Shown here: positions 1 through 64,000 of the stretch, in pieces | Layout: every line of letters begins with the position of its first letter | How positions within the stretch are numbered: the first letter of the stretch is position 1 | Origin: Bacteroidales bacterium | GTDB lineage: Bacteria; Bacteroidota; Bacteroidia; Bacteroidales; Bacteroidaceae | Length of the DNA: 64,000 bases | Assembly (NCBI GenBank): GCA_012517855.1 | Contig: JAAYUD010000067.1 | Span: forward strand, 62,001 to 126,000 | Reading direction: 5' to 3' | The notes under the pieces: generated by a model | Database searches by the model: none | What the model saw: only the letters and a program-made list of their open reading frames with translations | Told to the model about the DNA's origin: nothing | Translations under genes and position numbers: made by a program

Positions 1-453
1 AGAAATCCATACTATGCTTGGAAAAAGAAGAAGGCCGAAAAAGAAGGTAAAACCTACGATAATCCAATCTATCGGGTTTATGGGCTTGACCGTATTTCAA
101 AAGTGACAGTTACTGACAAGACTTTTGAAATGAAGCCGGATTTTTCTATCGAGGACTATTATGATGGATGCTGTGGTATCATTCCAGATACAGAGGTTGA
201 TAAAGAGCATGTGGTAATCCGGGCTTATTGGAAAGCATCCGACTATCTTCGTACACTTCCCTTGCATCTTTCTCAAAAAGAATTGAGTAGTGATGATGAA
301 TCCACACTCTTTTCTTATGACGTGCGCCCAACTTTTGATTTTTATCAAATATTATTAGCGCAAGGCGATCAAATAGAGGTCGTGGAGCCTGAATCTGTCC
401 GTAATGAAATGAGACGGTTTGCAGAAAACCTGTTGTCTTACTACAAAAAATAA
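1..453 (+). CDS. WYL-domain transcriptional regulator, C-terminal part (5' end outside window)
   Basis: The reading frame is open from base 1, so the N-terminal helix-turn-helix lies outside the window. What remains is the end of a WYL domain (residues reading YRVYGLDRISKVTV followed by a KPDFSIEDYYDG stretch) and a WCX-like C-terminal extension ending in RRFAENLLSYYKK. A GTG at 103 could be picked as a start, but the sequence before it matches the family, so it is internal. WYL regulators bind nucleotides or nucleic acid ligands and often repress defence genes. The gene is 5 bases upstream of an exonuclease and probably controls the cassette that follows; that role is inferred from position. 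Confidence 0.8.
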   Translation, partial: RNPYYAWKKKKAEKEGKTYDNPIYRVYGLDRISKVTVTDKTFEMKPDFSIEDYYDGCCGIIPDTEVDKEHVVIRAYWKASDYLRTLPLHLSQKELSSDDESTLFSYDVRPTFDFYQILLAQGDQIEVVEPESVRNEMRRFAENLLSYYKK

Positions 454-458
454 GAATC

Positions 459-1010
459 ATGAACAATATAAACTTCATCGCTATTGATTTTGAAACAGCT
501 ACACCAAAGCGAGCTTCTATCTGTGAAGCTGGTATTTGTGTTGTAAAGGCTGGCACAATTGTGGAAACTAAATCGTGGTTAGTCCGGCCAGAGGATAACC
601 TATACAGTTATTGGAACATAAAGATTCATGGCATTCAACCAGAACAAACCGAAAATGCTCCCTCCTTTCCTGAAGTATGGAAAGAGATTGAAGCATACTT
701 GGATGAATGTCCTGTTTTAGTAGCGCACAATGCAGCTTTTGATATGAGCTGCATTCGCCATTCGTTAGAGCTGTATGGGTTGGAAAAGAGCGAAATAATA
801 TATTATTGCTCGCTTCTTGCTGCTCGTAATATTTACGATTCACCCTGCAACAGTCTTGATTATTTATGTGACCAGTTTGAGATACCCGAAGGTACGCATC
901 ACAGAGCTGGTGATGATGCAGAAATGTGTGCACGTCTTTTTCTTAAAGAAATCAATGATGCAGGTTGCTGTGAATTAGAAGAAATGAATTATTGTAACGG
1001 AAAACTATAA
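459..1010 (+). CDS. DEDDh-family 3'-5' exonuclease (DnaQ/polymerase III epsilon-like)
   Basis: The 183-residue protein is a stand-alone RNase T/DnaQ fold exonuclease. Motif I is IDFET (Asp10, Glu12), motif II is HNAAFD (Asp95) and motif III is HRAGDD (His148, Asp153), which gives the complete DEDDh metal-binding set. Family members remove nucleotides from DNA or RNA 3' ends with two divalent metals. It begins 5 bases after the WYL regulator and ends 10 bases before a DUF262 gene, so the four genes look like one transcript. It could serve repair, but the setting suggests nucleic-acid degradation within a defence module. Confidence 0.85.
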   Translation: MNNINFIAIDFETATPKRASICEAGICVVKAGTIVETKSWLVRPEDNLYSYWNIKIHGIQPEQTENAPSFPEVWKEIEAYLDECPVLVAHNAAFDMSCIRHSLELYGLEKSEIIYYCSLLAARNIYDSPCNSLDYLCDQFEIPEGTHHRAGDDAEMCARLFLKEINDAGCCELEEMNYCNGKL

Positions 1011-1020
1011 TACTTTAACT

Positions 1021-2766
1021 ATGAGAAAAGATATGAAATCTATATCAGAGCTTAAAGATAATATATTTGTTATTCCTACTCATCAAAGAGGTTATAGATG
1101 GAGAAATGACAATGTTGAAGCTTTGCTAAATGATATAAAAGAATTTATTGAAGAAAAGAAGCCTTCTATAAACCAAAAACGAGTCTATTGTTTGCAGCCT
1201 CTTGCTGTAACAGAAATAACACCTAACAAATATAATGTTGAGGATGGGCAGCAGAGATTAACTACCTTATTTCTTTTGCATAAGTACCTCTTTAAAAACA
1301 ATAATGATTTCTACTCATTCGATTTTGAGAGCGATATAAAAGGAATCAGAAAGTCGTATTTGACTGATGAAATAGACAACACAAACTACAAAGATCAAAG
1401 TGATATAAACTTATATCATATCGGTTGGGCTTACACATCGATAAAGGAGTGGTTTGTTAATGGTCTCGGCAAAGGATGCGAAGAGGAATTCAAAACATTA
1501 TTGAATGCAGATTCAAAACATGACTCAATACAATTTATATGGTATGTGGTAGACAAAGGTAAAGCTAGGGAGGTATTTAGAGACCTTAACTATGGAAAAA
1601 TAAGATTGACGGGAACAGACCTAATTAAGGCATTATTATTGTCTAAAGATAATGGTTTAGCCGAAGAGGACAGAGCTGTAATAGGTCAACAACTGGAGGA
1701 CATGCAAGTAATGATGGAAAACGATAGATTTTGGTTTATGTACCAACATAGTGACCCTATCTATCATACAGATAGAATGGACTTCCTTTTCAACTTGACC
1801 GAGAATGTTAGCGAGGATGATTATCATCATTTCCCATATCTGGCTTTTTCTAAATTTAATAAAGCGCAGAAGGAAAATAAATTACTAGAAGAGTGGGGTA
1901 AGGTTCGCACACTATATATTATACTAAACGACTTATACGAGAATCCTTACTATTATCATTATATTGGCTATCTAGTAAATAGAACAAAAAATTTTACTCT
2001 AAGGTATTGGATAAAATTGTATGAAGATGAGTCTAAGATACAGTTCCTTCTAAAAATGAAACAAGAAATAAAGGAGCAATTGCCCAATAAAAGCATTGGA
2101 CAATTTTCTTATGGTGATGATAGCCAGGAGACTCTTCGATCGATACTCATTCTTCATAACATAGAAACAATACTTCATGTATATCGCAACAATAAGAAGG
2201 AGTATGGTTCAGAGCAAGAATTTGAGCGATTCCCATTTGATTTATTACAAAAAGAGAAATGGGATATTGAACACATAGCTTCGCAGACAGATAATCCTCT
2301 TACACGCAAATCTGACTGGGACGAGTGGGTTGAAAGCACTTTTGATGATTTTAGTCAACTAAAAAGTAATGATATTCTGAAGAAAGCTTATGACAGTTAC
2401 TATAAAGAACCTAACAAACTAAACTTTAATGAACTGTACAAGGGTGTTCTAGCTGAATTGGACAAGCAATTAGGAGAACTAAAAATTAATGATAGTGATA
2501 AAGATAAACTTGGCAATTTGGTTCTTCTTGATCGTCACACCAATCGTAGCTATCACAATGCCCTTTATCCAAAGAAGAGGAGAACAATCATCTCTTCACC
2601 GCGATATATTCCAGTATGTACAAGACAGACTTTTATGAAGTATTACAATAAGAACAAAGATATTAAGATGCTTGCTTGGACAAAGGATGACTTTGCAGAT
2701 TATATGAACGATATAAACAGAAAACTTTCGATATATTTTGGTTCAGAGGAAACAAATAACAAATAG
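1021..2766 (+). CDS. GmrSD-like DUF262/DUF1524 protein
   Basis: The 581-residue protein has the layout of GmrSD-type type IV restriction enzymes. DUF262 is at the N-terminus: the HQRGYRW motif is at residues 21-27 and the DGQQRLTTL motif at 75-83; this domain resembles ParB/Srx folds and uses NTP. A DUF1524 His-Me-finger nuclease domain is at the C-terminus: WDIEHIAS at 414-421 carries the catalytic-type His418, and LGNLVLL followed by NRSYHNALYPKKR lies at about 497-520. GmrSD cleaves phage DNA carrying glucosylated hydroxymethylcytosine; other DUF262-DUF1524 proteins sense phosphorothioate. The substrate here cannot be read from sequence. The gene overlaps nothing and is followed 5 bases later by a second DUF262 gene. 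Confidence 0.8.
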   Translation: MRKDMKSISELKDNIFVIPTHQRGYRWRNDNVEALLNDIKEFIEEKKPSINQKRVYCLQPLAVTEITPNKYNVEDGQQRLTTLFLLHKYLFKNNNDFYSFDFESDIKGIRKSYLTDEIDNTNYKDQSDINLYHIGWAYTSIKEWFVNGLGKGCEEEFKTLLNADSKHDSIQFIWYVVDKGKAREVFRDLNYGKIRLTGTDLIKALLLSKDNGLAEEDRAVIGQQLEDMQVMMENDRFWFMYQHSDPIYHTDRMDFLFNLTENVSEDDYHHFPYLAFSKFNKAQKENKLLEEWGKVRTLYIILNDLYENPYYYHYIGYLVNRTKNFTLRYWIKLYEDESKIQFLLKMKQEIKEQLPNKSIGQFSYGDDSQETLRSILILHNIETILHVYRNNKKEYGSEQEFERFPFDLLQKEKWDIEHIASQTDNPLTRKSDWDEWVESTFDDFSQLKSNDILKKAYDSYYKEPNKLNFNELYKGVLAELDKQLGELKINDSDKDKLGNLVLLDRHTNRSYHNALYPKKRRTIISSPRYIPVCTRQTFMKYYNKNKDIKMLAWTKDDFADYMNDINRKLSIYFGSEETNNK

Positions 2767-2771
2767 AGATT

Positions 2772-5321
2772 ATGGCTGATACATTTTATGATATTTTCAA
2801 CAAAAAAACCATATTAATTCCACGTCTTCAAAGAGATTATGTTCAAGGTGGAAACAGATCACTTATGAGTGAGTTTGTGGAGAAACTTGTTAGTTCGGTC
2901 GAAGAAGACAGATCTGTTGATTTAAATTACATATATGGCAGATGGGAATCGGGATATCGGTACATCCCAATTGATGGGCAACAAAGATTAACGACCCTTT
3001 GGTTGTTGTTCCTGTATGCAAACAGTATAAACAAAGAACCGATACAATATAGCGTGTCTATAGACTTTGAGGCAAGAGAATCTGCCCAAGGTTTTTGCAA
3101 AGCTATTCTCACCAAGTTAAGAACAGTTTTGTCAAATTCGGATAGAAGGATAAAATTGTCAGACAGATTGCGTAACCAGTCTTGGTTCAAAGCTTCTTGG
3201 GTAAAGGATAGAAGCGTTAAATCAATGCTATCTGCTTTGGACATAATAGATAATAAAATTGCCAAAAGACAATGTCGGAATGATCTCTATGAAAGGCTCA
3301 TTAAGAGCTCTAATATACAGTTTTGCCTGTTTAGTATCGAAGGACAGTTAGATGATGATGTCTACATTAAGATGAATGGGCGTGGACTTCCACTTACGGA
3401 TTTTGAGATGCTTAAATCGTGGATGGATGGGTTCATTGAAGAACAATTCAAACCTGATTTCCGTTCGAAATGGACTGAGAGAATTGATAATGAATGGACC
3501 GAGCTAATCTGGATGAATAGAAATCTGGATGAAAAAGATAAAAATGGTGATGATATCTCATATCGCATAGATGATGAGTTTATGCGAATTATGTATAATC
3601 TTGTTTACTTGAATTGGATTTGTAAAAGGCCTTCGGATCTGTTTGAATCAAATGAAAAAGAAATTGATGGTCTTACGATTAATGATAATATACAAGATCT
3701 TTGTAGAATCCTAAATTTGTCGGAAAAGGATCCAGACGCTGAATTTATGTATGGTAATCTAATGAAACGTTTTCATGAATCTGATGAATATTATCTTCCG
3801 TTGTATGCGTTAGATAAAATACATCTTTTTAATAAGGATCAAATAGAATTTATCTACAAGTGCTTTGAACTGTTGAGTACGGCCAATGCCAACACAGAGA
3901 AGTCTTTATTGTTTTCTAGACAAGAAAAAATTATTAATTTTGGAATGGATGCCAATGAATATAAAAGTATATTTCATCAGATATTTCTTGAAGACAAACC
4001 TACTTACGAAAAATACGCTCTTATGTATGCAGCGCTTAAACCTGTTTCCAAATCCGAAAATGCAGAAACGAGCTATAAAGACTGGATGCGAGTGATGCGT
4101 AACCTTATTTGTGCCACTGATATTCGCCTTGAAAATCTAAGAGATATTTTGTCAACTATTGACCTTATTGCAGAGAATGTTAAAAATACTGATATTTATG
4201 AGTTCTTATCAAAAGATAATATCGTTATAACAAACTTTCTCCCTAACCAAATAAAAGAAGAGAAAATGAAAGCTTCATTGATTTTGAAAGACAAAGAGTG
4301 GAGAGATATATTTCTGGACTTTGAAAATCATCCATTCTGCAAAGGAACGATAGACTTTATCTTCCATTACATGCCGATTGATGAAAACTATACGATTTCT
4401 GATTTCAAGGAAAGAGCGATAATCTTCAAGTCACTTTTCGATGCAAAAGGTATCAGGTCTATCCACAAAGATGATGGTAGGATATATCGTGCTCTTATGT
4501 GTTACTCTACACATCATACTTTTGGATATGGCTTGAGTGATTCCAAATGGCAGTTTATGGATTCTAAAGAAGATTGGAAGGAGTTCCTTATCGATGAAGA
4601 AACCAATGAAAAATCAGATAATACTGCACATAATGACTGTATGAAGAAAGTGATCCGTTTCTTACTTGATGATCTTAAAACAACGATTGATTTACAGACT
4701 TATAGACATGAAGTAGTAGAAAAGGTGGGTGACAGTTTATGTGAAATTTACAAATTAGAACTTGAAAACCCAACGATAACAGACTGGAGACGGTTCTTTA
4801 TTCAATATAGTGACGTCTGGACACGTATGGGCAAAAAAGTCTGCTCTCGGAAGAGTGATTATGACATCTTATTATTGAACAAGACAATAGCAAGAGACGG
4901 AGGTATAAGTGAATTGCGTTCTTATTGCTTTTACATAGATGTTCAAAAAGAGCAAGAGAATAACTACAAGAAATACAAAAACTGGGACGAAGTGGGTTAC
5001 GAAATGTATGGAGAAACTTGTTTGCGCATAGAACATAGTGCCGCAAACAAATTAAAAGCACATATAGACCTATCTTTTAGAGGCAATAATAATAGTACTG
5101 ATGACGAATATCGGCTAGAACTTTTTTATAGAAGGCCAGAGGAATTGATCGAACTGACAGATGATGATGCAACATCCGCTACGGAAAAAGATTTCACTTC
5201 TATCGCAAAAAATATCAATATGGAATTTAAAGACAAACGATATGTGTCTTCATGTGGTCTCAGTAAAGAAGAAGCGAAGTCACAATTCGACAAATTAATA
5301 GAGTCTTTAAGAATAATATAA
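2772..5321 (+). CDS. Large DUF262 protein, partner of the preceding gene
   Basis: The 849-residue protein has an N-terminal DUF262 domain: RLQRDYVQG at residues 18-26, DGQQRLTTLWLLF at 68-80, and the family motif YIKMNGRGLPLTDFEMLK further on. No DUF1524 His-Me-finger can be seen, and the C-terminal 500 residues match nothing I recognise. Start is ATG at 2772, 5 bases after the previous stop, so the pair is almost certainly co-transcribed. Two DUF262 proteins in tandem, one with and one without a nuclease end, suggest a complex in which one subunit senses and the other cuts; this is inference. A long palindrome (5364-5495) follows the stop codon. Confidence 0.7.
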   Translation: MADTFYDIFNKKTILIPRLQRDYVQGGNRSLMSEFVEKLVSSVEEDRSVDLNYIYGRWESGYRYIPIDGQQRLTTLWLLFLYANSINKEPIQYSVSIDFEARESAQGFCKAILTKLRTVLSNSDRRIKLSDRLRNQSWFKASWVKDRSVKSMLSALDIIDNKIAKRQCRNDLYERLIKSSNIQFCLFSIEGQLDDDVYIKMNGRGLPLTDFEMLKSWMDGFIEEQFKPDFRSKWTERIDNEWTELIWMNRNLDEKDKNGDDISYRIDDEFMRIMYNLVYLNWICKRPSDLFESNEKEIDGLTINDNIQDLCRILNLSEKDPDAEFMYGNLMKRFHESDEYYLPLYALDKIHLFNKDQIEFIYKCFELLSTANANTEKSLLFSRQEKIINFGMDANEYKSIFHQIFLEDKPTYEKYALMYAALKPVSKSENAETSYKDWMRVMRNLICATDIRLENLRDILSTIDLIAENVKNTDIYEFLSKDNIVITNFLPNQIKEEKMKASLILKDKEWRDIFLDFENHPFCKGTIDFIFHYMPIDENYTISDFKERAIIFKSLFDAKGIRSIHKDDGRIYRALMCYSTHHTFGYGLSDSKWQFMDSKEDWKEFLIDEETNEKSDNTAHNDCMKKVIRFLLDDLKTTIDLQTYRHEVVEKVGDSLCEIYKLELENPTITDWRRFFIQYSDVWTRMGKKVCSRKSDYDILLLNKTIARDGGISELRSYCFYIDVQKEQENNYKKYKNWDEVGYEMYGETCLRIEHSAANKLKAHIDLSFRGNNNSTDDEYRLELFYRRPEELIELTDDDATSATEKDFTSIAKNINMEFKDKRYVSSCGLSKEEAKSQFDKLIESLRII

Positions 5322-5363
5322 ATATGCTTCAATACATTTCTATCACTTCTCATTCTTTAGCTT

Positions 5364-5495
5364 AAAAACTAACGTATGTCGCTGCCATAACTAACAGAAG
5401 TTACTGCGGTAACTAACGGAAGTTATCATGACAACTAACGTTAGTTTCTTCAACAACATCCGTTAGTTATGGCTGCGACATACGGTTGATTTTTT
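5364..5495. repeat. Dispersed long palindrome, copy 1
   Basis: First of four related elements in this window (others at 28566, 41627 and 58537). An A-run is followed by ACTAACGTATGTCGCTGCC and, at the far end, by its inverted match ending in a T-run, so the whole 132 bases can fold on itself. The middle holds smaller palindromes: GTTACTGCGGTAAC and AACTAACGTTAGTT (5433-5446). It lies 42 bases after the DUF262 stop, between convergent genes. The A- and T-run flanks would let either strand work as an intrinsic terminator. It is followed by a 15-base motif TCGGTGACGTCCTTA (5497-5511) that recurs at 55815. Confidence 0.85.
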
Positions 5496-5621
5496 GTCGG
5501 TGACGTCCTTATGTTTTTCGTGCCATGTACATACGACAACAAAAAAAGGTACATACGTGAATTTGAACAATAAATAGCTGCGTGGACGAAATTGTTTTGT
5601 GTTGCGATATATTACTAAAAA

Positions 5622-5782
5622 TGTCGCATGTGTCGCATAGAAACCCTATAAACTCTATATTTTTTTTATTGGCCTCTGATGCGTTTATCATTATGATACC
5701 GTAATGATACGAAATATGATTACATAAAAACCCCAAATAAAAAAAATTAAAGAGGAGGGAATCCTATGCGACACATGCGACA
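5622..5782. repeat. Imperfect inverted-repeat element (hairpin or MITE-like)
   Basis: A perfect 19-base inverted repeat (TGTCGCATGTGTCGCATAG at 5622-5640 and its reverse complement at 5764-5782) bounds about 160 bases. Pairing continues inward imperfectly through CCCT- and T8-containing stretches, and the centre holds the small palindrome-rich block around ATCATTATGATACC. No ORF is present. The structure resembles a miniature inverted-repeat element or a structured RNA; no transposase gene or clear target duplication was found. Confidence 0.6.
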
Positions 5783-6364
5783 AGGTTTTGTCGATTTTCG
5801 AAGCTGTGATATATTGTGAGTGCGAATTTTGAGTTGACCAATAATTTAGTCACTTTTTGGAAAAAGAGGGTGGACGCATATTTTTGTTGTGTTGACCATT
5901 ATTTCATAATGTCACAGAAGATAGACTTACGATAATACTATGTAATTATTATAGGCCTTTTTAGTTCTATTTAATATTAATAAGAATGCCTCGTTTGCCC
6001 TATTTTCCCTTGAATTTAGAAAAAGACGAAAATTATTGGTCAGAAAGATAATTGGTTGTTATTTGTAATGTTTATTCTTATGCTCGGAAAATAGTATGAT
6101 GACACTGATATGTTGAAATGAGTAGGGCTTATCTGCGGTTTGAATAAAGCTCACGTAGGTATGAGAAATCGGCATATTCTCTTATTTTATTGATTCCACC
6201 TCTTTCTGTCACGTTTGTCGCTTGTCTATCAGACCTCTATATACTGTGTGGTAGTAGGATGGAACATTGTAAAGTTATAATGTTGAGTTGCATGCAAAGC
6301 GTTGTTTTACAGCAGTCTTTTGATCATGGACATACAACCGGTATTAGCTATTAATGTCGTTGAC
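5783..6364. other. Gene-free stretch
   Basis: No convincing ORF, tRNA or insertion-sequence end was seen. Two similar short blocks, both starting GTTGACCA and ending GTCAC (5833-5853 and 5891-5915), could be protein-binding sites, but no gene start is near enough to assign them. The stretch is AT-rich and reads as spacer between the defence cassette and the PUL. Confidence 0.5.
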
Positions 6365-6796
6365 TTATCTAGGTTTTAAAGTAAATCTTAATATTTCTTT
6401 AAATATTCCCGCCAGGTGGTTGGAATACTCTTGAGCTTTTTTCTTGATATAGTCAGGAATTGGGGCAGCTCTATAATCGATACCTTTTCTTTTCAAGAAA
6501 TCTACTATCTCCATTTTGTATTCATACTTATCTGTACCTAACTCAAAAAAGTCTTCGCGCAATACATCTACTATATACATTGGTTTCCCTTTATCGTTCG
6601 GATCTCGATTCTCTGAAGGGATAGAATAATCCGGTCTGTAAAAAGCAGGGCGTTTGTAGTCTGCTCCGTGTTGTAGTAAAAATATGGATACATTATAAGA
6701 TTCTGTCATTACCGATTCGGAAAAGGCCGTTTGATCAAACTCATTCATATAATTAATATCTGCCTTATTAGACACTAACAATTTAACGATATCCAA
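6365..6796 (-). CDS. Ankyrin-repeat protein, short and probably truncated
   Basis: The 143-residue frame contains ankyrin-repeat sequence: VKLLVSNKADINYMNEFDQTA near the start and SIFLLQHGAD after it, then a longer tail with VDFLKRKGID. Ankyrin repeats mediate protein contacts. The only start is TTG at 6796, preceded by GGAGGGG; an in-frame stop lies shortly upstream, and there is no ATG. This, and its beginning in the middle of a repeat, suggests that the N-terminal part has been lost and that this is a remnant. It ends 774 bases before nothing else on its strand and has no operon partners. Confidence 0.5.
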   Translation of the reverse strand: MDIVKLLVSNKADINYMNEFDQTAFSESVMTESYNVSIFLLQHGADYKRPAFYRPDYSIPSENRDPNDKGKPMYIVDVLREDFFELGTDKYEYKMEIVDFLKRKGIDYRAAPIPDYIKKKAQEYSNHLAGIFKEILRFTLKPR

Positions 6797-7044
6797 TTCC
6801 CCTCCCCCTAATCTTCCGCTTTGACGAGCTGATTAATACTATGTGCTCTGTAGGCTATCATATAGAATGGATCTAAACAGAGGTCTGCTGAAAATAACGG
6901 GTTCAGAATATGCTCTTGGTGCGATTTTCGGACTTTTTTCCGCTGACGTTGTATGCGGTGCATCGTTAACCTGCTGTGGGATAGCGCGTAATGGTGTCAT
7001 ACGGAGGTGGCAAAGGTTTTCGTTATTTGGTAAATTCTCTCAAA
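6797..7044. other. Non-coding or remnant stretch with higher GC than its surroundings
   Basis: About 180 bases (6840-7020) are richer in G and C than the flanks. On the minus strand a frame of about 60 codons without a good start reads to a stop at about 6795 (ending RAHSINQLVKAED), and a 53-codon ATG frame runs 7000 to 6839. Neither resembles a family I know. The stretch could be a gene remnant, a structured RNA or chance. Confidence 0.3.
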
Positions 7045-7087
7045 GAATTTCAAAGCATTATATATATGATATTCATATATATAATGC
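7045..7087 (-). terminator. Intrinsic terminator at the end of the PUL
   Basis: A perfect 15-base-pair stem with a three-base loop lies at 7055-7087 (GCATTATATATATGA, loop TAT, and the complement). Read on the minus strand it follows the GH89 stop codon by 51 bases and is followed by TTTGAAATTC, a modest T-rich tail. It fits the end of the long PUL transcript. Confidence 0.6.
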
Positions 7088-7138
7088 TTGTCTTTACCTA
7101 TTTATAGATTTGCTTTACTTGCGGAACTTGAACCAATA

Positions 7139-9322
7139 TTATCGCACTAGTTCTTTGGCGTATTTTTTATATATTTGTCTGGCCACTTGTATCCCATTTT
7201 GTTTTGGTTCATTATAAATAATGATGTTAGATGGTTCAACCCATTTATTTTCAAATTTTCTGGACCATTCGAAAAAGGCCTTTTCATCATATTCTTTATT
7301 CTTCTCGACAGCGGCAATCGCTTCGTCTATCATCTTATTCCACCTAACAGCGTAGTATTGACTTGTTAATCCGGATAAAGAACGGTTGGCATAATCGGAG
7401 AGACTTGGACTGTCGCCCCATATCGTAATGAGCGATCGAGCATCTTTTTCGTAATAATCTTTTGATGTCTTGCCGTTTCCCATATCACGTGCTTCGGCTA
7501 TCCAATTTTTCAAAGAGAATGTAGGATGGCATGCTATCAGACGGTCTATGTCTGTGAGAATATCTTTCATCTTTGCTCCACGGTTTTTCATCCTTTTTAT
7601 ATCTTTTGCTTCGTATGCAGCAGTAAATTCATCTCGTACCAAAAGGAAATAGTCGCCAAGTACTTGACGTCCAATGTTTATAACATCAAATTTGTAGCTG
7701 TCTCGCGTACAATTGGTTACATTCAGCAATGAATTCCAAGCCTCCACCAAATCTTTTTGCAAATATTCTACTGTCGGTTTCGTAGTCCAATGGCTATTGC
7801 CTTTCAGACACGGACGAGCGTTCGTGAGCGTGCCTTGACCTACTTGTGCCGGTTGTATATAGACTTTGTTTGCCAATATTTGCCACGCATTACGAGCTTC
7901 TGGAGATTTTTTACCCACTCTTCTATCCGCTAAATTATTAAACCAATCGTCATCTGAAATGCCCGTGTTCCATGCTTTGTCCAGAACAAATTCGTACATA
8001 AATTGATTGACATTAAGTCCTTCTAAGGTAGAACCTATTCCTTCAAATTTAGGTCCTCCATTATTAAAAACATCGGCTAAACGTTCGCGAACAATCTTTA
8101 CCGGTCCTGATAAAAATGTATTTCCTCCAAAATTGCCAAGATAGCACCACAAATAGGGTTGCCCGTAATATTTCTCTGTTTTTTTCCATATTTCTGTATA
8201 TTCGCAAAAATAGTCGAGTAACAATAGTTTATCTTGTGGTACAGCTTGCAAATAAGCCTTGATACGTGGTGCAGTCCAGTGGTTAGAATCAGCATAGAAA
8301 AGCCAAGTCATTTGTAGCCATATTGCTTTATTATCAACATCGGCTATTGATTGATAAATGTTTTTTGACATCATCGCCAATGAATCCGCATTCCACGATG
8401 GTGGATCGACTTCGTTAAATGGGTCTACGCCATATATATGGTCTGTACCATAGCGTTGAGTCTGTTCTGTCAAATATGCCTTTTGTATGACAGTATAAAT
8501 AGGATCCATTGGGTTGAGGAATGTGCATCTGTATTTATTTGAAAAGCCACCCCATTCGCTGACTTGAGATGTTTTGATATGTGGATAAATTCGTTTTAAT
8601 GCAGCAGGTATATGTCCGGCAAAAGCTGGTAGGACCGGGCGCATATTTAATTCTCGTTCGCGAGCCACAATCCGTTCTTGTAGATTGGCTTGAGAAGTGA
8701 TCCATCTCATTGGCAAGGGACCATCCCAACTATCAAGATTACACATTCGGTGCCAAGGCAGATATGCCGGACCTGTAAAGTAATCCCGTATCTCCTTGTC
8801 GTTCAGACCTAATTTTTTCCAGACATTATACCAAATAGCTTCTTGTCCTGTTATTGCGAGTGGCATATTTATTCCATTGAGAGCCATCCAATCGATGAAA
8901 CGTTCCCAATCGCGCCATTTCCACCAGACCATTGAATATCCGAAAGTACAATAGTTGAGAAAAAAACGAGACTGGACTTTAGCATTAATCTGTATCTCAC
9001 GGCTAACAGCAGGCAAGACATTAGGCAATTCGATAGGGTCTTTTTCATTCCATGACACTGTCGTAAGGCAATAATTCTTTAAATAGAAATTTAATCCTAC
9101 GGCCATAGAATTGGCATCATTACCCGAGATAATAATTTTGCCGCCTTTACTTCTGATCGTAAAGAGGTCCGTTCTAGAATCATTTATAATACGAAATTCA
9201 AAGGAAGAAGAATGTGTCGGTAATAATCTTGATACCATTGCACGCATTGCTATAATATCTGTATTTGCAGATACGGAGCAAAAAACAAATGCAATAACTG
9301 TGAGGCAAAAAAACTTTTTCAT
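7139..9322 (-). CDS. GH89 alpha-N-acetylglucosaminidase
   Basis: The 727-residue secreted enzyme belongs to glycoside hydrolase family 89, the family of human NAGLU. It has a signal peptide (MKKFFCLTVIAFVFCSVSA), an N-terminal domain to about residue 110, a TIM barrel holding the RFFLNYCTFGYSMVWW motif, and a helical C-terminal domain. The two catalytic glutamates expected of the family fall in DPFNEVDPP (Glu304) and LEGLNVN (Glu434). GH89 enzymes release terminal alpha-linked GlcNAc, as found on gastric-type mucin and heparan. The ATG overlaps the stop of the upstream GH97 gene by four bases, so it is the last gene of the PUL operon. The C-terminal KKYAKELVR is at a normal place, so the protein looks complete. 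Confidence 0.93.
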   Translation of the reverse strand: MKKFFCLTVIAFVFCSVSANTDIIAMRAMVSRLLPTHSSSFEFRIINDSRTDLFTIRSKGGKIIISGNDANSMAVGLNFYLKNYCLTTVSWNEKDPIELPNVLPAVSREIQINAKVQSRFFLNYCTFGYSMVWWKWRDWERFIDWMALNGINMPLAITGQEAIWYNVWKKLGLNDKEIRDYFTGPAYLPWHRMCNLDSWDGPLPMRWITSQANLQERIVARERELNMRPVLPAFAGHIPAALKRIYPHIKTSQVSEWGGFSNKYRCTFLNPMDPIYTVIQKAYLTEQTQRYGTDHIYGVDPFNEVDPPSWNADSLAMMSKNIYQSIADVDNKAIWLQMTWLFYADSNHWTAPRIKAYLQAVPQDKLLLLDYFCEYTEIWKKTEKYYGQPYLWCYLGNFGGNTFLSGPVKIVRERLADVFNNGGPKFEGIGSTLEGLNVNQFMYEFVLDKAWNTGISDDDWFNNLADRRVGKKSPEARNAWQILANKVYIQPAQVGQGTLTNARPCLKGNSHWTTKPTVEYLQKDLVEAWNSLLNVTNCTRDSYKFDVINIGRQVLGDYFLLVRDEFTAAYEAKDIKRMKNRGAKMKDILTDIDRLIACHPTFSLKNWIAEARDMGNGKTSKDYYEKDARSLITIWGDSPSLSDYANRSLSGLTSQYYAVRWNKMIDEAIAAVEKNKEYDEKAFFEWSRKFENKWVEPSNIIIYNEPKQNGIQVARQIYKKYAKELVR

Positions 9323-11325
9323 GATTTTTGTAATTTAATAATTCTAATAGCACATCCACCACTAGTCGCTAACTTTAAATGTAATATATCGTTTGCTGTA
9401 ACTATACGCTCTTCGTATTTGAATGAAGTCGGATTGGTTTTCCATTCGGCATCATCGCCATCGGCATATATCTGTGCCATGTATTTAGTATCAGACTCCA
9501 AAAACGACAACGGAATATTCAGCTCTCTTGAATTCTCATCGGTAATGGCACCCACATACCAATCTGTCGATTTACGATCCTTTCTGGCAAATATGGAGTA
9601 ATCGCCTATTTTTGCGTCAATCACTTTAGTCGTTTCCCAATCGGTAGGCACATCTTTAATAAAATCAAAAGCTTTTATTCCGCTATAATTTTTCGGCATA
9701 TCGGAAGCCATCTGTAGTGGACTATAAATAATGACATAGAGAGCCAATTGTTTGCATAATGTAGTATTTACACGAGTGCCGGGATATGCTTTGTTCGTAA
9801 AGTTAAAAGTGCCGAAAGTAAAATCCATAGGGCCCGCCAAACCTCTTGTAAATGGTATCACTGTAGTATGTTCGGGTGTATTACCTCCATCGGGCGACCA
9901 CGCATTATACTCTTGTCCACGTACTCCTTCTTGAGTCATTAAATTCGGCCACGTGCGTTCAATGCCAGTTGGCATAACCGGTTCGTGATTGTCAATGGCA
10001 ATCTTATATTTAGCCGCTGTTTCAATGATCTTGCGGTAATGCCGCACACCATATTGACCATCATGCGCTTCTTTAAAATCCATCAGAGGATTGACATATC
10101 CCGTTTTGACGATATTTACGCCATATTTTTTATAATAAGCAAAAGCTCTGTCAAGCTGCTGTTCGTAGTTTTTTGTCGCAGCAGCAGTTTCGTGATGTCC
10201 AATTAGTTCTACTCCCTTTTCTTTGGCATAATCTGTAATTGCTTTTATATCAAAATCGGGATATGGCTGAGTAAAATCAAGCGTATTTCCATTTTTTGTC
10301 CAATTGCCTTCCCAGCCTTTATTCCATCCTTCTACAAGTACTCCGGATATACCATTGGCGGCAGCAAAATCAATATATTTTTTCGTATTAGCGGTCGTTG
10401 CCCCATGTTTAGGCCCGTAATACCATGTGCCTTCACCCAAATGTAATTCCCACCAGATGCCTATATATTTACAAGGTTTCAGCCATGATGTATCTTTTAT
10501 CATACAGGGTTCATTTAAATTGAGCATTATACGAGATTCTACAAGATCTCCGGGCTTGTCGCCTATAATAATTGTTCGCCAAGGTGTGGCAAATGGAACT
10601 TTGATATAAGCGGCTACACCCGTTGACCAAGGTACTAAGGTCGATCGCAATGTGGTTGAATCTGAAATGGTCAAATTCATTTTGGGATAATCTGTTAAGT
10701 TGGCTTCATGGATAGACAGGTATTTACCATCGGCAGTTTCCATCGTTAATGGAGTACGAACAGTATCAAGATCACAAATCCTGGACAATTTGGCCAAGCA
10801 CTCATAATAAGGGTTGGATGCTGTTATCCACCAAGCTTTATGGACTTGGGGCATTTTAAATTCAGTATTTTCTTTCATTATTACTAACGAATCTATACCG
10901 TCTTGCTTTGGAAACTCATAGCGGAAACCTATGCCGTCGTTAAACGCACGAAATATGATGTTAAGTTTATTTTTGCTATTGCGCGCTTGCAACAATATTT
11001 TCATCTCATTGTAATTGTTACGAACATAACGGCATTCGCCCCATGGTTGTTCCCATGTTTCATCATGCGAGGTACGTAGCGTCTTTTTTACATCAAAGCT
11101 ATTTAAATTCTCGTTTCCTTGAAGAACAAATCCCATTTTTGAGGGAAGAACCACAGCTTTACCATTCTTATTCACTGAATATTTAAGTATATTGCCATTG
11201 TTGGTAACTACAATCTGTATATGTCCATCGGGAGATTTTACAATGAAATCTTTGGGGCTGGCATAAGATGAGTAATTTCCAACGGTCAATAACACCAAAC
11301 TTATTAATACGACTAATTTATTCAT
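9319..11325 (-). CDS. GH97 alpha-glycosidase, inverting (SusB-like) type
   Basis: A 668-residue secreted GH97 enzyme. A longer frame opens at 11394, but MNKLVVLISLVLLTVGNYSS starting at 11325 is a proper signal peptide and lies 8 bases after the previous stop, so I take that start. The barrel shows GHHE (Glu379), NHEP (Glu448) and GVRGQE (Glu472), the three glutamates expected of inverting GH97 alpha-glucosidases such as SusB, while the strand that carries the nucleophile aspartate in retaining members reads VKTGYV. It should cleave terminal alpha-glucosides or similar alpha-linked sugars in the periplasm. It is co-transcribed with the phosphoesterase before it and overlaps GH89 after it. Confidence 0.88.
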   Translation of the reverse strand: MNKLVVLISLVLLTVGNYSSYASPKDFIVKSPDGHIQIVVTNNGNILKYSVNKNGKAVVLPSKMGFVLQGNENLNSFDVKKTLRTSHDETWEQPWGECRYVRNNYNEMKILLQARNSKNKLNIIFRAFNDGIGFRYEFPKQDGIDSLVIMKENTEFKMPQVHKAWWITASNPYYECLAKLSRICDLDTVRTPLTMETADGKYLSIHEANLTDYPKMNLTISDSTTLRSTLVPWSTGVAAYIKVPFATPWRTIIIGDKPGDLVESRIMLNLNEPCMIKDTSWLKPCKYIGIWWELHLGEGTWYYGPKHGATTANTKKYIDFAAANGISGVLVEGWNKGWEGNWTKNGNTLDFTQPYPDFDIKAITDYAKEKGVELIGHHETAAATKNYEQQLDRAFAYYKKYGVNIVKTGYVNPLMDFKEAHDGQYGVRHYRKIIETAAKYKIAIDNHEPVMPTGIERTWPNLMTQEGVRGQEYNAWSPDGGNTPEHTTVIPFTRGLAGPMDFTFGTFNFTNKAYPGTRVNTTLCKQLALYVIIYSPLQMASDMPKNYSGIKAFDFIKDVPTDWETTKVIDAKIGDYSIFARKDRKSTDWYVGAITDENSRELNIPLSFLESDTKYMAQIYADGDDAEWKTNPTSFKYEERIVTANDILHLKLATSGGCAIRIIKLQKS

Positions 11326-11333
11326 TATAAACT

Positions 11334-12812
11334 TTATTGTTTCGTTTGTTTCAATTCTTTTGTATAGGTATTTCCAAAATGATCGGTAACACATACTTTG
11401 ATATGTGAACCGTCAATTAGGGGAATTGCATAAAATAAATGTTCTGTTTGTCCCGCCCCTAAATATTTGTGTTTAAATTTTGATTTGTTTTCAGTGCAGT
11501 AGTTGTATATGTTAGGATCATAGCCTGTATAACGGATCATTTCACCGCGATCGACACCATTCTCAAACCATTTCACACTCCAAGTATCATCGTAATTCCA
11601 AACATTTGCCACTATTGCATTCTCTTTTCCCGGATTTTTACCAATTGGGTATAACTCAAATTGGTAACTTTTATCTTTACCAATGCATTTGTAATACCAA
11701 CGAACTGTGCTACCGTCAAACTCATATACACCATAACCACCCGGAGTACCATCGCACGCCCATGGAGCTTGCCAAAATAATGTCGAAAGCGGAGCATGTA
11801 CATGTTCGTATAAGCTATCTGACAGTATGTAGTTTTCATTATAATGCTCATGTCCCGAGAAAATATGTGCGTTATATGGTTTTAATAGCTCATATAATGC
11901 TGCTCTATTATTTAGGACTTTCATGGTCGATTCTTCACTCCATTCTTTATGACGAGCCTCGCGCGAATAAGTTGGTATGTGGGTAGCCACGACAACCGTT
12001 GTTCCCCTTTGTACTTGTTTTAGATCTTGTTCTAACCATTGTAATTGTTGTTCGGATAGATAGCCCACATATAAATAACTTTTGGCTATTGCAAAGATAT
12101 CATCAAGGACTATATAATGTATATCACCTCTATTGAATGAATAATACGTCGGGCCGAAATAAAATTTATATGTAGTGCGTGCGCGTTCGTTGGATCGTAC
12201 ATCCATATTCATATCATGATTGCCGATAACATAGAAAAAAGGAATTTCTGTTTTGGCAATAGTATCTATCATCGCAGGGAAATAACTTGGCTTTTTCTGG
12301 ATATTACCAATAATATCGCCACAGACTATTCCATATGCCGGGACGTCAGAATAATTGGATTTGATGAGTTGTTTTACATCAATAGCTGCCTCTCGAACTA
12401 GTGGCATTTCTTCATCAAAATATACTTGAGGGTCGGCCCATACAATCATAATATGTCGCTTGTCACTATGGGTTGAATGTACCAACTCAAAATCGATGCG
12501 CTCTTTTTTGGTGAAATTGCCTGATACTTTTTTATAAAAAGCGGGTCTGTTGTCCTTCATAGGGATATCAAAACCTTTTGGAATCGTAATATATATGTAT
12601 TCGGAGACAGTGGTGCTCAATATGGAATATTTCCCTTGTGTATCAGTGAGTACAATCTGTATCCCATCAGTAACAGGGACATTTGGGATACCTTTCCCAT
12701 GAGACACTACTTTGCCATAATATCTTTTGGGTAATATTCTATTTTGTGCTTGAGATATTAAACAAACACTACTGAATATGATATATGAAAATAGTAATAT
12801 TTTATGTTTCAT
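11334..12812 (-). CDS. Secreted calcineurin-like metallophosphoesterase
   Basis: The 492-residue protein has a signal peptide ending near AQAQ, an N-terminal beta-sandwich (MetallophosN-type, about 25-110), a calcineurin-like phosphoesterase core and a C-terminal MetallophosC-type domain. The metal ligands are visible in order: WADPQ, GDIIGN, GNHDMN, THIP and GHEHY. The core hydrolyses phosphomonoesters or diesters with two metals. It lies inside the PUL, 64 bases after a GH97 gene and 8 before another, so a phosphate-bearing glycan or the removal of a phosphate cap is plausible; this substrate is inferred, not seen. Confidence 0.85.
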   Translation of the reverse strand: MKHKILLFSYIIFSSVCLISQAQNRILPKRYYGKVVSHGKGIPNVPVTDGIQIVLTDTQGKYSILSTTVSEYIYITIPKGFDIPMKDNRPAFYKKVSGNFTKKERIDFELVHSTHSDKRHIMIVWADPQVYFDEEMPLVREAAIDVKQLIKSNYSDVPAYGIVCGDIIGNIQKKPSYFPAMIDTIAKTEIPFFYVIGNHDMNMDVRSNERARTTYKFYFGPTYYSFNRGDIHYIVLDDIFAIAKSYLYVGYLSEQQLQWLEQDLKQVQRGTTVVVATHIPTYSREARHKEWSEESTMKVLNNRAALYELLKPYNAHIFSGHEHYNENYILSDSLYEHVHAPLSTLFWQAPWACDGTPGGYGVYEFDGSTVRWYYKCIGKDKSYQFELYPIGKNPGKENAIVANVWNYDDTWSVKWFENGVDRGEMIRYTGYDPNIYNYCTENKSKFKHKYLGAGQTEHLFYAIPLIDGSHIKVCVTDHFGNTYTKELKQTKQ

Positions 12813-12876
12813 CTGCTTGATATTGAAATCTAGTAAATGGAAATATTATGTTTAAAGACTAAGAATAATAGAGAAA

Positions 12877-14853
12877 TCAGTCAATTGGTGTAAGAATAGC
12901 CGTCCAGCCACCGCCTTTGGCCATAGTCACTTTTATGTTATCGTTTTTTGTTACTGTGAGTTTCTCTATTTTATAGTCTGAAGCATAGACATCTGCATTA
13001 ATACCGTCTTTAAAAATCTCAACCTTATACTTCCCCGAATCTAGGAAATCCAGTTTTAAATCCAAGGTACGCCTATTCCAATCAGTCAATCCGGCGATGT
13101 ACCATATTCTATCTTTTCGGCGTGCAATTAAGAGCTGCTCGCCTATTTTTGCAGAGATAGCCTTAGTGTCATCCCATGTCGTTGGTATTCGTGAAATAAA
13201 CGAGGTGTAATCGGGCTCTTTATAATAACTCGAAGGAGAGTCTGCCATCATCTGCAATGGACTCTCATACACTACATACAATGCTACTTGATGTGCTCGT
13301 GTGCCAAGACTGATTGGGTGAACAAAGTTAATATAGAAATCGGCGGCAGTGGCATTGCCAACTGCTCCGGGAGTATAGTCCATCGGTCCAGCTGCCATTC
13401 TTGTGAACGGCAATATTAAATCATGTACAGGATTAATATCTCTGGAATCTTTATCGTGTTCCATTCCGAGCACTCCTTCAAACGTCATTACATTTGGATA
13501 CTTTTTCTGTAATCCGGAAGGTTTGAAAGCACCATGAAAATCGACCAGAAGCTTTCGCTCCATTGCGGCTTTTCCCACTCTTTCGTAGAAATTAACCATA
13601 TATTGATCTGAACGTTGCATAAAATCAACTTTTATTCCTTTTATTCCCCATTTTTGGTATAAGTCGAGAATTCCTTCTAAGTCTTTGTCCAAAGGATTCC
13701 ATAAAGTCCACAATACCAAGCCTACATTTTTTGCCTTGCCATATTCTACTAATTCATGAATATCTAATCCATGTACAGGTTCTTTTATATTCCAGGTTCC
13801 AGCCGACCATCCTTCATCTAACAAAACATATTCTATATGATATTTTGCTGCAAAATCAATAAAATATTTGTAGGTATCAGTATTTACACCTGCTTTAAAA
13901 TCTACACCATAAACATTAAGCGTACTCCACCAATCCCATGAAATTTTCCCCGGTTTAATCCAATTCGTTTCTTTTGAAGCAGAAGGCGAAGCTAGTTGAT
14001 ATGCCAAATTGTTTTCCAATACACCTTTGTCGTCTTTATTAATCATCAGTAATCGCCATGGAAATACTCGATTGCCTGTCGTTTTTGCTATGTAATGAGC
14101 TTTTTCTACCATCTTCTCGTCACGATCGGCACCCGGTTTCAATTCACTCTTGAGTACTACAGGCGGGAATTCTCCGGATAGAGTATTATTGTGATTGCCG
14201 GTAAGAAACATATTAGGATAATCGGTTAAATCTGATTCCATAATAACAACTTTTGTACCTTTTGTTGTAGTTAGATAGATGGGTAAATAACCCTTCATGG
14301 TTGTATCCAATTCACTCATCTCTTTCTTGTCAAATATAGCTTCACAATGTGTTATGAACTCTTGATTTTTTTCTCGAGGCCAATAAACAGTACTACCATT
14401 CTCCCAGTTTTGTTCAACGGTTTCGCTATTAATATATATATTGGAAGATTTTAATTGGGTAACAAAACGATACGCCGCTCCATTATTATATACACGAAAT
14501 AGTACAGAATAACCACCTTTGCATTTAATAGTCAATTGGTTATACAAATCTCTTATTTTGCGTTGTTTGGTAGGTATTATTGCTATCTGCTCTTCGTCAA
14601 CTTTAATGATATTCGACTTTATAACTTTAACGTTTGTTCCTAATTGATTTGGCATACCATCTACGTTCATTGCTATTCTGCTCGGATTGAGAACTCGTTC
14701 TCCCATGAAATCAACACACCAATTCAATTGTTTATCTGTCACTACTGTCACTTTTATATTGCCATTAGGAGAGTTGACGGTATAGGTTTTAGCCTGTACC
14801 GTCAATCCACTGATGCTCGCAATAAATAATAATGTTGCGATTATTCTTTTCAT
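12877..14853 (-). CDS. GH97 alpha-glycosidase, retaining (alpha-galactosidase-like) type
   Basis: The 658-residue GH97 protein has a signal peptide (MKRIIATLLFIASISGLTVQA) and the family beta-sandwich plus TIM barrel. Unlike the other GH97 in this operon it has IKVDFM with Asp410 at the position of the nucleophile of retaining members (Asp415 of BtGal97a), VDFHGAF where the inverting enzymes have a glutamate, and FEGVLGMEHD for the acid. That pattern predicts a retaining alpha-galactosidase-like enzyme. Its ATG overlaps the stop of the preceding lipoprotein by one base. The pair of GH97 enzymes with different mechanisms suggests two different alpha-linkages in the target glycan. Confidence 0.88.
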   Translation of the reverse strand: MKRIIATLLFIASISGLTVQAKTYTVNSPNGNIKVTVVTDKQLNWCVDFMGERVLNPSRIAMNVDGMPNQLGTNVKVIKSNIIKVDEEQIAIIPTKQRKIRDLYNQLTIKCKGGYSVLFRVYNNGAAYRFVTQLKSSNIYINSETVEQNWENGSTVYWPREKNQEFITHCEAIFDKKEMSELDTTMKGYLPIYLTTTKGTKVVIMESDLTDYPNMFLTGNHNNTLSGEFPPVVLKSELKPGADRDEKMVEKAHYIAKTTGNRVFPWRLLMINKDDKGVLENNLAYQLASPSASKETNWIKPGKISWDWWSTLNVYGVDFKAGVNTDTYKYFIDFAAKYHIEYVLLDEGWSAGTWNIKEPVHGLDIHELVEYGKAKNVGLVLWTLWNPLDKDLEGILDLYQKWGIKGIKVDFMQRSDQYMVNFYERVGKAAMERKLLVDFHGAFKPSGLQKKYPNVMTFEGVLGMEHDKDSRDINPVHDLILPFTRMAAGPMDYTPGAVGNATAADFYINFVHPISLGTRAHQVALYVVYESPLQMMADSPSSYYKEPDYTSFISRIPTTWDDTKAISAKIGEQLLIARRKDRIWYIAGLTDWNRRTLDLKLDFLDSGKYKVEIFKDGINADVYASDYKIEKLTVTKNDNIKVTMAKGGGWTAILTPID

Positions 14854-16169
14854 TACTTTTCAACTCTTTTTATGCCATCTTTTATAGCAGACCAAAGGCC
14901 ATTATTTATTACATGAGAAAGTTCAAAAACCATCAGTCCATCCGTATTTTTCATGCACAAATACACGGCATCGGACATTGCTGTCGCGTTATAAGAATAT
15001 GCGGTAATAGAACCGTATACTTTACAGTCTCCTTTTGTAAAATTCTTATATGTAGTAACAAAATTCTCGACCGTCCATACAGAGTTGGGATATTCATACT
15101 TCCATACATACTCAGAATACGCACCCAACACAAATACATCCAGTTGGTCTGCAAAACCTGTTTTACTGTAATCATTAGTATAAATAGCACTTGCAGGTGG
15201 TGTATAACTCTTGCTTGCCCAATTCTGGCCACATCCATAACGAGACGCCCAATCAGCAGACGCCCAAAGTTGAAGGTCCAATTTTGGATTTATTTTCTTA
15301 ATATTAGTGCGAATATTGGTAATCAAATTAGTAATTGTCATAGAACGAAATTCAATCCATTTTGCGTAAAGGGGCCCCATACCTCCTGTTGATGTTACAA
15401 TATCATTCTTATTTGTTACGTTTTCTCCACTATAGGCTTCAAATTTTTTAATCGTGGCATCGCTAAAACCGTAATCGGCGCCATACCAGCGACAATAATC
15501 TAGACATATACCTTTTAGTTTAGGGTATTTTGTTGCAATTTCATTAACGATGGAGATAACAAAACTTTGGACTTCTGGAAGGCTCGGATCCAACATTGCC
15601 GCATCTACTCCTGTTTCATTGCGCATATCCACAAGGGTATTTGGATTGTTATTTGCCATTCTCACCTGAGTCTTGCCATCCCAGGTATTGTTATCATAGA
15701 TAAGGCCTTCATGAGTATTGGTATCACCATATCCCATCGTTGAGATCGTTGCAATGACATCTATACCCAATTTCCCGGCTTCTTGTATCCAATAGTCTAA
15801 ATAATCCCAGTCACGAGGTACACTTTCATTACCCCATTTCACTAATTTGGGCAGTATGTCACTATTGTATAAAGCGTAGCCAATTCCTGGTTTAACATCA
15901 ACATATACAGTATTAAGTCCCGTATCTTTCATCTTTTGCAAATATGTTGTAATAGCCGATTTGGTAGAAAGTCGACTGAAATTTGCCTGGGCATCAACCC
16001 ACATGGCTTTAGGCTTATTAGATGTTACTCCACCGGTATTTCCTGGATCAACAGGAATAGTTATTCCCCCATTATCGTTATTTGAATTATTGTTACTACC
16101 ACACGCTGAAAAGCATGATAAGAGTATGGCTAATAAACATTGAAGCATTTTTGTATTAATTTTTAACAT
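14853..16169 (-). CDS. GHL10-like/alpha-amylase-superfamily lipoprotein hydrolase
   Basis: The 438-residue lipoprotein has a lipobox ending at Cys23 (LSCFSACG), a flexible Asn/Gly/Pro linker, then a TIM-barrel domain from about residue 50: KAMWVDAQANFSRL at the start, LNTVYVDVKP on strand two, KLGIDVIATIS and LKGICLDYCRWYG further on. The layout is that of GHL10 and related putative glycosidases; the DYCRWY stretch resembles the conserved D-x-x-R-Y/F motif. Substrate and catalytic residues are not certain. The surface lipid anchor and PUL position suggest initial cutting of a glycan outside the cell. Confidence 0.65.
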   Translation of the reverse strand: MLKINTKMLQCLLAILLSCFSACGSNNNSNNDNGGITIPVDPGNTGGVTSNKPKAMWVDAQANFSRLSTKSAITTYLQKMKDTGLNTVYVDVKPGIGYALYNSDILPKLVKWGNESVPRDWDYLDYWIQEAGKLGIDVIATISTMGYGDTNTHEGLIYDNNTWDGKTQVRMANNNPNTLVDMRNETGVDAAMLDPSLPEVQSFVISIVNEIATKYPKLKGICLDYCRWYGADYGFSDATIKKFEAYSGENVTNKNDIVTSTGGMGPLYAKWIEFRSMTITNLITNIRTNIKKINPKLDLQLWASADWASRYGCGQNWASKSYTPPASAIYTNDYSKTGFADQLDVFVLGAYSEYVWKYEYPNSVWTVENFVTTYKNFTKGDCKVYGSITAYSYNATAMSDAVYLCMKNTDGLMVFELSHVINNGLWSAIKDGIKRVEK

Positions 16170-16255
16170 ATTATTTGTTCTTATTTTAAGATAGGCAATT
16201 ATTAAAGTACTTTCATTATATAACTGCCTATCTTATAAATTCCTATACAAACTAA

Positions 16256-17716
16256 TTATTCATAACAAGTTAATTTGTAAGTATAGAGTCCCAGACGTCC
16301 GAACCATACAGCTAAATAAGCTGTACTCTCGTTTTCATCCCAATACCAATCAACCCACTCGCCGAAACTCCAACCTCGATTTACAGATTCTGCAATATTC
16401 AAATTTTCATGTGCTAATGTTTGTAGATCATTTGTTAAAACAGCCGCCGCATGCCACCACGCCGTTCCACTTGTTACAATAACATAGGTTTTGCCATTAA
16501 TTGGCAATGCCGACACAACGGGAGTTCTACCTCCTGTACGGGCGGTAGAAAATCCTGTACCTACCCACCATTGTTGTAATGTATTTTGCCATAGTGGTGG
16601 CATTACATTAAGAGTGGCACCGTTGAAATTGTTAATATAGCAATGAACGCTATTAGCTGCATTTGCAGCACCTTCCGTATCACCTACAACATAATTTGGT
16701 GCATCAGAATCGTCAAGAGGAGAGATCATCTGGAAACCGGAACAGTCATCACTAGGAAATCCTGTTTGAATAGTCGTATAATCAGAAGCTAAAACTCCAC
16801 CAGTTACTTTCACACGATAATGATCACCTGTGGTACTACGTGGTGCTAATGCACTAATCCAAGCATTATTGGTAATATCTCCAGCGACTTGAAAATTGTT
16901 GGCCAAATCTGAAGACGGAGCCATATTAATACCAATAGTGCCTACTGAAACAGGAGCTGAAGATGGAGTAGTCCAATAATAAATGGTAGTAGAACTTCCA
17001 TTTACTACAACGCCTACACAATGCCCTTTATAATCAGAAGAAATCATTTTCAGATCAGCTAATGCGATAGGTCCGAGATTTAATGTACCGGCATCACTGA
17101 GATCATCCTTTTTTACGACCTTTGTAGCTAGTGCCGTGTTTCCTAATGCTTGGTAAGCTCTGGAGAATAACACGATATAATTACCACAATAAGCATGGTA
17201 CATTTGTAAATCTCCATATTGAATAGATGGAAGACTAAAATCATTCACAGTTCCAGGATATCCTAGTTCTACAAAAGTCTTTTTCGCTCCAACTTCTGCA
17301 TAGCTGAAACCTGAACCAGAAGGCAATTTATCGGAGATGCCATAAGTCACTTTATATTGATGCTTTGTCGATTGATCTTCAGAAGTCACAGTATATACAA
17401 CACCTCCAGATTGAGAAAAATCTTGAGGCGTAGTCGGATCAGGACTGACAGTCGCGCCCTTTGATAAATAAAATGTTGCACATGTATTTTTCAATTCTGC
17501 TTTAGCATCGAGATATGGAGAGACTTTAATGACAATATCGTTTTCTCCGATACTGGAATTAAATACGGTCCCACTGGTCCCTTTAACTTTGAAAGAGTAC
17601 AGAATATTTGCTTCTTTAGCCAATCTATCACTCATGCTTTCACTTGCGCAAGAGCATAATAGAAAAACAACACTGAATAATGAAACAAATATTATTGTTG
17701 AATTAAATTTTTTCAT
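16256..17716 (-). CDS. DUF5018-type surface lipoprotein, probable glycan-binding protein
   Basis: The 486-residue lipoprotein has a signal ending in LLCSCAS (lipid Cys21 or Cys23). The first 125 residues form a DUF5018-like beta-sandwich (ILYSFKVKGTSG, then YTVTSEDQSTKHQYKVTYG), and the remainder has repeated beta-strand blades reading like a propeller. It sits between SusD plus a small lipoprotein and the GHL10-like protein, the usual place of surface glycan-binding proteins. No catalytic motif was found. Binding function is inferred from position and fold type. Confidence 0.65.
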   Translation of the reverse strand: MKKFNSTIIFVSLFSVVFLLCSCASESMSDRLAKEANILYSFKVKGTSGTVFNSSIGENDIVIKVSPYLDAKAELKNTCATFYLSKGATVSPDPTTPQDFSQSGGVVYTVTSEDQSTKHQYKVTYGISDKLPSGSGFSYAEVGAKKTFVELGYPGTVNDFSLPSIQYGDLQMYHAYCGNYIVLFSRAYQALGNTALATKVVKKDDLSDAGTLNLGPIALADLKMISSDYKGHCVGVVVNGSSTTIYYWTTPSSAPVSVGTIGINMAPSSDLANNFQVAGDITNNAWISALAPRSTTGDHYRVKVTGGVLASDYTTIQTGFPSDDCSGFQMISPLDDSDAPNYVVGDTEGAANAANSVHCYINNFNGATLNVMPPLWQNTLQQWWVGTGFSTARTGGRTPVVSALPINGKTYVIVTSGTAWWHAAAVLTNDLQTLAHENLNIAESVNRGWSFGEWVDWYWDENESTAYLAVWFGRLGLYTYKLTCYE

Positions 17717-17745
17717 AGTTAATCATTTAATTTGAGTTTTATAAC

Positions 17746-18201
17746 CTATTCGTATACTCCTCTAACTCGATATTGACGAGTAGTGCCGATACCTGATTTT
17801 ACTGTTATAATAATACCATCACCGCTAATGTTGTGATAACCTAATAGCGATGGAGTTATCATCTCATCGTAAGTAACGGTGGCTCTAATATAGACCTTGG
17901 TCAAGTCCACATCTTTACGTAGAGATTCAGGAATAGAAAACATGATAATTCCATACCCGCCATTTATTTCGTCGTTGGTGAAGCTTCCGGTCATTAGTTC
18001 TCCTTTTTTATTATATTCATAAATAGTTCCGGCATATTCGCCACCGCTTAAAGATCCTTTACATATCATTTGGGATATAGTATTTGTCTCGTGTACAAAT
18101 TCTTCGTTAGCCTTGGTACAGCTTTGCGCCATTATAGCTATAAGGAAGAAGCATAATATATAAATACTGTAACCTATTTTATTTCTGATTTTCATATTCA
18201 T
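17746..18201 (-). CDS. Small PUL lipoprotein of unknown function
   Basis: The 151-residue protein has a lipoprotein signal with Cys28 (IMAQSCTKA). The mature part is predicted beta-rich, with a GSLSGGEYAGTIYEY strand and a C-terminal RQYRVRGVY resembling the end of DUF5018 or similar sandwich domains. It lies 20 bases after susD and 29 before the DUF5018 lipoprotein. It probably helps bind the glycan at the surface or decorates the SusCD complex; no family was recognised with confidence. Confidence 0.6.
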   Translation of the reverse strand: MNMKIRNKIGYSIYILCFFLIAIMAQSCTKANEEFVHETNTISQMICKGSLSGGEYAGTIYEYNKKGELMTGSFTNDEINGGYGIIMFSIPESLRKDVDLTKVYIRATVTYDEMITPSLLGYHNISGDGIIITVKSGIGTTRQYRVRGVYE

Positions 18202-18221
18202 TATTTTTTGAAATTAAATAA

Positions 18222-19928
18222 TTACCAATAAGGATTGTTTTTACACAATTTATTATTTGCTGTTTCCGAGGTTGGCAACGAAAAGTAATAGTATTTATCA
18301 AGGAATACACGAGTACCTCCACCATCACAATCTACTTTGTCGTAAGTCATAGTACCTGTGGCAGAATCTCGTGTAATTTTAACTCCATGTGCATTCTGTC
18401 CGTTTATTACGTTGCCTGCAAGTTTCCATCTACGTAAATCCCAATAACGGAAACCCTCACCAGCCAACTCTACGCAACGTTCTTTGCGAAGCAAAGACAT
18501 AAATGCATCAACATCCGGAGCATCTGTGATGGTCTTATCAGGTAAGCCTACACGATGACGAACTTCATTAAGTGCGTCAAGAGCTTTCCCACTATTGGTT
18601 GCATAATCAAGCCTTGCGTATGCCTCAGCTTTGTTCAATAGTACTTCTGCGTAACGAAGTACAGCATCGTATTGCCAGCTGCCATCATTAACAAAGCTTG
18701 TATTACCTTCTTGCAAATATTTGCGTATATAGTAACCGGTCGGTGTATGTCCATTTGTTGATCCTGCTTGCGAGAATGCTACAAATCCATCACTACCACC
18801 AACATAAGTTTGAATGTCACGACCTTCCCACTTGCAACCATTGTATAGAATTGTTGCCTTGAAACGTGGTTCTCTATCGGTATATGGATTTGTATGGCCA
18901 TTGGCTTCATATGTCGACCAATTGAAGTCAGAACCATCACTGAATTCGTACATATCTGCCAATTCTGCAGTAGGTACATGTTCAGCATAAACTGCAGTGC
19001 TGTATACTGCGCCATCACCAAAAGGACGATTGTATAAATCATAATTATGAATCAAGCTGCCTTTTTGATAATACAAAGCAAAAAGGATCTCACTCGAATT
19101 GTCTTGCCCTCCATCTATTTGGAATACCTTGGCATAATCTGGAGCTAAAGCACCACCCAGTTCTTTTACTTTCTCTGCTGCATCAATAGCAATTTGCCAT
19201 TGGCCTGCATAAAGAGCCATTCTTGATAAAAAACCGTATGCTGTTTTTTTTGTTGCTCTACCATCCCAAGATGATGGCCAAGTTTCTGGCAGTTTTTCAG
19301 CAGCCCATTGTAACTCTGAAATCACATAATTCCAACTGTCGGCTTCTGAAAGTCGTGCTCGATTAATATCGCTTTTGTTATCACCGTTATCAATACCACC
19401 ATTTGCACCAGACACATCCGTGCGTAGTACGATACCACCATAAACGCGAATCAAACGATAGTACGAATATGCTCGACATAAACGAACTTCAGCGCGTCTG
19501 ATATCACACCAATCATTTCCAAATTTACTTCCATAGCGAGAGATATCTTCTAATGCTACATTTGCTCTGCGAATGCGGTAGTAAACATCGTCCCAACATT
19601 CAAATGCGCCGGCACTACCCGTTGCAAATGCACTTGTCTGCATTAAAGCTTTGTTATATGGATGGTTATATTGATCCCATGAAGTTGATTTTGTCAAATC
19701 CGAGAAACTATCATAGTATGCTCCACGACTATTCGCTACTTGTGATATGTCGGAAAACGTCTTATAAGAAGCTGTTATGTACATATCTGCAGACTCTTCC
19801 GTGTTCCATACTGCAAGATCCGAAATAGTAGTTGTATCATTTAAATTCAGCGCATCGTCATTACACGATGCCAATCCTAATCCAATAATGGCGAGAATTA
19901 GTGATATTTTTGTCTTTATATTTTTCAC
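18222..19928 (-). CDS. SusD/RagB-family nutrient-binding outer-membrane lipoprotein
   Basis: The 568-residue protein has a lipobox at GLASC (Cys22), the SusD N-terminal TPR part (DVYYRIRRANVALEDISRYG; YSYYRLIRVYGGIVLRTDVS) and the C-terminal RagB/SusD signature (YAEVLLNKAEAYARLDYA; LRKERCVELAGEGFRYWDLRRW). SusD acts as the lid on the SusC barrel and captures oligosaccharides. It begins 17 bases after susC, so they are co-translated partners. Confidence 0.95.
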   Translation of the reverse strand: MKNIKTKISLILAIIGLGLASCNDDALNLNDTTTISDLAVWNTEESADMYITASYKTFSDISQVANSRGAYYDSFSDLTKSTSWDQYNHPYNKALMQTSAFATGSAGAFECWDDVYYRIRRANVALEDISRYGSKFGNDWCDIRRAEVRLCRAYSYYRLIRVYGGIVLRTDVSGANGGIDNGDNKSDINRARLSEADSWNYVISELQWAAEKLPETWPSSWDGRATKKTAYGFLSRMALYAGQWQIAIDAAEKVKELGGALAPDYAKVFQIDGGQDNSSEILFALYYQKGSLIHNYDLYNRPFGDGAVYSTAVYAEHVPTAELADMYEFSDGSDFNWSTYEANGHTNPYTDREPRFKATILYNGCKWEGRDIQTYVGGSDGFVAFSQAGSTNGHTPTGYYIRKYLQEGNTSFVNDGSWQYDAVLRYAEVLLNKAEAYARLDYATNSGKALDALNEVRHRVGLPDKTITDAPDVDAFMSLLRKERCVELAGEGFRYWDLRRWKLAGNVINGQNAHGVKITRDSATGTMTYDKVDCDGGGTRVFLDKYYYFSLPTSETANNKLCKNNPYW

Positions 19929-19945
19929 GTCCTTACCTCCCTTAA

Positions 19946-22900
19946 TTAAAATGTTACATTTACTCCTAGGCTATAGGTTAATTGTTGTGGATAATATCCG
20001 TTACTTACAGATGGACTTTCTGGGTCAACATATTTGAAATGACTGAGTGTAAGTAAGTTCGTACCGGCAAGATAAATATTGATACGACTGAAAGGTGTTC
20101 TCTTTAACATACGATCAGGCATTGTATAACCAATTTTGAGATTTTTCAATCGGAGATATTCTCCATTTACAACCCACCATGACGAACGCCAAGCATTATT
20201 TCCATTGTCTATAGTCGAAAGACGAGGATATTTGGCATTCGTGTGTTCCGGAGTCCATGCACCCTCAATTAAGTAATAAGGTGAGTTACCACCTCCTGTG
20301 AATGGACTTGTGTAGGTTGTACATGAAGTTACACCACTATTATAGACACCTGATAATTCGTAATCACAATGGGTTACCCCCTGCCATAACATCGAAAAGT
20401 TGAAATTCTTATAAGTCAGTTCAAAATTCATCGAAAAGTTTATTTCAGGAATGGGACCATAACCAATCTTCACATAATCGTACGTTGATGTAATCAAACC
20501 ATCTCCATTAACATCCCGATATTTAATATCACCTAAACGAATAGTACCCGATGGAGCTGTGGTGTAATTATCTATTTCCTGTTGGGTTTGAAATAAGCCT
20601 ACGGCTTGGAATCCATAACGAGCATTCATGGGTTTACCCAGAATTCCACGATAATTGGGATAGTTATCGGTTACAGCCATTTTTAATACACGGTTACGAG
20701 CATACGAAAAACTACCGGATATATTGTATGTCCAATCTTTATTGATTCGATTGTAATGTTTTAATGTAATTTCCAGTCCACGATTGTCTACTTCTCCCGT
20801 ATTACTCTGACTCGGATAATAGCCACCTAATGAAGAAGGATAATTTCCACTACTTCCTTCCAAAATATTTTTATTTAATTGGTAAAACACATCTATTTCG
20901 CCGCTTAATAAATGGTTCCAAAGATCAAATTCAAATCCTAAGTTATAACTTTTTGTTTTCGACCATGTCAAGTTGCGATATATATAATCGTTTGTTGTGT
21001 AGAATTGTGACAGTGGAGCTCCACCAAAAACCATACTATTGTTTGCAATGCCAAAAGTCGAGTTATACAAATATGGGCTTGCATCACAATTCCCAGATTC
21101 ACCATAGCTGGCGCGAATTTTAAAATAATCCACAAAGGGCAATATCTTCTTAAAGAAATTTTCTTCTGAAGCTACCCATCCAAGTGATACGGAAGGGAAG
21201 AATCCCCATCGGTTTTCAGGTGCAAAGATATAAGTGCCATCACGACGGAAAGACGCCTCAGCGAGATATTTCATATCATAGGCATAATTAATACGACCAG
21301 CCCAAGATGCTTGACCACTATAGGCATATGATCCGCTCACTGGATTAGCAGGGAATGTGGTACCAAGTGATAAGTCTACAGGGTCATCACTGTAATACCC
21401 ACGTTTTATTCCTGTCATTGTATTAGAGTACGTTTTTTGAGCTTCATAGAAAAATAATGCACTGATATGATGTTTATTAAAATCTCTTGAATAGTCAACT
21501 TGTGGACGAACTAACCAAGTATCACCCCATGATGAAGATTTTGTATAAGCACCACCTTCTGTATATCCACTTGCGCCAACGATATTCTCGTCAAAAGTAT
21601 TGTTGATAGAATACAATTGATAATATCTATCATAATTAGAATCTGTTGTATGGCTATAATTGTATGCTCCGAAAAATGAGACTTTCAATCCTTTCAATAT
21701 ATTCGTCAAATCAGAAAAATCATATTCCAACTTATAGTTAGAATCGAAAGCCCACCGCGTTTGGCGTTGATATCCCGAATTCATCAATGCGGCATATCCA
21801 TTTACATAATAAGTTGCTCCTTGCCATGCGGTTGGTAATCCTTTATATTCATCTTTGATAATTGGAATAGAATTTACAGCTTGTCGTACGGGATCAAATT
21901 CTGCTTGGTCCCCAATTGCTGTACCAGGATAGTCCCTATCTGTACGATAAGCAGATAAATTAGTTGTAAACTTTAAATTCTTTACAACTTGAATATCCAA
22001 ATTAGTCCGGACATTATAACGCTTAAACAGAGTATTCTTCAATGTGCCTTTTTGATCCATATAACCTAAACTGGCAAAATACTTATTTTTGTCATTACCG
22101 CCTGAAGCCGAAACATTATGCTGCTGGGTTTCACCGGTATGAAATATTTTATCAATCCAATTAGTCTGTCCCCATATACTGTTAGGGTCATTATTCATGA
22201 CTTTATTTTGAATATCGGCTGTCCAAAGAGGTGTTAATCCATCCATTTGGCGTGCTTTGTTGTTCCAGTACATATAGTCACCGGCATTTAAGTATTTTGG
22301 CATCGCTGTGTTTGCTGTCAATGTTACTGAACCGTCATAGGCTATTTTAGCCGGTCCGTTAGCTCCCGATTTAGTAGTAATCAATATTACCCCATTAGCA
22401 CCTTGCACACCATAAATAGCTGCCGAAGCATCTTTTAGCACCGAAATACTTTCAATATCATTTGGATTGATATAATCGAGTAGCCGTTGCACACCATCGA
22501 TTATTATCATAGGGCTATTACCTCCACTGCCGAACGTATTCAAACCACGAACATACAAAGCCGTACCATCACCACCAGGCTTACCTGATGATTGAATACT
22601 AGTCAAGCCTGTTACTTTACCAGTCAACAAATTTGACACGTTCTGCATTGGAGCTTCCATCAATTCTTTTGATGAAACTGACGCCACAGAACCTGTCAAA
22701 GTTGCTTTCTTTTGAGTACCGTAACCGACAACAACGACTTCATTAAGTTGCTGGGCATTTTCTTTCATAACGATGACAAAATTCTGCTTATCTTTAGTGT
22801 TGATAAATCGTTCTTCATAACCAACATACGATACTTGCAATACACCATCCGAAGATAAATCCATTTCAAATTTACCATTAATATCGGTTATTGTCTTAGC

Positions 22901-23377
22901 AGAATTACCGCTTACAGATACATTTGCACCGATAATTGGCATACCCGATATATCTTTCACTACACCACTGATTCTTTTCTTATCATTGGCAGGAGCATTA
23001 CGCCTAATCTGAACAAGGGAATTCTTTCTCAGCATAATATTCTTCCCTTCCATGGCATAATCAATATCAGTACCTCTAAGAATCGCATCCAACACCTCAG
23101 CAACACTGCAATTACGCATATTCACATTAACTGACTTGCCTAGATTTATATTCTTAGCATTAAAAACGAATAGATAATCTGTTTGTTTTTCGATAGAAAG
23201 AAGCACTTTATTAATCGAAATATTATTTGCTACAATAGTCACTTTTCTTGATTGTGAATAGGTTTCTGTAGCAAACATAGTACCAACAAACAGGAATAAG
23301 GCTAACACAGAGAGCTTCATAATTCTCAAAAATAGTTTAAATTCTACAATAGAACTTTGATACAAAATATTTTTCAT
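19946..23377 (-). CDS. SusC/RagA TonB-linked outer-membrane transporter with STN domain
   Basis: The 1143-residue protein has a long signal region, an STN domain (about 44-120; VTIVANNISINKVLLSIEKQ), a carboxypeptidase-regulatory-like domain (about 136-190), a TonB plug with NEVVVVGYGTQKKATLTGS, and a barrel ending in a phenylalanine as expected. The STN domain talks to the FecR anti-sigma factor, matching the sigma/FecR genes upstream. The protein imports glycan fragments into the periplasm, powered by TonB. Start is ATG at 23377. The first bases overlap a candidate antisense promoter (see 23391-23482). Confidence 0.95.
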   Translation of the reverse strand: MKNILYQSSIVEFKLFLRIMKLSVLALFLFVGTMFATETYSQSRKVTIVANNISINKVLLSIEKQTDYLFVFNAKNINLGKSVNVNMRNCSVAEVLDAILRGTDIDYAMEGKNIMLRKNSLVQIRRNAPANDKKRISGVVKDISGMPIIGANVSVSGNSAKTITDINGKFEMDLSSDGVLQVSYVGYEERFINTKDKQNFVIVMKENAQQLNEVVVVGYGTQKKATLTGSVASVSSKELMEAPMQNVSNLLTGKVTGLTSIQSSGKPGGDGTALYVRGLNTFGSGGNSPMIIIDGVQRLLDYINPNDIESISVLKDASAAIYGVQGANGVILITTKSGANGPAKIAYDGSVTLTANTAMPKYLNAGDYMYWNNKARQMDGLTPLWTADIQNKVMNNDPNSIWGQTNWIDKIFHTGETQQHNVSASGGNDKNKYFASLGYMDQKGTLKNTLFKRYNVRTNLDIQVVKNLKFTTNLSAYRTDRDYPGTAIGDQAEFDPVRQAVNSIPIIKDEYKGLPTAWQGATYYVNGYAALMNSGYQRQTRWAFDSNYKLEYDFSDLTNILKGLKVSFFGAYNYSHTTDSNYDRYYQLYSINNTFDENIVGASGYTEGGAYTKSSSWGDTWLVRPQVDYSRDFNKHHISALFFYEAQKTYSNTMTGIKRGYYSDDPVDLSLGTTFPANPVSGSYAYSGQASWAGRINYAYDMKYLAEASFRRDGTYIFAPENRWGFFPSVSLGWVASEENFFKKILPFVDYFKIRASYGESGNCDASPYLYNSTFGIANNSMVFGGAPLSQFYTTNDYIYRNLTWSKTKSYNLGFEFDLWNHLLSGEIDVFYQLNKNILEGSSGNYPSSLGGYYPSQSNTGEVDNRGLEITLKHYNRINKDWTYNISGSFSYARNRVLKMAVTDNYPNYRGILGKPMNARYGFQAVGLFQTQQEIDNYTTAPSGTIRLGDIKYRDVNGDGLITSTYDYVKIGYGPIPEINFSMNFELTYKNFNFSMLWQGVTHCDYELSGVYNSGVTSCTTYTSPFTGGGNSPYYLIEGAWTPEHTNAKYPRLSTIDNGNNAWRSSWWVVNGEYLRLKNLKIGYTMPDRMLKRTPFSRINIYLAGTNLLTLSHFKYVDPESPSVSNGYYPQQLTYSLGVNVTF

Positions 23378-23384
23378 ATATTTG
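23356..23384 (+). promoter_or_regulatory. Candidate promoter of an antisense RNA at susC start
   Basis: On the plus strand TATATTTG (23377-23384) matches the Bacteroidales -7 box exactly, with TTTG at 23356-23359 17 bases upstream (slightly short of the usual 19-21). It points away from susC, towards the hairpins at 23427-23476. The start of transcription would be near 23391. Confidence 0.45.
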
Positions 23385-23390
23385 TAAGTG

Positions 23391-23482
23391 AGATTTTAAG
23401 TTTAACTTATGATTTTTTACGAACCGGCCAATCTTTATTGGCTTTCAGGCGGTTTGATGTTGCAGCATCAAACCGCTTTTTA
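23391..23482 (+). ncRNA. Candidate small antisense RNA in the FecR-SusC gap
   Basis: The 148-base gap between fecR and susC has two hairpins in a row: GCCAAT/ATTGGC (23427-23442) and a perfect 11-base stem GCGGTTTGATG with complement (23449-23476). The second is followed by TTTTT only on the plus strand, so it is a terminator for plus-strand transcription, not for the minus-strand fecR. Together with the promoter above this predicts a transcript of about 90 bases opposite the susC leader. Bacteroides PULs with ECF-sigma/anti-sigma control are known to have such antisense RNAs (DonS in B. fragilis). Ends are estimates. Confidence 0.5.
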
Positions 23483-23525
23483 CTTTATTATTTCTATCTC
23501 ATAGGCAGAATATTTTATTCAATGG

Positions 23526-24467
23526 TTAATTAATTATTATAAGCTTATTATCTTCATCATAGGTATAAGAGAACTTATTATCGAGTTTAAGTACATTCAG
23601 TACGTGCTCTATGCCATCTCCGATACGAAATTTTCCTGTATAATATTTATTTATCATTCGACTATTATGAACAATGATCTTTACATCATAATATAGCTCC
23701 AACTTATGAACCATTTCATGTATTGAAAGATCGGTAAAGCAAAGCAGGCCTTTTCTCCACATAAACTCATTATCATCGCTAATCACCGTTTTACGCAATC
23801 GAACTCCATCTAAATAGCCTACATTATTAGGTTTCAACATCATCTTTTCAACTCCAGATCTATCGGTTATTTTTACACATCCATTAAGTAATGACGTTTT
23901 CCACTCTTTGTCAGTAGGATATGCAATGACATTGAATTCGGTGCCCAACACTTTAATATTATATCGGTTTGTCTGCACTATGAAAGGTTTTTCCTTGTTT
24001 TTTGAGACAATAAAATAAGCTTCTCCTTCCAATTTTACCCTTCTGTATTTGCCTATAAACTTATTCGAATAAGTCAAGCGGCTACACGAATTAAGCCAGA
24101 CATGGGTCCCGTCCGGCAAATGAATTTCGGTACGCTGCCCGGCAGGAGTATAGACACTCTGCAATAATTCTCCCGACGTCGAATCCTTGCCATTAAACCA
24201 TAGATAAGAGAACGAAAAAGCGATAGCCAGCAATGCCGCGATCTTCAATATCTCTCGAAGTATTATCTTAGCAGGCCTTTTTCTATTACTCAATAATTCG
24301 TCTTTGCCGAAATCAGGGGTTCGCCACAATGCTATATCATAAAGTTTGCGCTGAGCCATGTATTCTCTGCGGTTCTCATTGCTTGCGTTTATCCATTTCA
24401 CAACTAATTCTGTTTCATCAATATTCGCATCGTCAGAAATGTACTTCTGTAACAATTCAGTATTCAT
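23526..24467 (-). CDS. FecR-family anti-sigma factor of the PUL
   Basis: The 313-residue protein has a short cytoplasmic N-terminus, one membrane helix (KIAALLAIAFSFSYLWF), a FecR domain (GQRTEIHLPDGTHVWLNS; LEGEAYFIV; VLGTEFNVIAYPTD) and a DUF4974-like C-terminal domain. It holds the ECF sigma factor inactive until the SusC STN domain signals that substrate is being taken up. A longer frame opens at 24506; I prefer MNTELLQKYISDD at 24467 because it matches the family's beginning. The gene lies 70 bases after the sigma gene. Confidence 0.93.
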   Translation of the reverse strand: MNTELLQKYISDDANIDETELVVKWINASNENRREYMAQRKLYDIALWRTPDFGKDELLSNRKRPAKIILREILKIAALLAIAFSFSYLWFNGKDSTSGELLQSVYTPAGQRTEIHLPDGTHVWLNSCSRLTYSNKFIGKYRRVKLEGEAYFIVSKNKEKPFIVQTNRYNIKVLGTEFNVIAYPTDKEWKTSLLNGCVKITDRSGVEKMMLKPNNVGYLDGVRLRKTVISDDNEFMWRKGLLCFTDLSIHEMVHKLELYYDVKIIVHNSRMINKYYTGKFRIGDGIEHVLNVLKLDNKFSYTYDEDNKLIIIN

Positions 24468-24537
24468 CTTGTCTTTGGCCTTTATATAAAAACGATTTAA
24501 AAACAAATCTCCCTAAAAGAAAGATCAAAAAAATCAA

Positions 24538-25089
24538 CTATATAAATAGAAAAAAGAAAATAGGAAGATAATCTTTCAAAGCCACCCTTAAAACTTTGAG
24601 TGTTTTAGTAATGTGATATTCCACACTTTTTATCGAAATATTCATCGATTCGGCTATCTCTTTATTCGATTTGTTTTGAAAACGGCTCATCATAAACACA
24701 TCACGAGTCTGAGGAGGCAATAATTTTAAAGTGGAATTTACAATAGACTCCACTTCACCAGAAAATATATCGTAAGGATTGCATTCTTCCAAAGAACATA
24801 TACGAATAGAAAGATCATACTCTCTCCAACTTTTAATTTCCTCTAAAGCGGCACGCTCCACTTCTTGATGTTTAAGAAAATCGAGAGCTTTATTTTTCAA
24901 AATAGTCAATAAAAACGGAGCTATTGGATTTATTTCCCTTTGTTTTAATTGCTCCCATAATTTTATTAAAGATTCTGAAACGATGTCCTCTGCAATGCTT
25001 TCATCGTGAACATAAGACTTCACAAAATAAAAAGCCTTTTTATAATGGGTATTATATATATCGGTGAATGTTTTACTATTAGAGTTCAT
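24538..25089 (-). CDS. ECF RNA polymerase sigma factor controlling the PUL
   Basis: The 183-residue sigma-70 family protein has region 2 (TFTDIYNTHYKKAFYFVKSY, then SIAEDIVSESLIKLWEQL) and region 4 (LPPQTRDVFMMSRFQNKSNKEIAESM, then SVEYHITKTLKVLR). A longer frame opens at 25188, but the extra residues are hydrophobic and unlike the family, so MNSNSKTF at 25089 is taken as start. With FecR and the STN-bearing SusC it forms a trans-envelope switch. It is the first gene of the PUL. Confidence 0.93.
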   Translation of the reverse strand: MNSNSKTFTDIYNTHYKKAFYFVKSYVHDESIAEDIVSESLIKLWEQLKQREINPIAPFLLTILKNKALDFLKHQEVERAALEEIKSWREYDLSIRICSLEECNPYDIFSGEVESIVNSTLKLLPPQTRDVFMMSRFQNKSNKEIAESMNISIKSVEYHITKTLKVLRVALKDYLPIFFFLFI

Positions 25090-25189
25090 CTTACTATAGT
25101 GCAGTGATTCTATTTTACAAAAGAACAATAATATTTTAATAAAACCAAAGAAAGATATAATTATTGAAAATAATTTCTTCGAGAGCAAT

Positions 25190-25696
25190 ATTTATATATT
25201 ACAATATACAAAAAAACACTTCCATTATCAGTCATATCAGTTCTTTCCCTAGAATGTTTTATATTAAAATTTAAAGTATTAGGTATTATTCATAACTCAG
25301 ATATATTTTTCTCTCGGTATTAAAATAATTCAAATTTATTTTTTACCAATAAGAATTTTAATGACGTCCTTGTTTTGAAAACAAATGAAAAAATATGTTT
25401 TAAAGAAAATACCATCTTTAATGCAACTTAATGTTTTAACCTGAATAATTCATAGCCGACACTCTGTCGTAGATAGTTTGCACAGGAAGTTTGTATTACA
25501 ATGTGCTACCGTGATTGAATCGAGCTTTATAGGTCACGCTTTATGCTTGTCGATAGTGACTTATTACGAGGCTAAAGGTACTAAGCGAATCACTGAACAG
25601 AAATTAGCCCCAGACAATTGCTGATTGTTAGGGGCTACTATTCATCTCTGATTCTCGTTATATCTTTGTCTTCCTATTGACAAAGTAGAACTTCAT
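25190..25696. other. Gene-poor stretch before the PUL regulator, with a strong hairpin
   Basis: No complete gene seen. A 61-codon plus-strand frame without a proper start runs to a TGA near 25624 (ending EQKLAPDNC) and may be a remnant. A hairpin TAGCCCC/GGGGCTA with inner pairing CAAT/ATTG lies at 25604-25636; on the minus strand it follows the SNF2 stop codon and is followed by TAATTTCTG, so it may end that transcript. A TGACGTCCTT motif lies at about 25362. Confidence 0.4.
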
Positions 25697-28168
25697 TTAT
25701 TTTTTGTTCAGCATTCTGCCGATAAGTCCTAACATCTGTACAACAGTCTCTTTGTTAGTTACTGGAATTTTAATATTGGTTTCTCCTGTTTCCGGATTAT
25801 CTTCCACAATTCGGTTGATTAGTTCCTGAGTTGCCGTGGGGGATTTCAGTGTCTCTGTTAACATGGTGAAGAAGGATACTCCTTGCTCTATGAGCTTATC
25901 TGGCTGGAGTGTATGTTCCTGATGAGGTGGTAAATCATGTCCTTCTTTGGTATTGACAGAGGGTGAATCATCCGGTTGCTGTTCAAACAAGGGATCAAAG
26001 TCGTAATGAGTATTTGTATCCTTAGTAACTTTAGATTCCTTTTCATCCTTATCGATAGGTGGTATTTCATCTTTGGTCTCATTTTCGGCTGGCTCTTTGA
26101 TGGTTTCGCTCAACTCTTCCATTATCTTTTGGAACTTATTGCCTTTGGTAAAGATGGTATCCTCGCCACCATCAAGTACACCTTCGAACATGGAAGATTT
26201 AAACTTAAGTTTGCCAAGCATGCTTTCTTCAAAAGTACGCATTGAAATCAAATTAATGACTTGAATATTGCGTATCTGCCCTATTCGATAAATGCGGGCA
26301 ATACGTTGCTCCAGGGTAGCAGGGTTCCACGGTAAGTCCATATTGATGATGATAGAAGCAGCTTGTAGGTTGAGACCCGTACTTCCCGCATCAGTGGCAA
26401 GGAATACACGGCTGTCTGGCAAATCCGTGAAATTATTGACCAAATCTTTTCGTGCTTTGGATGGTATGCCTCCGTGTAAATATTCATAGCGAATACCTTT
26501 TTGGTCCATTTCTTGGGCGATTAAGCGAGTCATACGTTCCCACTGACTGAAAACGACAATTTTTTCTTCTCCACTTTCTACGATATTGCTAATGATGTTC
26601 ATTACTTCTTCGATCTTGGTATCAAAACGTGTCTTCTGATCCAGGATGTAAGTACTGTCACATACCATACGCATTTGTTGGAGCAATAAAAGAAGTCTGT
26701 TACGGTCGGCCTCCGAAAGAAAGTGCATTTTTTCCCACTTCTGAAGCAAACGGGATACATGAGCATTTGCTTCGTCGTGTATTGCCATTTGTTCCTTTGT
26801 CATTGGTACCATAAGATTCTTGTCCTGTCGTGCAGGCAGCTGAAGCTTCACTTCTTTTTTACGGCGGCGTATCAGATAGGGCTTGAGGCGTTGTCCGATT
26901 TCATTTAGATTTTGGTAGCCTATTGTTGCGCCTTTGCTGTCTAAGATGATATAGCGGTTACGGAATTGATAATAAGGTCCCAAGCAAAATTGGTTTACGA
27001 GTTCCATAACAGAGTAGAGTTCTTCTAATCGATTTTCCAGGGGAGTACCAGAGAGGATAACAGCATATTGCGAATTTATTTTTCTGGCGGCTTTTGCTAT
27101 TTGTGTATCCCAGTTCTTCAAACGTTGTACTTCATCGATGATGACCATATCCGTTTCCAAATACCCGAGAGCTTTGATATCGTTGCATACAGCGTTGTAG
27201 GAGATTATCTTGTAAGGTTCAGAAGTGTTGTATTGTTCTTTGCGCTTCAGGTGGTTGCCTTCAATTACATGAACCTGTTGTCCTGTGAAGCGCTCTATCT
27301 CTCTCTTCCATTGATATTTCAAGGACGTGGGACATATTATTAATGTAGAATTCACAAGCCCTTTCTTTCTCAGCAGTTCTGCTGTACCTATTGCCTGGAT
27401 GGTTTTACCCAATCCCATCTCGTCGGCAATGATAGCCCGACCGGCTTTGGCTGCGAAGCGAATACCCTCTTCCTGATAAGGATAAAGGCGAGCCTGGAGT
27501 AAATCTTTGAAATCTTTGTTAGTCAATGCGTCAATCCAACGGATGCGTTCTTTGCGCTCTCGATGTTCTATCACAAATTGCAGTGCGTCTCTATAACAGC
27601 GAAAGGTGTCGTCAATCTTACGAGCTTTCTTTAAAAATGTATCGAAACTTTCAAATGAATTCTCTTTCAGAACAAACTTATCGTCAAAAAAAGAAGATGC
27701 CAGTTTTGTAAACGCCTCCTCGTTGTCTCCTCCAATTCGAATACGAACTTTTCTTTCCGCAGTATAATCGAGATAAACAGAAGAATAGGGAGGTATTTCA
27801 CGGTGGACATGATGTTTACGAAGCCATGGCTTTAGAGCTTCCAAATGCTTGCAAGTTCCCAAACGGGAGGTTTTAAAATCTAAGCACGAGCAATAGTTCC
27901 AAGGGCTTCTTGCACCACGGTAAACAACCTTATATTCTTGATTTGTCTTAGGATTTTTTACTTGATATTCACCTGGAGCCCTTTTCTCGTCAATACATTG
28001 GATAACGAGTTTCTCCTCTTGCGCCACTTGTTTGCGAAGCAGTATTTGCCAAGTTTTCAAATCTAGATTTCCAGGCTTATATTGATAAGGGATTTTTTTT
28101 GTTTGTTTTTTCTTGAAACTGCCTTTTGCGGATTTTCTATTCTTCATGTATTCATTCTGTTTGGGCAT
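25697..28168 (-). CDS. SNF2-family helicase with N-terminal SWIM zinc finger
   Basis: The 823-residue ATPase has a SWIM zinc finger (Cys93, Cys95, Cys106, His108), then a SNF2 motor: Walker A DEMGLGKT at 249-256, Walker B IIDEVQRLKN at 343-352 (DEVQ where most have DEAQ or DEAH), SGTPLEN, and a helicase C lobe with DAGSTGLNLQAA and QRIARIYRIGQ. A charged tail follows from about 690. SNF2 proteins translocate on double-stranded DNA and remodel protein-DNA complexes; the bacterial RapA group acts on RNA polymerase, but the SWIM type is of unknown role. It stands alone, with a palindrome repeat upstream. Confidence 0.92.
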   Translation of the reverse strand: MPKQNEYMKNRKSAKGSFKKKQTKKIPYQYKPGNLDLKTWQILLRKQVAQEEKLVIQCIDEKRAPGEYQVKNPKTNQEYKVVYRGARSPWNYCSCLDFKTSRLGTCKHLEALKPWLRKHHVHREIPPYSSVYLDYTAERKVRIRIGGDNEEAFTKLASSFFDDKFVLKENSFESFDTFLKKARKIDDTFRCYRDALQFVIEHRERKERIRWIDALTNKDFKDLLQARLYPYQEEGIRFAAKAGRAIIADEMGLGKTIQAIGTAELLRKKGLVNSTLIICPTSLKYQWKREIERFTGQQVHVIEGNHLKRKEQYNTSEPYKIISYNAVCNDIKALGYLETDMVIIDEVQRLKNWDTQIAKAARKINSQYAVILSGTPLENRLEELYSVMELVNQFCLGPYYQFRNRYIILDSKGATIGYQNLNEIGQRLKPYLIRRRKKEVKLQLPARQDKNLMVPMTKEQMAIHDEANAHVSRLLQKWEKMHFLSEADRNRLLLLLQQMRMVCDSTYILDQKTRFDTKIEEVMNIISNIVESGEEKIVVFSQWERMTRLIAQEMDQKGIRYEYLHGGIPSKARKDLVNNFTDLPDSRVFLATDAGSTGLNLQAASIIINMDLPWNPATLEQRIARIYRIGQIRNIQVINLISMRTFEESMLGKLKFKSSMFEGVLDGGEDTIFTKGNKFQKIMEELSETIKEPAENETKDEIPPIDKDEKESKVTKDTNTHYDFDPLFEQQPDDSPSVNTKEGHDLPPHQEHTLQPDKLIEQGVSFFTMLTETLKSPTATQELINRIVEDNPETGETNIKIPVTNKETVVQMLGLIGRMLNKK

Positions 28169-28565
28169 AATTACTGAATGCTTTATTCTTGATCTAAAGG
28201 ATAAAGCATAATTAAGTCACAAAAGTAGCAAATTTGTTTTGAACTTTTTATAGAGTGTGATGATATTCAGAAGAATTTTCTGTTTTTCCCATGTTTTTTA
28301 TAATATGTGCGGAACTATGTAATTGGATAGATCATTCTGAATAGAATACCCTGTCATTATCAAAATCCGTTTTGTTGAAGATGATTCTCTAAGTGAGAAC
28401 ATGTTCTAATATTCTTTAGCATGTTGCATTATTTTTATTCAGCTACGAATCTTCGAGTAAATACAGATTGAATTATTCAGAGATTCTCTAAAGATTATAA
28501 CTTTTCTGATTTACAAGCGTTTAAAAATATCCGTTAGTCACTGCCGTAGCCTACGACAACTTTAC

Positions 28566-28699
28566 AAAAAATCAGACGTATGTCGCAGCAATAACTAACG
28601 GATGTTGTGGAAGAAACTAACGTTAGTTGTTAGTATAACTAACGTTACTTACCGCAGTAACTTCCGTTAGTTATTGCTGCGACATACGTCTGTTTTTTT
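28566..28699. repeat. Dispersed long palindrome, copy 2 (inverted relative to copy 1)
   Basis: The arms 28573-28601 and 28664-28692 are a perfect 29-base inverted repeat beginning CAGACGTATGTCGC, flanked by an A-run on the left and TTTTTTT on the right, which add to the stem. The middle contains AACTAACGTTAGTT (28615-28628) and a GTAA-rich block. It follows the stop of the methyltransferase gene on the minus strand. A diverged half copy, starting CCGTTAGTCACTGCCG, lies just outside at 28531-28556. Bases 28169-28530 hold no gene. Confidence 0.88.
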
Positions 28700-28782
28700 C
28701 TATGTGTCGTTAGGCGATTGTAGCAAAAGGGTAAGGCGAAAGATTGACCAATGGAAGTACTGCTTTATGATCTTTCGGTTTG

Positions 28783-30186
28783 CTATAGAACCATTATCTT
28801 TTCGTCTGGATTGTGTCCGCTTCGGATGCGCCATTCTTGTGGATAAAGATTGTTAGTGCGATTTCCCATATTCTTCACGAAACCTAGAGGGACGTTTCGA
28901 TAGGTCAATAAAACACAACCATGAGGAGTTGTTTGGTCCAATATAATCGTTTCTTTGCGCAAGTAGGCAATGGCTTGTTCGTAATTTATATCTTGAGAGG
29001 CAAAATAATTGCGATTGACAGCTTTACTTAGCGCAAGCGATTGAGTAGGAATGAGGTCACGCCCCTTGATGTCGCCAATAGTGATACCTCTTTGTATAAT
29101 ATTTAATTCTTTCTGACATGCGGCAATGGCATCGTTATGCTTCTTTAAGATTGCAGAGATTGTTTTTCCATCGGTTGTTAGCTTGTATTTTTCTCCATTG
29201 GCGATGTATTCGTTGGCTTTGGTTAGCAACTCCTTAATACCTGGAATGGGCAACATGCGCTTTTTGTCTTCTTTGTGCTTTTTGTCTTTCTTCGATTTTT
29301 CTCCACCTTTGCGTAATACTGCAAGAAAGAAACCTTCTCCTTGCGTCTTTCCCGGAAGAAAACGGTAGACAGGAAAATCTGCATTCTTCAATAAATTGCC
29401 GGTAATGTTCCAATCCTTTTCTGTAGGAATTTCTATCACTTCTGCTCCAAGCTCATTGACTATCCACTGTATGTTCTCCTCGTTTTCGAGCGTATTGAAA
29501 GTACAGGTACTATATATTAATAAGCCTCCCGGCGAGAGACATTGCCAGCAATCAGTTAAAATTTCCCGTTGTCGTTGAGCACACATCACCACGTTTTCTT
29601 TGCTCCATTCACCGATTGCTTTTTCATCCTTACGAAACATTCCTTCACCCGAGCAAGGCATGTCGCAGAGCATTACGTCGAAGAAATGTTTTAATCGTTT
29701 AAAATCTGCCGGTTGATTATTTGTGACTATCACATTGTCGTTTCCCCATTTTGAAATGTTTTCGGCCAATATTTGTGCACGCGAGCGGACTATCTCATTT
29801 GATATTAGTAGGCTGTCTTCTGGCAGAATACTCGAGAGATGAGTCGATTTTCCTCCGGGAGCGGCACAAAGATCGAGTGCAATAACCGGTTCGTTTACGA
29901 AGCTTTTTATCGCCTGTTCGATGAACATAGACGAAGCCTCTTGTACGTAGTAACATCCGGCATGGAAAAGTGGGTCGAAAGTAAACGTCGGTCGACTCGT
30001 AAGATACCTTCCTTGCGAACACCAAGGAACTATGTTTGTGAGTACAGAAGCAGCTTCTGAATTCGACTTGTTGTTGAGTCGGACACTAATGGATTGAGGC
30101 TGTTCGAGAGCCGATATCAGCGTCTCGAACTGTTTCTCGCCCATTAATGAGCGCGTGTAAGTGGTGAAATCAATAGGAAGATTCAT
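28783..30186 (-). CDS. RsmF/NOP2-type rRNA cytosine-C5 methyltransferase
   Basis: The 467-residue protein has an N-terminal RsmF-type domain, the SAM-binding motif ALDLCAAPGGKSTHL, the catalytic-type DMPCSGEGMF and the second cysteine motif YSTCTFN, followed by a lysine-rich linker and a C-terminal RNA-binding domain (TQSLALSKAVNR; GFVKNMGNRTNNLYPQEWRIRS). It methylates cytosine in 16S rRNA. The frame opens at 30210, but MNLPIDFTTY at 30186 is the likely start. Confidence 0.9.
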   Translation of the reverse strand: MNLPIDFTTYTRSLMGEKQFETLISALEQPQSISVRLNNKSNSEAASVLTNIVPWCSQGRYLTSRPTFTFDPLFHAGCYYVQEASSMFIEQAIKSFVNEPVIALDLCAAPGGKSTHLSSILPEDSLLISNEIVRSRAQILAENISKWGNDNVIVTNNQPADFKRLKHFFDVMLCDMPCSGEGMFRKDEKAIGEWSKENVVMCAQRQREILTDCWQCLSPGGLLIYSTCTFNTLENEENIQWIVNELGAEVIEIPTEKDWNITGNLLKNADFPVYRFLPGKTQGEGFFLAVLRKGGEKSKKDKKHKEDKKRMLPIPGIKELLTKANEYIANGEKYKLTTDGKTISAILKKHNDAIAACQKELNIIQRGITIGDIKGRDLIPTQSLALSKAVNRNYFASQDINYEQAIAYLRKETIILDQTTPHGCVLLTYRNVPLGFVKNMGNRTNNLYPQEWRIRSGHNPDEKIMVL

Positions 30187-30292
30187 ATATTTCTGAGAAT
30201 AATAGTGCAAATATCGAATTTTTTTTATCTATTTGCAACTTTGAAGAGATATAACTACGTCTAACGATAAAATAAGAAAATATAAAATCACA

Positions 30293-31087
30293 ATGAATAT
30301 GAAAAAGATTCTTTTATGTACCATGTTGTTATTGGCTATCCTTTGTGGAACTTCGGCCGTATGGGGAGCCAAACACAAACAGCAAGTGAAAGTTGAAAAT
30401 GCTCAGAAAGATGCTACCGCCGACGATACGACGAATAGTTCTGAACCCGCATTTGTTGATTCAGTGGATCAAGCATCGAGCAATGTCAATTCTGATGACG
30501 ACAATGACGATAATTTCGGTAATGAAATATCCCGTTGTTTTACTGGTGACAAGGCTATGTCTTATGTCTTTTTAATTCCTATCATCGGTACTATTTCCGG
30601 ATGTCTGCTCATTGCAGTGATTCTCTTTCTTGTATTTTACTTTCGATATAAAAATCGTCAAGCTAAATATCGGTTGGCAGAGAAAGCGCTCGAAGCAGGA
30701 AAACCATTACCAGAAGATGTTTTTGTCCGTGAACAGCCGGTATCTTCCCAATCGAAAAAATCTTATACTCCTTATTATACTACGGTAGAGAGAGATAAGG
30801 GCATTCGGACTACTTTTTTAGGACTTGGCTTATTTATCTTTCTGTGGGCGCTAACTACTTCGTTTGGCGTGGCATGTATCGGATTGCTGGTCATGTTTAT
30901 CGGTATAGGCCATTGGGTTTCTGCTGTAGAACACAAGAAAGATGCCGAAATGATGAATAATCTGAATGGCTCAGATAGGCAGGCTTCTGATGTAAAGCCC
31001 GATATGGAACAGTCTGCTTCGCAATCTACAGATTCTGCAGAACAACATTCTGATAATGTAAATTCTGACGATACTGCTGCAGAATAG
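30293..31087 (+). CDS. DUF6249-like membrane protein
   Basis: The 264-residue protein has a signal peptide (MKKILLCTMLLLAILCGTSAVWG), an acidic and Asn/Ser-rich outside segment, a helix at about 95-120 (VFLIPIIGTISGCLLIAVILFLVFYF begins it), a basic loop and two further helices, and an acidic tail. It starts about 100 bases from the divergent methyltransferase gene and ends 3 bases before a sigma-factor gene. The pair occurs widely in Bacteroidales; function unknown, probably an envelope-stress module. Confidence 0.7.
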   Translation: MNMKKILLCTMLLLAILCGTSAVWGAKHKQQVKVENAQKDATADDTTNSSEPAFVDSVDQASSNVNSDDDNDDNFGNEISRCFTGDKAMSYVFLIPIIGTISGCLLIAVILFLVFYFRYKNRQAKYRLAEKALEAGKPLPEDVFVREQPVSSQSKKSYTPYYTTVERDKGIRTTFLGLGLFIFLWALTTSFGVACIGLLVMFIGIGHWVSAVEHKKDAEMMNNLNGSDRQASDVKPDMEQSASQSTDSAEQHSDNVNSDDTAAE

Positions 31088-31090
31088 CTG

Positions 31091-31639
31091 ATGGGGCAGA
31101 TAAACGACATATCGCTAATCGCTCAAGTTGTAGCATTCGGGAATAAACGGGCATTTGACAAGCTGGTGTGTAAGTACCAATCGCCATTGCGTCGTTTCTT
31201 CCTGAATTTAACTTGCGGTGATACTGCTTTGAGTGATGATTTGGCTCAAGAGACTTTTATAAAAGCCTATACGAGTCTTTCTTCTTTTAAAAATTTGTCA
31301 GGCTTTTCAACTTGGCTGTTTAGAATTGGATATAATCAATTTTATGATTATCTTCGCAGTCAGAAAGAAACTTCGGATTTGGAAGCTGCTGAAGTTGATG
31401 GGGAATATAAGGTTGAACAGGTGAGTTTGAGCAGCAAAATGGATGTATATTGTGCTTTGAAAACATTAAAAGAAGCAGAGCGTATGTGCATCACATTGTT
31501 TTATATGGAAGATATGAGTATTGACAAAATAGCTGATGTGACCGGTTATCCAATGGGGACGGTGAAGTCGCATCTCTCGAGAGGAAGGGAGAAAATGACA
31601 ACTTATTTAAAAAATAATGGATATGATGAAAGACAATGA
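31091..31639 (+). CDS. ECF RNA polymerase sigma factor
   Basis: The 182-residue protein has sigma region 2 (FDKLVCKYQSPLRRFFLNL; DDLAQETFIKAYTSL; FSTWLFRIGYNQFYDYLR) and region 4 (LKEAERMCITLFYMEDMSIDKIADVTG; GTVKSHLSRGREKM). It is not linked to a PUL. The gene overlaps the next by 23 bases, so the short membrane protein that follows is probably its anti-sigma factor. Confidence 0.9.
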   Translation: MGQINDISLIAQVVAFGNKRAFDKLVCKYQSPLRRFFLNLTCGDTALSDDLAQETFIKAYTSLSSFKNLSGFSTWLFRIGYNQFYDYLRSQKETSDLEAAEVDGEYKVEQVSLSSKMDVYCALKTLKEAERMCITLFYMEDMSIDKIADVTGYPMGTVKSHLSRGREKMTTYLKNNGYDERQ

Positions 31640-31958
31640 TACATTACTGAAACAATTTATGGATGCTAATCGGCAGGAAATGGCTGATAATGGATTTTCT
31701 CGTCGGGTGATGCATCGTTTGCCTTGCCGCCACAATCGTGCCGCTCAGATATTGAATGCTTTGTGTGCAGTAGTCAGTGTTTTCTTGTTCGTTACATTTG
31801 ATGGAATACAAGCCATTATTGAAGTGATGCGTAATGTGTTAGTATATACTATACAGCATGTAGGAACACTTCATATTGATATAAAAACGATGGTCGTCCT
31901 TTTTTGTCTTGTGTTCTTTTTTACTGTAAGATTGGCTTGGCAGCATGTAGATGATTAA
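31617..31958 (+). CDS. DUF5056-like small membrane protein, probable anti-sigma factor
   Basis: The 113-residue protein starts inside the preceding sigma gene (ATG at 31617, or at 31623/31626). It has a basic cytoplasmic N-terminus (LLKQFMDANRQEMADNGFSRRVMHRLPCR) and two membrane helices. It resembles DUF5056 proteins found beside Bacteroidales sigma factors. Tethering of the sigma factor to the membrane is inferred from the overlap. Confidence 0.7.
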   Translation: MDMMKDNDTLLKQFMDANRQEMADNGFSRRVMHRLPCRHNRAAQILNALCAVVSVFLFVTFDGIQAIIEVMRNVLVYTIQHVGTLHIDIKTMVVLFCLVFFFTVRLAWQHVDD

Positions 31959-32035
31959 AAATCCAGTTTTTTTTATTCGTTTGCCTTATTTATTATGTAC
32001 ATTTGTGGCAGAATAAAAATATTGCTTGATTAATA

Positions 32036-34093
32036 ATGAGAGAATCGCATCCTTTACATTTCTATCTAAAGGCCATTGTTCGTTTGGTTGTATTTACGGC
32101 AGTCATCGGCTTTATCCTTCGTGTTGTGCTGATGTTCAACGAACAGACCCATACTTCTTTTTTTTTAAAAGATTATCCTCAAATATTTATATATGGTTTT
32201 ATAAACGATGTTTGCATAGCATTTATGGGAACTGTGTTTATATTTATCAATCAACTTTTTATTTCTTCTTCCAAATACCGTAGACCACAATGCTACTTTA
32301 TTTTAGCTTTTCTTGTCGGTATACTGGCCTATCTGCTATTTTTTGATAGGACATTTACTGAATTCAATAAAAACGTTGTCCATATTGTCTGTTGGGTATT
32401 GGTATATAAATGTATCAGTTTCAGTCTTCGTACTTTTCTTCCTAAAATAAGGCCTACATATAGTATGGTAGTGTATCTACTTACTATTTTTGTTTATGTA
32501 GCGGTGGTATTGGTTAATACAATTGGCGAATATTTCTTTTGGAGTGAGTTTGGTGTTCGTTATAATTTTATTGCAGTCGACTATCTGATATATACCAATG
32601 AAGTGATCGGCAATATTATGGAGTCTTATCCTATTGTCCCGATATTCTTGGTGATTGCTCTGTTTGCTTTTATTGTTACCTATTTCTCAGCTCAGAACAA
32701 ATGGAAGTTGAGGCTTCCTCTCGGTGATATGCGTGTTAAACTCTCGGCTGCTGGAATATATCTTTTTTTCTTTGTGCTTTTTGGAATAGGTGCTACATTG
32801 ATGGAAAGGCTTCAGGTAAGCAGCAATGTTTACGTCAATGAACTTCAGGCAAATGGAGTATATAAATTTTATAAGGCTTTCTTGGCAAACGAACTCAATT
32901 ATGATCAATTCTACCTGACAATGCCGAAAAATAGAGTGGAGCAGACTTTAAATAAAATATACCATAGTCACGGTATTGACAATGTTGCTGCAATAAGGGA
33001 TACAATGCCCGAATTGCATAAGAATATTGTTCTTATTATGGTAGAAAGTTTGAGCGCAGAATATCTTACTGAATTTGGAAACGAAAAAAATATTACCCCT
33101 TGCCTTGATGCACTTGTCCCTCGCAGTATGGTTTTTGAGAATCTTTATGCGTGTGGAAACCGTACGGTACGTGGTTTGGAAGCTGTAACATTGTCTATTC
33201 CACCAAGTCCGGGCGAAAGTATCATCAAACGATCTAATAATCGGAATTTATTTTCTGTCGCTACTGTATTGAAACAAAAGGGATATAAAATGCAGTTCTT
33301 ATATGGAGGTGATAGCTACTTCGATAATATGAAAGAATTCTTCTCTGGTAATGGATATGAGGTAATTGATAAGAATGAAATGTTGCCTGACGAGATTTCC
33401 TTCAGTACTGTATGGGGTGCTTGTGATGAAAATCTTTTTGACAAAGCAATAAAGGTCTTTGATAAAAATGCAGCATCCGGCAAGCCGTTTTATGCTCATA
33501 TCATGACTACGAGTAATCATCGTCCTTATCTTTACCCTGAAGGTAAAATAGATATCTCTCCCAAAACAAAATCGAGAGACGGTGGCGTTAAGTATACTGA
33601 TTATGCTATTGGGCAATTTTTAAAAGCGGCTCAAAAGAAATCATGGTTTAAAAATACGGTCTTTATTATTGTGGCAGATCATTGCGCCTCCAGTGCCGGC
33701 AGTACGGAAGTTCCGCTTGACCAATACCATATTCCGGCGTTCATCTATGCACCGGGTTTTGTACACCCGATGAAAATAAACAGGCTCTCTTCTCAAATAG
33801 ATATAATGCCTACGGTATTTGGCTTACTTCATTTTTCCTACCGCTCTAAATTTTATGGACGTGATGTGTTGCATTCTGGATATGTTCCTCGGGCTTTGGT
33901 AGCCACTTATCAGAATCTAGGATATCTTCATGATGGTGTCTTTACAGTGTTATCGCCTACAAGACGATTTGTGCAACAAAGAGCAATACCTGCTTCTTAT
34001 CATCTTTATACGTTGACTCCATTGAAGATAATGCAACAAAAATTCTTGGAAGAGGCTATTGCCCATTATCAATCTATTGGGTATAGGAAATAG
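32036..34093 (+). CDS. LTA synthase-family membrane sulfatase (phosphoglycerol transferase type)
   Basis: The 685-residue protein has five membrane helices in the first 250 residues, then a periplasmic sulfatase/alkaline-phosphatase-fold domain. The metal site reads IVLIMVESLSAEY, the nucleophile-type threonine lies in GNRTVRGLEA, and IIVADHCASSAG carries further ligands. In Gram-positives the family polymerises glycerol phosphate; in diderms relatives transfer phosphoglycerol or phosphoethanolamine to envelope molecules. The next gene is a cardiolipin synthase, so both may share phosphatidylglycerol metabolism. A possible promoter TACATTTG lies at 31998-32005. Confidence 0.88.
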   Translation: MRESHPLHFYLKAIVRLVVFTAVIGFILRVVLMFNEQTHTSFFLKDYPQIFIYGFINDVCIAFMGTVFIFINQLFISSSKYRRPQCYFILAFLVGILAYLLFFDRTFTEFNKNVVHIVCWVLVYKCISFSLRTFLPKIRPTYSMVVYLLTIFVYVAVVLVNTIGEYFFWSEFGVRYNFIAVDYLIYTNEVIGNIMESYPIVPIFLVIALFAFIVTYFSAQNKWKLRLPLGDMRVKLSAAGIYLFFFVLFGIGATLMERLQVSSNVYVNELQANGVYKFYKAFLANELNYDQFYLTMPKNRVEQTLNKIYHSHGIDNVAAIRDTMPELHKNIVLIMVESLSAEYLTEFGNEKNITPCLDALVPRSMVFENLYACGNRTVRGLEAVTLSIPPSPGESIIKRSNNRNLFSVATVLKQKGYKMQFLYGGDSYFDNMKEFFSGNGYEVIDKNEMLPDEISFSTVWGACDENLFDKAIKVFDKNAASGKPFYAHIMTTSNHRPYLYPEGKIDISPKTKSRDGGVKYTDYAIGQFLKAAQKKSWFKNTVFIIVADHCASSAGSTEVPLDQYHIPAFIYAPGFVHPMKINRLSSQIDIMPTVFGLLHFSYRSKFYGRDVLHSGYVPRALVATYQNLGYLHDGVFTVLSPTRRFVQQRAIPASYHLYTLTPLKIMQQKFLEEAIAHYQSIGYRK

Positions 34094-34129
34094 GTGGATA
34101 ACAAAAATAAGTATTATTATTTTTGTAAT

Positions 34130-34152
34130 TCGAATGTCAAACATTACCTTTG
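34130..34152 (+). promoter_or_regulatory. Promoter for the cardiolipin synthase gene
   Basis: TTTTG near 34130 and TTACCTTTG ending at 34152 resemble the Bacteroidales -33 and -7 boxes at suitable spacing. Transcription would begin near 34158, which argues that the ATG at 34184, not 34157 or the GTG at 34094, begins the protein. Confidence 0.5.
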
Positions 34153-34183
34153 TGAAATGAAATTTCGAGAGCTCAAATTGCGA

Positions 34184-35497
34184 ATGCGATATATTGCAAT
34201 TGTTATATCTCTTGTTTTTGCCTCTTCGGCGCAAGGGCATTATGCAAGTAGTTGTTCTACAAATTTGATAAATAGGTATCAAGTTGCAGATACGTTGCAA
34301 AATCAGCCTTCTGATTCTATCGTCAAATATTTTCTATTGCATCATGGAGTTGCGGTTACTTACAATAATTATGTCGATATATTGGAAAGTGGTCGCGAGA
34401 AGTTTACCGATATGTTCAGTGAAATTCGTAAAGCCAAAAAGTTTGTTCATCTCGAATATTTTAATTTTCGAAATGATTCTATTGCCAATGCTCTATTTGA
34501 TTTATTATCTCAAAAAGTAAAAGAAGGTGTTCAGGTAAGAGCCCTGTTTGATGATTTTGGCAATTGGTCCAATAATCAGCCGTTGCGTAATAGTGATTTG
34601 AAAAAGATTAGGAAAGAAGGTATTGAAATAAAGAAGTTCGATCCGATAAAATTCCCTTATGTCAATCACGTTTTTCATCGCGACCATCGCAAAATAGTAG
34701 TTGTCGATGGGTTGGTTGGCTATACCGGTGGAATGAATGTGGCCGATTACTATATCAATGGATTGCCTAAAATAGGTGCATGGCGCGATATTCATTTGCA
34801 TATAGAAGGTGGCGCAGTCTACGAGTTACAAAAGATATTTTTGGCAATGTGGAATAAATCTACTCATCAGAATATTGGTGGTGATGAATATTTTCCCAAG
34901 CAAAATGCTGACAGTCTTATTTCGGATTCGCTATCTGATTATTGTCATGATATGCAAGTGGCGATTGTTGATAGGTGTCCTCGTAAGTCGCCCGATTTGC
35001 TTCGGCGGTCTTTTGTTGAGACGATTGATGCTGCCCAGCATAACTTGCGCATTGTTAATCCGTATTTCGTACCGACTACATCTATCAGAAGGGCTCTAGA
35101 TAATGCGATTAAGCGGGGAGTGAATGTTGAAATTATGATGTCGGCTAAGTCTGATATCCCTTTTACTCCAGATGCTTCCCGATATATTCTGCATAAATTG
35201 ATGAAGAAGGGAGCAAAAATTTATCTTTATTATGGAGGTTTTCATCATACCAAAATGATGACTGTAGATGAACGATTTTGTACGGTGGGAACTGCCAATT
35301 TGAACAGTCGCAGCTTACGGTATGACTATGAAGACAATGCTTACATTTTTAATAGAAAAGTAACGGCTACCCTTAATACGATATTCGATTCGGATGTGAA
35401 AGACTGTGTGCCACTAACTCGGGCCTATTGGAAGAAACTTTCGCCATGGAGAAAGTTTGTTGCTTGGTTTGCCAATTTATTTACTCCTGTATTGTAA
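34184..35497 (+). CDS. Cardiolipin synthase-like phospholipase D protein
   Basis: The 437-residue protein has a signal peptide (MRYIAIVISLVFASSAQG) and two HKD motifs: HRDHRKIVVVDG and HHTKMMTVDE, each followed by the GG/GTAN and N-x-R pattern. PLD-type synthases join two phosphatidylglycerols into cardiolipin. An N-terminal signal peptide replaces the two membrane helices of E. coli ClsA. The frame is open from 34094, but the promoter position favours 34184. It directly follows the LTA synthase-type gene. Confidence 0.85.
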   Translation: MRYIAIVISLVFASSAQGHYASSCSTNLINRYQVADTLQNQPSDSIVKYFLLHHGVAVTYNNYVDILESGREKFTDMFSEIRKAKKFVHLEYFNFRNDSIANALFDLLSQKVKEGVQVRALFDDFGNWSNNQPLRNSDLKKIRKEGIEIKKFDPIKFPYVNHVFHRDHRKIVVVDGLVGYTGGMNVADYYINGLPKIGAWRDIHLHIEGGAVYELQKIFLAMWNKSTHQNIGGDEYFPKQNADSLISDSLSDYCHDMQVAIVDRCPRKSPDLLRRSFVETIDAAQHNLRIVNPYFVPTTSIRRALDNAIKRGVNVEIMMSAKSDIPFTPDASRYILHKLMKKGAKIYLYYGGFHHTKMMTVDERFCTVGTANLNSRSLRYDYEDNAYIFNRKVTATLNTIFDSDVKDCVPLTRAYWKKLSPWRKFVAWFANLFTPVL

Positions 35498-35693
35498 GCA
35501 ATATAAAAAGAGACCTTAAAAGGCAGAATGTATATGTAGTTACTTATTTATTTCCAGGTGATAATTTTCTTGTTACGGTAAAATTGAACGTGAAAAAAGA
35601 AAGAGGAAAGCATAAAATTGATGGCGTAATAGATAAGATTTAATGACGTTGTCAATGCTTATTTGCATCGGAAATAAACTCTTTGTTTTGTTA

Positions 35694-35717
35694 TTTGCTC
35701 AGCATACATTATCTTTG
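35694..35717 (+). promoter_or_regulatory. Promoter of thyA
   Basis: A TATCTTTG -7 box (about 35709-35716) with TTTG-type upstream sequence precedes the thyA ATG at 35725 closely, giving a very short leader. The preceding 200 bases hold no gene. Confidence 0.55.
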
Positions 35718-35724
35718 TAGCATT

Positions 35725-36519
35725 ATGAAACAATATTTAGATTTACTCAATAGGGTTTTGACCGAAGGGGTCGAGAAAGATGATCGTACGGGAACAGGCA
35801 CTATCAGCGTTTTTGGTCATCAGATGCGTTTTCATTTGGATGATGGTTTTCCTTGTTTAACAACAAAAAAGCTGCATCTCAAATCCATTATCTATGAATT
35901 GTTATGGTTTTTGCAGGGAGATACCAATGTGAAATATCTTCAAGAACATGGAGTTCGCATTTGGAACGAATGGGCAGATGAAAAGGGTGAATTAGGACCG
36001 ATATACGGAAAACAATGGCGTGCTTGGAAAGATTATGCAGGTGGTACCATTGATCAAATCAGTGAAGTAATCGATACGATAAAGAATAATCCAGATTCTC
36101 GTAGAATAATGGTTTGTGCATGGAATGTTGCCGATGTTCCACAAATGAAACTACCTCCTTGCCATTGCCTGTTTCAGTTTTATGTAGCCGATGGACGTCT
36201 TAGCTTGCAACTATATCAACGTAGTGCAGATATTTTCTTGGGCGTACCATTTAATATTGCTTCTTATTCTTTATTGTTACTGATGATGGCCCAAGTTTGT
36301 GGATTAAAAGCGGGAGATTTTGTTCATACATTGGGTGATGCACATGTTTACAAAAATCATCTGGAGCAAGTGAAGCTTCAACTCTCTAGAACCCCTAGGA
36401 TGTTGCCGAAAATGAATATTAATCCTGAGGTGAAAGATCTATTTGATTTCAAATTCGAAGATTTTGAATTGACAGACTATAATCCTTATCCTCATATTTC
36501 GGCCGAAGTTGCCGTTTAA
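35725..36519 (+). CDS. thyA: Thymidylate synthase
   Basis: The 264-residue protein is classical Thy[21 protein letters not shown] at the start, active-site cysteine in [11 protein letters not shown], and [20 protein letters not shown] for substrate binding. It makes dTMP from dUMP using methylene-tetrahydrofolate, giving dihydrofolate that the next gene product recycles. I take [10 protein letters not shown] at 35725 as start instead of an ATG 42 bases earlier, because the -7 box overlaps the extra part and the length matches the family. Confidence 0.97.
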
Positions 36520-36534
36520 GTATACTATTTTGCT

Positions 36535-37032
36535 ATGAATACTCAAATCATTATTATTGCGGCCATAGATCGTGCGGGGGCTATCGGTTATAAAAATCAG
36601 TTGCTTTTTCACTTGTCTGCTGATTTGAAAAGGTTTAAAGAACTTACTATCGGACACACGGTCATTATGGGACGTCATACTTTTGAATCATTACCAAAGG
36701 GGGCGTTACCCAATCGTAGGAATATTGTACTTTCTTCCAATAGTGAGCTTCTTTTACCGAATGTCGAAATATTTTCATCACTGGAACTTGCTATTGCTCA
36801 TAGCAGTGATGATGAGAAAATATTTATTATAGGAGGTGCTGAAGTGTATAAGCAAGCTATTGAAAGGGCTGATCAGTTATACCTTACCGAAATAGATGCT
36901 ATAGCTCCGAATGCGGATGTCTATTTCCCTATAATTGATCCTAAGATATGGCATGAGAAAAGACGTGAATCTCATCCGATGGATGAAAAGCACGTCTTTG
37001 CATATTCTTTTGTTGATTACGAACGAATTTAG
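36535..37032 (+). CDS. folA: Dihydrofolate reductase
   Basis: The 165-residue protein has the DHFR pattern: IIIAAIDRAGAIGYKNQLLFHLSADLKRFK at the start, GHTVIMGRHTFESLPKGALPNRRNIVLS and FIIGGAEVYKQAIE. It reduces dihydrofolate with NADPH. It follows thyA by 15 bases, the usual functional pair. Confidence 0.95.
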   Translation: MNTQIIIIAAIDRAGAIGYKNQLLFHLSADLKRFKELTIGHTVIMGRHTFESLPKGALPNRRNIVLSSNSELLLPNVEIFSSLELAIAHSSDDEKIFIIGGAEVYKQAIERADQLYLTEIDAIAPNADVYFPIIDPKIWHEKRRESHPMDEKHVFAYSFVDYERI

Positions 37033-37054
37033 GCTGTCTTTTCTCTAAAATTGG

Positions 37055-37573
37055 TTAGTAATTATCGTTTATTTCGTCTAAATTGAATTCTTTTTCATCA
37101 TCTTCGTCCGAATCGCTTAGAATTGGTACTTGTCTATGAAGTCCTTCTGTAAATGATATTAGTGTTTCGGTACGGGCTATACCAATGCCTTGGAGTTTAT
37201 CGTGGATGATCTTCATAAGATGGCGGTTATTGCGCGCATACATTTTGATAAACATATCGTATTTGCCTGTTGTATAATGGCATTCTACTACCTCTTGGAC
37301 TTTGCTTAACGCAGCAACTACATCATCGAAGAGTTCGGGGTCTTTTAAGTAGATTCCGATGAAAGCGCAAGTTTCATATCCCATCTTTTCTGGATCTACA
37401 ATATAATTGGAACCTTTAATGATTCCGATATCTGTCAATTTCCTAATACGTTGATGAACGGCTGCTCCGGAAACATTACAAGCACGAGCAACCTCTAAAA
37501 AAGGAATTCGGGCATTATTTATAACGATTTTCAGTATTTGCTCGTCCAATTCATCTAACGGTTGATGTCTCAT
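37055..37573 (-). CDS. Lrp/AsnC-family transcriptional regulator
   Basis: The 172-residue protein has an N-terminal helix-turn-helix (LDEQILKIVINNARIPFLEVARACNVSGAAVHQRIRKL) and a RAM ligand-binding domain (CAFIGIYLKDPELFDDVV; YDMFIKMYARNNRHLMKII). An acidic tail of about 20 residues extends it. Such regulators respond to amino acids, which fits the peptidases nearby, although that link is only positional. It is convergent with folA. Confidence 0.92.
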   Translation of the reverse strand: MRHQPLDELDEQILKIVINNARIPFLEVARACNVSGAAVHQRIRKLTDIGIIKGSNYIVDPEKMGYETCAFIGIYLKDPELFDDVVAALSKVQEVVECHYTTGKYDMFIKMYARNNRHLMKIIHDKLQGIGIARTETLISFTEGLHRQVPILSDSDEDDEKEFNLDEINDNY

Positions 37574-37690
37574 GGTTAAATTATAATTTGGTTGTTATTA
37601 ATGTCTTTTTTGCAAAGATAGCAACTTTTTTCTGGTGTTATCTGCGTTTTTTAAATTTTATTTGTTTTAAAATGAAAGCTGTTTGTCGTT

Positions 37691-37724
37691 TTTTAGAAAA
37701 AGTCAAAGACTATCATTAACTTTG
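37691..37724 (+). promoter_or_regulatory. Promoter of the M64 peptidase gene
   Basis: TAACTTTG at 37717-37724 fits the -7 consensus; TTTTAG at 37691-37696 is a candidate -33 box. The ATG at 37744 follows after a leader of about 13 bases. Confidence 0.6.
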
Positions 37725-37743
37725 TAATCTAAAACAACAGAAG

Positions 37744-39030
37744 ATGAAAAGAATATTTTTTTTATGGGGTTTGTCTTTCGTGTTTTTTGCAGCAGTGGCA
37801 AATGCTCAGAACTTTACAGATTATTTTGTAGATAAGACTTTGCGAATAGATTATTTGCTTTCGGGAGATGCTCAAAAGCAAGCTATTTATCTGGATGAAC
37901 TTTCGTCCTTACCTCAATGGGCGGGCCGTCGTTATCATCTTTCAGAAACTCCACTTAGAGGCAACGGTCAGATAGTTGTTACCGATTCGTTGAGCGGCAT
38001 GCGAATCTATGCCAATTCTTTTTCTTCTCTTTTTCTGGAATGGATTTCGACTAAAGAAGCTAAGCAGGTGGCTAAAGGCTTTGAACATACGGTTTTAATA
38101 CCTTTCCCCAAACATACTGTGAAAGTTGAGACGACACTTTATAATTCATCCGGTCTGTCTATTGCTCAGATAGTTCATTATGTTAATCCGTCCGATATAT
38201 TGATTCATGCGAAAGGCTTGTCCAATATTCCTTCTTATAAGTATTTGCAGAAAGGGGGGAGTTACACGGATTGTATTGATGTAGCAATAGTCGGCGAGGG
38301 CTATACTGCTCTCGAAATGAATCGTTTTTATGAAGATGCTGCAGTCGCTTGTGAAAGTCTATTTGATCATGAGCCGTTTAAATCTATGAAGAACCGTTTC
38401 AATGTGGTAGCTGTTGCAACTCCCTCACTTGATAGTGGGGTTAGTATTCCCGATAAAGGAGATTGGAAAAATACAGCATTTATGTCTCATTTTGATACGT
38501 TTTATTCCGATCGTTATCTTACTACCACTCATATTAAGGCAATACACGATGCTGTTGCCGGAATACCTTATGAACATCTTGTCGTATTGGCCAATACTGA
38601 GAAATATGGTGGTGGTGGAATCTACAACGATATTACATTGACGGCAGCCCATCATTATAAATTCCGTCCGGTGGTAGTACATGAATTCGGTCATGCCTTT
38701 GGTGGCTTGGCCGATGAATATTGGTATGAAGGTGATGTGATGGATGATACATATCCTCTGAATGTCGAACCATGGGAACAGAATATAACAACTCGTATTG
38801 ATTTTATGTCAAAATGGCAAGATATGTTGAAAAAGGGAACACCCGTACCTACGCTGTCGAAAGATAGAGACAAGTACCCTATCGGGCTTTATGAAGGAGC
38901 AGGTTATTCTGGTAAAGGAATCTATCGTGCTTCTTATGATTGTAGGATGCGTACAAACGAATGCCCTACTTTTTGTCCTGTTTGTCGAAGGGCTTTACAG
39001 CGAATGATAGATTTTTATACTGTGCCATAA
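37744..39030 (+). CDS. M64-family zinc metallopeptidase (IgA-peptidase-like)
   Basis: The 428-residue secreted protein has a signal peptide ending ANAQ, an N-terminal sandwich domain to about residue 160, and an M64 peptidase domain: VAIVGEGYTALEMNRFYEDA, and the zinc motif HEFGHAFGGLADEY (His313, Glu314, His317). A C-terminal CRMRTNECPTFCPVCRRAL cysteine cluster ends the domain. The type member cuts IgA; relatives cleave various host or dietary proteins. The target is unknown. Confidence 0.9.
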   Translation: MKRIFFLWGLSFVFFAAVANAQNFTDYFVDKTLRIDYLLSGDAQKQAIYLDELSSLPQWAGRRYHLSETPLRGNGQIVVTDSLSGMRIYANSFSSLFLEWISTKEAKQVAKGFEHTVLIPFPKHTVKVETTLYNSSGLSIAQIVHYVNPSDILIHAKGLSNIPSYKYLQKGGSYTDCIDVAIVGEGYTALEMNRFYEDAAVACESLFDHEPFKSMKNRFNVVAVATPSLDSGVSIPDKGDWKNTAFMSHFDTFYSDRYLTTTHIKAIHDAVAGIPYEHLVVLANTEKYGGGGIYNDITLTAAHHYKFRPVVVHEFGHAFGGLADEYWYEGDVMDDTYPLNVEPWEQNITTRIDFMSKWQDMLKKGTPVPTLSKDRDKYPIGLYEGAGYSGKGIYRASYDCRMRTNECPTFCPVCRRALQRMIDFYTVP

Positions 39031-39096
39031 TTAAATATATTGGGGCATTTATTTAGAAATAGTTTTAGTATCTTTACGTAATAAAAATAAAATAAT

Positions 39097-40323
39097 ATGA
39101 ATCAGTTAGTAGAACGCTTTTTAAAGTATGTAAGTTATGATACGCAAAGCGATGAACTTACTGGCCTCACCCCGAGTACTCCGGGGCAAATGGTCTTCGC
39201 CAATTATTTAAAATCGGAATTAGAATCTTTGGGCTTTTCCGAAATAAGTCTTGACGATAATGGTTATCTCTTTGCTACTTTGCCTGCTAATACCGATAAG
39301 CAGATTCCTGTTATCGGATTTATAGCTCATATGGATACTAGTCCTGATATGAGTGGAAAAAATGTTTCTCCTCGTATTGTCGAGAAATATGATGGTAAAG
39401 ATATTGTCTTGTGTGCAGAAGAGAAAATTATTCTTTCTCCGAAACAGTTTCCTGAGCTTCTTGATCACCAAGGAGAAGATATTATTGTTACCGATGGGAA
39501 AACCTTATTGGGCGCTGATGATAAGGCGGGGATCGCTTCTATTGTTTCTGCATTGGTTTATTTGAAAGAACATCCTGAAATCAAACACGGTAAAATTCGT
39601 ATAGGATTCAACCCTGACGAGGAAATAGGCCTCGGCGCCCATAAATTTGATGTCGAAAAGTTCGGTTGTGAGTGGGCTTATACGATGGATGGTGGAGAAT
39701 TGGGCGAACTGGAATACGAGAATTTTAATGCTGCTTCGGCAAAGGTTATGTTTAAAGGCTGCAATGTTCATCCGGGATATGCCAAACATAAAATGGTGAA
39801 TTCTATTCGAGTTGCCAACCAATTTATAGAAATGTTGCCTCGACATGAGACTCCCGAACATACAGAAGGTTATGAAGGATTTTATCATTTGGTAGGTATT
39901 AAAGGTGATGTGGAGAATACTGTATTGAATTATATTATCAGAGATCATAATCGCAATCGCTTTGAAGATCGCAAGAAAGAAATGCTGCATCTGGTGCGTA
40001 AAATAAATGCAGAATTCGGGGAAGGAACTGCTACGGTAGAATTACATGATCAGTATTATAATATGCGAGAGCAGATTGAACCTGTGATGCACGTCGTTGA
40101 TATTGCATACAAAGCAATGGAAAAAGCTGGTATCCCGCCTAAAGTGCAACCTATTCGTGGTGGTACGGATGGTGCGCAACTTTCTTTCAAGGGCTTGCCT
40201 TGTCCGAATATTTTTGCCGGCGGATTAAATTTTCATGGACGTTATGAGTTCTTACCTATCCCTAACTTATTGAAGGCTAAAGACACGATATTAAATATAA
40301 TTCAATTAACTGCTAATAAATAA
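39097..40323 (+). CDS. pepT: Peptidase T (tripeptide aminopeptidase)
   Basis: The 408-residue M20 peptidase shows the metal-binding series: [51 protein letters not shown] and [19 protein letters not shown]. It removes the N-terminal residue from tripeptides in the cytoplasm. A TATCTTTA box at 39069 gives a probable promoter. gcvT follows after 21 bases and probably shares the transcript. Confidence 0.95.
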
Positions 40324-40344
40324 ATTAAAAACAACCATCTAAAG

Positions 40345-41439
40345 ATGAAAACAACTCCGTTTACCGAAACTCATATTGCTCTAGGAGCAAAAATGGAAGA
40401 TTTCGCGGGCTATAATATGCCTATTCAATACAAAAAAGGTATTATTGAAGAGCATATGGCTGTTGTGAATAGCATTGGCGTCTTTGACGTATCCCATATG
40501 GGCGAATTTTGGGTGAAAGGTCCGCAAGCGTTGCCTTTTTTGCAAGCTATCACTTCCAACAATGTTGCTGTCCTTACTCCCGGCAAAATTCAATATTCTT
40601 GTTTCCCAAATGAACAAGGCGGTATCGTCGATGATCTTTTAGTCTATTGCTACGAGTCAGAGAAATATTTGCTTGTAGTAAATGCTGCTAATATTGAAAA
40701 GGATTGGAACTGGTGTGTTTCGCATAACGAACTGGGGGCACAACTAGAGAACTCCTCTGATCGTATGGCTCAACTCGCTATTCAAGGTCCAAATGCTATC
40801 AAGGCATTACAGAAGCTCACAGACATAGATCTTTATAATATACCTTATTATACTTTTGTGGTGGGAGAGATGGCAAATATTCCTAATATCATTATATCAA
40901 ATACAGGTTATACTGGCGCCGGAGGCTTTGAACTTTATTTTTATCCGGAAGTTGCTATAAAGATATGGAATGCAATATTCGAAGCTGGTGCTGAATTTGA
41001 TATTCAACCTGTAGGGTTAGGTGCTCGTGATACACTTCGTCTAGAAATGGGCTTCTGCCTTTATGGCCATGATTTAAATGATACAACATCACCAATTGAA
41101 GCGGGACTAGGTTGGATTACTAAATTTGTTGATGGTAAGAATTTTATAAACCGCGTAGCTCTTGAAAAGCAAAAAAATGAAGGCGTAGTTCGTAAGCTTG
41201 TTGGTTTTAAAATGATTGATCGTGGCATTCCTCGTCAACATTATGCATTACTTAATGCTGAAGGTGATCAAATAGGAGAGGTCACTAGTGGTACGATGTC
41301 GCCAGTCCTTAAGCAAGGAATAGGTATGGGATATGTAAAGCCTGAATATAGTAAGGTTGGTACGGAAATCTATATTGACAATCGTGGACGTAAGCTGAAA
41401 GCTGAAGTTGTTAAGCCTCCTTTCCGTCCAAAAAATTAG
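40345..41439 (+). CDS. gcvT: Glycine cleavage system T protein (aminomethyltransferase)
   Basis: The 364-residue protein starts [26 protein letters not shown] and has the conserved [48 protein letters not shown] and [21 protein letters not shown] motifs. It transfers the methylene group of glycine to tetrahydrofolate, releasing ammonia; the folate product feeds ThyA. The other gcv genes are not in the window. Confidence 0.96.
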
Positions 41440-41469
41440 AATAAAATTAAGAAAATACTTATATGTTTT

Positions 41470-41499
41470 CCCCGATTGATATTCAATCGGGGCTTTTTG
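41470..41499 (+). terminator. Intrinsic terminator after gcvT
   Basis: A perfect 10-base-pair stem CCCCGATTGA with complement TCAATCGGGG and a three-base loop is followed by CTTTTTG. It lies 31 bases after the gcvT stop. Confidence 0.92.
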
Positions 41500-41626
41500 T
41501 TTTCAATAGAAATGGGCAAAGAATATTCGAACCGGTGAGAAAGAAACTTGTAAAGAAATTATTTAAATAATAGCTGTCACATTTTATAAGTATTATGAAT
41601 GGAACTACAATGTCTTTTATCACAAG

Positions 41627-41757
41627 AAAAAACTAACGTATGTCGCTGTAATAACTAACGGAAGTTACTGCGGTAACTAACAGAAGTTATTCAGACAACT
41701 AACGTTAGTTTCTTCTACAACATCCGTTAGTTACGGCGATAACATACGTTAGTTTTT
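41627..41757. repeat. Dispersed long palindrome, copy 3 (same direction as copy 1)
   Basis: Begins with an A-run and AACTAACGTATGTCGCTG and ends ACATACGTTAGTTTTT. The order of inner blocks (GGAAGTTACTGCGGTAAC, AACTAACGTTAGTT at 41697-41710, TTCTTC, ACAACATCCGTTAG) is the same as in copy 1. It sits between convergent gcvT and the GH20 gene although gcvT already has its own terminator. The right arm is more diverged than in other copies. Bases 41758-41944 hold no gene. Confidence 0.85.
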
Positions 41758-41944
41758 CTAGGTGCTAATAATTATATGTTTTAGGCATCATTTTACTTCT
41801 AATTTCACTATGAGCCTGATTTTAGAAAAGAGTAATTGCTTCTTTGAAAATAAGCTTGAAATGTTTAAAAATATGTCTTTAAAACAGGTCGCTAAACAGT
41901 GCTATTTAGTAAAAGGACTTGTCTCGAGCTGAGGAAAGAATCTA

Positions 41945-44068
41945 TTAATGTCGGTTTACAATAATCTCGTCGGTAAATATCCACCCGCCATAAGTATTAC
42001 TACTATGTGCCTGATAGCGGATATATCTTCCACTAACATTTCCTTTCCATGTATAACTTTTTATAAAGAAACTTGGTTCTTTGTCGACTTTGAATTCTTG
42101 CTTATCTATTTGTTTGAAGTTTATGCCATCGTCTGAGGTCGAAATAATTATTTCTGCGGGAGCGAAAACATAGGGGCCTGATGATTGCATAAAATCGGCA
42201 CTTATATCATGTATGTCGATTGTTTTTTCCATATCAATGGTTACATCAACTTTATTGTGTGCAATAAAACCTTGCCATGCACCATCTCCATAACTCCAAT
42301 CCCCACGCTTGCCATCTGTAAGAGTTGAATCTCCATTAGCTTTGTAACGTTGACTATAAGGAGAATTGTACTGTACTTTTTTACCTATAGCATCATGCAT
42401 GACCAAATTCATTGATTCTTTGCGATGCCCTTCTTCTTGTTCCAAATCAAATACATTATATCCTTTTAAAGCCAGGTACTTGTTGGCTTCCAAAACACGA
42501 GCTCTAAAGTTCTCGTATGTACGTCCAATAACGCCTGGTTTCGTCCATCCGACTTCAGAAATTGCCAATATTCTGGGGAATATCATATAATCAGCATGTC
42601 TTGCTGTTGCAATATGCTCTGTCCATAAATTAGCTTGTAGCCCATCAATATACAAAGAGGCTGGCGTGTTTTTCAAACTGTCAGGTATGGGTTCGTAAGA
42701 ATAAACTTTATCGAGTGGGAGATATCCTCCATTAGACGTTGGTTGTTTCTCGGGAGCATCTTGTACATTGTTAATGTAGCAATAAGCTTCGGGTGTCATG
42801 ATTGCATGATGTCCCGACTTTGCAGCTTCTATTCCTCCTTGTTCACCTCGCCAAGACATAACTGTGGCTTTTGGCGCTAATTTGCCTTCTAATATTTCGT
42901 CCCATCCAAGTAGCTTACGTCCACGGGAGTTGAGAAATCTTTCTATTCGGCATATCAAGTAGCTTTGTAGCTCTTCTTCATTCTTCAAATGCTCTTCTTT
43001 CATTCTTTTCTGACACAACGGACATGCTTTCCATGCATTTTTTCCTGCTTCGTCGCCGCCAATATGTATGTATTCAGATGGGAAAAGTTTAAGAACTTCT
43101 TTCAATACGTTTTCTAAAAAACGAAATGTGATTTCTTTGCCTATACAGAATTCTCCATTTTGATAAGGCTTTCCCGAACAAGATAATTCAGGATAAGCAT
43201 AAAGAACTTCTTCGCTATGCCCCGGCATTTCTATTTCTGGTATGATCGTAATATGACGTAGGGCTGCATATTTAACGATTTCTTTAATGTCATGTTGAGT
43301 ATAATATCCGCCATAACTATCTTTATTGTCTTTTTTGCAATAAAGTCTATTACCATTTACCCACCATTTATTCCAGTCGGATTCTGTCCTATAGGCAGTC
43401 TCCTCGGTTAATTTCGGATACTTTTTTATTTGTATTCTCCATCCTGCAGCGTCTGTCAGATGTAGGTGGAAGTAGTTTATTTTAAAGTAGGCTAGTGCGT
43501 CAATTTGTTTAAAAATGAATTCTTTTGGAAAAAAATGACGAGAAACATCAAGCATAAGCCCACGATATTTAAAGCGTGGATAGTCTATGATCTCTGCACA
43601 CGAAACGCTGGAGGTCGTTGCTGAAGTATGTCGGGTGAGTTGCAGCAGAGACTGTATTCCATAAAATAGACCTATTGCATCTGATGCTGTGATTCCTATT
43701 TGCTCAGAAGAAATATTGAGCGTATACTTCTGTTTGTCAATATCGGAAGAGTTTTTACCTTTTTCATTTTTCTTCTCAGTAGTAATATTTAATTTGATGA
43801 TGTTTTTGTTGTCCTTTGCTCCACCAATTAAGAATTCATAAGGTAGTGTCTGCAAATATTTTCGCATCATTCGTTTTCCTTTTCCTTTCAGGTTCATGTA
43901 AAGCTTGGTGCTTTCATTTATGGTAAAATGTCCCTCTTCTATTTTCATCGATTGTGGGAGGGGAATGATCGATTGTGATCTCACGAGGATAGGTTTATAG
44001 CATAGGCAGATGATAATGCATATTGATAAAATAGAGAACCTATTAATATAATGGCTTGTGATCTTCAT
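41945..44068 (-). CDS. GH20 beta-N-acetylhexosaminidase with C-terminal discoidin-like domain
   Basis: The 707-residue secreted enzyme has an N-terminal GH20b domain (to about 160), a GH20 barrel with YRGLMLDVSRHFFP, HLHLTDAAGWRIQI and the catalytic pair in HIGGDE (Asp339, Glu340), and a C-terminal region from about 570 (KGDWSYGDGAWQGF; TIDIHDISADFM; YIRYQAHSS) resembling F5/8-type carbohydrate-binding domains. It removes beta-linked GlcNAc or GalNAc from host glycans. The gene stands alone. Confidence 0.93.
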   Translation of the reverse strand: MKITSHYINRFSILSICIIICLCYKPILVRSQSIIPLPQSMKIEEGHFTINESTKLYMNLKGKGKRMMRKYLQTLPYEFLIGGAKDNKNIIKLNITTEKKNEKGKNSSDIDKQKYTLNISSEQIGITASDAIGLFYGIQSLLQLTRHTSATTSSVSCAEIIDYPRFKYRGLMLDVSRHFFPKEFIFKQIDALAYFKINYFHLHLTDAAGWRIQIKKYPKLTEETAYRTESDWNKWWVNGNRLYCKKDNKDSYGGYYTQHDIKEIVKYAALRHITIIPEIEMPGHSEEVLYAYPELSCSGKPYQNGEFCIGKEITFRFLENVLKEVLKLFPSEYIHIGGDEAGKNAWKACPLCQKRMKEEHLKNEEELQSYLICRIERFLNSRGRKLLGWDEILEGKLAPKATVMSWRGEQGGIEAAKSGHHAIMTPEAYCYINNVQDAPEKQPTSNGGYLPLDKVYSYEPIPDSLKNTPASLYIDGLQANLWTEHIATARHADYMIFPRILAISEVGWTKPGVIGRTYENFRARVLEANKYLALKGYNVFDLEQEEGHRKESMNLVMHDAIGKKVQYNSPYSQRYKANGDSTLTDGKRGDWSYGDGAWQGFIAHNKVDVTIDMEKTIDIHDISADFMQSSGPYVFAPAEIIISTSDDGINFKQIDKQEFKVDKEPSFFIKSYTWKGNVSGRYIRYQAHSSNTYGGWIFTDEIIVNRH

Positions 44069-44111
44069 GGTCTGAAATGAATTAAAAATATTTCAATAAA
44101 TAAATCTCTAT

Positions 44112-44147
44112 GCAAAGATATTTTCTTTACCTAGTTGCTAGTACAAA
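44112..44147 (-). promoter_or_regulatory. Promoter of the GH20 gene
   Basis: On the minus strand TATCTTTGC at 44120-44112 fits the -7 consensus exactly, with TTTG at 44147-44144 upstream. The distance to the ATG at 44068 leaves a leader of about 35 bases. Confidence 0.6.
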
Positions 44148-44276
44148 GGTAAGTATTTTAACTGAAAGTCAATCGTAAAAGAGAAAAATTGTTACTATGT
44201 GTTTTTAAACTATTATAAGAGATCGAAGAGGACTCTATTTGTTACCATATAAAAATAGTTGAATTATATTTTGTAG

Positions 44277-45599
44277 TCAATTATCATGCTTGTGTTTGAT
44301 ATTGAATCTTGAGTATTTATAAATATGATTTTTATTAATAAGAAAATTGATACGTAAATGGAAATCAATATCTGTTTGTGGATTTATTAAATAACTTAAA
44401 TCTAGATTTTTTATATGATACCATTCCATTATTGATGATTGAAAAATAGCAATTTTAAAGATCCCTTTCCCTCTGGAAAAGTTATATTCACACTTATCTA
44501 TACTATTGCAGATATTAGTTAATGAATTATTGTCAAATATTATTTCTGGCTTGAAATCTGATTCAATGCCCATATTATCGACAATTTTAAAATTAGAAAA
44601 TTCTTCTATGAAAAGTTCAAATAATTGTTTTTCCCATTTTCTGAATAAGTTGTAAGGACTTCTAAAATAGTAACATCTATAGTTGCCTTTTTCAATCGAA
44701 CCGATAGAAAAGCTAGCAAATTTTTGATCTGGATGGTCATGTATGTCTTTTTGTGATATACTAATACTTTGAAATACATCAATAATCATTTGTACTATTG
44801 TTTTGGTTGTTTCGCTTGGTATATAATGAATTATCATTTCAGCTAAATAACTGTTGTCAATATCATCTATTATTATTTTATATTTTCTTAAGAATTTATT
44901 ATATCCATGGTTATATGGATTTCTAGGGTCGCTTGAGATGAAACTTCCTGTTAAAAACTCACCGAATTTCTTATATGATATCTCTTTTAAATCTTTGGCT
45001 TCTAATTTGAGATCAAAAGATTTTGGTATCATATTTTTTATTTGTTGCAAAAGATCGTTTAAGATAATCTGTTCATTCATCACATTTAATTCTTTCTCTT
45101 TTACATTAAGAGCGAATGTTACCCCTAGGGGAATAGAATAAGGGGAGTCGAGCAAGGAAAATAACGATCTGATATTAATATTCACTTGCAAAACGACAAA
45201 AACTTTTTTATTGTCTATCCTTTTTATATATTTCTTTATGTAGTGATATACAATGTTGTTTAAAAGAAATTTGTTTGATGTTGTAATATTAGTCAAGTTT
45301 CTTGATGTGAAAGTACAATAAGTTTGGCATATAGCTTTATATAGTGCATTATTTACTGCTTTCTCTTCAGAGTCCTCTAATGCAGAAATGATAAGTGAGA
45401 TTTTATCACTTTTTATAGACTCTTTCGGATCGGTTGACATTCTCTTTGATGTGGTTTCATCATTGAGAATAGGATATATATTTTCATTTTGGACTAATTT
45501 AAGTTGTCTTTTTTTTAATAATAGTTCCTTTCTAAAGGAAACGTAATGAATAAAATGTTGATTGATTCGCTGCATAAAATAAGCTATATATGTTCTCAT
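44277..45599 (-). CDS. Unknown 440-residue protein, last gene of the phase-variable operon
   Basis: I do not recognise the family. The protein has no signal peptide or membrane helix; it is rich in Ile, Asn, Lys and Ser. An N-terminal basic segment (FRKELLLKKRQLKLVQ) is followed by mixed alpha/beta sequence, including KKVFVVLQVNINIRSLFSLL, a region with GSFISSDPRNPYNHGYNKFLRKYKIII, and HDHPDQKFASFSIGSIEKGNYRCYYFRS. It follows the UpxY-like gene by 63 bases and shares its low GC content. It is probably a cytoplasmic protein expressed only when the promoter upstream is flipped on. Confidence 0.7.
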   Translation of the reverse strand: MRTYIAYFMQRINQHFIHYVSFRKELLLKKRQLKLVQNENIYPILNDETTSKRMSTDPKESIKSDKISLIISALEDSEEKAVNNALYKAICQTYCTFTSRNLTNITTSNKFLLNNIVYHYIKKYIKRIDNKKVFVVLQVNINIRSLFSLLDSPYSIPLGVTFALNVKEKELNVMNEQIILNDLLQQIKNMIPKSFDLKLEAKDLKEISYKKFGEFLTGSFISSDPRNPYNHGYNKFLRKYKIIIDDIDNSYLAEMIIHYIPSETTKTIVQMIIDVFQSISISQKDIHDHPDQKFASFSIGSIEKGNYRCYYFRSPYNLFRKWEKQLFELFIEEFSNFKIVDNMGIESDFKPEIIFDNNSLTNICNSIDKCEYNFSRGKGIFKIAIFQSSIMEWYHIKNLDLSYLINPQTDIDFHLRINFLINKNHIYKYSRFNIKHKHDN

Positions 45600-45662
45600 A
45601 AATATTTTATTAACCTGTAAACAATTTTAATGTGTTAGATGATTGTATTATAAATTATTGAG

Positions 45663-46130
45663 TTATACATTTAGATGCTTCTTTGTCTTTTTGTTTTCTG
45701 CAATTAAATGGTCTATTATTTGAATAATCTTTTTTAAATGTAGATTAGCAGACTTTATTTCTTTTACTTGATAATTAGATAAAATGAATGGGGCATCTTG
45801 ATTTGGTACTCGAAGATATCTACAAAAAGGGGCTTCTTTTAATATTTTAGATAACTCTGCCTGGCTTATATTAATAAATATAGTCATAGGAATTATAGGA
45901 GATATATTCCTTAATCCGTATTTTTTTTCTCTTTTTTCTCCTGGTAAGAAAAATTCAATTTTCATTCGGTTAAGTAAATCACATGTTTTTTCTTCTTTAT
46001 ATCTTTGCACTTGAATTATTAACCATTTTCTGTCTGTATGTCGAATAAATAGATCTTTTGTATTGGATTTAAATTCTTCATTTGCTATTGGTAAAGCTCT
46101 GTTTTTTATTTCTTGAATATTTTTTTTCAT
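45663..46130 (-). CDS. UpxY/NusG-like N-terminal domain protein (putative antiterminator)
   Basis: The 155-residue protein resembles the NGN domain of UpxY antiterminators: DRKWLIIQVQRYKEEKTCDLLNRMKIEFFLPG, then ISPIIPMTIFINI in place of the usual (V)IPMMIFVHV, and RYLRVPNQDAPFILSNYQ in place of the RG...PAVIPD-Q segment. The C-terminal part is a basic helix, and there is no KOW domain. UpxY proteins bind polymerase paused in the leader of their own operon and prevent early termination, usually in capsule loci. Here the neighbours are not capsule genes. Divergence from the family is large, so the assignment is moderate. Confidence 0.6.
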   Translation of the reverse strand: MKKNIQEIKNRALPIANEEFKSNTKDLFIRHTDRKWLIIQVQRYKEEKTCDLLNRMKIEFFLPGEKREKKYGLRNISPIIPMTIFINISQAELSKILKEAPFCRYLRVPNQDAPFILSNYQVKEIKSANLHLKKIIQIIDHLIAENKKTKKHLNV

Positions 46131-46142
46131 ATATCAACTCTT

Positions 46143-46490
46143 TTATTTTATCTTCATGTGTAATGTGACTATTTGTCTGGATCCCGCAACCGTTTGTATG
46201 CATACACGAATATTTAAAACATCGCACCATAAAAGATTATATTTTTTAGGAGAAAATCCTTTTATGTAAAGCTTGTTTTTATCTATACGGATAAGTTCAA
46301 AAAAATAGGATATCATACAAAAACCATTTTCGTCAATATCGGCATATTGGATGTCTTCAAAAGAATTTATTAATAACAAAGTAGTATCAAGCAGAAAATA
46401 GTTTTTTAAGTATTTTATAAAGGATAAACAGCTTGTCTTTTCAACACGCCAGAAATTCTCTTTTTTTTCTATTAGAATTACTTGTCTCAT
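46143..46490 (-). CDS. Unknown 115-residue protein, first gene of the phase-variable operon
   Basis: The small protein starts MRQVILIEKKENFWRVEK and is predicted alpha/beta with no membrane helix or signal peptide. No family was recognised. Its ATG lies 76 bases from the inverted repeat at 46566, and its stop is 12 bases before the UpxY-like gene. A position ahead of a UpxY-like gene is unusual; it could be a small regulator or a partner of the 440-residue protein. Confidence 0.65.
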   Translation of the reverse strand: MRQVILIEKKENFWRVEKTSCLSFIKYLKNYFLLDTTLLLINSFEDIQYADIDENGFCMISYFFELIRIDKNKLYIKGFSPKKYNLLWCDVLNIRVCIQTVAGSRQIVTLHMKIK

Positions 46491-46623
46491 CTTTTTACTA
46501 CCTGTATTTTATCATAAGAATACATTTATTCTGTGTATATAATTCAATGGCCAGAATAGAATCTATTACTTATTAGGTAACGGATTTATATCGTCAGATA
46601 TAAGTAGAAGCGTGTTATTTGTT

Positions 46624-46648
46624 ATTGTGCTAATGAGTTTAGCACAAT
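46624..46648. promoter_or_regulatory. Perfect palindrome inside the invertible segment
   Basis: A 10-base arm ATTGTGCTAA and its complement are separated by five bases. No T-run follows on either strand, so an operator or a binding site for an accessory protein is more likely than a terminator. Confidence 0.5.
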
Positions 46649-46776
46649 GAGTAGATTTTATCTAACAAAAAATATTATAAGGAAAAGAGAACAGGAATAT
46701 TAGCATAGAATATCAAAATAGATGTTTTATAGTATTGAAATTGGCAATGAAATGCTATAAAGAAAATATGAAAAAG

Positions 46777-46808
46777 TTTTTATATATAAATTCTTTTATC
46801 TATTTTTG
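46777..46808 (+). promoter_or_regulatory. Promoter within the invertible segment (now pointing away from the operon)
   Basis: TATTTTTG at 46801-46808 (followed by C) matches the Bacteroidales -7 consensus, with a GTTTTT box at 46776-46781 about 20 bases upstream. Transcription would start near 46815 and run rightwards, antisense to the recombinase gene. After inversion the same boxes would lie near 46609-46602 on the minus strand, with a start near 46595 and a leader of about 105 bases before the first operon gene. Confidence 0.75.
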
Positions 46809-46908
46809 CGAAAATAAATTATAAATCCGTTACCTAATAAGTAACAGCGTTTTTATATTTTGTCATATTCATCTTTGTTAAGAGTGAAAAGTATCATATT
46901 TATTTTGG

Positions 46909-47850
46909 TCATATTATATTTCTTACAAAGCGATAGTTCTTTTCATTTACTTTTGTTCGCTCTGCAATATTGAATCCTTTTAAATAAATTTGAGTCGTTT
47001 TTATAGACTTATGCCCTAATGATTCACTTATCATTTCGATGGGGACACCTAGGTTTTTAGCGATTGTTGCCCATGAATGCCTAAAAGTATAAGATGAAAC
47101 AGGAATATTCGTCATTTGGAAGGTCTTGGCAAGTTTTTTTAAGTTCGTGTTAAACCTGCGCAAGGCTGATTGGTATTCGGTATACCCTTCTTTTGTACGT
47201 TTAGAATAATTTCCACTTAAGATAGAAAACAAATAATCATGCTGGTTGGACTTAGAAGTATTTTCATCTTTTACTAAGTGATGTACAAATTTGTATGCAG
47301 AATTTAATATGGCAATATCTATCGGTGTCCCTGTCTTTACCCTACAATAGTCTAATGTCCCATTTTTTAAATTTGATTTTTCCATGTGGGCAAAATCGAC
47401 GAAAGACATTCCACTAAATTGAAATAGCAAGTTCGCTATTTGTTGGGTTTTGTATAATTCTTTATTTTTAGTTTTTCCATATAATAATTTGTGAAGGTCT
47501 TTCGGCGAAATGGCCTTTTTATGGGTGCTGTCTATACCTGTATATACATCATGAAATAATCTGTGAATGTAAGGTGCTAAATTGGCATCTATTGCTCTAT
47601 TATAGATGCTGCGAAGCATTCTCATGTAAGTAGAGATCGTATTTAGCTTTTTGTGATGGTCCAATAAAAACTGATAATATTGCTTTAAGTTATCTCTGTT
47701 AACTTGTTTAAAGGTAACGATTTTTGTTCCACAAAACTCTGTAAAGGAACGTAGAGCGTTACTGTAGAGATGGGCAGTCGAATACCTTCCTTCCAATTCT
47801 AGTTGGATGATACGCTTATTTGCAAAATTGGTTAAAGTACTTTCTTTCAT
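46909..47850 (-). CDS. Tyrosine recombinase, probable invertase of the adjacent promoter
   Basis: The 313-residue protein has an N-terminal SAM-like domain (FANKRIIQLELEGRYSTAHLYSNALRSFTEF) and a catalytic domain: Arg257-His258 in YTFRHSWAT, His280 in LGHKS, nucleophile Tyr289 in TTQIYLKGF, and the beta-hairpin lysine in RVKTGTP. Where many Bacteroides members have Arg in RGMSFVD, this reads FSGMSFVDFAHM, so the first catalytic arginine is not obvious. The gene ends 65 bases from the invertible segment; local recombinases of this family commonly flip the neighbouring promoter. It could alternatively be a remnant integrase. Confidence 0.85.
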   Translation of the reverse strand: MKESTLTNFANKRIIQLELEGRYSTAHLYSNALRSFTEFCGTKIVTFKQVNRDNLKQYYQFLLDHHKKLNTISTYMRMLRSIYNRAIDANLAPYIHRLFHDVYTGIDSTHKKAISPKDLHKLLYGKTKNKELYKTQQIANLLFQFSGMSFVDFAHMEKSNLKNGTLDYCRVKTGTPIDIAILNSAYKFVHHLVKDENTSKSNQHDYLFSILSGNYSKRTKEGYTEYQSALRRFNTNLKKLAKTFQMTNIPVSSYTFRHSWATIAKNLGVPIEMISESLGHKSIKTTQIYLKGFNIAERTKVNEKNYRFVRNII

Positions 47851-48246
47851 TTCTTTTGTTTTATGTATATTATAAATTTAAATTCTTTTTTATGCTGAAA
47901 ATATCTATTTCAGAATAAGATTAAAATGTTATTCTGAATGCATATATTCATTATGATAAAGTTATCAAATAGTAAATAAAGGCATATTGATTTTGATTCT
48001 ACAAAGAAAAAACATTCTTTGGTACTGAGCAAATAATTAGTAGAAATTGCATTTTTTGTTATTGTTAAGGTTAACTTTTCTCAAAGATATAGTTTCTTAA
48101 AAAATAGTTTTATAGCTGACAAATATTCGAGATATAAGGATATTGACTCAAATTGTACTTTGTGTTCTGTGAGTGTTTATGAAATTTTTATGTCGGTGGT
48201 TAATCTTTTTTCGGATAATATGAAGCATAAATTTCACGGTTTATTT
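47851..48246. other. Gap upstream of the recombinase gene, with a short palindrome
   Basis: About 400 AT-rich bases without a gene. TTCAGAATAA at 47909-47918 and TTATTCTGAA at 47929-47938 form an inverted repeat 59 bases before the recombinase start, where an operator would lie. No further structure was recognised. Confidence 0.45.
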
Positions 48247-48276
48247 TTTGTATTGAGCTTGGCTTGTATTATCTTT
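48247..48276 (+). promoter_or_regulatory. Promoter of the GHL10 gene
   Basis: TATCTTTG (about 48269-48276) with TTTG at 48247-48250 gives -7 and -33 boxes at near-ideal spacing. It places the start of transcription after the first possible ATG (48264), which supports ATG 48300. Confidence 0.7.
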
Positions 48277-48299
48277 GTCCTACACTAAGAAACGAAAAT

Positions 48300-49808
48300 A
48301 TGAAATTTAGATATTGGATATTATCTCTATTATTTATTTGTGGGGTAAGTAATGTAGTAGTAACGGCTCAGAATACGAATTTCCCGAAGCGTGAGTTTCG
48401 AGCTGCGTGGATTCAAACGGTGAACGGGCAATTTAAGGGTGTCCCTACAGCTGTGATTCAACAACGGCTTATTGCTCAACTCAATTCTCTTCAAACTGCT
48501 CATTTCAATGCTATTATATTTCAAGTGCGTCCAGAAGCTGATGCACTTTATCCCTCCCAAATAGAACCCTGGAGTCGTTTTCTTTCTGGTATCCAAGGGC
48601 AGGCTCCCAATCCTTATTGGGATCCCATGCAATTTATGATTGATGAATGTCATAAACGAGGTATGGAGTTTCATGCCTGGATCAATCCTTATCGTGTTAA
48701 GACATCTTTGGCTAATCAATTGGCTTCTTCTCATCTTTATAATACCCATCCAGAATATTTTGTCACTTATGGCAATCAAGTCTTTTTTGACCCTGCATTG
48801 CCCGAGAGTCGTAGCTTTATTATCTCTATCATCAAAGATATTGTTTCTCGTTATGATGTTGATGGTATCCACATGGATGATTATTTTTATCCTTATCCCA
48901 TCTCGGGTCAGCCATTTAACGATGATGCCAGTTTTGCAAAATATGGTGGGGGCTTTAAGAATAGGGGAGATTGGCGTCGTAGCAATGTGGATGTGCTTAT
49001 TCGGAAAATACATGAAACAGTTCGCGAATTAAAACCATGGGTGAAATTTGGTGTAAGTCCTTTTGGTATTTATCGCAATCAGCATAGTGATCCTTTGGGT
49101 AGTGAGACGAATGGTTTGCAGAATTATGACGATCTTTATGCTGATGTGTTAACATGGGCACGCAAGGAGTGGATTGACTACAATATCCCTCAGATATATT
49201 GGCAAATAGGTCATCCTGCAGCCGATTATGAAACATTGGTACGCTGGTGGGCCAAGAATTCTCAGAATCGCCCGCTCTTTATAGGTCAGTCAGTCGATAA
49301 TACGATTTCATATCAAGATCCTAAAAATCCTTCTATCAATCAACTGCATCGTAAGATGCAACTTGAACGTTCTTTTCAGACGATTGAGGGATGTTGCCAA
49401 TGGCCGGCTAGTGATGTCACAGACAATAAAGGAGGGTATCGAGATAGTTTGATAAATAATTATTTTAAGTATCCGGCCCTTGTTCCTGTGTTTGATTTTA
49501 TGGATCATAAGGCTCCCAAGAAGGTGCGTCGTTTGAAAGCTATATGGACAGAAGATGGATATATATTGTTTTGGACGGCACCAAAAGCTGCCAGTGAAAT
49601 GGATAAAGCTCAATTCTATGTGATTTATCGTTTTGCCAAAGGGCAGGAACGCGATACATCAGATCCGTCGCATATTGTAACAGTTACTCCCAATACTTTT
49701 TATAAACTTCCTTACGAAGATGGGACAAAGCCATATTATTATGTCGTTACGGCAACAGATCGAATTCACAACGAATCGGCAGTATCCAAGAAAAGAATCA
49801 ATTTATAA
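48300..49808 (+). CDS. GHL10-family (DUF187) glycoside hydrolase-like protein
   Basis: The 502-residue secreted protein has a signal peptide (MKFRYWILSLLFICGVSNVVVTAQ) and a TIM-barrel domain: REFRAAWIQTVNG, NAIIFQVRPEADALYPS, CHKRGMEFHAWINPYR, YDVDGIHMDDYFYPYP and WVKFGVSPFGIYRN. A C-terminal fibronectin-like domain begins around residue 400. Family members are presumed peptidoglycan or glycan hydrolases. It is a monocistronic gene. I took ATG 48300 because the earlier ATG lies within the promoter. Confidence 0.88.
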   Translation: MKFRYWILSLLFICGVSNVVVTAQNTNFPKREFRAAWIQTVNGQFKGVPTAVIQQRLIAQLNSLQTAHFNAIIFQVRPEADALYPSQIEPWSRFLSGIQGQAPNPYWDPMQFMIDECHKRGMEFHAWINPYRVKTSLANQLASSHLYNTHPEYFVTYGNQVFFDPALPESRSFIISIIKDIVSRYDVDGIHMDDYFYPYPISGQPFNDDASFAKYGGGFKNRGDWRRSNVDVLIRKIHETVRELKPWVKFGVSPFGIYRNQHSDPLGSETNGLQNYDDLYADVLTWARKEWIDYNIPQIYWQIGHPAADYETLVRWWAKNSQNRPLFIGQSVDNTISYQDPKNPSINQLHRKMQLERSFQTIEGCCQWPASDVTDNKGGYRDSLINNYFKYPALVPVFDFMDHKAPKKVRRLKAIWTEDGYILFWTAPKAASEMDKAQFYVIYRFAKGQERDTSDPSHIVTVTPNTFYKLPYEDGTKPYYYVVTATDRIHNESAVSKKRINL

Positions 49809-49831
49809 TGTATGGCTTTGATTTTGTCAGC

Positions 49832-52792
49832 CTATTTGTGATGGGGTTTTAATACTACCCCTGTTTTCTTTCGCCCGTCCATTTTTACTATCATAGGAAT
49901 GTCGAAGTGTATCCGGCGTAAATATTGGGTTTCTTCTGCAGCCGGTATTGAGTTGAGGTAATCAATATCATATATTCCATCTCTAATGTATGGACTAATA
50001 GTAAAATACCCTACTCCGAATGATGTTAGGTTTTGGAAAAAATGAGTGCCTTGACTTGGATCGATGCGATAATTGGTCAACCCAGCTTCTACTATAACTC
50101 GGGCTGCGGATATATTGGACCAATTGACAGGAATACCTAAATAGGGGTCACTGCTTCCCCAACGACCGGGTCCTACAAGAATATAATTTTTGTCCGTATC
50201 GAGAAATTTTCTGTTTATCTTAGCTATTTCTTCAGCAATATACGGATTATTCTTCGCTTGATAATTGTCTGTTTTTACGTATACCAAGTCTTGTACATCA
50301 TTTATAATGCCGCTGCCCAATGAATTGTTCGAACTTAAAATAAGATGTTCTTCTGGAATATTTGTTAGGTCTTCATCAATGGCAGCGCTCGAGTCTACTA
50401 TCGGACGAATTTGTAGCAGATAGAAAGTTCCGCTATTGTCTTCATTAAGAGTGGCTGCAAATTCTATTTCTATCGGACGGCGCATTTCTTGCTGTCCATA
50501 CTTTAATACTAACTGTAGTATTTTGGCAAGGGGAAATGCATCATGTTTTAGAATGTTGGCAAAGGTAATAACCTTTCTGCCTCCAGGGTAGATACCGTCC
50601 CTAATAATTTCGTCACATGGATCGTAAGTAGAAGCTATGAGGTGGAGTGAACCATCCGTTTCTGCATCCTTTACTTTTAATCTAAGTAGATTAAAGCCAT
50701 CATCGATAGAAAAGTTCTGACCTATGTTTTTTAAATCTAAGGCGTAAAATTCTGTTTGTGTCTCTTTCAGCGCCAATTCCATCACACTCGTTTGAAGTAT
50801 CTTTTTGGGGTGGTAGGGCGAAAATCGCAATGTTATGCCACCACTCACAATATACCTGCCAAGTCCGAGGGCTAGATTGACGGTGCCTTCTTCTGCTTTT
50901 TCTTCGCCGATAGGATAATAGTTGAGTGAACGTCCTACACCACTAAATGACGGATAGTAACGTTCTCCATATTGTTTTCCCACTACTTCTTGAATAATAA
51001 CGGCCATTTTCTCTTGGTCTATTACGTTGGAAGTAGCTTGCATATAAGCTTTGCTATCCTTGAAAAATACGGATGCATAGACACCTTTGATAGCATCAAG
51101 CAACATCTTCAACATTTCGTATTTGTCGTCGAGATGCGGTATCATATAGGTGTTATATATACCGGCAAAAGGTTGATAATGCGAATCTTCGAGCAAACTT
51201 GAAGAACGAATTGCCAAAGGCGATTTGACGACATCGAATAGAGTGAAGAAGTCATCGGCCAGCCGTTCCGGGAGTTTCGCCTTTAGAAAATAGCGTAGTA
51301 TGGTGTCATCATCGGTATCCGATAGGGCTATTTGATATAGATTGTTCGATTCCATAAATTCGTCAAAAACGTCAGTACAGAGAGCTACTGTTTTTGGAAT
51401 AACGATATTGGTGTTTTTAAAATCATCGAATTCAGGGTGACACTTTACCATGTTGTCGATGAAAGCTAAGCCACGGCCTTTGCCACCTAACGAACCTTCG
51501 CCAATACGGGCAAAATTCGAATATGTATCAAAACGATTACGTCGAAAAACGGCAACCACACCTTGGTTTTTCATTTTGCGGTATTTCACAATGGCGTCGA
51601 AGATTATCGTTCGGTGTGCATCGACATCTTGTAACGAATTCCATGTGATAGGACGTAGTACGGCTGCTACTGGAAAGATAGCGCGCGAAGCTAACCAACG
51701 CGATATGTGGTTACGGCTGATGTGGTAGAGAAATGACTCGGAAGGGACTGCAAAGATTATGTTTTGCAATTCTTTCAATGTACTGACACGGGCTATTTCG
51801 GCCATTGAATTCGGATTGCGGAATACGAAATCGCCAAAGCCGAAATTCTCGGAGACTGAACGTCGTAAGTCGACGTCCATCTTTTTTGAGTTCTTATCAA
51901 TGAAACTGGCATCGAATTGTTGTGCCCGTGCGGCATTTGTTAGTTCGGATGATTGTATGATGATCGGGACGAAAGGATCTTCTTCTCGAATCATTTCGCA
52001 TAACTTAAATCCTGCCTCGCTGTCTTTTTCTCCTTCGCGGGGAAATCGTACATCGGTAATGATGCCTAGTATGTTGTTTTTGTATTTTTTGTAGATGTGT
52101 TTTGCCTCTTCATAATTTCGGGCCAATACTATTTTAGGACGTCCCCGCATTCGTAGTTGGCGTTGGTGACCGTTGAGGGCCTCGGTAGAGAATAGTTGGC
52201 TTTGGCGGAGCACAAATTTATAGAGGTTGGGCAATATGGAAGAATAAAATCGGATACCGTCTTCCACAAGCAATATACATTGTACCCCAACTTCGGCTAC
52301 ATCGTGTTCCAAATTCATTTTGTCTTCCATCAGTTTGATAATGGAGACGAGTACGTCAGTATTGCCTAGCCAACAGAAAATAGAATCGAAAGCACTCAGA
52401 TCTTCATTTGCAATTCTCTTTGTAATGCCATGACTGAATGGAGTCAATATTACGATCGGAATAAGGGGATATAGTGCCTTGATGCGTCTGCCTATATCAA
52501 AACTGTCGTTGTCACCGGTTCCGGGCATGCAGATGATGAGATCGAAACTAACATCTCTCAGTCGGCTCATTGCTTCCTCTTCGGTAGATACCTGCCAAAA
52601 TCGTGGAGGATTGCTCAACGACATGGCTGTGTATTCATTAAATATCTTTTCATCTATTCGGCCGTCTTCTTCAAGAATGAAAGCGTCGTAAGGGTTTGCT
52701 ATCAGTAGGACGCTGAATATACGTTTTGTCATTAAGTTGGCAAACTGTGTATCTTTCAGGTAAAGCTGGTTAATTTTATGTATATTGAGCAT
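49832..52792 (-). CDS. Receiver-like protein with pyruvate phosphate dikinase/PEP-synthase N-terminal domain
   Basis: The 986-residue cytoplasmic protein has response-regulator-like sequence in the first 320 residues (FSVLLIANPYDAF; QCILLVEDGIRFY; GIITDVRFP; PIIIQSSE), then a PPDK_N/PEP-synthase ATP-grasp domain at about 430-800 (GSLGGKGRGLAFIDNMV; VKSPLAIRSSSLLEDSHYQPFAGIYNTY). The catalytic swivelling histidine domain and PEP barrel are absent, so it is not a full PEP synthase. Function is unknown; ATP-dependent phosphate transfer in signalling is plausible. It follows uvrA by 22 bases. Confidence 0.8.
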   Translation of the reverse strand: MLNIHKINQLYLKDTQFANLMTKRIFSVLLIANPYDAFILEEDGRIDEKIFNEYTAMSLSNPPRFWQVSTEEEAMSRLRDVSFDLIICMPGTGDNDSFDIGRRIKALYPLIPIVILTPFSHGITKRIANEDLSAFDSIFCWLGNTDVLVSIIKLMEDKMNLEHDVAEVGVQCILLVEDGIRFYSSILPNLYKFVLRQSQLFSTEALNGHQRQLRMRGRPKIVLARNYEEAKHIYKKYKNNILGIITDVRFPREGEKDSEAGFKLCEMIREEDPFVPIIIQSSELTNAARAQQFDASFIDKNSKKMDVDLRRSVSENFGFGDFVFRNPNSMAEIARVSTLKELQNIIFAVPSESFLYHISRNHISRWLASRAIFPVAAVLRPITWNSLQDVDAHRTIIFDAIVKYRKMKNQGVVAVFRRNRFDTYSNFARIGEGSLGGKGRGLAFIDNMVKCHPEFDDFKNTNIVIPKTVALCTDVFDEFMESNNLYQIALSDTDDDTILRYFLKAKLPERLADDFFTLFDVVKSPLAIRSSSLLEDSHYQPFAGIYNTYMIPHLDDKYEMLKMLLDAIKGVYASVFFKDSKAYMQATSNVIDQEKMAVIIQEVVGKQYGERYYPSFSGVGRSLNYYPIGEEKAEEGTVNLALGLGRYIVSGGITLRFSPYHPKKILQTSVMELALKETQTEFYALDLKNIGQNFSIDDGFNLLRLKVKDAETDGSLHLIASTYDPCDEIIRDGIYPGGRKVITFANILKHDAFPLAKILQLVLKYGQQEMRRPIEIEFAATLNEDNSGTFYLLQIRPIVDSSAAIDEDLTNIPEEHLILSSNNSLGSGIINDVQDLVYVKTDNYQAKNNPYIAEEIAKINRKFLDTDKNYILVGPGRWGSSDPYLGIPVNWSNISAARVIVEAGLTNYRIDPSQGTHFFQNLTSFGVGYFTISPYIRDGIYDIDYLNSIPAAEETQYLRRIHFDIPMIVKMDGRKKTGVVLKPHHK

Positions 52793-52814
52793 ATTACTGT
52801 TGTTGGTTTTGCTA

Positions 52815-55592
52815 TTATTTAGAAGATTCCAACTTCTCTTTCAAGTATTTTGCCGTATATCCTTCGCTTTGGGCGACTTCTTCAGGAGTGCCTGCTGCTA
52901 TAAGGTCGCCGCCTCTTTCACCACCTTCGGGACCTAGATCAATGACGTAATCGGCACATTTGATAACATCCAAGTTGTGTTCGATAATTACAATAGTATG
53001 TCCTCTTTGAAGTAGTGCATCGAATGATTCCAATAATTTGCTGATATCATGAAAATGAAGTCCCGTGGTTGGCTCATCAAAAATAAACATAGTCGGCTCT
53101 ACTTTCTCTTGTCCTAAATAATAGGCTAATTTCACTCGTTGATTTTCACCACCAGATAAAGTAGAAGAGCTTTGCCCCAGTTTAATATAACCAAGCCCTA
53201 CATCTTGTAACGGCTTTAACTTTTTGACGATTTTGTGTTGCTTGTATTTAGTAAAGAATTCGATTGCTTGGTTTACGGTCATATCCAATACATCGTAAAT
53301 ATTCTTATCGTGGTATCTTACCTCAAGAATATCCGATTTGAAACGTTTACCGTGACAAGATTCGCATTCCAGCACTAGGTCTGCCATAAATTGCATTTCT
53401 ACGGTAATGGTGCCTTCGCCTTTGCATTCTTCACATCGTCCACCTTCATTGTTGAAACTGAAATATCCTGCGGTGTAACCCATTTGTTTGGAGAGTGGCT
53501 GTTCTGCCCACAGTTTGCGGATCTCGTCGTATACCTTAACATACGTTACAGGGTTCGATCGTGATGATTTTCCTATAGGATTTTGGTCAACGAATTCTAC
53601 ATTGGTCAATTGCTGGATATCGCCGCCGAGCGATTCAAATTCACCCGGTCGTTCGCTGTATTCATCCAATTCGCGTTTTAAGGCTTTGAATAGGATATCG
53701 CGTACCAAAGAACTTTTTCCCGATCCCGATACGCCGGTGACAACTGTCATTACATTGAGTGGGAAACGAACAGTGATGCCTTTCAAATTGTTTTCTCTGG
53801 CACCTTTCACTTCTATATAGTTGTTCCATGAACGTCGGGTAGCAGGAATCGGAATTTCTTCTTCACCTAACAAATAACGCACGGTGTAGCTATTGCTGTC
53901 TTTTTTCAGGTTTTTCAAATCTCCCTGATACACTACCTCTCCACCTAGTCTGCCAGCCTTTGGCCCTATATCAATGATATAGTCGGCTGCACGCATAATC
54001 TCTTCATCATGTTCTACGACTACGACTGTATTGCCTAGCTGTTGCAGCTCGCGTAGCACATGAATCAGTTGTTGGGTGTCTCGGCTGTGCAATCCGATGC
54101 TGGGCTCATCTAGAATATATAAACTCCCTACCAAGCTGCTGCCCAACGAAGTCACCAGATTGATTCGCTGGCTTTCTCCTCCAGAAAGAGAGTTGCTCAA
54201 TCGGTTGAGTGTCAGATAATCCAGTCCTACTTCCGATAGAAATTGCAGTCGAGTTCTTATTTCGGTCAATACTCTCGATGCTACTTGTGTATCATGCTCA
54301 TTGAGTATCAATTGGTCGAAGAAGCTTTTCAATTCATTCATGGGCATATCAACCAATTCCATCATATTCTTGCCTCCTACTTTGACATAGGCCGCTTCGG
54401 GTTTTAATCGACTGCCATGGCATGTAGGGCATGTTGTTTTACCTCTGTAACGCGATAGCATTACTCGATACTGTATCTTGTATTGATTCTGATGCAACAT
54501 CTCAAAGAATTCATTCAATCCATGAAAGTATTCGTTGCCTGTCCATAGCAATTGACGTTGCTTCTCGGTTAATTTATAGTATGGCTCAAATATAGGAAAG
54601 TCAAATTTAGCAGCATTTTGGCAAAGTTCGTTTTTCCATTCGCCCATTACATCGCCACGCCAACACAGTATGGCGCCGTCGTAAATTGATAGAGCCCTAT
54701 TGGGAATCACTAAATGCTCGTCTATACCAATGACTTTGCCAAACCCTTCGCACTTAGGGCAGGCACCTAGAGGGGAGTTGAACGAAAAGAGTTGCTCGGT
54801 TGGTTCTTCGAAACTGATACCGTCTGCTTCGAATTTGTTACTGAAGTGGCAGAGTTCCGTCGTACCGTCAGCTAGATAGAAACGCAGCATACAAGCACCT
54901 CCTCCTTTATACATCGCTGTTTCTATCGAATCAGACAATCGACTTATAGCTTCTTTATCACTGCTTACCGACATTCGGTCTACCAACAAGTATATCGTGT
55001 CTTTTTTCCCCGGCTTATAGTCTTCTATGCGCATCATTTCTCCATTTACTTCTATGCGGCTGAAACCTTGTTGCATATCCATCTTGAGTTCTTGGTCTAT
55101 GGTGCGGTCGGAAGGTAACAATAGCGGAATAAGCACTGTATATCGGATGCCCTCTTCATGTTGTTTCATGCATTGTACGACATCTTCTACCGAATGTTTC
55201 TTTACTTCGTCGCCGCTTATCGGACTATATGTTTTCCCTATTCGGGCAAATAGCAGGCATAAGTATTCGTATATTTCGGTAGAAGTACCTACGGTTGAAC
55301 GTGGATTGCGACTTATTACTCGTTGCTCAATGGCAATAGCGGGAGGAATGCCCTTGATAAAATCGCATTGCGGTTTGCTCATCCTGCCTAAAAACTGGCG
55401 GGCATAGCTACTTAAACTTTCTACATATCGCCGCTGACCTTCTGCATAAAGCGTATCAAAAGCAAGACTGGATTTGCCCGAACCCGATAGCCCGGTAATG
55501 ACAATAAGCTTGTCGCGTGGTATGTCAACATTAATATTCTTCAGATTGTTTACCCGAGCGCCGCGGATAGTAATATATTCATTTTCTGCCAT
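52815..55592 (-). CDS. uvrA: Excinuclease ABC subunit A
   Basis: The 925-residue UvrA has two ABC ATPase modules: Walker [20 protein letters not shown] near residue 32 and [15 protein letters not shown] in the second half, with signature motifs [11 protein letters not shown] and [11 protein letters not shown] and Walker [10 protein letters not shown] and FDEPTTGLH. Zinc-finger cysteines appear in [18 protein letters not shown] and CEECKGEG with CESCHGKRF. It recognises DNA lesions with UvrB in nucleotide excision repair. A strong promoter lies just upstream. Confidence 0.97.
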
Positions 55593-55622
55593 AGTTGCGT
55601 ATCGTTCATTCTTTTGAAATTA

Positions 55623-55653
55623 CAAAGATAGTGCAAGCCGAGAGCAATTACAA
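55623..55653 (-). promoter_or_regulatory. Promoter of uvrA
   Basis: On the minus strand TTG at 55653-55651 and TATCTTTG at 55630-55623 are 20 bases apart, an excellent match. A leader of about 25 bases precedes the uvrA ATG at 55592. No LexA-like box was recognised. Confidence 0.7.
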
Positions 55654-55796
55654 CAATAACTCCAAAATTTATTTTTTATATTCTCGCCCCTTTTATTCTC
55701 TCCCTTTTCGTGGCTCACTGCTAAAAGTCAGGGGGCTAAGCATAAGTATTAATAAGACACCACACCATACTTTCGAGCCTGCGGCATACACAAAAT

Positions 55797-55829
55797 TGTC
55801 GTATGTTAGTTTTTTCGGTGACGTCCTTA
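55797..55829. repeat. Fragment related to the end of the long palindrome
   Basis: TTGTCGTATGTTAGTTTTT resembles the right end of the palindromes, and it is followed by TCGGTGACGTCCTTA, identical over 15 bases to the sequence just after copy 1 (5497-5511). It looks like a decayed copy. The rest of 55654-55912 holds no convincing gene. Confidence 0.5.
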
Positions 55830-55912
55830 AGTTTTTTTGAAAACGTATGGACGTCAACAGTTTTAGGGGCATATGTCGTTTTAGAAGGTAAGGGACCTTC
55901 TTGATATATACC

Positions 55913-55952
55913 AAAAAAGAAAGGACGAACTGAATTGTTCGCCCTTTCTTTT
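55913..55952 (-). terminator. Intrinsic terminator after the SPOR lipoprotein gene
   Basis: A stem of about 14 base pairs (AAAGAAAGGACGAAC with complement GTTCGCCCTTTCTTT and loop TGAATT, one mismatch) lies 23 bases after the stop. On the minus strand it ends in CTTTCTTTTTTGG, a good T-run; the plus strand has CTTTTG, so it may work both ways. Confidence 0.85.
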
Positions 55953-55974
55953 GTATAAATCGTTATCGAAAGTG

Positions 55975-56466
55975 TTATTTCACGCGAAATAATACCCATG
56001 CGCCCTGAAAATCTTTACGGCTCGGGTATTTGGCCTTGAAGCTGTCGCGGGCTTGTACTGCCGATTGGTAGTTGGCGCAAGAAACTACAACGACACGATA
56101 CATCGCTTTTTCGCTATTGAATGCGATTGATGCTTTATATCCTTCTTTTGTCAAATAGTCTTTCAAACCTTCTGCATTAGCTTTCAGTCCAAAACTGCCG
56201 GCAACAACATTGTAGTCGCTGATCTCATCACCAGAAACAACCGTTACTTTCTCTTGTTTGACATTGGTTGGAGTTGCTTCTTGGGCAGTAGGTTGTGTTT
56301 GCTCTACAGCAACCGGTGTTGTAGCACCGCTAACGGGAGTCGCTGTCTTTTGTTGTTCCAATTTTGCCTTTTCGTAAGCTTTTTTGTATGCGCTTTCGCT
56401 CGAACGGCAAGATGAAAAAGCAACTAAGAGGGAAGCACACATTCCAAATAATAGTAATTTCTTCAT
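55975..56466 (-). CDS. SPOR-domain lipoprotein
   Basis: The 163-residue protein has a lipoprotein signal (MKKLLLFGMCASLLVAFSSC, lipid Cys20), a Lys/Ala/Gln- and Pro/Thr-rich linker, and a C-terminal SPOR domain (DYNVVAGSFGLKANAEGLKDYL; YRVVVVSCANYQSAVQARDSFK). SPOR domains bind denuded peptidoglycan, typically at the division site. It has its own promoter and terminator. Confidence 0.9.
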   Translation of the reverse strand: MKKLLLFGMCASLLVAFSSCRSSESAYKKAYEKAKLEQQKTATPVSGATTPVAVEQTQPTAQEATPTNVKQEKVTVVSGDEISDYNVVAGSFGLKANAEGLKDYLTKEGYKASIAFNSEKAMYRVVVVSCANYQSAVQARDSFKAKYPSRKDFQGAWVLFRVK

Positions 56467-56520
56467 ATCAAAGTTATGTTTAATTAAAAATTTTTTCCTT
56501 TTTTCGGTTTATACTGATTA

Positions 56521-56552
56521 CAAAAATAACGTATTTTTTATTAGCTATCAAA
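56521..56552 (-). promoter_or_regulatory. Promoter of the SPOR lipoprotein gene
   Basis: On the minus strand TTTG (56552-56549) and TATTTTTG (56528-56521) lie 20 bases apart, matching the Bacteroidales consensus perfectly. Confidence 0.75.
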
Positions 56553-56574
56553 GTATATTATGAAAATTAAGTGA

Positions 56575-58224
<1,650 letters not shown>

Positions 58225-58254
58225 TAGAATCATTGATTGATGATATTTAGACGA

Positions 58255-58286
58255 AGCTTGCGACTCAGGAGCCTGGGTCGCAAGCT
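58255..58286 (+). terminator. Hairpin after the GH43 gene, possible terminator
   Basis: A perfect 10-base stem AGCTTGCGAC with complement GTCGCAAGCT, with inner CAGG/CCTG pairing, lies 30 bases after the stop. There is no T-run, so factor-independent termination is uncertain. Confidence 0.5.
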
Positions 58287-58335
58287 ATATAAGTACGAAG
58301 ACATTATTTCGTTTATTTTATTTCAGTAAGAGTGT

Positions 58336-58409
58336 AATACCTCAGTTCGGGATAAGTCATTAGATTAAACAACTTGCTCTATTCTAAACTTATTCCGAAC
58401 TGAGGTATT
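58336..58409. repeat. Short inverted-repeat element with 22-bp arms
   Basis: The arms AATACCTCAGTTCGGGATAA (58336-58357) and their complement (58388-58409) differ at one base and enclose 30 bases. It could be a miniature inverted-repeat element, a fragment of an insertion sequence, or an RNA hairpin. No clear target duplication flanks it. The rest of the gap (58410-58536) is featureless. Confidence 0.55.
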
Positions 58410-58536
58410 GCTATCAGAGTAACAAATGCCCAGGTATAGTAAAATGAAAATAATAGATTTATAAGAGAAGGCACTACCATCGCCACCCAGTTATTGTATT
58501 TATTATAGACTTGGCTTCACTCTTGCCTTAGCATCT

Positions 58537-58670
58537 AAAAAAACAGATGTATGTCGCAGCCATAACTAACGTATGTCGCAGGAGAAACTAACGTTAGTTG
58601 TCATGATAACTAACGTTAGTTACCGCAGTAACTTCCTTTAGTTATGGCTGCGACATACGTTAGTTTTTTT
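58537..58670. repeat. Dispersed long palindrome, copy 4 (same direction as copy 2)
   Basis: Starts with an A-run and ends with TTAGTTTTTTT. Arms such as TATGTCGCAGCCATAACTAA at the left pair with GTTATGGCTGCGACATACG at the right. Two copies of AACTAACGTTAGTT lie in the middle, one more than in other copies. It is between the GH43 and ytxH genes, both on the plus strand. Confidence 0.85.
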
Positions 58671-58771
58671 ATTTTTGTTTCGGAAATTAGAGTATGGCAG
58701 TATATATTGAATAAATATGGTAACTTTCGCTTTATTTAAAACTCTTTCTACGAAATAAGTGCACGAAGAAC

Positions 58772-58802
58772 TTGGAAATATGAAAAAAAAAGGTTATTTT
58801 TG
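58772..58802 (+). promoter_or_regulatory. Promoter of the YtxH-holin operon
   Basis: TTG at 58772-58774 and TATTTTTG at 58795-58802 are 20 bases apart, an excellent match. Transcription would begin about 50 bases before the first ATG. Confidence 0.7.
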
Positions 58803-58858
58803 TTTTGTGAAAAGTTTTTCACGATGTTCTTATTACTAACTTATAAAACTCTACGATT

Positions 58859-59104
58859 ATGAAAGGTGTTAATACATTAGTAGCCCTGTTGGGCGGAGTA
58901 GCTATTGGTGCTGCTATGGGAATTTTGTTTGCTCCTGACAAAGGTGAGGAAACGCGTGAGAAAATTAAGGAAGCCCTCGAAAAGAAAGGAGTAAAGCTTA
59001 GTAAGAAAGATATGAAGGCGCTTGTTGATGACATTATAGCCCGCATCAAAGGGAAAGAAAAAGTATATGTGGACGATGAAGCTGAAGCAAGTTCGGCTGA
59101 GTAA
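58859..59104 (+). CDS. YtxH-domain small protein
   Basis: The 81-residue protein starts with a glycine-rich membrane segment (NTLVALLGGVAIGAAMGILFAPDKGEETREKIKEAL), the YtxH signature, followed by a charged amphipathic tail. Such proteins are common general-stress proteins. It is the first of a three-gene operon with a holin-like membrane protein. Confidence 0.85.
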   Translation: MKGVNTLVALLGGVAIGAAMGILFAPDKGEETREKIKEALEKKGVKLSKKDMKALVDDIIARIKGKEKVYVDDEAEASSAE

Positions 59105-59107
59105 TTT

Positions 59108-59500
59108 ATGAGTATGCTGTTTGGCGAAGATCATAGTATTGAAAGCTTTGAACAATTATTTGATCAGATAAGGCAATATCTGAAGTTGCACAAAGACTTG
59201 GCGCTCGTTAATTTGACTGGCAAGCTATCGGTATTGCTATCTACACTTCTATTGCTTGTCGTTCTTCTCATATTAGGGGCGGTGGCATTGTTTTATTTGT
59301 TCATGGCTTTGGCATACGCTATTGATTCTGTTATTGGTAGCATGGCATGGAGTTTTGCTATCATTGGAGGTTTGGCCTTGTTATTATTGGTCGTAATAGC
59401 TGCTTTCCGCCATCGGCTTATTATTGTGCCGACGGTGAATTTTTTGTCACATTTGTTCCTTGAAGGCGAAGAAAACAAAGAGGAGGAAGAATATGAGTAA
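59108..59500 (+). CDS. Phage holin-family/DUF1469-like membrane protein
   Basis: The 130-residue protein has two membrane helices (LSVLLSTLLLLVVLLILGAVALFYLFMALAYAI begins the first; WSFAIIGGLALLLLVVIAAF is the second), a short amphipathic N-terminus and an acidic tail. It is of the DUF1469/holin superfamily III type, found beside YtxH in many Bacteroidetes; it is not a phage gene here. Its stop overlaps the next ATG. Confidence 0.8.
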   Translation: MSMLFGEDHSIESFEQLFDQIRQYLKLHKDLALVNLTGKLSVLLSTLLLLVVLLILGAVALFYLFMALAYAIDSVIGSMAWSFAIIGGLALLLLVVIAAFRHRLIIVPTVNFLSHLFLEGEENKEEEEYE

Positions 59501-59744
59501 AAAGCAAATTACACTCGATGATCTTGAAAAGCGCAAACAGCGGCTACTCAATAAAATTGATCTGCAAGAAAAGGAAATTGGTAAGACTTGGCGTCAAACA
59601 TTTCGTCCGGTCAAAGAAGCCATATCTTTCACCGATAGGATGGCATACGGTCTGAAGAGTGTGGTGTCACTTTATCAGGGTGCTATGTGGGGATATCGTA
59701 TAGTTCGCTTCTTCGGTGGAGGCCGAAACAAGAAGAGATGTTAA
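59493..59744 (+). CDS. Small basic protein of the YtxH-holin operon
   Basis: The 83-residue protein starts at ATGAGTAA, overlapping the preceding stop codon by eight bases. It begins with a charged helix (LDDLEKRKQRLLNKIDLQEKEIG) and ends basic (GGGRNKKRC), with a weak amphipathic or membrane segment between. No family name is certain; it is the usual third gene of this operon in the Bacteroidales. Confidence 0.7.
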   Translation: MSKKQITLDDLEKRKQRLLNKIDLQEKEIGKTWRQTFRPVKEAISFTDRMAYGLKSVVSLYQGAMWGYRIVRFFGGGRNKKRC

Positions 59745-60274
59745 AGTTCGGCGATGCGTTGCATGAGGACGACATCTACCCATTTGTTTTCTATGTGTAA
59801 CCAGTCTTTGATAATACCGCAATCTGTGAATCTGCATGAACGGAAGAGCGACAAAGATGCTTCATTGCCGGTCGCGATATGAGCATACAATTGGTGAAAG
59901 TGAAGGAAACGAAATGCATAATCGCACAATAGCGAGAGCGTTTCGTTTCCTATTTTTTTATGTCTGTATTCTTTTAATAATGCAATACCGATTGCACCTC
60001 TTGAATGCTGTATCGAGAAGTCTGTAATATCTATTGTTCCAATGGCTTTATTGTCTTTTTTGTGTTGGATGATAAGTCGCAGTTGCCGATCGGAATAAAC
60101 ATCATATTGAGTATCTGATATGTATTGTCTGAGCACATATTTAGAATAGGGAACGTTGAAGCAACTTACGTCCCACAGTTCGGGATCGTTTTCAATCTGG
60201 TAGAGAAACTCCAAATCCTCGGGCTCGAGCGCTCTTAATTTAATTTGTTGACCTTCAAAAAAACAGTTTTTCAC
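59741..60274 (-). CDS. GNAT-family N-acetyltransferase
   Basis: The 177-residue protein resembles RimJ/RimL-type GNAT enzymes: QQIKLRALEPEDLEFLYQIENDPELW, AIGTIDITDFSIQHSRGAIGIALLKEYRHKKIGNE (acetyl-CoA site) and LYAHIATGNEASLSLFRSCRFTDCGIIKDW. It acetylates an amine, possibly a spermidine or protein N-terminus. Its stop overlaps the end of the convergent small gene by four bases, and its ATG overlaps the next minus-strand gene. Confidence 0.9.
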   Translation of the reverse strand: MKNCFFEGQQIKLRALEPEDLEFLYQIENDPELWDVSCFNVPYSKYVLRQYISDTQYDVYSDRQLRLIIQHKKDNKAIGTIDITDFSIQHSRGAIGIALLKEYRHKKIGNETLSLLCDYAFRFLHFHQLYAHIATGNEASLSLFRSCRFTDCGIIKDWLHIENKWVDVVLMQRIAEL

Positions 60275-60744
60275 TTCTTCTTTTCGTTATCATTAGTTGG
60301 TATTAAGTGTAATTCTTCACGTAAACGGCGGTCGCTTGGTATACAAAAAAGCGACATGGCCAATGCTATCGTTGCACAGAACAAACAGGTGGTACTTGCA
60401 ATAAGATAATAGGCTATGAGGTTAAATACCGAAACAAGGGCTAGCATGGCAAGTCGAATGATACATATTTTGCCATACTTTCTAAGTGCCACTGGGAAAG
60501 AGAGCTTGTCTATTTTCTTTTCCATCGACCATTGAAATAGTTTCAATGAGATGGGAACCAAACATACGGCAAGTAAAATGCCCATAAATTGATAGCCGTA
60601 TACAAAAGCGGCATTGGCAACAAAGGCTCCTCCATTGGGGATAATGTTCAGTTCTCCGCAAACGACAATCAATATGGGCAATACCCAAAATATGATGTAG
60701 CATTTGTTAAGTGTCTTGTTGACTTTTTGTATTTGTTCTTCCAT
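60271..60744 (-). CDS. Conserved four-helix membrane protein
   Basis: The 157-residue protein has four predicted membrane helices (IIFWVLPILIVVCGELNII; FMGILLAVCLVPISLKLF; AMLALVSVFNLIAYYLIA; CLFCATIALAMSLFCI) and charged ends. No family was recognised. It lies between recR (15 bases away) and the acetyltransferase (overlap of four bases) in one minus-strand operon. Confidence 0.7.
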   Translation of the reverse strand: MEEQIQKVNKTLNKCYIIFWVLPILIVVCGELNIIPNGGAFVANAAFVYGYQFMGILLAVCLVPISLKLFQWSMEKKIDKLSFPVALRKYGKICIIRLAMLALVSVFNLIAYYLIASTTCLFCATIALAMSLFCIPSDRRLREELHLIPTNDNEKKK

Positions 60745-60759
60745 GAATGTTTCGGTTTT

Positions 60760-61374
60760 TTATTTTCCAGTGAACGGTACGCGGTTCACAATGCTGCGTC
60801 CCAATGTTAATTCGTCTGTGTAGATTAATTCATCGCCCACTGCTACTCCCTTGGCGATGGTCGATATCTTAGTGTTTAGTTTTTCTAACTGGCGGTAGAT
60901 ATAAAAGTTCGTTGTTTCTCCTTCCATCGTAGTGCTTAGAGCCAAAATGACTTCGCGTATATTACCCGTTTTGACACGTTCTACCAGGCTTGCTATTTGT
61001 AAGTCACTGGGTCCAATGCCGTCCATCGGCGAAATCACTCCACCGAGTACATGATATAGCCCTGTGAATTGAAGTGTATCTTCTATAGCCATCACATCTC
61101 TGATATTTTCGACTACGCAAATTATTGAGGCATCTCGCCGTGGATTCGAACAAATACGGCAAGTTTCCGTATCGGAAATATTGTGGCATACTTTGCAGTA
61201 TTTTACTTCTTTCTTCAATTTGCGTATAGCATCGGCAAAAGTTTCAACCGTTTGATCATCTTGTTTTAATAGATGAAGTACTAATCTTAAAGCCGTTTTG
61301 CTGCCTATACCAGGCAATTTGGCAAACTCGTCAATGGCATGCTGTAGAAGAATGGATGGATACAGTGACTGCAT
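60760..61374 (-). CDS. recR: Recombination protein RecR
   Basis: The 204-residue protein has the helix-hairpin-helix ([24 protein letters not shown]), the zinc finger [22 protein letters not shown] and a Toprim domain ([44 protein letters not shown]). It works with RecF/RecO in gap repair by loading RecA. Confidence 0.96.
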
Positions 61375-61398
61375 GTTATGGTAATTAATCGTTGATGT

Positions 61399-61971
61399 TT
61401 ATTGTTTCTCTGTTATTTGTGGCTTGTGCCGAGTAAAAAGGAACCAATTGACCAATTCTGAAACAGCATATACGAGGCAGGCAATGCCAATTATTATTAG
61501 TATAGTATTGCGTACTGCACTAGGATTCAATAGCGAATAAAGTCCTGCGCCTAGTATAAGTAGTGGAGTAATATAGAAGGAGTAGTGAACTTTTTTCCAT
61601 TGGCGGGCAACCGATAGTGCATAGAGTTGTTGCAATCCGGCAATGATTAGTATGATACTGAGAACGATGATCATTAAATTGGCAAAGAATGTGGGCGAGA
61701 CGATAAACCATAATCCTAAGAGTATACTTCCAAGCCCTTCAATGGGAAATCGTCTAGGCAGAGCAACTGCCTTCTGCTCTGTAGAGAAGGTAGTCGCTGT
61801 CTTGTTATTCATTGAGGCCAAATAATCGATCAGGACAATTATTCCCGGCGCAAGAAACAGGATGCCGATAGTTATAACGATATATTTTGCCGAATCGTCG
61901 GGAGCACAGACAAGTACCAATCCGATGATTAACGCGAAAATAGCTCGAATAAAAGAATAATTAATTTTCAT
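61399..61971 (-). CDS. DUF308/HdeD-like membrane protein
   Basis: The 190-residue protein has six predicted membrane helices in pairs, for example YSFIRAIFALIIGLVLV and FPIEGLGSILLGLWFIVSPTFF, the pattern of the DUF308 family that includes HdeD. It is probably involved in envelope stress or acid tolerance, though the function is unknown. It lies between recR and the phosphorylase. Confidence 0.8.
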   Translation of the reverse strand: MKINYSFIRAIFALIIGLVLVCAPDDSAKYIVITIGILFLAPGIIVLIDYLASMNNKTATTFSTEQKAVALPRRFPIEGLGSILLGLWFIVSPTFFANLMIIVLSIILIIAGLQQLYALSVARQWKKVHYSFYITPLLILGAGLYSLLNPSAVRNTILIIIGIACLVYAVSELVNWFLFTRHKPQITEKQ

Positions 61972-61983
61972 GGTCGTATATTT

Positions 61984-64000
61984 TTAAGAAAACCAATGCA
62001 CGTAGCATAAATCTTGACGGTGAGGCAGATCCGGATTCTTGGGGAATATACGGAATGCTATTTTGTAGCAACCTGCATCATGTAGAACGGTCGTTAGTTT
62101 GAAGGTATAATAATTGCCTTCACATTTCACCACTTTGAATGCGTCTATCTGACTAATACATTGTTCGCCATCAGCGTTGGTCGTGGTAGCTACTAATTCT
62201 AAACCGATAGCATCATTCAATCCTTTTTCATCGATAACAACGGTTATTTCGTAGTCTTTACCGCTTTCAACGCCATCTATCATAGATTTGGAGAAATTGG
62301 TTGAAACGACTTCGATGCTATCCCATTTGTCAACGACTTCGTTTTTCCATGCAGCTATTTCTTTAGCTTTGGCACAATTGTTGGCTGCGAGCAGATGGAA
62401 ACGACTTGCTTCTTTGTTGTAGAACTTTTCGTAATAGTCATCCAATTGACGTTTCATTGTAAAATGAGGAGCTATTTGGGCAATAGAATTCTTTATCACT
62501 TGAATCCATCCTTTGGAATAGCCTTCTTTGTTGTGCGCATAGAATAGCGGAACAATTTCTGTCTCCAGCAGACTATAAATGGTAGCGGCATCTAGTTGAT
62601 CCTGATGATCTTGGTTCTGATAAGTACATTTGTCTGTTAGTGCCCAACCTGCACCTTCCCGATATCCTTCGAGCCACCAGCCGTCAAGAACAGAGAAATT
62701 GATGACACCGTTCATCAATGCTTTTTCGCCCGATGTTCCCGAAGCTTCGAGAGGACGTGTTGGCGTATTCAGCCAAATATCGACACCCGAAACGAGCCGG
62801 CGTGCCAATTGCATGTCATAGTTCTCAAGAAAAATAATTTTTCCTAAGAATTCGGGACGACGGGAAATATCTACAATCTTTTTGATAAGACCTTGGCCTG
62901 CGCCGTCTGCCGGATGAGCTTTGCCTGTATAGATGAATTGCACGGGATGGTGGGGGTCATTGACGATTTTGGCTAAACGATCCAAATCCATGAACAGTAG
63001 ATGGGCACGTTTGTATGTTGCAAATCGGCGGCCGAAGCCAATTAATAATGCGTTGGGATTTATTTTGTCCAAGATAGATACAATACGCGAAGGATCTCCC
63101 TGATTTTTCAGCCAGTTGTCACGGAATTGTTCGCGAATATAATCAACCAGCTTTTGTTTCAACACCATGCGGGTATTCCATATTTCACTATCGGGAACAT
63201 CGTATATCGTTTTCCAAAGATCCTCGTTGGATAAATCGTACATGAAGTTTTCGTCAAAATGGTCGGCATAGAGCTTTTTCCATTCGGTAGCGCACCAAGT
63301 AGAAAAATGTACTCCATTAGTGACATAGCCCACATGGCTCTCTTCTGGGAAGTAACCTTTCCAAATATTAGAGAACATCTTTTGTGAAACTTTACCATGA
63401 AGCTTACTTACTCCGTTGACTTCTTGGCAAGTGTTGCATGCAAATGTAGACATACAAAAGCGTTCACTTTTATCACCGGGATTAGTGCGTCCCATGTTCA
63501 TCAAGTCGTCCCATGAAATATTCATTTTCTGTGGGTAACCGCTCATATACTTGCCGAACAAACTTTCGTCAAAGTAGTCGTGTCCTGCCGGAACCGGCGT
63601 ATGAACCGTATAAAGCGAAGAGGCGCGAACTAATTCAATTGCTTGCTCATAACTTAATCCGTCGGCAATATAGTCGCATAGCCTTTCAATATTAATGAGT
63701 GCGGCATGTCCTTCGTTGCAGTGATATATATCTTTTTTGATGCCGAGTGCCTTTAATGTCATGATACCACCAATACCTAATAGTATTTCTTGTTTCAAAC
63801 GGTTCTCATTGTCGCCGCCGTAAAGATGGTGAGTGATGGGACGGTCGAATTCACTGTTCATTTCGTTATCGGTGTCCATTAGGTATAGCGGTATACGTCC
63901 TACATTGACACGCCATATATTTGTATGGACAAAATAATTAAGGTATGGCACATGTATGACCAATGGATTGCCTTCTTTGTCCAGAACTCTCTCAATGGGC
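61984..64000 (-). CDS. glgP: Glycogen/alpha-glucan phosphorylase (5' end outside window)
   Basis: The C-terminal two-thirds of a GT35 phosphorylase of the bacterial/archaeal alpha-glucan type, with the frame open to the window edge (a TTG at 63963 is not the real start). Features: [69 protein letters not shown], and the PLP region [14 protein letters not shown]. It releases glucose 1-phosphate from glycogen or maltodextrin. The gene ends 12 bases before the DUF308 gene. Confidence 0.93.

Follow-up and report, generated by a model that had tools for sequence, protein, structure and literature searches.

In the window, by which we mean the whole stretch of DNA analysed (64,000 nucleotides of contig JAAYUD010000067.1, part of a 3.64-Mb draft genome of a Bacteroidales bacterium), the gap between fecR and susC very probably carries a DonS-type cis-encoded antisense RNA gene that would silence leaking susC mRNA, a reading to which comparison with other loci leads us to assign a probability of about 0.8. 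The kind of RNA is already known, and the candidate of the window is another member of it.

The PUL around the candidate RNA is an ordinary one, lies on the minus strand and comprises genes for an ECF sigma factor, FecR, SusC with an STN domain, SusD, a DUF5018 protein, GHL10, GH97 and a phosphoesterase, so that the ECF sigma/anti-sigma pair of DonS-type loci is present. The fecR-susC gap is 148 bp long, and its plus strand holds a box and a hairpin. The features discussed below are as follows.

18222-19928, minus strand: susD homologue
19946-23377, minus strand: susC homologue, the presumed target (STN, carboxypeptidase-regulatory and Plug domains)
23377-23384, plus strand: putative antisense -7 box TATATTTG of the sigma-ABfr type, TAnnTTTG (from the sequence)
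23389-23482, plus strand: predicted antisense RNA, about 93-94 nt (start from the box at -12..-5, end from the T-run)
23427-23442, plus strand: small hairpin GCCAAT-CTTT-ATTGGC within the predicted antisense RNA (from the fold)
23447-23478, plus strand: intrinsic terminator hairpin, core 23449-23476, apical loop TTGCAG, T-run 23477-23481 (from the fold and a terminator scan)
23500-23527, minus strand: putative ECF-type promoter of susC, AACC (23527-23524), 17-nt spacer, GCCTATG (23506-23500) (motif match; promoter role inferred)
23526-24506, minus strand: FecR-type anti-sigma factor (Pfam FecR and FecR_C)
24538-25188, minus strand: ECF sigma factor (Pfam Sigma70_r2 and Sigma70_r4_2)

An earlier note on this DNA had placed a plus-strand box at 23377-23384 over the susC start, and TATATTTG was indeed found there, its first T being the complement of the A in the susC ATG (23377-23375, minus strand). 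The note had also described a strong hairpin with a T-run on the plus strand only, which held: the hairpin at 23449-23476, GCGGTTTGATG-TTGCAG-CATCAAACCGC, is perfect and is followed by TTTTT (23477-23481), and on the minus strand there is no T-run after it. The fold of 23385-23485 has a stability of -33.9 kcal/mol (z = -6.3), which was equalled by 0 of 200 shuffles, and the hairpin was the sole long-stem terminator (14 pairs) in a generic scan of 22500-26000, an interval that showed no excess of terminator-like sites overall (2, against a shuffle mean of 1.7). With the box spacing of -12..-5 taken from the available part of PMC9723704, the RNA would start at about 23389 and run for ~94 nt to 23482, in agreement with the transcript of about 90 bases that the note had predicted for the gap and, by position and orientation, antisense to the susC mRNA as it had proposed; the predicted transcript is complementary to the susC leader from -12 to about -105.

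In the available portions of the papers that describe their features (PMC7366714, PMC10994844), DonS-type PUL antisense RNAs are 78-128 nt long (PMC7366714), and 10, later 32, such RNAs were counted in B. thetaiotaomicron (PMC7366714, PMC10994844); for B. fragilis, antisense RNAs are reported for 15 PULs (PMC9723704). DonS is described as repressing its PUL (PMC7366714, PMC11697453), by a mechanism termed unknown in 2025 (PMC11697453). The predicted RNA of the window resembles DonS and the PUL cis-antisense RNAs of B. fragilis and B. thetaiotaomicron in lying opposite the 5' region of a susC homologue, in belonging to a PUL with an ECF sigma/anti-sigma pair, in a predicted size within 78-128 nt, in a box of the sigma-ABfr type and in an intrinsic terminator; the likeness is one of described features. 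The note's assignment to the DonS type in a PUL with ECF-sigma/anti-sigma control is supported by this comparison, as position, orientation, predicted length, box, terminator and FecR context all fit.

A single TAnnTTTG box in AT-rich DNA would be unremarkable alone, and a -33 element (TTTG) showed no conservation over 45 loci. We turn to the register of the box on the start codon. In the window's own genome 57 susC-like places were examined: 24 lie directly after a FecR gene and 31 are of other types; one at a contig end (L064), with part of its upstream region visible, was counted to give 25 of the FecR type, and one that had no upstream DNA (L074) was dropped. An antisense TAnnTTTG whose first T coincides with the A of the ATG was found at 12 of the 25 FecR-type susC genes and at 0 of the 31 others; at L058 the register falls on the second in-frame ATG. 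By eye, the antisense strand of all 12 in-register genes shows a hairpin of terminator type, and by score (>30) that of 10 of the 12 does, compared with 0 of the 13 out-of-register FecR-type genes and 1 of the 31 other susC genes, the two low scorers (L032 and L064) having stems that appear bulged.

Five further genomes contained 79 FecR_C matches, from which 10 inside SusC proteins were set aside; SusC directly follows in 61 of the 69 examined. The box was in register in 19 of these 61 FecR-SusC gaps, and an antisense terminator scoring >30 accompanied it in 17 of the 19, compared with 7 of the 42 other gaps. Five of these seven terminator-bearing gaps without TAnnTTTG carry, by eye, TAnnTTTA in register (L226, L231, L249, L257 (G482) and L280 (G547), mostly as TACTTTTA), possibly a lineage-specific promoter variant. 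When the box was allowed as TAnnTTT[AG], 14 of 23 gaps of Bacteroides fragilis S82 were in register, 12 of the 14 with a terminator, and one additional gap had a terminator and no box; B. cellulosilyticus had 5 of 12 gaps in register, all five with a terminator (2 of 25 FecR genes in the former and 3 of 15 in the latter lack a SusC directly downstream). The S82 count of 14 plus one is close to the 15 PULs in the available part of PMC9723704, a match of number and not of locus identity. Three gaps, L302 of S82 and L259 and L269 of G176, have strong antisense terminators and no recognisable in-register box, and perhaps use another promoter type.

Pooling the 121 FecR-SusC gaps of these eight genomes, which were unselected by motif, we found that 46 carry TAnnTTTG exactly on the first in-frame ATG (offset 0), while all other offsets within -100..+80 together held 21 boxes, none of them more than 2. 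The window and the SusC loci contain 288 ORFs of 200 aa or longer; 50 of these had an in-register box, and all but one of these were the SusC starts used for choosing the loci, so that the background is about 1 in 239 other ORFs. What is beyond chance is the combination of box and terminator and its register, not the single elements. The module is absent from most FecR-SusC gaps and is thus not required for ECF-sigma/FecR control.

On the sense side, the AACC of the ECF-like motif touches the fecR stop codon. A strict regular expression for this promoter was present at 8 of the 12 in-register susC genes of the own genome, and AACC-N14-17-GCCTATG reached a score of 9 or more out of 11 in 34 of 55 modules that had been chosen independently of it; the same score was reached by 3.9% of shuffles and by 3 of 58 boxless FecR gaps, the 55 and the 58 being taken without a second check for SusC. 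Searched by itself in 60 genomes of the class and in 12 chosen ones, the promoter pattern gave too few matches for sampling gaps. The ECF-like promoter sits beyond the terminator of the antisense unit, so the predicted antisense RNA would span most of the leader of susC: if the motif is the susC promoter, the leader would be ~115 nt long, with ~94 nt of it covered by the RNA.

The pattern AACC-N14-17-GCCTATG-N100-130-CAAAnnTATG, which requires the box and the ATG and neither SusC nor a hairpin, was then applied to a collection of genome contigs and gave at least 118 matching stretches. Among the matches listed, 54 of 118 open a SusC; of these 54, 51 have FecR upstream, 47 have an antisense terminator (>30) and 0 a sense terminator, and the other 64 listed have 2 of each. 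The SusC matches among those listed come from Bacteroides, Parabacteroides, Tannerella, Dysgonomonas, Proteiniphilum, Draconibacterium and Flavobacterium, and further from Arenibacter, Euzebyella, Sinomicrobium, Sphingobacterium, Parapedobacter and Dyadobacter, genera that we take to represent the Bacteroidales, Flavobacteriales, Sphingobacteriales and Cytophagales. The pattern is rare in samples (7 of 301 family genomes and 2 of 296 phylum genomes), two of the seven family genomes having their matches at non-SusC loci of chance-like appearance (L085, L086); the reversed pattern gave 0 matches in the same family and phylum samples.

Over 109 distinct modules, 94 had a terminator score of at least 30, and the predicted RNA had a median length of 84 nt (68-128), that of the window being 93 nt. 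Hairpin sequences vary among modules while the pairing is kept. Among 201 family genomes, DNA similar to the gap occurred in only one besides the window's own, so that conservation does not extend to the sequence of the RNA; Rfam 15 gave no family match at the gathering threshold and chance-level matches only at a relaxed one, and a scan of the genome-contig collection with the FecR protein found no relatives. A peptide-coding antisense transcript is unlikely, an ORF of at least 15 aa being found in just 11 of 94 modules, and the idea that the modules share an RNA whose 5' portion is poor in C was dropped, as the G content of the sense leader is only slightly below that of other susC leaders (0.083 vs 0.106).

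The loops of the module hairpins differ from those of ordinary terminators in the same DNA. When each hairpin is counted as independent, with kinship uncorrected, apical loops of 6-7 nt are found in 71 of 93 module hairpins and 21 of 73 ordinary terminators, and loop ends T..G or C..A in 54 of 93 and 4 of 73, respectively; loop G+C is 0.61 vs 0.38, and that of the whole hairpin is also higher in modules (0.53 vs 0.42). These features suggest selection on the loop beyond termination, and GC-rich loops of 6-7 nt suggest loop-loop recognition. The plasmid antisense RNAs of the CopA/CopT and RNAI/RNAII pairs are fully complementary to their targets and have 6-7-nt G+C-rich hairpin loops thought to initiate pairing. 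The module shares both properties; it differs in its chromosomal setting in the control of nutrient uptake, and the U-turn motif (YUNR) showed no clear enrichment in module loops (39% of 94 vs 29% of 28).

The anatomy and conservation of the module are established by comparison; transcription, the direction of the effect, loop-first pairing and the override are what we infer from them. The housekeeping sigma factor would start the ~94-nt RNA near 23389, from a -7 box lying across the susC start codon, and the terminator at 23449-23476 would end the RNA shortly before the ECF promoter driving susC. As long as FecR holds the ECF sigma factor, the antisense RNA would pair in cis with leaking susC mRNA. 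First contact would probably be made between the GC-rich loop exposed on the terminator hairpin and its counterpart in the leader, and this pairing would block translation or trigger decay of the mRNA. Once sigma is released, strong sense transcription would cross the antisense gene together with its promoter, overriding the antisense RNA. The recurring fusion of promoter and start codon suggests how the RNA may switch susC off. Positive antisense-PUL correlations for some pairs in B. thetaiotaomicron, in the available part of PMC10994844, are a counterpoint to a uniform repressor role. The non-conserved -33 element, the U-turn motif without clear enrichment and the lack of the module in most FecR-SusC gaps also count against the reading.

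The main rival to leader pairing is transcriptional interference, in which face-to-face polymerases collide or the start region is occluded and the short RNA is a by-product. The two promoters do face each other ~120 bp apart, with the antisense unit stopping just before the sense promoter, as this account would have it; yet an antisense unit that terminates before it reaches the ECF promoter leaves that promoter unoccluded, and interference alone needs no loops that differ so strongly from those of ordinary terminators, so that we regard it as unlikely, if a serious contender. The hairpin might instead be a 5' structure of the susC mRNA, stabilising or protein-binding, with the plus-strand T-run a coincidence. 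The sense leader would, by its sequence, fold the same hairpin; however, among the matches listed the T-run is on the antisense side at 47 of 54 loci and on the sense side at none, and the hairpin co-occurs with the antisense box, which makes this account improbable.

Finally, CAAAnnTATG could be a translation-start context of susC and no promoter, the hairpin merely keeping stray antisense transcripts from running into fecR. In its favour, start regions in Bacteroidota are rich in A, and box and start codon coincide exactly; but a start context should hardly be missing from the 31 non-FecR susC genes of the own genome and nearly so from the 239 other ORFs, or occur jointly with a terminator, and we consider this account very improbable.

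Beyond the single locus, it is conceivable, at somewhat less than even odds, that ECF-sigma/FecR PULs share a Bacteroidia-wide antisense module in which the -7 box is set into the susC start codon at a fixed register, the RNA extends along most of the leader as far as the ECF promoter, and a G+C-rich loop of 6-7 nt is specialised for loop-loop recognition, so that each PUL has its own insulated off-switch. The FopS and GibS sRNAs of B. thetaiotaomicron are likewise short and terminator-ended and target susC starts, and differ in being multicopy, about 65-70 nt long and equipped with a shared R1 seed that targets several PULs, as given in the available part of PMC11697453; the window RNA is cis-encoded and its sequence varies from PUL to PUL. 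The literature searched, whose coverage did not extend to Cao et al. 2016, holds no mention of the start-codon register, the ECF promoter motif, the loops or the module outside Bacteroides, and all of these may already be in print; the flavobacterial paper PMC9723704, in its available part, merely suggests studies of such RNAs there. The layout of the module, in which a promoter overlaps the start codon, the RNA covers most of the leader and the loops are special, yields testable predictions, and its register is a simple rule for finding such RNAs by sequence beyond Bacteroides, in soil and marine Bacteroidota.

Three minor observations concern individual loci. In Prevotella cerevisiae DSM 100619 (L185) the module, FecR and terminator are present and a stop codon closes the frame of the in-register ATG after 12 codons, so that susC is either broken or has a different start. 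Two loci with module and SusC (L109, L179) lie in a MAG labelled Chlorobiota, which is either a mislabelled member of the Bacteroidota or a case of transfer. In the window, ~19 susC codons (23318-23377) precede a second in-frame ATG at which a canonical signal peptide (RIMKLS...) starts, and a similar N-terminal extension is seen in many in-register SusCs.

Follow-up and report, generated by a model that had tools for sequence, protein, structure and literature searches.

Which function can be assigned to an operon in which a gene resembling those of the UpxY antiterminators (Chatzidaki-Livanis 2009, as cited in PMC7819879 and PMC8748976) lies behind a phase switch, when the genes around it are not those of a capsule? 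The question is raised by a locus found in a 64,000-nucleotide stretch of DNA from a Bacteroidales bacterium (the window), for which the original prediction had offered two answers, namely a borrowed UpxY-like protein that exerts its control on other loci, in trans, or a new defence or surface-variation module.

The operon and its putative invertible promoter

The operon consists of three intact open reading frames, all on the minus strand and spanning 46490–44277. In the order in which they would be transcribed in the ON state they are P3 (46490–46143, 115 aa), an orphan, P2 (46130–45663, 155 aa), an NGN-domain protein of UpxY-like type, and P1 (45599–44277, 440 aa), a diverged protein of the FlgT_N/Lpp20-like type. 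A gene on the same strand (46909–47850, 313 aa) encodes a tyrosine recombinase (DNA invertase) with matches to Pfam Phage_integrase and Phage_int_SAM_5. When the 44069–46908 region was shuffled 1000 times preserving first-order composition, the longest open reading frame averaged 57 aa with a maximum of 119 aa, and reached at least 115 aa in one of the 1000 shuffles. The P1–P3 frames are far longer than those of such AT-rich DNA once shuffled, and are thus real coding frames.

The GC content of the three genes is 0.26–0.28, as opposed to 0.37–0.43 in the neighbouring genes (approx. 26% versus approx. 38% for the surroundings), bearing out the AT-richness that had been noticed at the outset, and the operon was probably imported from elsewhere. 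The absence of capsule genes was also confirmed, as neither the operon nor its neighbourhood contains genes for glycan synthesis. No Rfam elements were found at the locus, the number of terminator-like hairpins in the region is about that expected by chance, and the longest direct repeat across the locus borders is 10 bp. A clean empty site was sought in related genomes: a GHL10 gene and uvrA adjoin in several of them, but in differing order, so that no insertion boundary could be drawn.

The phase switch that the original prediction had attached to the operon is recognizable from its sequence, and lies outside 44277–46490, between P3 and the recombinase gene. The invertible element (46563–46847, approx. 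285 bp) is made of two 28-bp arms around 229 bp. The right inverted repeat (46820–46847, minus strand, core GTTACTTATTAGGTAACGGA) contains a recombinase site of the GTTAC-N7-GTAAC type, and the left one (46563–46590, plus strand, core ATTACTTATTAGGTAACGGA) differs from it by one change in the core, with 27 of 28 positions of the arms being complementary. Long inverted matches are far more numerous in the region than in shuffled sequences. Apart from this pair, no further copy of the repeat was found at other loci of the genome at up to three mismatches, and hence no other switch built on it.

Within the element, a Bacteroides-type promoter was located at 46777–46809 on the plus strand by sequence match, with a −7 box TATTTTTG (TAnnTTTG, 6/6 positions), a −33 box TTTT (consensus TTTG, 3/4 positions) and a spacing of 19–20. 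It is the only match of this type on either strand from 46490 to 46909. Because this promoter points away from the operon, the assembled state is the OFF one; flipping the element would place it approx. 100 nt ahead of P3. The GTTAC-N7-GTAAC repeats, the size of the element in the 280–290 bp range, the adjacent recombinase and the internal promoter are among the features by which Bacteroidales tyrosine-invertase invertons are recognized. A 12-pair hairpin (TTGTGCTAA...TTAGCACAA) is also present at 46622–46650, inside the element and near the left repeat; it would be weak as a terminator, and is perhaps a regulator or accessory site.

Kinship with the capsule invertons

Both the repeats and the recombinase have close relatives at known capsule loci. 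The right repeat GTTACTTATTAGGTAACGGA is identical at 19 of 20 positions, i.e. one base apart, to the Bacteroides xylanisolvens repeat GTTACTTCTTAGGTAACGGA, which flanks invertible regions of 289–290 bp beside UpxY genes and tyrosine-type invertases (PMC12118408), and it is also close to CCGTTACCTAAGAAGTAAC, the repeat of the capsule and S-layer switches of Bacteroides thetaiotaomicron (PMC12118408). The closest annotated relative of the recombinase, with 55% identity, is a capsule-locus invertase of Bacteroides finegoldii (NZ_OY725914.1, locus L090), which is followed by an invertible element, a KOW-bearing UpxY gene and capsule genes. The arms of this element (ATTACTTTTTAGGTAACGGAT/GTTACTTTTTAGGTAACGGAT) differ from those of the window at one position, and the A/G difference between the left and right arms is common to the two elements. 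Parabacteroides distasonis invertases are 42–48% identical to that of the window, and three of these relatives (45%, 42% and 42%) are found in the same layout of invertase, inverton, NusG-type gene and glycan genes. In a family member, no UpxY gene follows the invertases, which are more distant (45% and 40%).

Thus, the B. finegoldii and B. xylanisolvens systems share with the locus a flanking tyrosine invertase, near-identical repeats, an element of similar size (285 bp in the window and 289–290 bp in those published) and an NGN-family gene behind the switch. They differ in that a KOW-bearing UpxY gene comes first and is followed by glycan genes, whereas in the window a 115-aa orphan, a KOW-less NGN protein and a FlgT_N-like protein are encoded. 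Judged from these similarities, the switch belongs to the published class of capsule-type invertons and is in itself ordinary.

UpxY genes are known to be enriched beside invertons (PMC11892184), and a three-gene UpxY inverton operon has been reported in B. xylanisolvens (PMC12118408). Loci formed by an invertase, an inverton and upxY but carrying antibiotic-resistance genes as cargo have also been described, under the name of IP-ARG loci, with upxY being intact, fused, or partly or completely degenerated (PMC8748976). These loci resemble the one under study in having non-glycan cargo behind such a switch and an altered upxY; they differ in that their cargo confers resistance, whereas in the window the NGN gene is an intact short open reading frame with a new tail, and is the second gene rather than the first. 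As recombinase, repeats and layout all correspond to known capsule invertons (PMC12118408), and with this precedent for non-glycan cargo, the suggestion of a new kind of module is not sustained: the arrangement itself is well known, and it is the cargo that is unusual and that was not seen elsewhere with the methods used.

Two further observations were made on the P. distasonis loci. The NusG-type proteins encoded at two of their capsule invertons (351–365 aa; L095, 8441–9496, and L097, 8397–9494) carry, after the KOW domain, a C-terminal extension with no Pfam match, which by eye resembles UpxZ. Furthermore, a gene of the PEP/pyruvate-binding type is found near the invertase in the window (49832–52792), and a gene with this annotation is also near one of the P. 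distasonis invertase–NusG capsule loci (L095, 1–1354), maybe by coincidence.

The three proteins of the operon

P2 matches Pfam NusG with an E value of 6e-7, exceeding the gathering score, and the NCBIfam UpxY profile NF033644 with 2.3e-10, but only over its NGN half (profile positions 1–98 of 164) and with 40.7 bits, below the curated cut-off of 100. The identification of the second gene as encoding a UpxY-like NGN protein devoid of KOW is therefore upheld. No KOW domain is found in P2, the profile match stopping at position 98 and the alignment containing none, and there is no space for one, because P2 ends there and the gap to P1 is of only 63 bp. The NGN domain is followed by approx. 30 residues that, from their sequence, may form an amphipathic helix. 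On comparison with seven canonical UpxYs, P2 keeps 16 of the 34 NGN columns that are invariant among them, and 1 of 6 positions of the W-SDRRK loop. With the UpxY proteins P2 shares the NGN core and the position in an operon behind an invertible promoter; it differs from them by the missing KOW, the score below the cut-off, the lost W-SDRRK loop and the absence of a capsule operon. UpxY antiterminators, which act against termination in the 5′ leader of their operon, are encoded early in capsule or glycan operons, while no glycan-synthesis genes are near P2. The lack of KOW and the score below the curated cut-off are the reasons why P2 should not be called a UpxY.

Identity between P2 and the full-length UpxY-type proteins compared is approx. 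13–24%; P2 would descend from, or be a sister of, the UpxY gene that usually follows such a switch directly, a direct descent from the original upxY of this locus being less certain at such values. Among the best ~150 UpxY matches listed from 393 genomes of the order, all extend to profile position 156 or beyond, which suggests that KOW-less forms are at least uncommon, as far as these best matches indicate. Homologues lying always inside known capsule loci would count against the original prediction, and those full-length UpxY relatives that were examined and carry an annotation do lie there, but a true KOW-less orthologue to which the question could be put was not found. A PDB search returned no sequence relatives of P2, and its single-sequence structure model (pLDDT 39) is too poor to check the residues that touch RNA polymerase. 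The isolated N-terminal domain of RfaH has been shown to bind elongation complexes at any site (PMC6370827) and to activate a reporter lacking ops (PMC3905879), and by analogy P2 may work like the NGN half of a UpxY.

Of the two neighbours of P2 that had been described as unknown proteins, P1 turned out to belong to a recognizable FlgT_N/Lpp20-like family, while P3 has kept that status. A search of 150 relatives with P1 led to a protein of an uncultured Phocaeicola (tblastn, 1e-22), with which P1 aligns over the full length, with 29% identity and no frameshift, and through which 35 loci across Bacteroidota (L051–L085) were reached. P1 matches the profile of this family with 8e-32, as evaluated against 300 shuffles of each protein. 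A DUF6175 gene lies beside the P1-like gene in 33 of the 35 loci, the other two being on short or truncated stretches, and genes for secreted proteins of approx. 330 and approx. 165 aa are usually also present. Matches of the family members to FlgT_N or LPP20 are weak and fall short of the gathering scores; P1 has this domain in common with them.

P1 differs from these relatives in several respects. They start with hydrophobic leaders, whereas no signal peptide is visible in P1 by inspection, nor is there an in-frame upstream start that would supply a leader. Genes for DUF6175 and for the ~330-aa and ~165-aa partners are missing beside P1, and DUF6175 is absent from the entire genome to which the window belongs. 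P1 also appears to be under a phase switch; in the flanks of the 35 P1-like loci no NGN gene was found (0/35), and a recombinase is present in one, approx. 3 kb off. The AlphaFold model of P1 (pLDDT 72) places residues 61–182 nearest to FlgT, dodecins, Tip-alpha and Lpp20, the best match being FlgT 3w1e (Z 6.9 over 78 residues) and Lpp20 5ok8 yielding Z 5.1, both of which are middling values; no match at E≤0.001 was returned by Foldseek with this model, and no sequence relatives of P1 were found in the PDB. From the sequence comparisons, P1 is best assigned to a secreted FlgT_N/Lpp20-like family, as a displaced and diverged member that was probably imported.

The set of genes found with the P1 relatives constitutes by itself a conserved and uncharacterized Bacteroidota operon (DUF6175, the ~330-aa secreted protein, the FlgT_N/LPP20-like protein and the ~165-aa secreted protein; for example L052, 4855–9479); in some members, additional domains occur or the P1-like gene is present more than once. 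No mention of DUF6175 was found in the literature searched.

No family match was obtained for P3 (the searches run included Pfam, NCBIfam UpxY and PADLOC), and no credible relative was detected in 393 genomes, the best E value being 0.002. The best matches, to LolC-like, histidase-like and other proteins, were inspected and found to be unrelated. A relationship with the ~165-aa protein that accompanies the P1 family was rejected by comparison of profiles and shuffles, and the idea, formed by eye, that P3 might correspond to the small protein whose gene follows that of NusG in the capsule operons of P. distasonis was also discarded, with scores below those of shuffled sequences. As far as these comparisons reach, P3 is an orphan. 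The P1–P2–P3 set was not found elsewhere, namely with P1 as the query in the 150 relatives or, by short exact patterns that detect close relatives only, as a single query in 84,980 species genomes, with P2 in the 393 genomes of the order (one UpxY match), or in viral, phage and plasmid collections.

Interpretations of the locus

Taken together, these data are best explained by an operon made phase-variable by an inverton of the Bacteroidales tyrosine-invertase (capsule/S-layer) class, in which the glycan cargo is absent and which has been stripped or re-used with other cargo, an interpretation that we consider probable, with some reserve. It is the economical one because decay of upxY and replacement of the cargo behind such invertases have both been published. 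The invertase would recombine the GTTAC-N7-GTAAC repeats, flipping the approx. 285-bp element, and P3, P2 and P1 would then be transcribed through a leader of approx. 100 nt. P2, having apparently kept the NGN core and lost KOW and most of the W-SDRRK loop, would most likely travel with RNA polymerase and counteract pausing with low specificity, in its own AT-rich operon and perhaps in others, without the KOW-mediated contacts to the ribosome or Rho, and P1 would be the probable effector. The gene order, with P3 first and the NGN gene second, counts against this interpretation, since the capsule operons examined differ, as do the −33 box with 3 of its 4 positions and the low identity of P2 to full-length UpxY-type proteins; the missing KOW domain, W-SDRRK loop and P1 signal peptide are also compatible with decay.

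The last point leads to the possibility, which we regard as unlikely and yet the most serious of the alternatives, that the locus has no function today, being what is left of a capsule inverton after loss of the glycan genes, with a dwindling remnant of UpxY next to stray genes of imported origin. The very low GC content, the disappearance of KOW, of the UpxY loop and of the signal peptide, the published cases of invertase loci in which upxY has degenerated in part or altogether (PMC8748976) and the failure to find the gene set elsewhere are all in line with it. However, three frames are still open where chance seldom yields 115 codons, the full-length alignment of P1 with its family member (29% identity) shows no frameshift, and the invertase frame, the repeats and the promoter are intact.

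Action in trans, as proposed originally, would imply that the KOW-less NGN protein, when ON, competes with NusG or with a KOW-bearing UpxY, thereby repressing or retuning capsule or other operons. NGN proteins do share a single site on the polymerase and compete for it (PMC7593976, PMC6370827), UpxZ provides a precedent for cross-regulation, and a possible target exists in the same genome, where contig C60 carries the one other UpxY-type gene, which has KOW and is followed by an UpxZ gene (4e-20), in a clear UpxY–UpxZ locus. On the other hand, P2 is only 18% identical to this UpxY, and we consider such a role rather doubtful. To a similar degree we doubt that P2 is a functional NGN-only NusG paralogue, with the helical tail in place of KOW, that is switched by inversion and alters elongation elsewhere in some cells. 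The interval between upxY and upxZ on contig C60 (L045, 11613–12707) is an unusual stretch, with no long open reading frame and about three degenerate direct repeats spaced by approx. 270–330 bp and 67–90% alike.

Should P2 be functional, nature would have provided a single-domain NusG paralogue whose expression is phase-controlled, offering a test of NGN without KOW in cells. Even as a relic, the locus would show how a capsule inverton loses its glycan genes and comes to carry others, adding to what is known from the antibiotic-resistance genes behind the same switches, and it points to the uncharacterized envelope operon of DUF6175, P1-like proteins and their partners that is conserved across Bacteroidota.

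Finally, that P1, P2 and P3 form a new defence or surface-variation module is very improbable: the AT-rich composition does look imported and functions that face phages are commonly phase-variable in these bacteria (PMC12118408), but none of the four proteins of the locus has a PADLOC match, the set is neither present in the plasmid and viral collections searched nor recurrent in genomes, and the lack of a signal peptide in P1 argues against a surface role. Elsewhere in the window (459–5321), a DEDDh exonuclease gene is followed by genes for two GmrSD_N (DUF262-type) proteins, with partial PADLOC matches to HEC-06/Orf5/SspE and PDC-S48, which may represent a restriction or defence cluster.

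Follow-up and report, generated by a model that had tools for sequence, protein, structure and literature searches.

A three-gene operon of a gut-type Bacteroidaceae bacterium, which stands behind a promoter-bearing segment bounded by inverted repeats and a tyrosine recombinase gene, is best explained, with good probability, as the target of a phase-variation switch of the kind known from Bacteroidales. The switch itself is of a known kind, every testable anatomical feature of which was found here, and its cargo is novel. The locus lies in the window, a stretch of 64,000 nucleotides on contig C16 in a genome of 3.64 Mb; the genus is represented by this single genome, and the locus is known from one assembly. 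Its gene order runs from a recombinase of ~310 aa through repeats with a GTTAC-N7-GTAAC core to a co-directional operon, with the following features (positions are those of the window).

46909 to 47850, minus strand: tyrosine recombinase of 313 aa, the presumed invertase
46820 to 46844, minus strand: right inverted repeat, the recombinase-proximal arm, with its GTTAC-N7-GTAAC core at 46829-46845
46801 to 46808, plus strand: -7 promoter box TATTTTTG, directed away from the operon (OFF), at the same segment position as in relatives
46591 to 46819, no strand: presumed invertible segment of 229 nt
46566 to 46590, plus strand: left inverted repeat, the operon-proximal arm, TTACTTATTAGGTAACGGATTTATA
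46143 to 46490, minus strand: gene 1 of the operon, 115 aa, with no family and no convincing relatives
45663 to 46130, minus strand: gene 2, 155 aa, with a NusG N-terminal (NGN) domain of UpxY type and without KOW
44277 to 45599, minus strand: gene 3, 440 aa, with residues 63-288 related to secreted LPP20/FlgT-like proteins and no evident signal peptide

In the proposed mechanism the recombinase would recombine the two repeats, inverting the segment between them. As assembled, the promoter would fire to the right, in the antisense direction of the recombinase gene, leaving the operon (46490-44277) OFF; in the inverted state it would fire leftwards, with a leader of about 106 nt before gene 1. 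The anatomy of the locus, its recurrence in relatives, the retained catalytic residues and the lack of another consensus promoter are direct observations, and we infer that the segment inverts in this organism and thereby controls expression of the operon.

The repeats and the promoter between them

The perfect 25-bp repeats that had been predicted around 229 bases are present: the arms are complementary over 25 nt without error and over 28 nt with one mismatch, and stand 229 nt apart, whereas 200 dinucleotide-shuffled versions of the region 44.0-48.3 kb yielded perfect inverted repeats of at most 16 nt. Both arms carry a palindromic core, as expected of repeats that enclose a few hundred bp in this type of switch. 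The proposed 5-7-5 form of this core (GTTAC, 7 bases, GTAAC) is perfect in the right arm, which reads GTTAC-CTAATAA-GTAAC, and departs from it in the left arm by one mismatch at the outer end, GTAAT (46565). No second inverted pair of the same repeat motif exists elsewhere in the genome. The only other perfect match, at C9:30063, was rejected as a second inversion site because it is the hairpin of a terminator that follows a TPR-type gene; at this transcription terminator (C9:30063-30079, locus L002) the stem core is nearly identical to the inversion site (CCGTTACTTATTAAGTAACGG followed by a T run).

Other symmetrical elements were seen nearby and elsewhere. Within the segment, a 9-bp dyad at 46622-46650 (TTGTGCTAA-N5-TTAGCACAA) scores as terminator-like with a weak tail; it would stand upstream of the promoter in whichever orientation and is a possible operator. 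Dispersed intergenic inverted repeats containing CGTATGTCGCAGCAATAACTAACG or parts of it occur at 5622-5782, 28573-28692, 41628-41757 and 58549-58665, and one of this type also occurs on contig C56 (L035, 9797-9912).

The original prediction of a consensus promoter at 46777-46808 that points right holds for its -7 box and less well for its -33 element. The box TATTTTTG reads rightwards, toward the recombinase gene and antisense to it, an orientation that bears out the claim that the switch was captured OFF, and the -33 element is imperfect, with at best three of four matches to TTTG. The segment thus contains a Bacteroides-type promoter near one arm, with a weak -33 element. Its -7 box is 43 nt inside the recombinase-proximal arm, a distance that is 40-48 nt in most relatives where the consensus was found. 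Again as predicted, the minus strand as assembled has no TAnnTTTG in 46491-46900 that would read into the operon. After in-silico inversion exactly one such box reads into the operon; it ends at 46602, about 106 nt ahead of the start codon of gene 1 (ATG 46490), in good agreement with the ~105 bases anticipated.

The recombinase and the recurrence of the layout

The tyrosine recombinase expected next door has the Pfam SAM-like and catalytic domains and retains R170, K172, Y254, R257, H280 and Y289, residues that are nearly invariant in 76 relatives; its closest relatives share 40-45% identity. Position 146 is Ser here and Arg in 67 of the 76, and the nine others also lack Arg at this position (they have Gln, His or Leu), most of them beside repeats. 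A recombinase inactivated by Ser146 was considered and not upheld, given this variation and the retained catalytic set, and related integrases carry the catalytic Arg at alternative positions (PMC8138268). Judged from these residues, the enzyme is probably active. In G466, a genome resembling that of P. massiliensis, an operon of fimbrial type is situated between two different recombinase genes (L075, 6072-14590), the second of which is the closest relative (45%) of the window recombinase.

A scan of named genomes yielded 79 loci, 76 of them with a readable recombinase. Repeats directly follow the recombinase in 64 of these 76 loci, and a TTAC-N7-GTAA core, the type found here, is present in 62. 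Across genomes of the family Bacteroidaceae, recombinase, repeat and operon keep the same order, spacing and direction. This layout in dozens of loci, together with a nearly identical repeat that inverts in another species (see below), supports the assignment to the invertible-promoter design of Bacteroidales. When promoter state was read by strict consensus over the 64 loci, 31 were OFF, 1 was ON and 32 were undetermined; since assemblies usually show the OFF state, its capture here is unremarkable. Among strongly similar segments of relatives no flipped counterpart was seen, and all 105 of 105 pairs had the same orientation, so this sample is itself no demonstration of inversion. In many of the relatives (L109, L112, L122, L139, L146, L167, L177 and others), the first gene after the repeats encodes a small protein of 103-142 aa with the motif MLT..TQ.AIAVLHDI. 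Proteins of this type open many invertible surface operons and are perhaps regulators; they are unrelated in sequence to gene 1 of the window.

The closest published parallel in sequence comes from B. xylanisolvens, in which the repeat GTTACTTCTTAGGTAACGGA flanks a 290-bp region beside an integrase, with inversion supported by long reads, and also stands before UpxY operons (PMC12118408). The window repeat, GTTACTTATTAGGTAACGGA, is one base apart from it (19/20 identity; PMC12118408). The capsular polysaccharide (CPS) promoters of that species share with the window an upstream invertase and a UpxY-type gene in the operon, and the CPS4 operon consists, as here, of three genes only (PMC12118408). 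However, the UpxY genes of B. xylanisolvens adjoin the repeats and are followed by polysaccharide genes (PMC12118408), whereas the operon in the window opens with an orphan gene, encodes a UpxY-like protein that lacks KOW and has no glycan gene.

An invertible promoter of the same type in B. fragilis governs its operon and stays mostly OFF when the bacteria are cultured (PMC4747536). The Tsr19/BF2766 system, with IVp-I and IVp-II, resembles the window in having a single tyrosine recombinase beside the promoter that it inverts, in its short operons, and in the predominantly OFF state of IVp-I in culture, the window being assembled OFF (PMC4747536). It differs in that the Tsr19 cargo consists of EPS genes plus an outer-membrane gene cluster at two target sites (PMC4747536), whereas one site was found in the window.

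The operon and its cargo

Fimbrial or surface operons behind GTTAC-type repeats (P. massiliensis, L075 and L108; B. ihuae, L162) are like the window in recombinase, core, promoter position and gene order, yet their cargo proteins have signal peptides or are lipoproteins and the three proteins of the window show neither. The prediction that neither a capsule nor fimbriae are encoded by the operon was correct, as no glycan-synthesis, export, fimbrillin or other surface family was found in its three genes, and it overlooked the connection of gene 2 to capsule regulators. Gene 1 is an orphan with borderline matches only and a mean pLDDT of 38 in a single-sequence AlphaFold model. No PADLOC match was obtained for the cargo, and single-protein scans of the genome and of viral contigs gave no matches. 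The hexosaminidase gene at 41945-44068 was considered as a fourth member of the operon and set aside; it is unlikely to depend on the switch because it has promoter-like boxes of its own, TACCTTTG and TATCTTTG, at 44151-44113.

Gene 2 has an NGN domain of the NusG/UpxY type (Pfam E 6e-7), and this NGN-only protein connects the operon with capsule-operon regulators. The match of gene 2 to NF033644 reaches 40.7 bits, where the cut-off is 100, and covers profile positions 1-98 of 164. In the alignment the protein ends where full-length UpxY and NusG carry KOW, so that there is no full-length NGN plus KOW match above the cut-off, and PHROGs gave only a weak antiterminator match for this gene. It therefore resembles the UpxY antiterminators in its NGN domain and its place in an invertible-promoter operon, and is unlike them in lacking KOW, in its score and in standing second in the operon. 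Elsewhere the genome carries a normal NusG, on C103, and a single full-length UpxY, on C60. The latter is followed by a 151-aa protein that is UpxZ-like by eye and has no NCBIfam match (L033, 7086-7613 and 8749-9204 for the pair); this stretch, which lies close to the end of the contig, showed no inverted repeat of at least 16 nt.

A search of 393 genomes of the order with gene 3 gave five weak matches, four of which are mutually homologous, secreted LPP20/FlgT-like proteins beside DUF6175-type genes (the neighbour is Pfam-confirmed for one relative and was recognized by eye for the others). When a profile of these four, with the window excluded, was run against 892 ORFs, gene 3 was the sole match (E 1e-14), the relatives having been found initially with gene 3 as the query. 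With similarity that extends over its N-terminal domain, gene 3 is, by this sequence comparison, a distant relative of secreted LPP20/FlgT-like proteins; unlike them, it has no signal peptide by inspection. No DUF6175 match was found in the genome, in a search in which the controls were also silent, and no other relatives of gene 3 were found across 335 genomes spread over the phylum or on plasmids and phages. A single-sequence AlphaFold model of gene 3 had a mean pLDDT of 32 and, like that of gene 1, was too poor to be of use.

Competing explanations and the role of the proposed switch

The block at 44.0-48.3 kb has a GC content of 24-33%, compared with about 40% around it, a difference suggesting that the cargo, the switch and the recombinase were acquired, or are evolving, as one unit. 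The same low GC content would also fit a decayed phase-variable capsule locus, in which the capsule genes have been lost, upxY has been cut to its NGN half and the switch is idle or locked OFF. Degeneration of upxY has been published for cases in which other genes were inserted behind the invertible promoters of glycan loci (PMC8748976), and the absence of KOW from gene 2 and the uncommon Ser146 of the recombinase agree with such a history. However, the recombinase and operon genes are intact as four frames that exceed chance length (116, 156 and 441 codons for the operon ORFs, compared with shuffle maxima of 79, 95 and 128), the repeats are still perfect over 25 nt and the recombinase keeps its catalytic residues. 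An unrelated gene also precedes the upxY-like gene, and gene 3 belongs to a non-capsule family. Decay is a possible but unlikely account of the locus.

It is improbable that inversion matters little to the operon because a fixed promoter outside the consensus scan, or read-through from the recombinase gene, already serves it. The ~420 nt between the recombinase stop and gene 1 contain no strong terminator except the hairpin of the repeat itself, a promoter outside the TAnnTTTG consensus could still act there, and the leader has weak sigma-70-like matches, though no more than expected by chance. Against this stand the lack of TAnnTTTG on the minus strand of the leader and the observation that this arrangement governs expression in a relative that has been studied (PMC4747536). 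A role of the repeats as hairpin or terminator, which the similar palindrome at C9:30063 plainly has, is scarcely credible for two 25-nt arms that lie 229 nt apart, reach past the palindromic core, adjoin a recombinase of the appropriate family and match the recombination sites of 62 named loci.

For the cargo of the proposed phase-variation switch, the most likely reading, itself held tentatively, is that gene 2 binds RNA polymerase as an NGN-only UpxY-like protein, with some role for gene 3 as well. Gene 2 might help transcription through its own AT-rich operon, or compete with full-length NusG or UpxY in ON cells, and the switch may thereby have effects at other loci, for example at the genome's single full UpxY locus (C60). 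It is also conceivable, though rather doubtful, that the switch turns on a regulator and not a surface structure, with the KOW-less protein acting in trans on elongation elsewhere; if so, phase variation of one small operon would switch a wider programme.

The switch is standard equipment of Bacteroidaceae, and it is the cargo that is unusual. If expressed, the operon would be phase-variable, would have no recognisable surface product and would carry an NGN-only relative of capsule-operon antiterminators. In this way, cross-regulation of capsule loci by truncated regulators would become testable.
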